A DNA stretch of 36,518 bases from Parafilimonas sp. Lineage in GTDB: Bacteria > Bacteroidota > Bacteroidia > Chitinophagales > Chitinophagaceae. The translations under genes were made by a program, and so were the position numbers. The first letter of the stretch is position 1. Each line of letters starts with the position of its first letter. The notes below the pieces were generated by a model. It worked only from the letters and a program-made list of their open reading frames with translations, did no database searches and was not told the origin of the DNA. Below are positions 1-36,518 of this stretch, piece by piece. The stretch is from assembly GCA_025927795.1 (NCBI GenBank), contig JAICKT010000002.1, positions 1 to 36,518 on the forward strand, written 5' to 3'.

Positions 1-1503
1 TCAGTGCCCAAAGTTGATGAAATGGATTTTATTTCTGGCAAGCACAAGTATGTTTCAGATATGAAGTTACCGGGGATGCTTTATGGCAAAGTGTTGCGCC
101 CGCCTTCTTACGGAGCAAAGCTTATCGAAGCAGACCTGTCAAAAGCAAAGAATATACCTGGTGCAATTGTGGTGAAAGATGGAGACTTTGTGGGAGTGGC
201 TGCACCTGATATAAGAACCGCTACAAGCGCTTTGCTGTCTATTGATGCCAAATGGGAAGAGCGTAATGACCATCCATCCAACGAAAATATTTTTGAATAC
301 TTACTGAAGAATACTTCGGAAGAAAAAAATGAAAGAGACCAGGGCACAACCACCGGCAACGTGGAAAGCGGGTTATCTGAAGCGGCATTCAAATATTCCA
401 ATACTTACAACATCAATTACATAGCACATGTACCGCTTGAGCCGCGAGCTGCAGTGGCGCAATGGGCTGATGGAAAGCTTGCGGTGTGGACAGGAACACA
501 AAGACCGTTTGGTGTTCAGCAGGAACTGGCTGAAACATTCAGGTTAAATAAAGAAAAGGTGAGGGTGATAATGCCGGATACAGGCTCCGGGTATGGAGGA
601 AAACATAGCGGTGAAGCGGCGATAGAAGCTGCACGACTGGCGCAGGAAGCGAAGGCGCCCGTGAAAGTTGTATGGACAAGAGAGGAAGAATTTACATGGG
701 CATACTTTAGACCAGGCGGTGTGATAAAAGTGGATGCAGGCGTGAATAAAGATGGTACCATCACTGCATGGAAATTTACTAATTATAATTCAGGTGGTGC
801 AGGGCTCGACACACAATACAAAGTAAGCAACAAAAAAATAGTACATGTACCATGCAACACGCCGTTAAGACAAGGTTCTTACCGGGGGCTTGCATCTACA
901 GCCAATGTATTTGCAAGGGAATGCAGCATGGGTGACCTTGCCCGTTTAATTGGCATGGACCAACTTGATTTCCGCCTAAAAAATTTAGACGATGACCGGT
1001 TTATTGCGGTTTTGCAGGCAGCTGCGAAAGCTTTTGGCTGGAGTAAATCGAAAACTGCCGGTCATGGTTATGGCATTGCGGGCGGGTTTGAAAAAGGCGG
1101 TCATGTGGGCACCTGTGCTGAAGTGATGGTGACGAGTGATAAAGAAGTGAAGGTGCTTCGTGTAACGCAGGCATTTGAATGCGGCGCTATTGTAAACCCG
1201 CATCATTTAGAGAACCAGCTAACGGGTGCTATAATTATGGGTCTTGGCGGTGCTTTATTTGAAGCGGTTCAGTTTGCTAATGGTAAAATTTTAAACGCCG
1301 GTCTTTCAGCATACAGGGTGCCGCGTTTTAATGATATACCCAAAATTGAAGTGATTTTAATAGATCGCAAAGATTTGCCTTCTGCCGGTGCAGGCGAGGC
1401 AGGAATTATTGGTGTTGCACCTGCCATACGTAATGCCATTCTTGATGTTGCTGGAACAGCATTCAATACTTTGCCCATGTTGCCAAACGGAGTGTTATCT
1501 TAA
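1..1503 (+). CDS. Molybdopterin-binding (xanthine dehydrogenase/aldehyde oxidase/isoquinoline 1-oxidoreductase-like) large subunit, C-terminal part; 5' end outside window
   Basis: Frame is open through the left edge (TCA before GTG at 4). Motifs GSGYGGKHSGEAAIEAARLA, QGSYRGLASTANVFARE and the C-terminal GEAGIIGVAPAIRNAI with the GEAG glutamate typical of this family. Confidence 0.9.
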   Translation, partial: SVPKVDEMDFISGKHKYVSDMKLPGMLYGKVLRPPSYGAKLIEADLSKAKNIPGAIVVKDGDFVGVAAPDIRTATSALLSIDAKWEERNDHPSNENIFEYLLKNTSEEKNERDQGTTTGNVESGLSEAAFKYSNTYNINYIAHVPLEPRAAVAQWADGKLAVWTGTQRPFGVQQELAETFRLNKEKVRVIMPDTGSGYGGKHSGEAAIEAARLAQEAKAPVKVVWTREEEFTWAYFRPGGVIKVDAGVNKDGTITAWKFTNYNSGGAGLDTQYKVSNKKIVHVPCNTPLRQGSYRGLASTANVFARECSMGDLARLIGMDQLDFRLKNLDDDRFIAVLQAAAKAFGWSKSKTAGHGYGIAGGFEKGGHVGTCAEVMVTSDKEVKVLRVTQAFECGAIVNPHHLENQLTGAIIMGLGGALFEAVQFANGKILNAGLSAYRVPRFNDIPKIEVILIDRKDLPSAGAGEAGIIGVAPAIRNAILDVAGTAFNTLPMLPNGVLS

Positions 1504-1559
1504 ATGGTTTGAAAAATATGAGAACGTTTTCTTGATTACTACATGTCATACAATTCAAC

Positions 1560-1613
1560 AATAGCAACTGCGCTGTCTTTTTGTTGATGCAATGTTGTGG
1601 TTGAGTTGCTATT
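1560..1613. terminator. Inverted repeat AATAGCAACT...AGTTGCTATT downstream of the molybdopterin oxidoreductase; possible terminator
   Basis: Perfect 10-bp arms (1560-1569, 1604-1613), 34-nt loop, followed by AT-rich DNA. Long loop weakens the call. Confidence 0.3.
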
Positions 1614-1810
1614 ACAATTTATAAATTTTAAAAATTATTTCATCCATCTTGTTTGATAAGCGAAAACTGCTTATAATAACAGCTCTCATTCTGCTTAATA
1701 ATTGGCAACACGAGGCTTAACTGTAAGCTGTAATTTTCGGACACAATGCAAATCAACACCTAATCGAACAATAATTTCATCAGTACAATTTATCCAAGTT
1801 AAGCAAGGCT

Positions 1811-4177
1811 TTACTCTGTTCTTAAACTTTTCGCAGGATTTGTAACAGCAGCTCTTATTGCCTGGAAGCTTACAGTAATAAGTGCAATGAATATTGCAAG
1901 CAATCCCGCAAGAATAAATATTACCGGATCTAAATGCACACGATATTCTTTATAATCCTGCAGCCAGCTATTCATTATCCATCCGCTAAGCGGGAATGCA
2001 ATAAGACAAGAGATTATAACAAGTATTATAAATTCTTTCGACAATAAACCTGCAAGCCCGCTTGTTGATGCACCCAATACTTTTCTGATACCAATTTCCC
2101 TTGTTCTTTTTTCCGCTGTGTATGCTGATAAGCCAAATAATCCAAGACAAGAAATTACAATAGCAAGCACTGCAAATACACCTGCTAATTTGCTAATGAG
2201 AGTTTCTGTTTTAAACAATTGATTAAACTGCTCATCAACAAAATTAAATTCAATTGGATAGCCGGGGTTATCTGCTTTAACTACAGATTCGATTTTTGCC
2301 AAAGCTGATTTTATATCTGCATTTTGTTTAAGACGAACGTTTAAAAAATTTACGTTCGTTGTATCAGAATATATAATAAGCGGAGCAGCCGGCGCATACA
2401 TTGAGTTATAAATAAAATCATTTATCACACCAACAATCGTATATTTTTCTTTGCCATCATTGCGTGTAATAAAACTGCCAACAACATCTTTTTTGCGAAG
2501 AAATTTTGCAAGCGCTTCGTTAATGATAATATTATTACTGTCTGATTTTATATCAGCATAAAAATCTCTGCCGCTTTTTAAATGCATGCCCATTGTTGAA
2601 ATATATTCCGGGCTTACACCTTCAACCGTTATCAGTATTTGCTTTTTTGGATCTTTGCCCGGCCATGCAAAATCTCCTGTATTGCTTCCTAATTGCAAAA
2701 CATAATCATTACTTAAACTTGCACTTTGCACTATACCGGTTTGTACTAAATCATTTTTTATTACGCCGAAATTCTGCTTCATATTTCCATTTAGAGCAGT
2801 ATAAACAAGCCCCTGTTTATCGTAACCAAGGTCCCTGCTTTTTACGTGTTGTATTTGCTGGTATATAATTATTGTGCTGATGATAAGCGTAACCGAAATA
2901 GTAAACTGCAGCACAACCAATCCTTTTCTTATAAAACCTGCACTGCCCGATTTTAATTTTAATCCTTTTAAAACAGCGATAGGGTTAAATGAAGAAAGAT
3001 AAAATGCAGGATAACTGCCCGCAATTAATCCGCATAAAACGGTAATCAATAATAATGCGCTGATATGAGATGGTTGAAAAATATTAAGCGTTAATTGTTT
3101 TTCAACAAGTGTATTAAATGCAGGTAAACAAAGAAGAATTATAATAATGGCAAACAACGTTGAAAGCAGCGACATAAATAATGCCTCACCAATAAACTGC
3201 ATAATTAATTTTCCCTTTGCAGCACCTAAAACTTTTCTAACGCCAACTTCTCTTGCACGTTGTTCTGAGCGTGCTGTAGCAAGATTCATAAAATTGATGC
3301 AGGCAATAATTAAAATTATCCATGCAATTAAACTAAACAGGTTTACATATTTTATTCTGCCTTCTTTTTCTTTTCCGTTTGTGTCAAAATTATTCCAGAG
3401 GCGCCAGCGATTCATAGGATAAATTGACATTCTTGCACTTGCATCACTCATCTTTGTTTGAATATAACCATACAATTTTTTATTGATGGAAGCAATGTTT
3501 GCATTCGGTTCTGTTTCTACGTAAGTAATAGTTCCATTGGTTCCCCATTCTTTCAGCCAGGTATTTTCATTTTCATAAATTTTAAAAGGTGCAAGCCAGT
3601 CAAATTTGAATGAAACATTTTTTGGAAGGTCTTTTATAACACCTGTAATTATATAATCCTGTTTGTTATTTACTTTAAGTGATTTGCCGATAACATCTGT
3701 TGTACCGAAAAACTTTTTCGCCATTGTTTCATTCACCACCAAAGAATACAACTGATTAAATGCAGTTGAGGCATTGCCTTTTATAAACTGTAATTGAAAC
3801 ATTTTTAAAAATGGTTCATCAACATAATTACCCTGGTCATAAATATTTTTATCCTGATAAGAAAAAAGTAATTGATTGCCCCACGTACAACGTGCTGTAT
3901 TTTTTATTCCGGGAATTTCTGCTTTTATTCCCTGCGCCATCGGGCCGGGCGTTGCATCAAACGTAAAGGTTGTACCGTCGTAAGTTTGCTGGTCTTTTAC
4001 GTTGTATAAATTATTGCGGTTGCTGAAATAATGATTATAGGTTAATTCATCTTCCACCCATAAAAAAATTAAAGCGGCGCATGCAATGCCAACAGCTAAA
4101 CCAAAAATGTTTAAGAAGCTGTAAGTTTTATTTTTCCAGAGATTGCGGAAAGTGGTTTTGAAATAATTGCGAAACAT
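1811..4177 (-). CDS. ABC transporter permease, FtsX/MacB-type (788 aa, two FtsX-like halves with MacB-like periplasmic domains)
   Basis: N-term MFRNYFKTTFRNLWKNKTYSFLNIFGLAVGIACAALI; repeated signature RAREVGVRKVLGAAKGKL and RTREIGIRKVLGASTSGL. Confidence 0.93.
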   Translation of the reverse strand: MFRNYFKTTFRNLWKNKTYSFLNIFGLAVGIACAALIFLWVEDELTYNHYFSNRNNLYNVKDQQTYDGTTFTFDATPGPMAQGIKAEIPGIKNTARCTWGNQLLFSYQDKNIYDQGNYVDEPFLKMFQLQFIKGNASTAFNQLYSLVVNETMAKKFFGTTDVIGKSLKVNNKQDYIITGVIKDLPKNVSFKFDWLAPFKIYENENTWLKEWGTNGTITYVETEPNANIASINKKLYGYIQTKMSDASARMSIYPMNRWRLWNNFDTNGKEKEGRIKYVNLFSLIAWIILIIACINFMNLATARSEQRAREVGVRKVLGAAKGKLIMQFIGEALFMSLLSTLFAIIIILLCLPAFNTLVEKQLTLNIFQPSHISALLLITVLCGLIAGSYPAFYLSSFNPIAVLKGLKLKSGSAGFIRKGLVVLQFTISVTLIISTIIIYQQIQHVKSRDLGYDKQGLVYTALNGNMKQNFGVIKNDLVQTGIVQSASLSNDYVLQLGSNTGDFAWPGKDPKKQILITVEGVSPEYISTMGMHLKSGRDFYADIKSDSNNIIINEALAKFLRKKDVVGSFITRNDGKEKYTIVGVINDFIYNSMYAPAAPLIIYSDTTNVNFLNVRLKQNADIKSALAKIESVVKADNPGYPIEFNFVDEQFNQLFKTETLISKLAGVFAVLAIVISCLGLFGLSAYTAEKRTREIGIRKVLGASTSGLAGLLSKEFIILVIISCLIAFPLSGWIMNSWLQDYKEYRVHLDPVIFILAGLLAIFIALITVSFQAIRAAVTNPAKSLRTE

Positions 4178-4185
4178 AAAGAAAG
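4112..4185. repeat. See 4185-4212 heptad entry (coordinate placeholder removed in favour of next item)
   Basis: Coordinate order is erroneous here; disregard this entry and use the next item. Confidence 0.
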
Positions 4186-4212
4186 TTATGTTTTAAGTTT
4201 TAAGTTTTGTGT
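4185..4212. repeat. Heptad-periodic direct repeat GTTATGT TTTAAGT TTTAAGT TTTGTGT
   Basis: Direct reading in 7-bp register, immediately upstream of the permease start codon. Confidence 0.6.
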
Positions 4213-4452
4213 ATGTGATTTTGCAGTCACTCTTAAATTTCTCCAATGGTTATGCCAGCAGGTAAATGCTTTAACAATAACGATTTAGCAAATTAATAAA
4301 TAATAAAGTGTTCGATAGCGAACAGTGATTGTGCAGTGGCGCACATAAGTGTAAAACTATTTAGTTTGTATATTTAAAAGATATTTTCGTATGCAATTAA
4401 ATATTGATTAAAATATTATTTAAATATGCATGCATAAAATCAAAACTTGTAA

Positions 4453-5793
4453 ATGACGCTTGTTGAGTACAATAACGCTTACTGGGCTTTTTGGAAAAAA
4501 ATATTGTTTCGTTTCTTTTTTATTTACCTGGTTTTACAGGCAACACCATGGATGTGGCTGGATAATATTCCGGGCGTTTATTTTATTACAAGAAATTATA
4601 AATATTTTATTGATTGGATAGTTCGTGCTGCGAACGCAAAAATTTTTCACGTAGAAAAAACCCTGGTGCATAATTCAACCAGCAGTGATGGTTCATGGAA
4701 TTGGGCTGCACAATGGCTGTATACTTCTGTTGCATTGTGTGGTTGCACAATATGGTCGTTGATTGAACGCAAAAAAAACAACTACATCAAATTAAATTAC
4801 TGGCTATGCCTTATTGTTCGTTACTATCTTGTTCTTGTATCTTTTGAATATGGCTTGGTAAAAATCTTTCTGCGGCAAATGCCATTTCCCAGCCAGAGCC
4901 AGATGGCAACACCATTAGGAGATTTAATGCCTATGCGGCTGGCGTGGATGTTTATAGGTTATTCAAAAACTTATGAAGCATTTGCAGGCTTTATAGAAAT
5001 CTCGATTGGTGTATTGCTGCTCTTTAGAAAAACTGCAACGCTTGGCGCGTTACTTGCGCTTGCGGTTTACATTAATGTTGCAGTAATAAATCTTAGTTAT
5101 GATGTGCCTGTAAAACTTTTTTCAATTAACGTGGTGGCATGTTGCCTGTATTTATTGTTGAATGATGTAAACAGGATTCTTTGCTTTTTTGTTTTCAATA
5201 AACCTGCTGCGCGCTGCAGCATTTTCTATTTTTCTTACTCAAAAAAATGGATGCACAATTCAAGATATATTTTGAAAACCCTTTTTATTATCGCTGCATT
5301 TATAATACCTTTTTACAGATATTGGCAATTAAAATATGGCCATCATATATCTTCAGTTGCAGCTAAACCCAATCCGCCTGACCCGATAAAACCGGGAATT
5401 TATGACGTAGTTGTTTTTAAAGTGAATAAAGATTCACTGCCCATATTATCATCAGATTCTTTACGCTGGCAGGATGTAATTTTTGAACATGGACCACACT
5501 CAGGAAGCATTAAAACCACAGACACGATATTCAGGCAGCGATACAGGCGTGGTTATTTTCAATATGAAACCAATGCAGCGCAACACATCATCAACTTTAG
5601 AAAATTACCAACCGACAGTGCCATGAGCAAAGCAATTATTTTATCGATGCACTATGAAATTCCTAACGACAGCACTATACAACTTTGGGGGAAGAAAAAC
5701 AATGATTCATTGTATGTATTATTGAAAAGAAGCAATCGTCATTTTCAATTAGGCGAAAAACAATTTCACTGGTTGAGTGATTATAGCCAGTAA
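4453..5793 (+). CDS. Multi-pass membrane protein, DoxX/HTTM-like N-terminal part with soluble C-terminal tail (446 aa)
   Basis: Several hydrophobic helices, then a charged C-terminal region from about residue 300. Family assignment by general resemblance only. Confidence 0.6.
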   Translation: MTLVEYNNAYWAFWKKILFRFFFIYLVLQATPWMWLDNIPGVYFITRNYKYFIDWIVRAANAKIFHVEKTLVHNSTSSDGSWNWAAQWLYTSVALCGCTIWSLIERKKNNYIKLNYWLCLIVRYYLVLVSFEYGLVKIFLRQMPFPSQSQMATPLGDLMPMRLAWMFIGYSKTYEAFAGFIEISIGVLLLFRKTATLGALLALAVYINVAVINLSYDVPVKLFSINVVACCLYLLLNDVNRILCFFVFNKPAARCSIFYFSYSKKWMHNSRYILKTLFIIAAFIIPFYRYWQLKYGHHISSVAAKPNPPDPIKPGIYDVVVFKVNKDSLPILSSDSLRWQDVIFEHGPHSGSIKTTDTIFRQRYRRGYFQYETNAAQHIINFRKLPTDSAMSKAIILSMHYEIPNDSTIQLWGKKNNDSLYVLLKRSNRHFQLGEKQFHWLSDYSQ

Positions 5794-5823
5794 AAAGTCA
5801 GAGTATTAAGAATTCATTATTCG

Positions 5824-7314
5824 CTACTCATTGCTCCAGCTTTGAGCTGCTTTAATTGCCCGTTTCCATCCTTTAATTAATAATGAACTTTGCGATGATT
5901 CCATTTGTGGTTCAAATATTTTTTCAACTTGCCATTGATTAGAAATTTCATCCATATTTTTCCAGTAGCCAACTGCAAGACCAGCAAGATAAGCTGCGCC
6001 CAACGCTGTTGTTTCTGTAATCTTCGGGCGTATAACTTTTGTGTTTAGTATATCGCTTTGAAATTGCATTAAAAAACTATTAATAGTTGCGCCGCCATCA
6101 ACCCGCAATTCTTTTACTTCAATATTAGCATCGGCCTGCATTGCATTAATTACATCCATGGTTTGATAGGCGATACTTTCCAAGGCAGCTCTTGCAATAT
6201 GCACATTTGTTGTGCCGCGTGTTATGCCAACTATCATTCCTCTTGCATGTTGGTTCCAGTAAGGCGCACCTAAACCTGCAAAAGCAGGAACAAAATATAC
6301 ACCCTCATTTGTTGTTGCATCTTTTGAAAGTTTTTCTACATCAGCAGAATTTTGTATGATATGTAATCCATCGCGCAGCCATTGCACAACAGCGCCTGCA
6401 ATAAACACACTGCCTTCCAGCGCATAAAAAGTTTTATTATTTATTTGCCATGCAATAGTTGTCAATAAATTGTTTTTTGAAATAACCGGTTGCTCGCCTG
6501 TATTCATCAGCATAAAACAACCGGTGCCGTAAGTATTTTTTATCATGCCGGGTAGTGTGCACATTTGTCCGAACAATGCAGCTTGTTGATCTCCTGCAAT
6601 ACCTGCAACAGGAATATTTTTAGCTGATAAAATGTTTTCTGTATATCCATAAATTTCACTGCTGCTTTTTACCTGCGGCAAAATTGATTTCGGAATATCA
6701 AACAGCGTAAGCAGTTCATCATCCCATTGCAATGAATGAATATTAAACAACATAGTTCGCGATGCATTCGTAACATCTGTTGCATGCACTTTTCCCTGCG
6801 TGAGATTCCACAACAACCAGCTATCTATCGTACCAAAACACAATTCATTTTTATTTGCTTTATCTCTTGCACCATCAACGTTATCTAAAATCCATTTTAG
6901 TTTTGTTGCAGAAAAATATGCATCAATTACCAAACCTGTTTTTTGTTGTATGATTGATGCGTAATTTTTTTTCAGTTCGTCGCAATAAGATGCTGTTCTT
7001 CTATCCTGCCATACAATTGCATTATATAAAGGTGTTCCGGTTTTTTTATCCCATACAACTGTTGTTTCCCTTTGATTGGTTATACCAATCGCTGCAACAT
7101 CATTTACCGTTAAACCTGCTTTTGTAATAGCTTCTGCAGCGGTACCTAATTGAGTACTCCATATTTCCAATGCATCATGTTCAACCCAACCCGGCTTAGG
7201 AAAAATTTGTGTAAACTCTTTTTGTGCAACAGAAACAATATTTCCTTTTTCATTAAAAATAATAGAACGTGAACTGGTTGTTCCCTGGTCGAACGATAAA
7301 ATATATTGTGACAT
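5824..7314 (-). CDS. glpK: Glycerol kinase
   Basis: [65 protein letters not shown]; about 496 aa. Start placed at the second Met ([11 protein letters not shown]). Confidence 0.97.
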
Positions 7315-7408
7315 TAGCAATAGTTTTTTTCAAAATAAAAATAAATTGAGAAGTTTTGTCCAGTTTATTTTTCTCTGCTTGTAATAAGCATAACTAAAAA
7401 TTTATAAC

Positions 7409-7768
7409 ATGAAAGAGTTTGTATTAATTTTCAGAACAACACCCAATCCCGATTTTAAACCATCAGCCGAACAACAGCAAGAAATGATGACAAGTTGGAT
7501 GAACTGGATGGGCAGTATTGCCGCACAAAATAAATTAGCGAGTAATGGCAGCAGGCTGGGCATTGCCAATTCAAAAGTTGTGAAGTCGCGCAATGTTGTT
7601 ACAGACGGACCTTACACAGAAATTAAAGAATTTATTAACGGCTTTATTATTGTTAGAACAAACACCGTTGATGAAGCAGTTGAAATTGCAAAAGAATGCC
7701 CGATGGTAACAGGCGGGGGCGGAAGTGTGGAAGTAAGAGCGGCTGTTGCTCCTGAAGACAACAGTTAA
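7409..7768 (+). CDS. YCII/DGPF-domain protein
   Basis: MKEFVLIFRTTPNPDFKPSAEQ..., TDGPYTEIKEFINGFIIV.. (DGPY motif), small size 119 aa. Confidence 0.85.
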   Translation: MKEFVLIFRTTPNPDFKPSAEQQQEMMTSWMNWMGSIAAQNKLASNGSRLGIANSKVVKSRNVVTDGPYTEIKEFINGFIIVRTNTVDEAVEIAKECPMVTGGGGSVEVRAAVAPEDNS

Positions 7769-7779
7769 TTGCATTACAT

Positions 7780-7820
7780 AAGCAGCAACTGTTTTTATAA
7801 GCAGTTGCTGCTTGTTTTTT
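7780..7820 (+). terminator. Rho-independent terminator after the YCII gene
   Basis: AAGCAGCAACTG (7780-7791) / CAGTTGCTGCTT (7802-7813) perfect 12-bp stem followed by GTTTTTT. Confidence 0.85.
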
Positions 7821-8120
7821 AGCGAATAAAGAACAGCGAATAGTATTGAAGATGTAAACGCAATTTTATTTTTAATTAACGTAATTGAATGAAATTTTTT
7901 TTGAGCAGTTGCGTTTATTCATATCATGATTGCCATAGAAAAATTTGAAGATGATAACACTTTACAACTACCTTTAGTAATAGCTGATTTAATTGTGCAA
8001 CTTCATCTAAGCTAACCGCGATTCCCGCTTTCTATTTATACTTTGTTTCGCTGTGTTTTAAAATATGTTGTATGTTGCAAGCAGTAACAACATAAACTTC
8101 ATTAAACAATATTGCCAGTT

Positions 8121-8945
8121 ATGAACAAAAAGATTTTTCTTATCGCCTGCTGTTTTTTTTGTTTTTATATTCTTAAAGCTCAAACAGAAGCGGATACTGC
8201 AACCATGTATCCAGGCTTGCAATATAGAGGCGACACAACAAAACCGGAAGCAACAGAATTTTACAGACCAGTTCCGCCGATTGTAACACCTGGCGCAACG
8301 CCACAAGATGCGCCTTCTGATGCAGTGATTTTATTTAATGGAAAAAGTTTGGATGCATGGGAATCTGCAAACGATACAACAAAGCCTGCTGACTGGATAA
8401 TTGATAACGGAGAACTTACCGTAAACAAAAAAGGTGGTGGAAGTATTCAGACAAAACAACATTTTTTAGATTATCAATTACATCTTGAATGGAAAGAACC
8501 AATAGATATTGAAGGCAAAGGACAAGCGCGTGGTAACAGCGGTGTGTTTCTTGCTTCAACAGGTAAAGGCGATGCGGGTTATGAAGTGCAAATTTTGGAT
8601 TGTTACAACAACACAACATATGTAAACGGCCAAACTGCTGCTGTTTATAAACAAGGAATTCCATTAGCAAATGCCTGTAAAAAACCAGGCGAATGGCAAA
8701 CGTATGACATCATTTGGACGGCTCCGCGTTTTGACGCAAATGGTAACTTAACCGACTCTGCAAAAGTTACTGTTTTACATAACGGCGTGCTTGTACAAAA
8801 TGATTTTCATTTAAGAGGTGTTACAAGATATATTGGATTGCCATATTATAAGGCACATGGTGCAACTTCAATTAAGTTACAATCACATGGTGATCCAAGC
8901 AAGCCAATAAGTTTTAGAAATATTTGGGTAAGAGCTTTGGATTAA
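8121..8945 (+). CDS. DUF1080 (3-keto-disaccharide hydrolase-like) secreted protein
   Basis: Signal peptide MNKKIFLIACCFFCFYILKAQ; DAVILFNGKSLDAWES, NSGVFLAS..GYEVQILDCYNNTTYVNGQTAAVY typical of DUF1080. ATG at 8121 preferred over the TTG at 8112. Confidence 0.9.
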   Translation: MNKKIFLIACCFFCFYILKAQTEADTATMYPGLQYRGDTTKPEATEFYRPVPPIVTPGATPQDAPSDAVILFNGKSLDAWESANDTTKPADWIIDNGELTVNKKGGGSIQTKQHFLDYQLHLEWKEPIDIEGKGQARGNSGVFLASTGKGDAGYEVQILDCYNNTTYVNGQTAAVYKQGIPLANACKKPGEWQTYDIIWTAPRFDANGNLTDSAKVTVLHNGVLVQNDFHLRGVTRYIGLPYYKAHGATSIKLQSHGDPSKPISFRNIWVRALD

Positions 8946-8962
8946 AACAATATATAATTATG

Positions 8963-9005
8963 AAAGTGGGAAGTGAATTTTGCATTTGCTTCTCACTTTA
9001 TTTTT
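8963..9005 (+). terminator. Putative intrinsic terminator of the DUF1080 gene
   Basis: AAAGTGGGAAG ... CTTCTCACTTT stem (one G-U) followed by ATTTTTA. Confidence 0.7.
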
Positions 9006-9285
9006 AAACGCAGTTGATGCAGCATCACATGCAATTTAAAAAGCGCGAACAATGTGATGTAAAAAATTGAAGTAACTGAGTTCAGAACTGGCAATAATTT
9101 CTTCCGAAAGTTTCGCCTGGATTATTAAATATCTTAAAGCTGCAAAATCAATATCATTACATAAAATGTGAAATACATCTCCGTTTAAATTTTTTACGCT
9201 GAAAGTTTTTTATAGATGAGGAAGATACAGTTGCTGATGTTGACAAATAAACAACTAAGAGGTACCAACATTAAAATTCATTTGC

Positions 9286-10440
9286 TCAATATTGAAAATT
9301 CTTCCTGCTATAATTTGAAAAGATATCAATTGCTTCATATAATTCAAATCCTATACCTTGTGCGAGTTGTTTTAGTTCTGTCATATTATGTGTTAGAAAT
9401 ATAGAAATAGTTTTTTTAACCGGGTCTGCAGACCACCAACCACCATACGCACCCGGCCAGCCAACTGAACCAATTGATCCCGCACAAGGCATTGATGCAT
9501 TGTTTTCTTTTAATACCACAGCAAGCCCTAAACCAAAGCCATAATGTTCTCTAAAGATTGATGAACCCAGTAATTTGGAATGTTCTCTTTGCAAAGCGGT
9601 TAATTGGTTGGTGCGCATTAACTCAGTAGTTTCCTGTTTTAAAATCTGGATACCATTTGAGCTTCCGTTTTCTACAAAAAGTTTTGCAAACTTTAAATAA
9701 TCGCATGTTGTTGACCAAAGTCCTTGTCCGCCTGATTCAAATTCTAAATTGCGGGGACGTTCTTTAAAAGCCATTTTTGCAGGAACCGTTTCAAGATGTA
9801 TTATATTACCCGATTCATCATAGCCAACATTTGCAGCACACCTGTTTCTTTTGTAATTGGGAACTGTAAAAAAAGTATCTGACATTTCTAAAGGATGGAA
9901 TATTTTTTCTTCCATCACTTTACCCAATGGCTTTTCTTCTATCTTAGAAATAAGAATACCTAATAAATCAGTAGATCTGCCGTAATTAAATATTTCACCC
10001 GTCTGGCTGGCTAAAGGTAAACTTGCCAATCCTTTTATCCATTGTTCATGTGTAAGTTCTGAATCAATATCACCTCCTAAAAATCCATTATAAGTAAACC
10101 CGGATTTGTGCGTTAGTAAATCAAGTATAGTAATAGGCCGCTTTGCATCTTCATATTCTCCCGATTTATTTTTTAAGACTTTCATATTCTTAAATTGAGG
10201 GAACCATTTTGTTATTGTATCCTGCAGATTTAATTTCTTCTCTTCGTATAATTTCATTGCGAGAACTGAAGTAATTGGTTTTGTCATGGAAGCAATCCTG
10301 AAAATAGTATCAGGCGTCATTAATTCGCATGTTTCCAGATTTTTGTATCCCTCACTTTCCTCATATACAATTTCACCATCTTTCCAGATAATGCAGTTAA
10401 CTCCGCCGAGCTTTTTATTATCTATTAATTTTTTAAACAT
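9286..10440 (-). CDS. Serine hydrolase of the beta-lactamase (class C/EstB-like) family
   Basis: SxxK motif in FRIASMTKPITSVLAMKLYEE, NYGRSTDLLG, GWPGAYGGWWSADP. Confidence 0.9.
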   Translation of the reverse strand: MFKKLIDNKKLGGVNCIIWKDGEIVYEESEGYKNLETCELMTPDTIFRIASMTKPITSVLAMKLYEEKKLNLQDTITKWFPQFKNMKVLKNKSGEYEDAKRPITILDLLTHKSGFTYNGFLGGDIDSELTHEQWIKGLASLPLASQTGEIFNYGRSTDLLGILISKIEEKPLGKVMEEKIFHPLEMSDTFFTVPNYKRNRCAANVGYDESGNIIHLETVPAKMAFKERPRNLEFESGGQGLWSTTCDYLKFAKLFVENGSSNGIQILKQETTELMRTNQLTALQREHSKLLGSSIFREHYGFGLGLAVVLKENNASMPCAGSIGSVGWPGAYGGWWSADPVKKTISIFLTHNMTELKQLAQGIGFELYEAIDIFSNYSRKNFQY

Positions 10441-10490
10441 TTCTTGCTGCTAAATTTTGTTATATATTTTATGATTTGAAAACTATTTTC

Positions 10491-10931
10491 TTACCTGAAA
10501 TTATATTCTATAATCTTCAATGGATTTCCCGCGCTGCTTGTATCAACATGCCATGAATTTCCCACATTCTCTATTTCATAAACAAAGCCCGCAGTTAGGT
10601 CCGCTTCATCATAGCCTATCACTTTCTTTTCAATCACTATTTTATGTGCAGGGTCAGGGATATCTTTTATCTGCATAGGTGCAAAAGCCGAATCAAAGAG
10701 AAGATTACTCGCGACCGTATCATAAACATAAACGCTTCCTTTTTTGATAAAGACGGTAAAATGAATGACAGAATTATCATTAGAAAAATTCTGGTCAGTA
10801 TAAAGCAACAAGCGGACTGTTCTGCCGCTGCCAACAGGTATTGGATTTTCACCTGCTCCATTCTTTTTGCACGATGCAATAGCAATGCATAAGGTTAACA
10901 ATAAACAAACATTGAAAGAAATTTTTTTCAT
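10491..10931 (-). CDS. Hypothetical lipoprotein
   Basis: Lipobox-like MKKISFNVCLLLTLCIAIASCKKNG; no recognised domain. Confidence 0.7.
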   Translation of the reverse strand: MKKISFNVCLLLTLCIAIASCKKNGAGENPIPVGSGRTVRLLLYTDQNFSNDNSVIHFTVFIKKGSVYVYDTVASNLLFDSAFAPMQIKDIPDPAHKIVIEKKVIGYDEADLTAGFVYEIENVGNSWHVDTSSAGNPLKIIEYNFR

Positions 10932-11125
10932 GGTTATAATTTATGCGCAGGTAAAACGGTAATTATGTTTAAAGAGTTGCTTGGCCAGGGAAGGATGATT
11001 AATGATAATAAAGAGAGGCTTTATAAATCTTCGAGTAATGGTATTAAACTATTTGTAACCTAATTATATTTTATTGGCAAATTTTATTGCGTCTTCATTC
11101 TGCACATATTACTGTTCAAGAAAAT

Positions 11126-12061
11126 CTACTGCGATAAAACTTCATCCACTAATTGTTTCATTTTTTGCAAACCTGTTTTTGCAACCTGCAATGCATCCTG
11201 CTTCCAGTAAGTTTCATTAAATAGTTCGAGCGATAAAACTTTTGTTCCACCCATGTCTTTCAAATCCTGCAATATTTGTTTAAGCGGTGCTGCTCCGTCG
11301 CCGGGATAAACGCGGTCACTGTCTGTTAATTCTTCTACAGGTTTTGAAGCCGGATAATCGTTGATATGAATAATTTCAATCACTTTACCATTCACCAATT
11401 TCAGGCAATTAAAACCTGAGCCTCCGCGAAAGAGATGAAACACATCCGGTAATATTCGTGCATCTGCATCATCTGCTGCAGCCGCAATGGCAAGTGCTTG
11501 CCCGAAATTATACAACGTGCCCGATGCGCCCCAGAATTCCAGCAGCGGTATAACATTATATTTTTTTCCCATCGCAAGTATTTCACGATATCGCTTACCA
11601 GCAATTTGAAAATTTACCGGCTCATCTTTTTCTACACCTGCAGGTGGCGCTGCAATATGATGACATCCAAGCGCAGCCATCATTTTCATTTCTTCCTCCA
11701 GTTCTGCAAGCCCTGTTTTTCTTTTTGTATCATCATTCACCATCCACTCTGTAAAGCTTATCGCGTCTTCTACAACAAGTTTTTTAGCCTTGATAAAAGC
11801 ATTCAGAGATTGCAAAGAATTTCCCTGGTTCAAATATTCTTTAATATCACTTATCCAAAGTTCAATACCATCGTAGCCAGCCCTTGCAGCAATATCAATT
11901 GTTTTTAGTAAACCGAGTTTTTGACCGCTGATTGTACTTGTGTTCAAACAAAAGCGAAACGGACCTTTTGATGCGACACCAGCGCGTATATATGAAGAAG
12001 GAATGAGCGTTGCCATTGCCGCAGCACCCGATAATTTAATAAGTTCTCTTCTGTTAAGCAT
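11126..12061 (-). CDS. Sugar phosphate isomerase/epimerase (TIM-barrel AP-endonuclease-2-like) with Tat-like signal
   Basis: MLNRRELIKLSGAAAMATLIPSS; CLNTSTI..AARAGYDGIELW, HINDYPA, LSLELFNETYW. Start at 12061 chosen for the RR-containing signal. Confidence 0.87.
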   Translation of the reverse strand: MLNRRELIKLSGAAAMATLIPSSYIRAGVASKGPFRFCLNTSTISGQKLGLLKTIDIAARAGYDGIELWISDIKEYLNQGNSLQSLNAFIKAKKLVVEDAISFTEWMVNDDTKRKTGLAELEEEMKMMAALGCHHIAAPPAGVEKDEPVNFQIAGKRYREILAMGKKYNVIPLLEFWGASGTLYNFGQALAIAAAADDADARILPDVFHLFRGGSGFNCLKLVNGKVIEIIHINDYPASKPVEELTDSDRVYPGDGAAPLKQILQDLKDMGGTKVLSLELFNETYWKQDALQVAKTGLQKMKQLVDEVLSQ

Positions 12062-12189
12062 AACATTATCAATATTAAATAATTCAACAGACACTTTAAT
12101 TTATTGAGGCACGGGCGAAGTTCCCAAAATGTTTGTATGCAGGAAAATAGTTAGCGTTAAACAGGAGAGTAAAAATTTGAGTGAAAATC

Positions 12190-12486
12190 TTACTTCACCA
12201 CAATGTTCGGCATTAAATAAAATTCGTACGTATTTAAACCGGATGTTATTGAAGGATCATTTTCTGCCAGTGTTTTTGCTTCGCTTTCATCGTCCACTTG
12301 TATAATACCCATGCCAAAAGCGCCATCAGGATGAAGCACTGGTCCGAACGCAATTACTTTTCCTTGTGACATTTGTTCTTTCCAATAATTAATATGCTGC
12401 AGCATAATATTTCTTTCATCATGTGTCATATCCTGCGCAAAACTTGCACGTGGCGGAATAAGTTTAAAGAAGTAAGTTTTTTTCAT
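12190..12486 (-). CDS. YCII-related domain protein
   Basis: 98 aa; YWKEQMSQGKVIAFGPVLHPDGAFGMGIIQVDDESEAKTLAENDPSI. Confidence 0.85.
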   Translation of the reverse strand: MKKTYFFKLIPPRASFAQDMTHDERNIMLQHINYWKEQMSQGKVIAFGPVLHPDGAFGMGIIQVDDESEAKTLAENDPSITSGLNTYEFYLMPNIVVK

Positions 12487-12585
12487 AAATAAATTTAATA
12501 ATCAAAAATGTTATTGCGGGAAAGAATGACGAAGCAATCTATTTTATTATTTAAGAGTACTTCTGTAATGCACAATGATGGTAAA

Positions 12586-13923
12586 TTAAATTTTTATACT
12601 CTTCCATTTATTACTTTGAATATATAAATAAGATGGAATAAGTAATGCAATCCAGTAAATCCATTCACTCATCCAGCCAATGCTGATAGATAAATTAAAA
12701 TATTCCATCACAGTATAAACATAAATGCAATAAATAGTGATAGCAATTATTTCAACAATAAGATTGCGTCTTGTATTACCAACACCAACAACTGCATTCA
12801 GCCAAACCACAGAAACAGATTGCAGAATCAGCGCCAGCGAAATAATTCTTGTAACAGGCATTGCAGCAAGAATAAAACTTTCGCTTTGTCCGTAAATACT
12901 TAAAAATGGTTTTGTAAAAAGATTGATAAGTAACGAAATACTTACTGAAAACAGCAATGCAATCTTCATTATCTTAAATACAAGTTCTTTAACGCGATGC
13001 TGCAATTGCTGACCAATAACATTGCTCACCATACTGTTGGATGCGGATGCAAACGACCATGCAAAACATCCGAAAATGCCAAACATATTGCGCATGATAT
13101 TAGATATAGCAAGCGGCTCCGTGCCATGATGTTCGATCAGTATATAAAAAAATTCCCAGCTTGCCACGCTAATGGCGAACTGAATCATAATGGGTGATGA
13201 TTGCTTCAGTATAAGTTTTATGGAGTTGCGGTTTAAAGCCGCGCTTTTATACATATGCAGTTGTTTACTGATGCCTTTAAAATGTATCACCGAAAAAATA
13301 GTAACCAATCCTGTAAACTCTGCAATAATAGATGCATAGGCAGCACCATTAAAACCCAATTCAGGAAAACCAAAATGACCGAAGATAAATGCGTAATCAA
13401 AAAATATATTGGCAACGGTTTCTGCCAGCGTACCAATAATTAAATATTTACTTTGATTAATGCTTATGAGCAAAGCATTGCGCATTTGATAGACGTATAA
13501 AAAAAATAATCCCCAAATACGAATACGCAAAAATGAAATCGCCATTTGAATATCCTGCCCGTTATGCAAAGCGCTTTTTAAAACAGCCGGCGCAATAAAA
13601 TATGTAATGAGAATGCTGATAATTGCAAACACAATTGCTATGCGCACTGCCTGCAAAAAAAGTAAACCAATTTCTTCAATGCGGTTCTCTCCTGCCCTTC
13701 TGCTCATCAGCGATTGCAAGCCGCTGCTCAATCCAAAACCAATTACACCAAACACCAAATAATAAATGCCGGTAATGCCTGCAATACCCAGCGCCTGCTC
13801 GCTTAAATGTCCAAGAAAAATATTGTTCGTAACAAAATTGATGTTGGGCACAAGAATAGAAAGAGCAACCGGCAATGCGATGCGCAATATTTGTTTGTTG
13901 CTTATTTCTACCTGCAGTTTCAT
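12586..13923 (-). CDS. MATE family efflux transporter
   Basis: 445 aa, about 12 TM; ISNKQILRIALPVALSILVPNINFVTNNIFLGHLSEQALGIAGI typical MatE N-terminus. Confidence 0.92.
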   Translation of the reverse strand: MKLQVEISNKQILRIALPVALSILVPNINFVTNNIFLGHLSEQALGIAGITGIYYLVFGVIGFGLSSGLQSLMSRRAGENRIEEIGLLFLQAVRIAIVFAIISILITYFIAPAVLKSALHNGQDIQMAISFLRIRIWGLFFLYVYQMRNALLISINQSKYLIIGTLAETVANIFFDYAFIFGHFGFPELGFNGAAYASIIAEFTGLVTIFSVIHFKGISKQLHMYKSAALNRNSIKLILKQSSPIMIQFAISVASWEFFYILIEHHGTEPLAISNIMRNMFGIFGCFAWSFASASNSMVSNVIGQQLQHRVKELVFKIMKIALLFSVSISLLINLFTKPFLSIYGQSESFILAAMPVTRIISLALILQSVSVVWLNAVVGVGNTRRNLIVEIIAITIYCIYVYTVMEYFNLSISIGWMSEWIYWIALLIPSYLYIQSNKWKSIKI

Positions 13924-14003
13924 CCGGATGTTTTTCGTCTTTTATTTGCCAGATGAAATTCGCCATTATGGCTCATTTCATTGGGGCGGCAAAGCTAATA
14001 TTA

Positions 14004-14034
14004 GAATGATGAATGATAAATTATGAATGATAAA
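14004..14034. repeat. Heptad-periodic direct repeat GAATGAT GAATGAT AAATTAT GAATGAT AAA
   Basis: 7-bp register read directly. Confidence 0.7.
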
Positions 14035-14060
14035 TGTTTTTATTATTGATTAATTCACAT

Positions 14061-14081
14061 TCATAACTCATAATTCATAAT
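14061..14081. repeat. Heptad direct repeat TCATAAC TCATAAT TCATAAT, inverted relative to 14004-14034
   Basis: Read directly; reverse complement ATTATGA occurs in the 14004-14034 block. Confidence 0.7.
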
Positions 14082-14092
14082 TATTTTTACGC

Positions 14093-14443
14093 ATGGAGCC
14101 GCTTCAGGAAGAAATAAATTTAGAATTACCGCAACCGGAACCGGTAAAAGAAAAAGCAAGCAGGCTGCGATTTTTTTTCAGGCTTGCATTTATCTGTAAC
14201 ATTTTTTTTATTGTTTGTATGATATTGCGGTATACAACGCTGCCTAAATACTTACCACAACCAATAATTGAATTTTCTATCATTTTAGGATGGCCGGCAA
14301 TACTTATCAATCTTATCAATTTTATTCTTGCATTAATTTTAATTTCACGCATCAGGCGCAGGCAAATTCCGCTCTGGCTTTTATACGCAAACATTATTTG
14401 TTTTATTCTCGAAATTTATTTTTTCTTTATACTGCATGATTAA
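14093..14443 (+). CDS. Small membrane protein of unknown function
   Basis: 116 aa, about 3 hydrophobic helices; overlaps the next CDS by 8 bp, suggesting translational coupling. Confidence 0.7.
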   Translation: MEPLQEEINLELPQPEPVKEKASRLRFFFRLAFICNIFFIVCMILRYTTLPKYLPQPIIEFSIILGWPAILINLINFILALILISRIRRRQIPLWLLYANIICFILEIYFFFILHD

Positions 14444-15245
14444 TCAAATATTAAAAGACAAACCAACCAAACTGTTTCTTGGCTTCACTGCATTTTTTGT
14501 TGCAAATGCTTTGATAGCAGAATGCATCGGCACGAAAATATTTTCGCTGGAAAAATTGTTTGGCTTAACGCCATCGAACATTACATTGTTTGGTGAGAAA
14601 GGATTATCATTTAATCTTACCTGCGGTGTTTTATTGTGGCCGTTAGAATTTGTAATGACAGATATTGTAAATGAATTCTACGGACCAAAAGCTGTTCGCC
14701 GCATTAGTTACACGGCTGTTATTTTAATCAGTTATGCATTCTTAATGTTTTATGGAAGCATCCATGTGCCGCCTGCAGATTTTTGGATAACCACCAATCA
14801 AACCAAAGGCATTGACAATATGCAAACTGCTTTCAACGGAATTTTTGGACAAGGTATGTGGATCATTCTCGGAAGCCTTACTGCATTTTTAGTAAGCCAG
14901 ATTGTTGACGTAACTGTTTTCCATCACATAAAAAGAAGAACAGGCGAAAAATATGTGTGGTTGCGCTCAACAGGTTCTACATTGGTTTCGCAATTAGTAG
15001 ATAGTTATATTGTATTAACCATTGCATTTAAATTTGGCAGTAACTGGACATGGCCGGAAATATTTGCAGTAGGCACAATGAACTACATTTATAAATTCAC
15101 GCTTGCTATTATTTTAACGCCGGTAATTGTTATTGCTGAAAAAAGAATTGAAAAATATGTGGGTCATAAAACAGCAATGCAAATGAAAAGAGCAGCGATG
15201 GGGCAAGCGCCTGATGCGTTTGAAAATATACCAACAGCAGGATAA
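14436..15245 (+). CDS. yhhQ: Queuosine precursor transporter (YhhQ/VUT_1 family)
   Basis: FVANALIAECIGTKIFSL..., LLWPLEFVMTDIVNEFYG, LVSQLVDSYIVLTIAF. Confidence 0.93.
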   Translation: MINQILKDKPTKLFLGFTAFFVANALIAECIGTKIFSLEKLFGLTPSNITLFGEKGLSFNLTCGVLLWPLEFVMTDIVNEFYGPKAVRRISYTAVILISYAFLMFYGSIHVPPADFWITTNQTKGIDNMQTAFNGIFGQGMWIILGSLTAFLVSQIVDVTVFHHIKRRTGEKYVWLRSTGSTLVSQLVDSYIVLTIAFKFGSNWTWPEIFAVGTMNYIYKFTLAIILTPVIVIAEKRIEKYVGHKTAMQMKRAAMGQAPDAFENIPTAG

Positions 15246-15246
15246 A

Positions 15247-15281
15247 ACAGTTTACAGTTTACAGTTTACAGTTTACAGTTT
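15247..15281. repeat. Perfect heptanucleotide tandem repeat (ACAGTTT)x5
   Basis: Five exact copies read directly, followed by a degenerate TCAGTTA. Confidence 0.95.
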
Positions 15282-15309
15282 TCAGTTAATTCACTTTCTT
15301 GGATAGTTT

Positions 15310-15975
15310 ATGCATTCTTATCTTCTTCCTTTAGAAAAAATTTTTCAGCAGCAGGCAAACAAAACAAAAGCAGCCGGTGCGAAAGCGTATCTTTTAAACC
15401 AGTTTGAATTTTATGGTATTGCAATGGCTGAACGCAGAAAAATTTGCAAAGAGTTTATCAAAGCAAATCCAATATCATCCATAACAGAAGTTGAAAAAAT
15501 TGTAAAAGAAGCCTGGCAGTTACCGCAAAGAGAATGGCAATATTTCGGCATTGAATTATTAGCCCATTATAAAAAGCAATGGAAAATTTCAACCATAAAA
15601 ATTATTGAATATTGTATTACGCATAAAAGCTGGTGGGATACAGTTGACAGCATCGCAGATGCATGGGCAGGTGAATATTTTAAATTATTTCCTGAACAAA
15701 TTATAAGCATTACCGGCAAGTGGAACCTATCGGAAAACATGTGGCTGCAACGCTGCAGTTTATTGTTTCAGAAAAAATATAAAGACAAAACGGATACAAA
15801 ATTGTTTTCAAAATATATTAAACGCCATGCGTCTTCAAAAGAATTTTTTATTCGTAAAGCAATTGGCTGGTCGTTGAGAGAATATGCAAAAACAAATCCG
15901 TTATGGGTAAAAAAATTTGTTGAATCAAATGAACTTTCACCACTTAGTAAACGCGAAGCACTAAAACATTTTTAA
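15310..15975 (+). CDS. DNA alkylation repair (AlkD-like HEAT) protein
   Basis: MAERRKICKEFIK, REWQYFGIELLAHYKK, HKSWWDTVDSIADAWAGEYF, FFIRKAIGWSLREYAKTNP. Confidence 0.92.
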   Translation: MHSYLLPLEKIFQQQANKTKAAGAKAYLLNQFEFYGIAMAERRKICKEFIKANPISSITEVEKIVKEAWQLPQREWQYFGIELLAHYKKQWKISTIKIIEYCITHKSWWDTVDSIADAWAGEYFKLFPEQIISITGKWNLSENMWLQRCSLLFQKKYKDKTDTKLFSKYIKRHASSKEFFIRKAIGWSLREYAKTNPLWVKKFVESNELSPLSKREALKHF

Positions 15976-15976
15976 T

Positions 15977-16447
15977 TCACGATTGAACACTTTCTCTTAA
16001 CATCTTTACTACAATTTTATCTATAGGCAATGAAACAGCCTCTTCATTAAAATCATTCCAGTCAATCCATCTTAATACTTCACTTTGCCCATGAGGGTCT
16101 GAGATTTGATGCAACTCAAAATCGAAAACTTTTGTTTTAATATTTAATCCGCTTACATTTTCTGCATGCACAAAATAATAGATGGAAACAATTTGGTCGT
16201 TTGGATTAAATGCAGATTGCTGGTAATAATCGGTTGTATAAAGATGTTCGCCAACTATAACATCCAAGCCTGTTTCTTCTTTAAACTCACGCTTTAAACA
16301 ATCACGCGTTCCTTCACCTAACTCCATGCCGCCACCAGGAAACTTAGTAAAATAATCGCCGCGAATAAATTCATCGCTTACTAAAACACGTTTATTTTCG
16401 TCCATTAAAATTCCGTAAACACGGATCGTAAATTTTGTAATTGCCAT
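15977..16447 (-). CDS. Nudix hydrolase
   Basis: Nudix box GGGMELGEGTRDCLKREFKEETGLDV. Confidence 0.94.
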   Translation of the reverse strand: MAITKFTIRVYGILMDENKRVLVSDEFIRGDYFTKFPGGGMELGEGTRDCLKREFKEETGLDVIVGEHLYTTDYYQQSAFNPNDQIVSIYYFVHAENVSGLNIKTKVFDFELHQISDPHGQSEVLRWIDWNDFNEEAVSLPIDKIVVKMLRESVQS

Positions 16448-16513
16448 TTTGCAAGTTTACTAAATATCATTTGCGACTTTAGAACATTTATATTTATCAA
16501 CTGAAATTATTTT

Positions 16514-17359
16514 ATGAAACCAATACTTACATTTTACTTTTTTATTTTATGTTTTAATATTCTATCTGCACAGCAATCACCGTTTGATACAACAATTTAT
16601 GGAAGAAATGATGCAGCCGGTCATTGGTTGCAAACACGCGGCTTCAAAATGTATTACGAAACTTACGGGCAAGGCGAACCGCTTTTAATTATTCATGGCA
16701 ACGGTGGTTCCATCAATAACTTTCTTTATCAAATTCCCTATTTCTCAAAAGAATACAAAGTGATATTGGCTGATAGCAGGTCGCAGGGAAAATCTGTTGA
16801 TAATAGCGATTCTTTAAGTTATGAAATGATAACGGATGATTTGAATGCATTACTCGATTCGCTGCATCTTGATTCATGTTATGTTATTGGATGGAGCGAT
16901 GGCGGCATTGAAGGTTTAATGCTTGCTATCCGTCATCCGGATAAAGTAAAAAAACTTGCTGTAACGGGCGCAAATCTTACACCTGATACAAGTGCTGTTG
17001 ACCCGTTTGTTTATAACTGGGCAATGAATTATAATAAACAATTAGCAGCGATGCCAACAACCGACACAGTTAAAACTATGCGCAAGCTGGCACATTTGCT
17101 TTCTTATGAACCACACATTTCATTAGAACAATTGCACACAATTAAATGTCCTGCGCTTATCATCGGCGGCGACCATGATGTATTGTTACCAAAACATACT
17201 ATGCTTATTGCAGACAATATTGAAAAATCTTATTTATGGATTATTCCAAACTCCGGTCATTCAACACCGATATTTAAAAAAGACCAGTTTAATGCGGTGG
17301 TGGATGATTTCTTTAAAACACCTTACAGAAAGATTGAAGGGTTTGGAAGGTTTGAATAA
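16514..17359 (+). CDS. Secreted alpha/beta hydrolase
   Basis: Signal peptide ending SAQQ; HGNGGSINNF; nucleophile elbow VIGWSDGGIEG; C-terminal NSGHSTP. Confidence 0.93.
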   Translation: MKPILTFYFFILCFNILSAQQSPFDTTIYGRNDAAGHWLQTRGFKMYYETYGQGEPLLIIHGNGGSINNFLYQIPYFSKEYKVILADSRSQGKSVDNSDSLSYEMITDDLNALLDSLHLDSCYVIGWSDGGIEGLMLAIRHPDKVKKLAVTGANLTPDTSAVDPFVYNWAMNYNKQLAAMPTTDTVKTMRKLAHLLSYEPHISLEQLHTIKCPALIIGGDHDVLLPKHTMLIADNIEKSYLWIIPNSGHSTPIFKKDQFNAVVDDFFKTPYRKIEGFGRFE

Positions 17360-17360
17360 A

Positions 17361-17478
17361 GACCTCATCCCAACCCTTCTCCAAAGGAGAAGGGCAAGAA
17401 AGCGTTTGATTATTTCAACAACTTTAAATTATCATGTTCTCAAAAGTCCTCTCCCTTGGAGAGAATTTAGGTGAGGTC
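17361..17478. repeat. Nested palindromic intergenic element (REP/BIME-like)
   Basis: Outer ends GACCTCATCC... and ...TTAGGTGAGGTC are imperfect inverted repeats; each half holds its own hairpin: CCCTTCTCC-AAA-GGAGAAGGG and CTCTCC-CTT-GGAGAG. Confidence 0.75.
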
Positions 17479-17497
17479 TAATTAAAATTTGATTAGT

Positions 17498-18502
17498 CTA
17501 AAAATAAGAAAGGCATTCATTCACCATATTTTTACTGCCGATAAAAACCGGCGTACGCTGATGCAAGTCGTTCGGTTGAATATCAACAATGCGCATTTCA
17601 CCATTGCTCGCTTTGCCGCCAGCCACCTCTATAATAAATGCAAACGGATTACACTCATACATTAAACGCAACTTACCATTTGGCTTATTCATTTTTCCCG
17701 GATACATAAAAATGCCACCCTTAATTAATGTGCGGTGCAAGTCTGCAACCATGCTTCCAATGTAACGGTTTGTATATGGTCCGCCATCTTTTTCAGTTTT
17801 CTTTTGACAGCATGTTATATAATCCTGTACAGGTTTATCATACTTAAAAAAGTTGCCATGATTCACAGAATAAATTTTTCCATCAGGCGGACATTTTATA
17901 TCAGGGTGACTTAAACAAAACTCACCAATTTCAGGATCGAGTGTAAAACCATTTACACCTCTGCGTGTTGCATATACCAGCATCGTTGATGAACCATACA
18001 CTACATATCCTGCAGCAACCTGTGCAATACCCGGTTGTAGAAAATCATTTTTATCACAAGGCGTTCCTTTCTTGCTAATGCGCTTATAAATTCCAAAAAT
18101 GGTTCCGATAGAAATATTCGTATCAATGTTCGCGCTGCCATCAAGCGGGTCAAACATTACAACATATTTACTTTGATTACTCATCTCGTCATCAAACACA
18201 ACAATATCATCCAACTCTTCACTGCCAATGCCAGCACAACTAACGCCATGTTTCAAAACCGCAATCATTTGATTATTCGCATACACATCCATCTTCTTCA
18301 CATCTTCGCCCTGCACATTTACATCACCCGTTTCGCCCAGCATATCAACCAAACCAATTTTGTTTACTTCGGCATTTATGCGTTTTGCGGCAAGCCCAAT
18401 GTCGCGCAGCAACGCACTCAATTCTCCGGTAGCATTTGGTATTGTTCTGAAAGCGCGAATAGTAAATTCATCAAGCGTTAGTACGTTCCTGTTTACAGCC
18501 AT
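17498..18502 (-). CDS. fbp: Fructose-1,6-bisphosphatase class I
   Basis: VVMFDPLDGSANIDTNISIGTIFGIY, GGIFMYPGKMNKPNGKLRLMYECNPFAFIIEVAGGKAS. Confidence 0.97.
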   Translation of the reverse strand: MAVNRNVLTLDEFTIRAFRTIPNATGELSALLRDIGLAAKRINAEVNKIGLVDMLGETGDVNVQGEDVKKMDVYANNQMIAVLKHGVSCAGIGSEELDDIVVFDDEMSNQSKYVVMFDPLDGSANIDTNISIGTIFGIYKRISKKGTPCDKNDFLQPGIAQVAAGYVVYGSSTMLVYATRRGVNGFTLDPEIGEFCLSHPDIKCPPDGKIYSVNHGNFFKYDKPVQDYITCCQKKTEKDGGPYTNRYIGSMVADLHRTLIKGGIFMYPGKMNKPNGKLRLMYECNPFAFIIEVAGGKASNGEMRIVDIQPNDLHQRTPVFIGSKNMVNECLSYF

Positions 18503-18527
18503 ACAATCGTTTGATGCAAATGTAACA

Positions 18528-18555
18528 GTGAATGGTGAATGGTAAATAGTGAATG
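18528..18555. repeat. Heptad direct repeat GTGAATG GTGAATG GTAAATA GTGAATG
   Basis: Read directly in exact 7-bp register, upstream of fbp. Confidence 0.8.
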
Positions 18556-18675
18556 TAACACAGGAATATTTGATGGTGTCTCAGTTTGAAATAAATATTT
18601 GGATTCACCCGTTCAACTAACGCCTTATCTAAAAAGATGGAAAATTATTGCTATGCTATTGCGCTGCAGTTTGTA

Positions 18676-19398
18676 TTATTTCGCATCAAATTTGCGAATA
18701 TCTTGCGCCTTATCAAAAGTTACCAAACAACTATCCAGCGGTTGACCTTGACTGTAAATGCAGTCGCAAAAAATTTCGCATGCTGCAGGGTTTTTGCTGG
18801 AAGCACATTGATTTCTGCACTCGGCTTCAGAGTTTCCCGGTACAATTTCATATAAATAAAAAGTGCCGATAATGATAATGGCTAAGACTGTAAAGACACC
18901 TCCAAAAAAAATAATTCGAAGGCGCTTACCCAAGGGCTTTTTTAATACATGAGAATCTGTTTTTTGCTGCTTAAATGGTAGAATATATTTTAAACGATCA
19001 TAATCCCAAATCAATAAAAACAAGCTTGCCAATACCATCATTGTTATAAGCCGGGTGCCATCAAATCGGGTAGCATAAGTAAGCACACAAATATTTAGAA
19101 TGATGGGGAAATACATCAGTGCACCAAGAAGAGAAGTTCGCGGAACGAGTAACAATATAGCTGTTACAATTTGAACAATTCCAATAAAGGTGTAGTAATA
19201 TCCTGTTAAATATAAGGCATCGAGGTAATGCCCTAAAGGATTGTTGGAAGGCAAGCCAGCTGCAAATCGCTCACCCATTATTTTAACGATGCCTGCCGGA
19301 ATAAAGCTCGCTGCCAAAGCAATGCGACAAAAAACAGCAAACCCCTTAAACCATTTATCAGCCTTAGCTTCATAGTATATTTCTTCAATTCTATTCAT
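18676..19398 (-). CDS. DoxX-like membrane protein with Cys-rich C-terminal tail
   Basis: ALAASFIPAGIVKIMGERF..., GYYYTFIGIVQIVTAILLLVPRTSLLGALMYFPIILNICVLT; tail ECRNQCASSKNPAACEIFCDCIYSQGQPLDSC. Confidence 0.8.
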   Translation of the reverse strand: MNRIEEIYYEAKADKWFKGFAVFCRIALAASFIPAGIVKIMGERFAAGLPSNNPLGHYLDALYLTGYYYTFIGIVQIVTAILLLVPRTSLLGALMYFPIILNICVLTYATRFDGTRLITMMVLASLFLLIWDYDRLKYILPFKQQKTDSHVLKKPLGKRLRIIFFGGVFTVLAIIIIGTFYLYEIVPGNSEAECRNQCASSKNPAACEIFCDCIYSQGQPLDSCLVTFDKAQDIRKFDAK

Positions 19399-19474
19399 AA
19401 CTGTATATTAATGACGTAACACAGAACGTTTTGGCGGATTTACTCAAATCATCCATCGCGATATGCTGATGCCG

Positions 19475-19816
19475 CTAAAATTCATTTCTTTTTCGAATGT
19501 TTATTTTACTGAGGAAATAATAAAGAACCAATGCCATGGCTGTCCAGTAGAAGGCAAAGGCGAAAACCAAAACCGGAGGTGCAGGGTCCGAATCTTTAGC
19601 TAAAAACGACAAGGGCGCTATCAAAACAAATTTGATAGGATATAAAATTATGGCTATGGTGCTTTTCCAACCTACTGATGATCCAGTTCCCGGGAACCAC
19701 TCGCCGTTTGCGGGAAAGAGCCGGACCTCGGGTCCCAAAAGAGAATTAGAAATAAATTGAAAAGCAAATGCCGAAACGAGGAAGATAATAACGAATCTTG
19801 TTCTTGAAATCTTCAC
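19475..19816 (-). CDS. Hypothetical small membrane protein
   Basis: 113 aa with 3 hydrophobic segments; no recognised domain. Confidence 0.6.
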   Translation of the reverse strand: MKISRTRFVIIFLVSAFAFQFISNSLLGPEVRLFPANGEWFPGTGSSVGWKSTIAIILYPIKFVLIAPLSFLAKDSDPAPPVLVFAFAFYWTAMALVLYYFLSKINIRKRNEF

Positions 19817-19950
19817 GATAATTAAGTTTTTGTGATTTCTAAAAGCACTTTGTGATTCAAAGTTAAATAGAAATCACTTTTCCTTTCAAAGTTTTTAAAA
19901 AACTTCTCCCCTCTATATAAACAGCGAAGAAGTTTCCAACTGAAGCTGCA

Positions 19951-19971
19951 AACCGTAAACTATAAACTATA
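19951..19971. repeat. Degenerate heptad repeat AACCGTA AACTATA AACTATA
   Basis: 7-bp register read directly upstream of the aspartate kinase gene. Confidence 0.5.
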
Positions 19972-19979
19972 ACTCCCGC

Positions 19980-19987
19980 TATCTTTG
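19980..19987 (+). promoter_or_regulatory. Possible Bacteroidota -7 promoter element TATCTTTG
   Basis: Matches TAnnTTTG consensus about 85 bp upstream of the aspartate kinase ATG; no clear -33 TTG seen. Confidence 0.45.
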
Positions 19988-20013
19988 CGCACTTTAATAA
20001 CAACATTTCATTA

Positions 20014-20046
20014 AGACCTAACAGGTTTTTGAAACCTTTTAGGTCT
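20014..20046. repeat. Short palindromic repeat AGACCTAACAGGTTT-TTG-AAACCTTTTAGGTCT
   Basis: 15-bp arms with one mismatch, 3-nt loop, in the leader of the aspartate kinase gene. Confidence 0.8.
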
Positions 20047-20071
20047 GTGCAATCACACTTTAATAAACAAT

Positions 20072-21334
20072 ATGAAGGTTTTTAAATTCGGAGGAGCCAG
20101 TGTAAACAACGTTGAACGCATTCAAAGTGTAAAAGATATTCTCTCATTGTATAAAGATGAAAAGTTAGTTGTAATTATTTCTGCCATGGGCAAAACAACC
20201 AATGCTTTGGAAAAAGTAGCTGAAGCTTTTTTTGCCGGAAAAAAAGATGAAGCGTTACAACTTTTCAGCGTAATAAAAAATCAGCATATAACTAAAGCAA
20301 AATATTTATTGGTTACACATTACAACGCATGTGAAGAACATTTAAATAATTTTTTTACTGAAGTTGAATGGTTGTTACACGATAAACCGGTGCGTGAATA
20401 TGATTATTATTACGACCAAATTGTTTCTATTGGTGAACTGCTAAGTACAAGCATTGTAAGTTTTTATTTGAATGAAAGCGGTATTGCAAATAAATGGATT
20501 GATGTAAGAGACATCATTCGCACCGATGATAATTTTCGCGACGCAAATGTTGACTGGAATTATACTGCCAGGAAAGTGGAGCAGTTGAGTTTTGAATCAA
20601 CCAACATTATATTAACGCAAGGCTTCATTGGCAGCACAGATGAAAATGAAAGCACAACATTGGGTCGTGAAGGCAGTGATTTTACCGCTGCAGTTTTTGC
20701 GAACCTTTTAAATGCAGAAAGCCAAACAATATGGAAAGATGTGGAAGGCGTAATGAGCGCCGATCCAAAACAGTTTCCTGACGCGCAGTTAATACCTGAA
20801 TTAAGTTTTGATGAAGTAATTGAAATGGCATATTACGGTGCGCAGGTAATTCATCCCAAAACAATAAAGCCATTGCAGAATAAAAATATTCCGTTGAATG
20901 TAAAATGTTTTTTAGACCCTTCATTACCCGGAACAATTATTTCAGGAAAAAATATAAAAGACCTTCCGCCAATTGTTATCATTAAAGAAAAACAAGTGCT
21001 CATGCATTTGCGCAGTCTTGATTTTTCTTTTGTTGAAGGAAAACCAATTGGTGAATTATATCAATTATTACAACAACTAAATATCAAACCAAATCTTATA
21101 CAAACTGGCGCAATTGCTTTGCAACTATGTTTAGATGACCGCACAGAAAAAATTCAACAGCTTGCTGCAACATGCAGTGAAATATTTGATGTTCAGGTTG
21201 AAAAAGATTTGTCGCTGTTAACCATTCGTCATTTTAATAATGACCTTCTTTTAAAAATGACAAGTGATAAAGAAATTGTTTTAAAGCAGCAAACAAGGGA
21301 AACAGTGCAAGTTGTTTATAAAAGTTCTTATTGA
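20072..21334 (+). CDS. lysC: Aspartate kinase (monofunctional)
   Basis: MKVFKFGGASVNNVERIQSV, LGREGSDFTAAVFANLLNAE, VEGVMSADPK, YYGAQVIHPKTIKPLQ. Confidence 0.95.
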   Translation: MKVFKFGGASVNNVERIQSVKDILSLYKDEKLVVIISAMGKTTNALEKVAEAFFAGKKDEALQLFSVIKNQHITKAKYLLVTHYNACEEHLNNFFTEVEWLLHDKPVREYDYYYDQIVSIGELLSTSIVSFYLNESGIANKWIDVRDIIRTDDNFRDANVDWNYTARKVEQLSFESTNIILTQGFIGSTDENESTTLGREGSDFTAAVFANLLNAESQTIWKDVEGVMSADPKQFPDAQLIPELSFDEVIEMAYYGAQVIHPKTIKPLQNKNIPLNVKCFLDPSLPGTIISGKNIKDLPPIVIIKEKQVLMHLRSLDFSFVEGKPIGELYQLLQQLNIKPNLIQTGAIALQLCLDDRTEKIQQLAATCSEIFDVQVEKDLSLLTIRHFNNDLLLKMTSDKEIVLKQQTRETVQVVYKSSY

Positions 21335-21456
21335 TTAAACTTGATTAAAATATCGGTCTGACGCTTTTAGAAACTTAAAATAATATGTAAACGTAGAGAA
21401 GTGTCTGACGGTTGCAGTTACTCATTCACATCAGGTTTCTGTTTATCTTTATACTG

Positions 21457-23871
21457 ATGTTGCCCGCACGAATTAAAAATATTTTTCTTTTTATACTGTT
21501 CATTCTTTTCATGCAAACAAAAATGTTTGCTCAACATGAGCATACATCATCTTCATCATTAGAATTTGTTGATAATGCAGAACCGCAACCATTATTAGCA
21601 CAGGCATTAAGATTAAATGATGCTCTTTCATTTTTAGGAAGCGCTTTGTCAAAAGAAGATATAAAACGTTTGAAAGCATTGCAGGAAAGGACGCTCACAC
21701 AGGAAACATCAACCGAAATTCAACACATACTCGATCCTTATTGTATTGCAATCGTTGACATCAATCCCGAAGAGCGTGTAAAAGTTGAACGTGGACCTGC
21801 GCCTGCAAAATTAATTCAGGATGGATGGACAAGTTTTTTAGTTAAAGTGCATAATGAAGCGGGTGTTACTGCACAATTGCAGGTGCAAAGTGAAAATGCA
21901 AAACCTGATTTGCATATCTCCACTTTTAATGCAAGAGCATTAGATAAAAATAAACTTACACAGGCACAGGTTGAGAATCGTTTTCTTGAAATGCAGTTGT
22001 ATCGTAATCGCCCTCTGCTGCCAAATCTTTCAGGAGTAAAATTAGAATATGCAGTGCTGCAGATTTACAGTAAAGATGCAGGGCAACGTGAAGCGGAAAT
22101 TGGGTTTAACATTGGGCAGGGTACGCAGGATATTGGGTTTCGAAACATCATAAATATTTTGTTCGATATAAAACCATCTGTAAAAGTTGTGTTGCGTGTA
22201 AAAGACGATGATGGTTCGCCAACCATGGCATCGTTCACTATTCTTGATAACGTTGAACGTGTTCCGAATGACAGCATTACTGATTATCGCTTAACACTTG
22301 CGCAACAGCAATATCAGCATCCTTCAAAACAACTAACGGGTATTTATCCATTGCCTTCACGGCGTGTTGCATCGTATGATGAGTATCCAGATTTTTTCTT
22401 TCAGCCGCAAGTATACCGTTCTGATGGCGAGCATGTTTTATTACCGCCGGGAAAATATAATGTAACATTTACAAGAGGACCGGAATACATCGCTCAAACA
22501 AAACAAATTATTATTCCGTCAAACAAAGATTCTGTTGAAATTTCATTTCAGTTAAAGCGATGGATAAATCTTGCAAAGTTTGGTTGGTACAGTGCAGACC
22601 ATCACGTTCATGCAGCAGGATGCAGTCATTATGAAAGCCCTGAAGAAGGTGTGCCGCCAATAGATATGTGGCGACAGGTTGTTGGTGAAGATTTGAATGT
22701 TGCTGCAGTACTTGCATGGGGACCTGGATGGTATCATCAGAAAAGTTTTTTTACAGGAAACATCAGCCCGCTTTCAACGAAAGAAAATATTATGCGTTAC
22801 GATGTGGAAGTATCAGGCTTTCCTTCATCACATGCGGGTCATGTTGTTTTATTAAGATTGAAAGAAGATGATTATCCCAATACAAAAACAATTGAAGATT
22901 GGCCAAGCTGGACACTACCAGTTTTGCAATGGGCAAAATCGCAGGGCGCTGTTACAGGTTATGCGCATTCAGGTTGGGGACTTGAGCCAACACAACCAAC
23001 TTCATCATTACCAAATTATGTAATGCCAAAAATGGATGGCATTGGTGCAAATGAATATATTGTTACCGTTACACAAAATGCTGTTGATTTTTATAGCGCA
23101 GGCGACACACCACCGCAATGGGAATTGAACATGTGGTATCAAACATTGAATTGCGGCTTTAGAACAAGGCTTAGCGGTGAAACAGATTTTCCCTGCATTT
23201 TTGATGAGCGTGTTGGCATTGCACGCAGCTATTTTAAAACGGACAGTACGCTGAATTATGATGCTTATGTTGATGCATTGAAAAAAGGAAGATGTTATGT
23301 TTCGGATGGCGGTTCGCACATTATTAATTTTTCTGTAAATGGATTGGAAGTTGGAACGAAGAATAGTGAGCTTAATATTAATGTTGATGAGAATGTAAAA
23401 ATAACTGCGCAGGCTGCTGCGTTTCTTCCTGCACAACAAACAGAAGAAGGTACTGCAATCGTTAAACGTGCACAAGATGAACAACCTTACTGGAATATTG
23501 AACGTGCAAGAATTGGCAAATCGAGAAATGTAAATGTTGAATTAATTGTAAATGGTGAAGCGGTTGATTCAACAGTAATAACTGCTGATGGTTCATTGCA
23601 AAATATTTCTTTTCAATATCCAATAAAAAAATCAAGCTGGGTTGCATTAAGAATATATCCAAGTTCTCACACCAATCCAATATTTATTATTAAAGATAAA
23701 AAACCTATTCATGAATTAAAGAGTGCACAATGGTGCCGCAAAGCTGTTGACCAATGCTGGATGATGAAACAGGGAAACATCAGACCATCAGAACGTGCCG
23801 ATGCAGAAGCTGCATATAACAACGCAAGAAAAATTTACGATGCAATTATTGCTGAGGCTTCTGTGAAATAA
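21457..23871 (+). CDS. CehA/McbA-like (PHP superfamily) secreted metallohydrolase
   Basis: Signal-like N-terminus ending KMFAQHEH; ADHHVHAAGCSHY, YAHSGWGLEP, RLSGETDFPC, GRCYVSDGGSHIINFSVNG. ATG at 21457 preferred to the TTG at 21412. Confidence 0.85.
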   Translation: MLPARIKNIFLFILFILFMQTKMFAQHEHTSSSSLEFVDNAEPQPLLAQALRLNDALSFLGSALSKEDIKRLKALQERTLTQETSTEIQHILDPYCIAIVDINPEERVKVERGPAPAKLIQDGWTSFLVKVHNEAGVTAQLQVQSENAKPDLHISTFNARALDKNKLTQAQVENRFLEMQLYRNRPLLPNLSGVKLEYAVLQIYSKDAGQREAEIGFNIGQGTQDIGFRNIINILFDIKPSVKVVLRVKDDDGSPTMASFTILDNVERVPNDSITDYRLTLAQQQYQHPSKQLTGIYPLPSRRVASYDEYPDFFFQPQVYRSDGEHVLLPPGKYNVTFTRGPEYIAQTKQIIIPSNKDSVEISFQLKRWINLAKFGWYSADHHVHAAGCSHYESPEEGVPPIDMWRQVVGEDLNVAAVLAWGPGWYHQKSFFTGNISPLSTKENIMRYDVEVSGFPSSHAGHVVLLRLKEDDYPNTKTIEDWPSWTLPVLQWAKSQGAVTGYAHSGWGLEPTQPTSSLPNYVMPKMDGIGANEYIVTVTQNAVDFYSAGDTPPQWELNMWYQTLNCGFRTRLSGETDFPCIFDERVGIARSYFKTDSTLNYDAYVDALKKGRCYVSDGGSHIINFSVNGLEVGTKNSELNINVDENVKITAQAAAFLPAQQTEEGTAIVKRAQDEQPYWNIERARIGKSRNVNVELIVNGEAVDSTVITADGSLQNISFQYPIKKSSWVALRIYPSSHTNPIFIIKDKKPIHELKSAQWCRKAVDQCWMMKQGNIRPSERADAEAAYNNARKIYDAIIAEASVK

Positions 23872-23996
23872 AGTACAACCATGTTTATTATAGCGACTTC
23901 TTGTGAGCAGGTTATATGTTCGTAACTATTTATCATTTTATAATAAACTATTTTAAAATGAGGAGCGCTTATAAACACTTAAAACAGCAACAAGCA

Positions 23997-24033
23997 AAAC
24001 AGTACAGATTACGATAAATGATCTGTACTGTTT
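23997..24033. terminator. Perfect 13-bp hairpin between convergent genes, probable bidirectional terminator
   Basis: AAACAGTACAGAT (23997-24009) / ATCTGTACTGTTT (24021-24033), 11-nt loop. Confidence 0.65.
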
Positions 24034-24071
24034 ATGATTTAGTATTTGTTAGAAGCCTGTGAATTGATTTA

Positions 24072-24644
24072 TTAAAAAGCACGCACTGCTCTTACATGAA
24101 TTGTAAAGCTTTTATCATCGTGAAACTGAAAGCCACCGCCAAATTCCTGATCATAGGCCGAATTTTGATCATACTCAGTTGAACTCCAATAATTAGTAGC
24201 CGCAAGACCAGGAACTTTATCTTTATGCGAGTATAATTTATTCAATTCTGCTTTTGAAGGTAAAAACCAATCTGTAAAACCGCCGCCTGTATAGTTGTCG
24301 CACAATTTAGCTGCATAACTTCCTTTACCCTGAGCCTTTATAATTTTTTGAGTGTTTGAAGCTCCCTTACCGATTGCTGTTCCCCGTGCATTTGTTATTA
24401 TATAAGCATTATTATACCATGAGATACCAGTACTTTGATCTTTTATTGCAGCAATCAATCCATGTTTTTTTGTTGAATCCAGATAAAATATTATTCCTCC
24501 GCCATAACTGTCGCCTATGTGGAAGGTTTGCTGTTCTGCATTATTAACAGATGCTGCAGATACAGAGCTAAGCTTTGCGTTTTCTTTTGTGCATGATATT
24601 ACGCTGATAAATAAAATAGCAAAAATTACGTTAGCTGTTTTCAT
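24072..24644 (-). CDS. DUF1566 (Lcl C-terminal-like) lipoprotein
   Basis: Lipobox ISVISCTKE; GGGIIFYLDSTKKHGLIAA, GGFTDWFLPSKAELNKLY, YWSSTEYDQNSAYDQEF, HVRAVRAF. Confidence 0.88.
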   Translation of the reverse strand: MKTANVIFAILFISVISCTKENAKLSSVSAASVNNAEQQTFHIGDSYGGGIIFYLDSTKKHGLIAAIKDQSTGISWYNNAYIITNARGTAIGKGASNTQKIIKAQGKGSYAAKLCDNYTGGGFTDWFLPSKAELNKLYSHKDKVPGLAATNYWSSTEYDQNSAYDQEFGGGFQFHDDKSFTIHVRAVRAF

Positions 24645-24793
24645 GTGTTCGGTTTTACGTTTTAATTTAAAAAATGATGATTAGAAAAGTTTGGTATTCG
24701 TTTCGATTAATCAATTAGATATTGGATAAATAAAACTAATGTAATTAATCGTTTAAAAAAATAATGTGGTAACTATTTCAGACAAATTTTTTG

Positions 24794-24867
24794 TGGAGAA
24801 TACCGGGCTCGAACCGGTGACCTCGACGCTGCCAGCGTCGCGCTCTAGCCAACTGAGCTAATTCCCC
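24794..24867 (-). tRNA. tRNA-Ala (anticodon GGC)
   Basis: Reverse complement GGGGAATTAGCTCAGTTGGCTAGAGCGCGACGCTGGCAGCGTCGAGGTCACCGGTTCGAGCCCGGTATTCTCCA folds as a cloverleaf; anticodon loop CTGGCAG; G3:U70 pair supports Ala. CCA not encoded. Confidence 0.97.
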
Positions 24868-24920
24868 TTTAAAAACTTTTCAGCCTCCAGATTAATTTTC
24901 GCTGCGCAAATGTAATCTGC

Positions 24921-26420
24921 TCAATCATTCAATGCTAAATCTTCATAGGTTTTTAAAATTTTCAGCAGCACACCATTTGTCCAGCCAAAACCGTCCTGCG
25001 ATGGATACTCTCCTCCACCTGCTGATAAATGCGTATCAACAACATTATATTTCTCCATCAGCTTGCCTGTGCTTTTATATACTTTAATATTTAACTGTGC
25101 CCAGCGTTTTGCAATTTCATGCGCAAGGTTTATTTCGCCATATTCATCCAAAGCTTTAATGGTAATCCATTGCAGAGGCGCCCATCCGTTTGGCCAATCC
25201 CATTGCTGCCCGGTATCTATCAACGTAGTTACAACACCGCCTGCCTGCAAAAAATTATCACGTATTACATCTGCTGCTTTAATAATTTTTTCTGAAGACG
25301 GAATATTAAAAAAGAATGGTGTAATACCTGCAATTGTTTGTTGTGTGCTGAATGTTTTTGCGTTTATGTTATAATCATAAAACCATCCATCATCTTCATT
25401 ATAAAAATATTTATTGATGGCATCTTCGCGCAGCATTGCTTTTCTTGTATAATTTTCTACTTCATTTTTATTTTCTGCATAACGATATGCTAATGCAAGT
25501 GATGATTCAAGATGAAATAACAAACAATTTAAATCAACCGGAACAATATTTATTGTATCAATTTGTGTAAACGTTTTTCCGTCTTTAAACCAACGTCCGC
25601 TAAAATCCCATCCACTTTCACAAGCAGCGCGCAAATTTTTAAAAAGTAAAGCATCATCACCATTATATTCTGCAGCTGTTTCCATTTCATGGCGATATGC
25701 TTCCGGTCTTGGTGTATCCAATTGATCGTAATAACGGTTAAGCAAACTGCCATCGGGCATTGTTACAACATGTTTTGTAGAACTGGTTTTATCCATCCAA
25801 AAATCATATTCTTTTTGCAGCTCGTTTAAATATTTTGAATAAATATGTGTGCCTTTATGCAATGCAAGCAATTCAACCATACAGGAAAAATAGGGCGGTT
25901 GCGATCTGCTTAAAAAATATGTTCTGTTTCCATTCGGTATATGTCCGAATTTATTTATTAAATAAGCAAAATTTTCTATCATGTTTTCAATAACATCCCA
26001 CTTATCGCTTTTAGCTAAGCCAAGCATAGTAAAATAAGAATCCCAATAATAAATTTCCTGAAATCTACCGCCCGGAACAATATATGGAAAAGGTAAAGCA
26101 ACAAGCGAACTGCCTTCAACAGGCTTGTCTGCATTGCGTTGCAACACTTCCCATAATTCCTCTATATGTTCAATTACATTATCTTTTAAATCTGTATGAT
26201 AACCCGGTGTGTGATGCGGCGGTATTTCAAAATTTGCTTCAACAAATTCTTTTATTTGTTCATTAGAAAGATTATTTGTTTTTAAGCTGATATAATCTTT
26301 TACTATAACCGCAGGATTTCTTTTTGGTATGCAATCAACAAAAGTTTTATTATCAGGAAATATTTTTTTAAGCTGAACATCTTTAAATAATGTTTTATAC
26401 AGTTCGTCTGGTGTGTGCAT
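24921..26420 (-). CDS. Alpha,alpha-trehalase (GH37), apparently cytoplasmic
   Basis: Signature PGGRFQEIYYWDSYF and QWDWPNGWAPLQ; no evident signal peptide. Confidence 0.95.
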   Translation of the reverse strand: MHTPDELYKTLFKDVQLKKIFPDNKTFVDCIPKRNPAVIVKDYISLKTNNLSNEQIKEFVEANFEIPPHHTPGYHTDLKDNVIEHIEELWEVLQRNADKPVEGSSLVALPFPYIVPGGRFQEIYYWDSYFTMLGLAKSDKWDVIENMIENFAYLINKFGHIPNGNRTYFLSRSQPPYFSCMVELLALHKGTHIYSKYLNELQKEYDFWMDKTSSTKHVVTMPDGSLLNRYYDQLDTPRPEAYRHEMETAAEYNGDDALLFKNLRAACESGWDFSGRWFKDGKTFTQIDTINIVPVDLNCLLFHLESSLALAYRYAENKNEVENYTRKAMLREDAINKYFYNEDDGWFYDYNINAKTFSTQQTIAGITPFFFNIPSSEKIIKAADVIRDNFLQAGGVVTTLIDTGQQWDWPNGWAPLQWITIKALDEYGEINLAHEIAKRWAQLNIKVYKSTGKLMEKYNVVDTHLSAGGGEYPSQDGFGWTNGVLLKILKTYEDLALND

Positions 26421-26494
26421 AATATATGCCTTTGGATTTTTTGAGCGTATAAATTTAGTGCGTCGGCTTGTGAATAACTATTTCTTTTAATTCT

Positions 26495-27217
26495 TTATTT
26501 GTAAAGATTGAAAAATTGGGTAAGCTCGTTAATATGGTCTGTATTGATAAAATCAACCTTTAAACGCATAAAAGTTTGCCAGCTGTTTTGGTTATCAGGA
26601 GCATCCCAAAAACGAACTTTCTTTTTTAAATGATGTGCTTTTATAATCGCCGCAGCTAAAGTTTGCCAGTCTTTTTCCGGAATGGAATCTTCACCGTTCC
26701 ATGATGAATAATATTTAAAATCATCACTCAGCATATTTATTTTTGAAAGCGCTGGTGCAGAATAATTTTTGCTTAAAATACCATCAAAATAAATATACGA
26801 AGGATACGAAATAAATTTTTCAGATGCTGGTCTATTACCGCTTATTGTAATTTTTATTTTGCTGCATTTAATTAACGAAGGATAATTCTTGCATACTTCA
26901 ATAAGCTTATCTAAAGTTCTTATTGAATCAGTTTTTATATCAATCAACAATTGCAGTTCTTTATTCTTATCAGCATAAGGGAAACCATTGTTCTTTTCTA
27001 TAACTGTTTTTAAAGGTTCTAAATATAAAGATTGTAAAGTGCGATTATTATTGAGTTCTTTTTTTGTATGCGCCACAAGCAGTTTGTTATCGAATAAAAA
27101 TATATCTGCTTCTATTGAACCAAAACCATTTCCCCATGCATCATAAAAAGGGTTTGCCTGTTCATAATCATTATGTGAGTGCGCGTTGGCAGTTGTATTT
27201 TTTTTGGTTGTGCGCAA
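26495..27217 (-). CDS. Glycerophosphodiester phosphodiesterase/PI-PLC-like TIM-barrel protein; true start probably at 27264 in another frame
   Basis: AHSHNDYEQANPFYDAWGNGFGSIEADIFLFDNKLLVAHTKKEL matches the family core; an in-phase signal peptide (MKNVLFLFFLINTFHVCAQPKK) lies upstream, one frame away, across an A8 run at 27198-27205. Confidence 0.8.
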   Translation of the reverse strand: MRTTKKNTTANAHSHNDYEQANPFYDAWGNGFGSIEADIFLFDNKLLVAHTKKELNNNRTLQSLYLEPLKTVIEKNNGFPYADKNKELQLLIDIKTDSIRTLDKLIEVCKNYPSLIKCSKIKITISGNRPASEKFISYPSYIYFDGILSKNYSAPALSKINMLSDDFKYYSSWNGEDSIPEKDWQTLAAAIIKAHHLKKKVRFWDAPDNQNSWQTFMRLKVDFINTDHINELTQFFNLYK

Positions 27218-27344
27218 ACGTGAAAGGTGTTTATTAAAAAGAATAAGAACAATACATTTTTCATACTAAGTATTACAGGAATGAAATCAGTTTAAACTAA
27301 AGTAATCATTTCACTGATTTATGTGAGCGTTAAATTATTTAAAT

Positions 27345-27370
27345 AAAAAAGGATGTGTAGAAACACATCC
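27345..27370 (-). terminator. Intrinsic terminator of the haloperoxidase/DoxX unit
   Basis: Minus strand GGATGTGT-TTCT-ACACATCC-TTTTTT, downstream of the CDS ending at 27436. Confidence 0.85.
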
Positions 27371-27376
27371 CGCTTA

Positions 27377-27392
27377 CTTGTATTATTACTTA
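27377..27392. repeat. Copy 1 of exact 16-mer CTTGTATTATTACTTA
   Basis: Identical 16-mer also at 29755-29770 and 29989-30004. Confidence 0.9.
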
Positions 27393-27435
27393 AAACTTAA
27401 ATTTTATTTTGGCTTTAGCGATTCAAATTATTTAA

Positions 27436-28254
27436 CTAAAAAACAGATGTCTGATGAAACCTTTTATCAGCAAGTAAAATCTGCTTATTAATATTTAATT
27501 CACGTGTAACAAACCATAAAGCCAGAATAGTTCCATAGCTTCCACCACGTTCAATCCATTCAACCAATTCCCAATGCGGATAGAATAATTCGCTTGCAGC
27601 TTTCCAGATAAAAAGTAAAAAAATCACAGGTCGCAACGGCCGTATTAAAACAGAAAGTGCAGCAAAAATTTCAAGCGCACCAATAACATGTGCAACATTT
27701 GACGTGTTTGAAAAACCAAGTAATTTATATTGGTCAAGCAAAGTCTTTTTTTCAATAAGATTTAATATGCCATGACCTATGAATAAAAGAAACACAACAA
27801 TTCTTAAACACAATGCTACTCTTGCAATTATTTTTTGATCAACCTGACCAGGCATTCTCACCAGCTTAAACCAAGTTTGTTTATTTAATGGCAATGATGT
27901 GGTAAGCAACAGCAGTGCAAGTGGTGCACCATAATTGCCTCCGCGTTCAATAAATTCTGCAAACGGTTCTCCTGATAATGGTCGCAACAATGCAGTCATT
28001 AATCCCCACACAACTAACCATGCTAATATTATTCTTGTTGGGTAAAATAAAAGTGATAACCCCATGCAAATATCAACTACACCTGCATAAGGCATAAGTG
28101 TATATGCAGCATCATGCCCAACCCCAAATACCGCAAAATAGTTCGTCCATATTTCTTTCGTAATAAGACCAAATGCACCGTGACCAATAAAACACATAGC
28201 ACTTGCAACACGCAGGGTATAATAAATATCTTTTGATTGATTTAATTGTACCAT
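27436..28254 (-). CDS. DoxX-like multi-pass membrane protein with internal tandem duplication
   Basis: Two halves align: LRVASAMCFIGHGAFGLI...EFIERGGNYGAPLALLLL and LRIVVFLLFIGHGILNLI...EWIERGGSYGTILALWFV. Confidence 0.8.
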   Translation of the reverse strand: MVQLNQSKDIYYTLRVASAMCFIGHGAFGLITKEIWTNYFAVFGVGHDAAYTLMPYAGVVDICMGLSLLFYPTRIILAWLVVWGLMTALLRPLSGEPFAEFIERGGNYGAPLALLLLTTSLPLNKQTWFKLVRMPGQVDQKIIARVALCLRIVVFLLFIGHGILNLIEKKTLLDQYKLLGFSNTSNVAHVIGALEIFAALSVLIRPLRPVIFLLFIWKAASELFYPHWELVEWIERGGSYGTILALWFVTRELNINKQILLADKRFHQTSVF

Positions 28255-28259
28255 GACTT

Positions 28260-29600
28260 TTATTTTATGCTTGACACTTCTTTTTTTGTTGACATTAATT
28301 TATCCATTACAAGGTCGCCGATTTTAATGCCCTGGTCTCTGCCTTCAACAATGGCTTTATAATAATGTATGCCTCCATAAAACCTGCTTAAAGAAACATC
28401 CCACGAACATTGGTTTAGTGATGTAAATTTTCTGTCTGCAAAGCCCCAATCTCTTTCTGAAGAATCAGTAAACGAAATTTTGTCTCCATATACTTTTGTA
28501 AGAAATTCAGCAGCCGCAGAAGAAATTACAGAGTGCCCGCTGATGTATTCAGGAAATGGCGGCGTTTGCAAAAATGGTTTCCAATTCGGGTCAATATATA
28601 AATTAATATAAGTTTCCGGGCGTATCATATCATAATAATATTTGTAATACCAGCATGCAATAAACGCATCAAACATACCTATTGAGGAACCTGTATAATT
28701 AAATACTGTTTGATACCAGTCTGCATTTTTATCCATGCTGATGGTGCCAATAATTTCCATCCAGTGTCCCGGCGGTGTCATAGCTTTTGTTGCAAACATT
28801 ACATGCCCTTCCTGGTGCATTTTAAATGAATTGCAATCCCAAAAATTTGATTGCCATTTTTGTGCATCGGTTAAAGCGTTCACAGTATCATAAACCTGTT
28901 TAGCCATTTTATAAAATTCACTTGTTGAATCTTTACTAAATGGCGGCGGCGGATTTATAGAAAAAACATTTGCCGAATCAAGTGTAAGCGTACGAATGGT
29001 TTGCCACTTTGGTTCAACAGCATCAAAATAACCCGGCGGTGTGGGCAACCAATGTCCATCCAAACCCGTAACTGTAAATTTTGAGCCGCGTGTTTTTCCA
29101 TAATTATCTTTTTTGCTCCATGAAAGAACTGAATCTGCCACGCGATTACCATAGTTCACAGAACTGTCAAACATTTCCTTCGTCATGTTTGTTTCTTTAG
29201 CAAGATTTTTTACTGAATCAATTAATGCATCCATTCTTGCTTCGGAAAAAGTAAGCGCTTTACCCACTTTCATCATAGCAATAACAGATGCAAAAGGGAA
29301 ATCAACTTTGTCTGGTTTTGCAGGTGAAGGAATATTTTTTAAATCTTTTATTTCTCTTTCAAGCGAAGCATAATGTTTTCCTTCTTTTGAAAGTGTTTCA
29401 TACGCCGCAAGATTTGCATACGCAAAAATGCGCGAAGCAACAGGTGGATTGAAGATGTCATAAATAACAACATAGTTTAACTCATGCATTGTTTTGCAAT
29501 ACAAATCAGGATTGTGCATTACTGTTTTATAATCCTTTTTATTGCATGAAGAAATTGCAGCAGTGCAAAAGATCAAACCAAAAACAACAACTTTTTTCAT
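28260..29600 (-). CDS. Vanadium-dependent haloperoxidase/PAP2-superfamily lipoprotein
   Basis: Lipobox TAAISSCNKK; KYYYDMIRP (Kx6RP), EYISGHSVISSAAAEFL, SRFYGGIHYYKA correspond to the vanadate/phosphate-binding motifs. Confidence 0.88.
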   Translation of the reverse strand: MKKVVVFGLIFCTAAISSCNKKDYKTVMHNPDLYCKTMHELNYVVIYDIFNPPVASRIFAYANLAAYETLSKEGKHYASLEREIKDLKNIPSPAKPDKVDFPFASVIAMMKVGKALTFSEARMDALIDSVKNLAKETNMTKEMFDSSVNYGNRVADSVLSWSKKDNYGKTRGSKFTVTGLDGHWLPTPPGYFDAVEPKWQTIRTLTLDSANVFSINPPPPFSKDSTSEFYKMAKQVYDTVNALTDAQKWQSNFWDCNSFKMHQEGHVMFATKAMTPPGHWMEIIGTISMDKNADWYQTVFNYTGSSIGMFDAFIACWYYKYYYDMIRPETYINLYIDPNWKPFLQTPPFPEYISGHSVISSAAAEFLTKVYGDKISFTDSSERDWGFADRKFTSLNQCSWDVSLSRFYGGIHYYKAIVEGRDQGIKIGDLVMDKLMSTKKEVSSIK

Positions 29601-29630
29601 TTCAATATTTCAATTTCCATTTTAAAAAAT

Positions 29631-29652
29631 ACCTCGTTAAGAATAACAAGGT
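29631..29652 (-). ncRNA. Hairpin copy A of a four-member array (structured element; minus strand ACCTTGTTA-TTCT-TAACGAGGT)
   Basis: 9-bp stem incl. one G-U, loop TTCT on the minus strand, followed by ATTTTTT. Confidence 0.55.
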
Positions 29653-29726
29653 CTCATTTGCTATTGATTAAAATTTTTTATACAAATTGATTTTTTAATT
29701 TCACTTAAGTTTTCATTTTTAAAAAA

Positions 29727-29747
29727 ACCTCGCTAAGAATAACAAGT
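29727..29747 (-). ncRNA. Hairpin copy B (minus strand ACTTGTTA-TTCT-TAGCGAGGT)
   Basis: 7-bp stem with G-U pairs, same loop, followed by TTTTTTT. Confidence 0.5.
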
Positions 29748-29754
29748 CCCAATG

Positions 29755-29770
29755 CTTGTATTATTACTTA
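29755..29770. repeat. Copy 2 of exact 16-mer CTTGTATTATTACTTA
   Basis: Read directly. Confidence 0.9.
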
Positions 29771-29846
29771 AAAATTTTATTTAATTAAATTTTGTTTCAT
29801 CGTTACCATTTTATTCAACACAATATTTCAAGTTTTTTTAAAAATT

Positions 29847-29868
29847 ACCCCGCTAAGAATAACGGCGT
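29847..29868 (-). ncRNA. Hairpin copy C (minus strand CCGTTA-TTCT-TAGCGG core)
   Basis: 6-bp core stem with changed bases on both arms relative to copy A; same loop. Confidence 0.5.
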
Positions 29869-29961
29869 GTATTACTTATTAGTGAGACAAAAACTTTTAT
29901 ATTTTATGTTAGAATTCAAAACAATGCTTTCATTATTATGAATTTATTTTCTTTTAGAAAT

Positions 29962-29983
29962 ACCTCGCCAGGACTAACAAGGT
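29962..29983 (-). ncRNA. Hairpin copy D (minus strand ACCTTGTTA-GTCC-TGGCGAGGT)
   Basis: 9-bp stem incl. three G-U pairs; lies just after the stop codon of the CDS ending at 30021. Confidence 0.5.
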
Positions 29984-29988
29984 CTGTG

Positions 29989-30004
29989 CTTGTATTATTA
30001 CTTA
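29989..30004. repeat. Copy 3 of exact 16-mer CTTGTATTATTACTTA
   Basis: Read directly. Confidence 0.9.
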
Positions 30005-30020
30005 TAGAAATTTTTAATGA

Positions 30021-31106
30021 TTAAAATTTAATTACAAAACCAACATTAATTACATAATCTGCAAACGCAGCATCGCCTTGTGTGTACATACCTGTTAATG
30101 CTGTTTTATTTTTATCAGGAACACTTTGCGTGCGATTTCTTACCAATGCGACAGGCACATAAGCATAAGCGCTGAATCTTTTTAAACTATAAGAAATGCC
30201 TTGTTCTTCTGAAATAATATAACCTGGCCTTCTAAAGCCCTGACTGCCGCCAATTAAATCGTGCACAGGCAAACATTCGTCACGTATTCCTGCAGAAAAC
30301 ATCCACTTATTTAAATCAAAGTTTACACCTGCACGAATAAGATATTGATCAGGCACGCTCATTACGTCACTTCCAATTTCAACGGTTTGTGTACTGGGTA
30401 TGCCACCACGAGAAGTAGAAACACCATTTTGTTCTCTTGGATTTACGAGATAATAAAAGTTTCCATACAAGCCTACATGATGAGAAAAATTGTAGAACGT
30501 ATTTGCTTCAACGGTAAAGCCTGTGCCGCCATCACCTAATTGTATTGATTGATCAACAGGTCCCACAATCGTTGTTGAATCATTGATGTGAAATCTATCC
30601 TGGTATTTATAATCGCCGGTTGGAAATTTAATTCCTAATCCAAGTTGTAAATTAAAATGCTCAGATTTCTCAGGATCAAACATCCAGCGATAAGCGCTAA
30701 ACCGAATATCACCTACACCAAAAGAATGTGTGCTGTAACGATGAACTTTGTCGTGCTCATATAAAGACGAGCGAGAGTTATCAAGAATAGGAACATCAAC
30801 CAATAAACTCCAGCGCTGATTCAATTCATGTGTTACTGTAATATCAATAGTAGTGGAATGATTGATAACATTGGAACCCGCTTTTATTCTTTCTTCTTGT
30901 TCCTCTTTTCCAATAAAATGTTTATACGATCTGTAAAAGCGATAATTAATTCCTAACTGCCATTTGCTTGCAGTTGAAATGGAATCAGGCATGCGCAGCG
31001 AGCATGTTGCACCAGTACTGCGGATAGCTACACAACCTTGTGAATAAATTTTATTATTGATAATAATTGTTGAAAGAAAACTTAGAATAAAAAATAATTT
31101 TTTCAT
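30021..31106 (-). CDS. Secreted/outer-membrane beta-barrel-like protein (transporter-like)
   Basis: Signal peptide ...NNKIYSQG; alternating aromatic/hydrophobic strands; ends VINVGFVIKF (C-terminal Phe). Confidence 0.7.
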   Translation of the reverse strand: MKKLFFILSFLSTIIINNKIYSQGCVAIRSTGATCSLRMPDSISTASKWQLGINYRFYRSYKHFIGKEEQEERIKAGSNVINHSTTIDITVTHELNQRWSLLVDVPILDNSRSSLYEHDKVHRYSTHSFGVGDIRFSAYRWMFDPEKSEHFNLQLGLGIKFPTGDYKYQDRFHINDSTTIVGPVDQSIQLGDGGTGFTVEANTFYNFSHHVGLYGNFYYLVNPREQNGVSTSRGGIPSTQTVEIGSDVMSVPDQYLIRAGVNFDLNKWMFSAGIRDECLPVHDLIGGSQGFRRPGYIISEEQGISYSLKRFSAYAYVPVALVRNRTQSVPDKNKTALTGMYTQGDAAFADYVINVGFVIKF

Positions 31107-31127
31107 GTTTAATAGTTTAAATTTTAA

Positions 31128-32675
31128 TTATTCTGCACCATCGTGTTCAGCTCTCAGCACTGCATAATTCCCAACCCTTTTACCTGCAACCATACCTGAA
31201 TCGCAATCCATTTGTGTATGAATCCCTGCAATAAACCTTGATTTTGCTGCTTCCGCAGACAAGGCTTCGTATTTAGCAGCATTGGCTGGTATAATATGAT
31301 CTAAAATGGTTGAAGCAGCTTCACTAAATGTTGAATGCCCAGATATATATGACGGAAAATTTGGGATACCGGTTAATGTTTTAATTTCAGGCATCATTTG
31401 CGTTGGACGCGGATTGAAATAAAAATATTTCGTGTTCCAACATACAATAGCTGCATCCATCTGACCCATATTTAATAAAGCCATATTCCGTGCCCAAAGC
31501 ACTTCACTATAATCTTGTTTGATGAAATCTTCTGCAGCAATTGCATTCCAGTGCCCTGTTGGTGTGTACGTGCCAGCACCATCAGCCCAAAACTGTACAA
31601 TTCTTTCCTGCTCTCTTGTTGGATTTTTTATTTGAACATAAGCAGCTTTATTTTGTTCTTCAAACTCACCACTTTTTGTGGAGTAAGGATAACCGGGACG
31701 AATTTTTGTTACCGTTATTGAATCAAATAAAAATGGCAACACATTACCATATAATGGCAGCATCGGCGGACGCTTTGGTGTTTCTAAACTAAACCATGGT
31801 GTTTCGCCGCGGGCTGTTGTGTTTGTTACAAACGCGCTCCATATATCAGGATTACCGCCAGCAGTACCCGCATGGTCTGTCTTTGCACGCGCAGTAAACA
31901 GCGCAGCAATTTGTCTTCCCAATGCTTCACCTGCATTTATATCAGTACGTGTTGCGGTGCCACTTTGTATGGCTGCTAATTCTTCGTCTTCTACTTTCTG
32001 CTGAATGTTTGCTACTTCAGTAGGAAACATCAGTTTAGTTATTTCAGAAGTTACACCTGCAAGCACAGCAGCTTCTGATGGATAAGAAGGCAAATCATTT
32101 TTTCCATTCATTGCATTAACACTTGCATCAACTGTGTATGGTGCTGGCTGATTATATAGTTTTTTATAGTACCAGCATGCAACAAGTGCATCATACTGTG
32201 CAGCGCTTATATAAGCAAATGCTCTTGCAGCAAATGGCGGATTTGAAAACGGGAATTGCGGATAGTTAAATGGATTTACAGAATTTGGAGCAGGGTATGT
32301 TCCATCTTCATTTTGATAAGGAGGAAGATTATGTTTTGCCACCATCTCACGAATAATTTCATTCCATCTTAAAACACCGCCGGCACCCCAATAACGAATA
32401 TTATTTATTGCATCATCGCTTAAATTTTCCTGGTAGCCTTTAATTTCATTCAGGTCTCCAATATATGCAGGTGTATTAGTTGCAGGTGGTGCAGCTACTG
32501 CAATTGCATCGGGACTCGCAAGCAAAACTGTTTTCCATGATCCTGCATTCAAATCTTGTGAAGCAGGATTAAGTGCAGGCAAATTATCTGTTCTTCCATG
32601 TACTTCTTTATTACATGAAAAATAAATTACAGAACTAAGTGCAGCAAATATTGAAAGTGATATTATTTTTTTCAT
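31128..32675 (-). CDS. Vanadium-dependent haloperoxidase/PAP2-superfamily lipoprotein (second, divergent paralogue)
   Basis: Lipobox SVIYFSCNKE; KYFYFNPRP (Kx6RP), SYISGHSTFSEAAS, SRFIAGIHTQMDCDSG. Confidence 0.88.
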   Translation of the reverse strand: MKKIISLSIFAALSSVIYFSCNKEVHGRTDNLPALNPASQDLNAGSWKTVLLASPDAIAVAAPPATNTPAYIGDLNEIKGYQENLSDDAINNIRYWGAGGVLRWNEIIREMVAKHNLPPYQNEDGTYPAPNSVNPFNYPQFPFSNPPFAARAFAYISAAQYDALVACWYYKKLYNQPAPYTVDASVNAMNGKNDLPSYPSEAAVLAGVTSEITKLMFPTEVANIQQKVEDEELAAIQSGTATRTDINAGEALGRQIAALFTARAKTDHAGTAGGNPDIWSAFVTNTTARGETPWFSLETPKRPPMLPLYGNVLPFLFDSITVTKIRPGYPYSTKSGEFEEQNKAAYVQIKNPTREQERIVQFWADGAGTYTPTGHWNAIAAEDFIKQDYSEVLWARNMALLNMGQMDAAIVCWNTKYFYFNPRPTQMMPEIKTLTGIPNFPSYISGHSTFSEAASTILDHIIPANAAKYEALSAEAAKSRFIAGIHTQMDCDSGMVAGKRVGNYAVLRAEHDGAE

Positions 32676-32699
32676 TTTATTTTTTATTAGCTGGGTTAA

Positions 32700-33662
32700 T
32701 TATAAGCGGCACAGTTTACAGGTATGCGGCGTAGTAATTTTTTTATGTGATAACGGAAAAATGTAAAACACTGAAGCATTATATTCTGTTGCCTGACCAA
32801 CATTCCTGCCTTTAAGCACATAACTGCCGCCGGCTTCCAGCGATAAGGCAGGCAATTTTTTAGGTACATATTTTATATGCACACCGCCAATGCTTGCATT
32901 CATGCGGTTGCTTGGAAAAGGCATATCGTTTCTGCGAATGTCAAAACCACCCAACGTTCTGTTTTGTTCAAAAAATACTTCTGTTATCCAACGAAAGCTT
33001 CTAAAGCCTGTTCTCGCATTAAATTCAGCCATGTCAGGCATATCAACCTTATTGGTTATATGCATCTCTGTAGTGTAATAAGAGGTACGGTCAATTTTAA
33101 TATTACTTCTGTACTGGTACGTTCCCGACGCAGTTACAAAAAATCCGCGGTGCTGATAATCTAACATTAATCTTCCTGAAAGATTTCTGCTATGCAAACC
33201 CAATGTAAGTGGTAAATAATCTGCCTGGTAATTAGTGAGTGGCGCAGAATATCCTGCCAAACCATAAATAGAAAAAACAGAATTCTTACCTAATTTTTTT
33301 TCTAGGGGCATCCATTTAAGCCATAAAGAAAGGTCTTGTATGCCGCGTGAATTATGCAGTGTTCCTGCAGATGCTTTTGTGCTGATGTAAGGAGCGCCAA
33401 ACAAAAAGTTTAACCTGTCTGTAATTCCGTAAACGCCCATGATACTATACATGTTTGTTGATACCGTACCAAGATTTTGATTGTTTCTTTTCAGGGTTCC
33501 TTCCCAATAATTTTTCCAACTGCTGTGACTGTACATTGGACCTACGCAAAGGTTATGTTGTCCCATCATAATCGCGTCAATATCTGTTTGTGCATGTGCA
33601 GCTAACTGAAATAAAACAAGTACTAACAACGTAAATACATTACGCTTAATAATTGGTTGCAT
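32700..33662 (-). CDS. Secreted/outer-membrane beta-barrel-like protein with C-terminal CxxC
   Basis: Signal peptide MQPIIKRNVFTLLVLVLFQLAAHAQ (start at 33662, not 33731); beta-strand-like pattern; terminates HTCKLCRL. Confidence 0.7.
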   Translation of the reverse strand: MQPIIKRNVFTLLVLVLFQLAAHAQTDIDAIMMGQHNLCVGPMYSHSSWKNYWEGTLKRNNQNLGTVSTNMYSIMGVYGITDRLNFLFGAPYISTKASAGTLHNSRGIQDLSLWLKWMPLEKKLGKNSVFSIYGLAGYSAPLTNYQADYLPLTLGLHSRNLSGRLMLDYQHRGFFVTASGTYQYRSNIKIDRTSYYTTEMHITNKVDMPDMAEFNARTGFRSFRWITEVFFEQNRTLGGFDIRRNDMPFPSNRMNASIGGVHIKYVPKKLPALSLEAGGSYVLKGRNVGQATEYNASVFYIFPLSHKKITTPHTCKLCRL

Positions 33663-33680
33663 GTGTAATAATAAACTGAG

Positions 33681-33722
33681 TGATGAATAATTAATAATGA
33701 GTAATAAGTAATAAATAATTAA
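33681..33722. repeat. Heptad repeat TGATGAA TAATTAA TAATGAG TAATAAG TAATAAA TAATTAA
   Basis: Six units in exact 7-bp register read directly, upstream of the 33662 start. Confidence 0.75.
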
Positions 33723-33785
33723 TAGATGCACTTTATAGCAGCATCAGAATTCAGCATGAGTATGCTTATGCTAATAAGTGAATAA

Positions 33786-34337
33786 CTAAGCCTTAGGAGG
33801 TTGCTCGGGGATAAGAGTGTCGCCGCTTTGAAGATGCGCGAAATAATTATCTGTGTAAGTGTTTACAATACTATTTACAGCAAAAGCACTTGCAGCATTT
33901 TCTGTTTTAATATAATCGCTGATAGAAAATTTTACTGCATGATTATTTTCGCCGGAATTTTTAGAGGTATTATTCTGCAGGTCGTTTTGCGTTTTAAAAA
34001 AATCGTTTTTTGCCGTTTGCAAATTCATTTTCTTTTCATCAGGCAAACACATTAATATCAACTCGCCATTAAAAACTTTTTCTTTTACGTAATGATAAAT
34101 TTTTCCATTTAATGTTACCTCGCCATCTGTTCTTTTAAAATCATTCCAGTTTGTAAGATACGGAATTGAAAGCGGCACTTTAACTGTAATTAAATTAGAT
34201 TCATCATAATCAGACTTATCAATCTTTGAAATCAATTGTTTATTTGCTTTCTGCTGCAATGCATCAAACAAAAACCTGTAACCTATAAAATTGAACAGGA
34301 GAAGAATGAGTAACGATATGGCTGCTATTTTTTTCAA
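33786..34337 (-). CDS. Hypothetical membrane-anchored or secreted protein
   Basis: 183 aa; N-terminal hydrophobic segment MKKIAAISLLILLLFNFIGYRFLF; no recognised domain. Confidence 0.7.
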   Translation of the reverse strand: MKKIAAISLLILLLFNFIGYRFLFDALQQKANKQLISKIDKSDYDESNLITVKVPLSIPYLTNWNDFKRTDGEVTLNGKIYHYVKEKVFNGELILMCLPDEKKMNLQTAKNDFFKTQNDLQNNTSKNSGENNHAVKFSISDYIKTENAASAFAVNSIVNTYTDNYFAHLQSGDTLIPEQPPKA

Positions 34338-34439
34338 ACTAAGTAGTCGGGGGCAATATTAACTAATTATTTTAAGACAGAAAAACTTTATGCAGTGTTG
34401 CATGGATTTGTTTACTTTAATTATCAAACAAACACAAGC

Positions 34440-35828
34440 ATGAAACACTACGATGCAATTGTAATTGGCTCGGGACAAGGAGGAACGCCGCTGGCAAAAA
34501 AACTTGCAGAGAAAGGCTTGAGTACAGCAATTATTGAAAGAAGATATATCGGCGGCACTTGTATTAATGATGGTTGCACGCCCACAAAAACAATGGTAGC
34601 TTCTGCACGCATGCTGCATCTTGCAAAACACAGAAACGAAGTTGGCGTTAATATAAAAGAAGTGGCGATTGATTTTACTGCCGTCATCAATCGCAAAAAC
34701 AAAATAGTTGAACAATTTAGAAATGGCGGTTTGAATGGCTTATTAAAAACAGATAATCTCGATGTGATTTTTGGTGAAGCATCATTTATAAATAATAAAG
34801 AATTAAAAATTAAACAGCTTGACGGAAAAGAACAGCAATTATCTGCAGATAAAATTTTTATTAATACTGGCGGAAGACCAACAATTCCAAACATTGAAGG
34901 GTTAGATAAAACTCCATATCTCAATTCAACTACAATAATGGAGTTAAAAGAATTGCCCGAACATATTATAATTGTTGGTGGCAGTTATGTAGCGCTTGAA
35001 TTCGGGCAGATGTTTCGTCGCTTCGGAAGTAAAATAACTGTGCTCGAACATTCGCCGCATTTTCTTTCAAGAGAAGATGAAGATATTGCCAACGTTATAA
35101 AAAAGTTTTTGGAAGATGAAGGCATTGAAATTTATACAAGCTGCAACACAAAAAAAGTTTCATCAACCAACAATAAAATAACTGTTACTGTAAATATTAA
35201 TAATGAAGAAAAAGAGTTGATTGGTTCACATATTTTGATTGCAGCAGGAAGAACGCCGAATACAGATGCTTTGCAGTTATCAAATACCGGTATTAAAACT
35301 GAAGAACGCGGGCACATCATCGTGAATGAAAAACTGGAAACAAATGTTGATGGTGTTTATGCATTGGGCGATGTAAAAGGCGGACCAGAATTCACACATA
35401 TTTCTTACAACGACTATCTTATTATTTATCATAATCTTTTTAATAATGCAAATGAATCAACAAAAAAGAGGTTGGTTCCTTACACGATGTTTACAGATCC
35501 GCAATTAGGCAGAATCGGTTTGAATGAAGATGAGGCAAAGAAAAAAAATATAAATTTTAAAGTTGCAAAATTACCGATGAATTATGTGGCGCGGGCAATT
35601 GAAACAAACGAAACAACAGGTTTAATGAAAGCCATTGTTGATGCGGATTCAAAACAAATTTTAGGTGCTGCTGTTGTCGGTGAACAAGGTGGTGAAATGA
35701 TGAGCATGCTTGAAATTGCAATGATGGGAAATCTAACTCATGATGTGTTGCGTAATGCTGTATTTGCACATCCTTTATATGCCGAAGCTCTGAATAATTT
35801 ATTTATGCAACTGGATGAAGACAAATAA
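34440..35828 (+). CDS. Class I pyridine-nucleotide disulfide oxidoreductase (mercuric reductase/dihydrolipoamide dehydrogenase-like)
   Basis: MKHYDAIVIGSGQGGTPLAKKLAEKG, redox motif GGTCINDGCTPTK, GRTPNTDAL, VYALGDVKGGPEFTHIS, AHPLYAEALNNLF. ATG at 34440 preferred. Confidence 0.93.
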   Translation: MKHYDAIVIGSGQGGTPLAKKLAEKGLSTAIIERRYIGGTCINDGCTPTKTMVASARMLHLAKHRNEVGVNIKEVAIDFTAVINRKNKIVEQFRNGGLNGLLKTDNLDVIFGEASFINNKELKIKQLDGKEQQLSADKIFINTGGRPTIPNIEGLDKTPYLNSTTIMELKELPEHIIIVGGSYVALEFGQMFRRFGSKITVLEHSPHFLSREDEDIANVIKKFLEDEGIEIYTSCNTKKVSSTNNKITVTVNINNEEKELIGSHILIAAGRTPNTDALQLSNTGIKTEERGHIIVNEKLETNVDGVYALGDVKGGPEFTHISYNDYLIIYHNLFNNANESTKKRLVPYTMFTDPQLGRIGLNEDEAKKKNINFKVAKLPMNYVARAIETNETTGLMKAIVDADSKQILGAAVVGEQGGEMMSMLEIAMMGNLTHDVLRNAVFAHPLYAEALNNLFMQLDEDK

Positions 35829-35850
35829 TTAAAGAATGTTTACTCGTATT

Positions 35851-35942
35851 ACTTTGGCCAAAGCCTGAACTATAGTTCCCCTTTAACCCAAGACTTAAAT
35901 CTTGGGTTAAGAAGCAAAAACATAACTGGCTTTAGCCAAAGT
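35851..35942. repeat. Nested palindromic intergenic element (REP-like), 92 bp
   Basis: Outer arms ACTTTGGCCAAAGCC / GGCTTTAGCCAAAGT (one mismatch); inner hairpin TTAACCCAAGA-CTTAAA-TCTTGGGTTAA. Confidence 0.85.
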
Positions 35943-35967
35943 TTATCCAATTATTTTTGATGTAATA

Positions 35968-36518
35968 ATGATTGAAGCAAAAAACCTTACTAAAAAATTT
36001 AAACAACAAGTTGCGGTTGATAATATTTCATTTCATGTAAATGAAGGAGAAAATTTTGTTTTGCTCGGTACGAGCGGATGTGGCAAGACCACAACACTGA
36101 AAATGATTAATCGTTTGATTGAACCAACAGATGGCGAAATTTCAATCAACCAAAAAAATATAAAAAATGAAGATGCAGAAGTTTTAAGAAGGAGTATTGG
36201 TTATGCATTGCAGAACACCGGTCTGTTTCCACATTATACCGTTGCAGAAAATATTGCGATTGTGCCCAATCTTTTTAAAAGGAATAAAGAAAAGATTAAA
36301 GCACGTGTTGAAGAATTGATGAGCAAGCTGCATCTTTCGAAAAATTATTACAATGCTTATCCAAAGGAATTAAGCGGTGGTCAGCAGCAACGCGTTGGTT
36401 TGGCAAGAGCACTCGCAGCCGATGCTGCAATATTATTAATGGACGAACCTTTTGGTGCGCTTGACCCAATAACAAGAACGCATGTGCGCAACGATTTTAA
36501 AAACCTTGAAGAATTTCA
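35968..36518 (+). CDS. ABC transporter ATP-binding protein, osmoprotectant/glycine betaine (OpuCA/ProV)-like; 3' end outside window
   Basis: Not in ORF track because it is cut by the window edge. MIEAKNLTKKFKQQVAVDNISFHVNEGENFVLLGTSGCGKTTTLKMINRLIEPTDGEI (Walker A), LSGGQQQRVGLARALAADAAILLMDEPFGALDPITR. Confidence 0.93.
   Translation, partial: MIEAKNLTKKFKQQVAVDNISFHVNEGENFVLLGTSGCGKTTTLKMINRLIEPTDGEISINQKNIKNEDAEVLRRSIGYALQNTGLFPHYTVAENIAIVPNLFKRNKEKIKARVEELMSKLHLSKNYYNAYPKELSGGQQQRVGLARALAADAAILLMDEPFGALDPITRTHVRNDFKNLEEF

Follow-up and report, generated by a model that had tools for sequence, protein, structure and literature searches.

Intrinsic (Rho-independent) terminators, including the partial terminators and attenuators that lie within operons, consist of a short hairpin with a U-run, co-directional with transcription and placed after stop codons, possibly with partial read-through. 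Tandem intrinsic terminators are known, and terminator loops are normally taken as free to vary. Lambda-type nut sites combine a boxA and a boxB hairpin, i. e., a linear box, a short spacer, and a small hairpin with a conserved loop and a variable stem, and REP/BIME-type extragenic palindromes are repeated intergenic hairpins at gene 3' ends that are sometimes clustered. The hairpin element described here, which lies between genes of a vanadium-haloperoxidase operon of a Chitinophagaceae bacterium, differs from intrinsic terminators by a near-fixed KUCY loop on a free stem, a conserved upstream box, and repeated tandem amplification at one gene cluster; the ordinary terminators of relatives have neither the KUCY loop nor the box in common with it. 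Its layout is like that of lambda nut sites, but a U-run follows the hairpin, the box sequence is unrelated, and a binding protein is only hypothetical. With REP/BIME it shares the repeated 3'-end hairpins; however, it is not dispersed, with close copies in this operon only, and its hairpin is U-tailed. With a probability of roughly 60 %, we read it as a clade-specific, tandemly amplified intercistronic intrinsic terminator or attenuator with a conserved loop and box, a role predicted from sequence; as relatives carry it after the same genes, at times also in tandem, it probably serves as a brake on transcription and is not junk.

The window (the whole stretch of 36,518 nt that was analysed) holds the following features of this operon, given in the direction of transcription:

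31128..32675, minus strand: haloperoxidase 1 / PAP2 family, 515 aa; its downstream side in other genera was surveyed for the element
30021..31106, minus strand: outer-membrane barrel protein, 361 aa (PF13557)
29987..30003, minus strand: 5' box of copy D, AAGTAATAATACAAGCA
29962..29983, minus strand: hairpin copy D, first transcribed, ACCTTGTTA-GTCC-TGGCGAGGT, weak U-tract ATTTCTAA
29871..29880, minus strand: degenerate box of copy C, from alignment, AATAAGTAAT
29847..29868, minus strand: hairpin copy C, ACGCCGTTA-TTCT-TAGCGGGGT, tail AATTTTTAA
29753..29769, minus strand: 5' box of copy B, AAGTAATAATACAAGCA
29727..29748, minus strand: hairpin copy B, GACTTGTTA-TTCT-TAGCGAGGT, tail TTTTTTT
29653..29669, minus strand: degenerate box of copy A, from alignment, AATCAATAGCAAATGAG
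29631..29652, minus strand: hairpin copy A, last, with the next start codon about 30 nt on, ACCTTGTTA-TTCT-TAACGAGGT, tail ATTTTTT
28260..29600, minus strand: haloperoxidase 2, 446 aa, closest solved structure the vanadium-dependent haloperoxidase 4cit (E 2e-115)
27376..27391, minus strand: 5' box ahead of the operon-end terminator, AAGTAATAATACAAGT
27351..27371, minus strand: operon-end terminator after the DoxX-like gene, GGGATGTGT-TTCT-ACACATCC followed by TTTTTT

Between the stop of the barrel gene at 30021 and the start of haloperoxidase 2 at 29600 lies a gap of 420 bp, the sequence of which agrees with the four stem-loops that the first-pass annotation had placed there, all on the minus strand, with spacings of 96, 120, and 115 bp, three TTCT loops, one GTCC loop, and T-rich DNA after each copy, which is weak for the copy at 29962. 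The retained pairing that had been described also holds: CCGTTA and TAGCGG pair in copy C (29847), with one G.G mismatch further out, and copy D (29962) is paired with three G-U pairs. That the hairpins fill nearly all of the gap was overstated, since the array spans the gap but occupies only about 88 bp of it. Copy B (29727) has lost two outer pairs and is the weakest with −6.4 kcal/mol, as compared to about −10 kcal/mol for the others. On the transcribed strand, the stems have 7–9 bp, with stabilities of −6.4 to −10.9 kcal/mol within the window and down to −16 kcal/mol in relatives, and the U-rich tract 3' of the stem, found on the operon strand only, has U at 6–7 of 8 positions in A and B but at only 4–5 of 8 in D and C. 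With 3 mismatches allowed, the pattern matched four times in the window, exactly at the array copies, as compared to 0.01 ± 0.10 matches in shuffles. The same pattern gave one extra, poor match in the whole 4.65-Mb genome, and a dispersed repeat or mobile palindrome (REP/MITE-like) was rejected since close copies are confined to the operon. An integron attC, considered for its symmetry, was discarded because no core-site pattern fits by eye, and a coding reading because the frames hit stops. No Rfam family matched the element above the gathering score (chance-level matches only, up to E = 5), and no description of it was found in the open-access papers searched.

Relatives were searched for the element both by similarity and with a first covariance model (R1), built on 8 copies. 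The same operon occurs in five other genomes of the genus with one to three copies each, namely one in G001 (at the same place as the window array), two in G003, one in G004, two in G006, and, in G005, one after haloperoxidase 1 plus two after AhpD; the whole 441-bp region as a DNA-similarity query returned mostly AT-rich noise, except for the G005 and G001 loci. The gene upstream of the element varies, being the barrel gene in G000 and G001, haloperoxidase 1 in G003, G004, and G005, and an unrelated region in G006. From the last hairpin to the next start codon there are only about 19–33 nt in G000, G001, G003, G004, and G006 and before AhpD in G005, which leaves no room for a promoter in between, so that transcription of the downstream genes must come from read-through or from a promoter ahead of the hairpin. 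Within the array, no Bacteroidetes-type TTTG/TAnnTTTG site (at most 1 mismatch) was found, the nearest one lying in the coding end of the barrel gene. A small structured RNA, as had been considered, is accordingly less likely at the window locus, given also that the element follows the stop codons of many genes.

Beyond the genus, R1 and a second model, R2 (23 copies), located the element in at least 10 other genera, where it lies beside genes for haloperoxidase 1 or 2, the barrel protein, TonB, or trehalase (loci in G010, G020, G042, G058, G082, G084, G097, G227, G243, G263, Ginsengibacter hankyongi (L155), and others). At L155, it is found upstream of an AhpD-like gene. A second four-copy array lies between haloperoxidase 1 and a TonB gene in G010, a member of another genus, and further tandem copies were seen at L162, L263, and L280. 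The covariance-model search proposed in the first-pass annotation hence did find further copies in relatives, and the tandem ones support its suggestion that the unit may have been duplicated. In the G010 array (L104, 5690–6060), the upstream flanks of copies 3 and 4 are near-identical over about 30 nt, but several positions of the stems have changed with compensation; these stems diversify faster than their flanks, perhaps via template switching or gene conversion. At another locus (L157, 6340–6648), the barrel gene has shrunk to a 102-aa remnant with both ends kept, and the downstream hairpin is retained.

The element stands shortly after stop codons whatever comes next, be it a TonB, trehalase, AhpD, or haloperoxidase 2 gene or even a convergent gene (L269), and a position independent of the following gene is as expected for a terminator of the upstream unit. 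The downstream haloperoxidase as the target was thus too narrow a view, as haloperoxidase 1, the barrel gene, AhpD, and other genes all have the element on their 3' side. Furthermore, the U content of the last copy exceeds that of the first in 8 of 8 tandem arrays (sign test, P = 0.004), and these better U-tracts make the last copy the likely main stop and the upstream copies weaker ones. The relatives support, in the main, the predicted role as tandem attenuators or terminators. Against it stand the stems of the window copies, which are modest at −6 to −11 kcal/mol, and the broken U-tracts of C and D, as well as the fixed loop and box, which would be superfluous in a plain terminator. Under the proposed mechanism, the element would be a moderately strong intrinsic terminator within the operon that part of the polymerases passes: a polymerase leaving the barrel gene would meet up to four signals, and a fraction would stop at each, which would lower the haloperoxidase-2/DoxX message relative to that of the upstream genes. 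Alternatively, the effect might be a trimmed and protected 3' end of the upstream message. Those copies that lie closest to the next gene and have the best U-tracts would serve as the main stop, to which the upstream ones, as weaker and partly decayed duplicates, would add. In Flavobacterium psychrophilum, likewise a member of the Bacteroidota, mapping has documented intrinsic terminators with partial termination (PMC9723704).

The unit consists of an upstream box, a short spacer, a 9–10 bp stem of nearly free sequence, a UUCU-type tetraloop, and usually a U-run. The box AAGTAATAATACAAGCA is exact before D and B, and its 15-nt core recurs exactly just once more in the genome, at 27377, where it precedes the TTCT-loop hairpin and T-run at the operon end (27351..27371), a terminator whose sequence is conserved in G001 and G003. 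Of the linkers, taken earlier as degenerate repeat copies, only the repeated 16-mer bears this out, as the 5' box of the hairpin unit; the remainder is essentially unrelated. The box reads AAUACAAGCA in its own genus and a looser AAGYA elsewhere. Across the same-genus genomes, AATACAAGCA is nearly invariant and the apical GYTA-TTCY-TRRC is retained, while the outer stem varies with compensation. That both loop and box are conserved hints that read-through may be tuned by a protein or another factor. A stronger version, which we consider rather unlikely, is that box and UUCU hairpin form the site of a trans-acting factor in a regulated attenuator or protein-binding array (nut/antitermination-like), with tandem copies raising sensitivity. 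The conservation of loop and box alongside completely diverging stems would fit such a site, as would the paired stems and mostly also boxes retained in upstream copies with weak U-tracts, the independent tandem arrays, and the same box ahead of a different terminator at the operon end; however, no candidate factor was found in the operon, the box is degenerate in copies A and C as well as beyond the genus, and unrelated genes also carry downstream KUCY-loop hairpins. An anti-terminator in which the box pairs with the 5' arm is possible by eye in B and D (5 bp, ACAAG/CUUGU) but was rejected as not conserved, because in other genomes the same box comes with different arms. In alignment A3, loop position 4 covaries with the second stem base after the loop in most copies (columns 36 and 38, unpaired in the model), the combinations being U...A or C...G, which yields UUCUUA and UUCCUG.

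A survey designed to avoid model-based selection of hairpins covered 90 Chitinophagaceae loci from a protein search with haloperoxidase 1, for which 450 nt downstream were taken and the first 300 nt scanned. A KUCY loop was present in 21 of the 40 U-tailed hairpins found 3' of this gene (17 of them UUCU) on quite different stem sequences, as compared to 1 of 84 U-tailed hairpins after 611 ordinary ORFs from 11 genomes of the family (Fisher P = 8e-12), and with the own genus left out the count was still 20 of 38 (P = 1e-11). The loop is thus enriched on the 3' side of haloperoxidase 1 rather than being a general property of terminators. At the level of loci, 20 of 90 had a KUCY-loop hairpin and 39 of 90 any U-tailed hairpin; the absence of a U-tailed KUCY hairpin from over half of the haloperoxidase-1 loci counts against the terminator explanation. 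The lone control hairpin with a KUCY loop follows an Hsp20-like gene and has an AAGCA box. A box-less model of loop and stem (R3) matched 3–33 times per Chitinophagaceae genome (typically 10–30) and 1–8 times in other families of the order, in many cases after unrelated genes, and was rejected as too general to be operon-specific. These putative UUCU-loop terminators are a minority class in Chitinophagaceae, strongly enriched at haloperoxidase operons. It is a tentative and rather doubtful extension that such 3'-end elements (AAGCA-like box, free stem, UUCU loop, U-run) have a dedicated reader across the family, an RNA-binding or RNA-polymerase-associated protein or other factor, which would set read-through, with haloperoxidase operons tuning expression by gain and loss of tandem copies. 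A AGCAGTTGGTTTTGGTT-type box with a TTCT/TTCC-loop hairpin also occurs right after Hsp20-like genes of several genera, with differing stems (L422, L376, and L360 near 8488). At L368 and L392, a conserved leader, AGTTGTGAATTTA.TGGGTTAGTAAGT, lies about 75–125 nt before radA-like genes and is followed by a terminator-like hairpin with a TTCT/TTCC loop; in L368, this leader comes just after a TAnnTTTG promoter-like site.

An improbable alternative to termination is that the hairpins are 3'-end stabilisers or processing sites, which protect the upstream mRNA end or mark cleavage and thereby set stoichiometry gene by gene without much termination. Their place right after stop codons within a polycistronic unit would suit this role, and the first copies in G003 and G006 keep the hairpin despite a poor U-tract; yet the better U-tract is kept in the last copy of each array, and the operon-end copy resembles a standard terminator.

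Selection on structure, as had been suggested from the window, is supported by the relatives, with strong covariation by pair counts. Among the 23 copies of R2, 94.7 % of cells are paired and 7 of 9 pairs doubly changed, in counts that ignore kinship; doubly changed cells number 29, as compared to 10 when shuffled, and the covariation score is 0.559, as compared to 0.295 ± 0.029 after shuffling and no more than 0.213 after sliding. In alignment A4, strong covariation is partly built in because many members were picked as hairpins; A1 and A3 are fairer tests, some members of which were likewise found with a structure model. A functionless, decaying tandem repeat from replication slippage around one real terminator fits the lost pairs, mismatch, or poor U-tract in copies B, C, and D and the single copy of G001 but not the compensatory changes and the independent arrays in other genera, and is hence most improbable for the array as a whole, decay being a fitting description of the upstream copies with their weaker U-tracts only.

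Across much of a bacterial family, this element at one kind of gene retains its loop while its stem varies freely, and its copy number differs between species. If the terminator reading is true, nature would here provide brakes in series, from one to four, on which the tuning of read-through and a possible loop-reading factor could be studied in Bacteroidota, a phylum in which, to our knowledge, read-through control of such kind is poorly known.

A separate, highly conserved intergenic RNA was observed outside the window (G000:C480:13120-13182) and at L384, L385, L388, and L398–L420. It had no Rfam match and no mention in the literature searched, and it looks like a sigma-54-dependent small RNA: a sigma-54-like promoter (TGGCA-N5/6-TTTG(C)) is followed after 30–60 nt by CAATTTTCTCATAAGCAGTT[AG]GTTTTGGTT, a GC-rich hairpin, often CGGCCCCTG-TTTCTA-CAGGGGC, and a T-run. 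The promoter-plus-box pattern was present in 66 of 150 Chitinophagaceae genomes, nearly always once per genome and with 67 matches in all, as compared to 0 for the reversed pattern.
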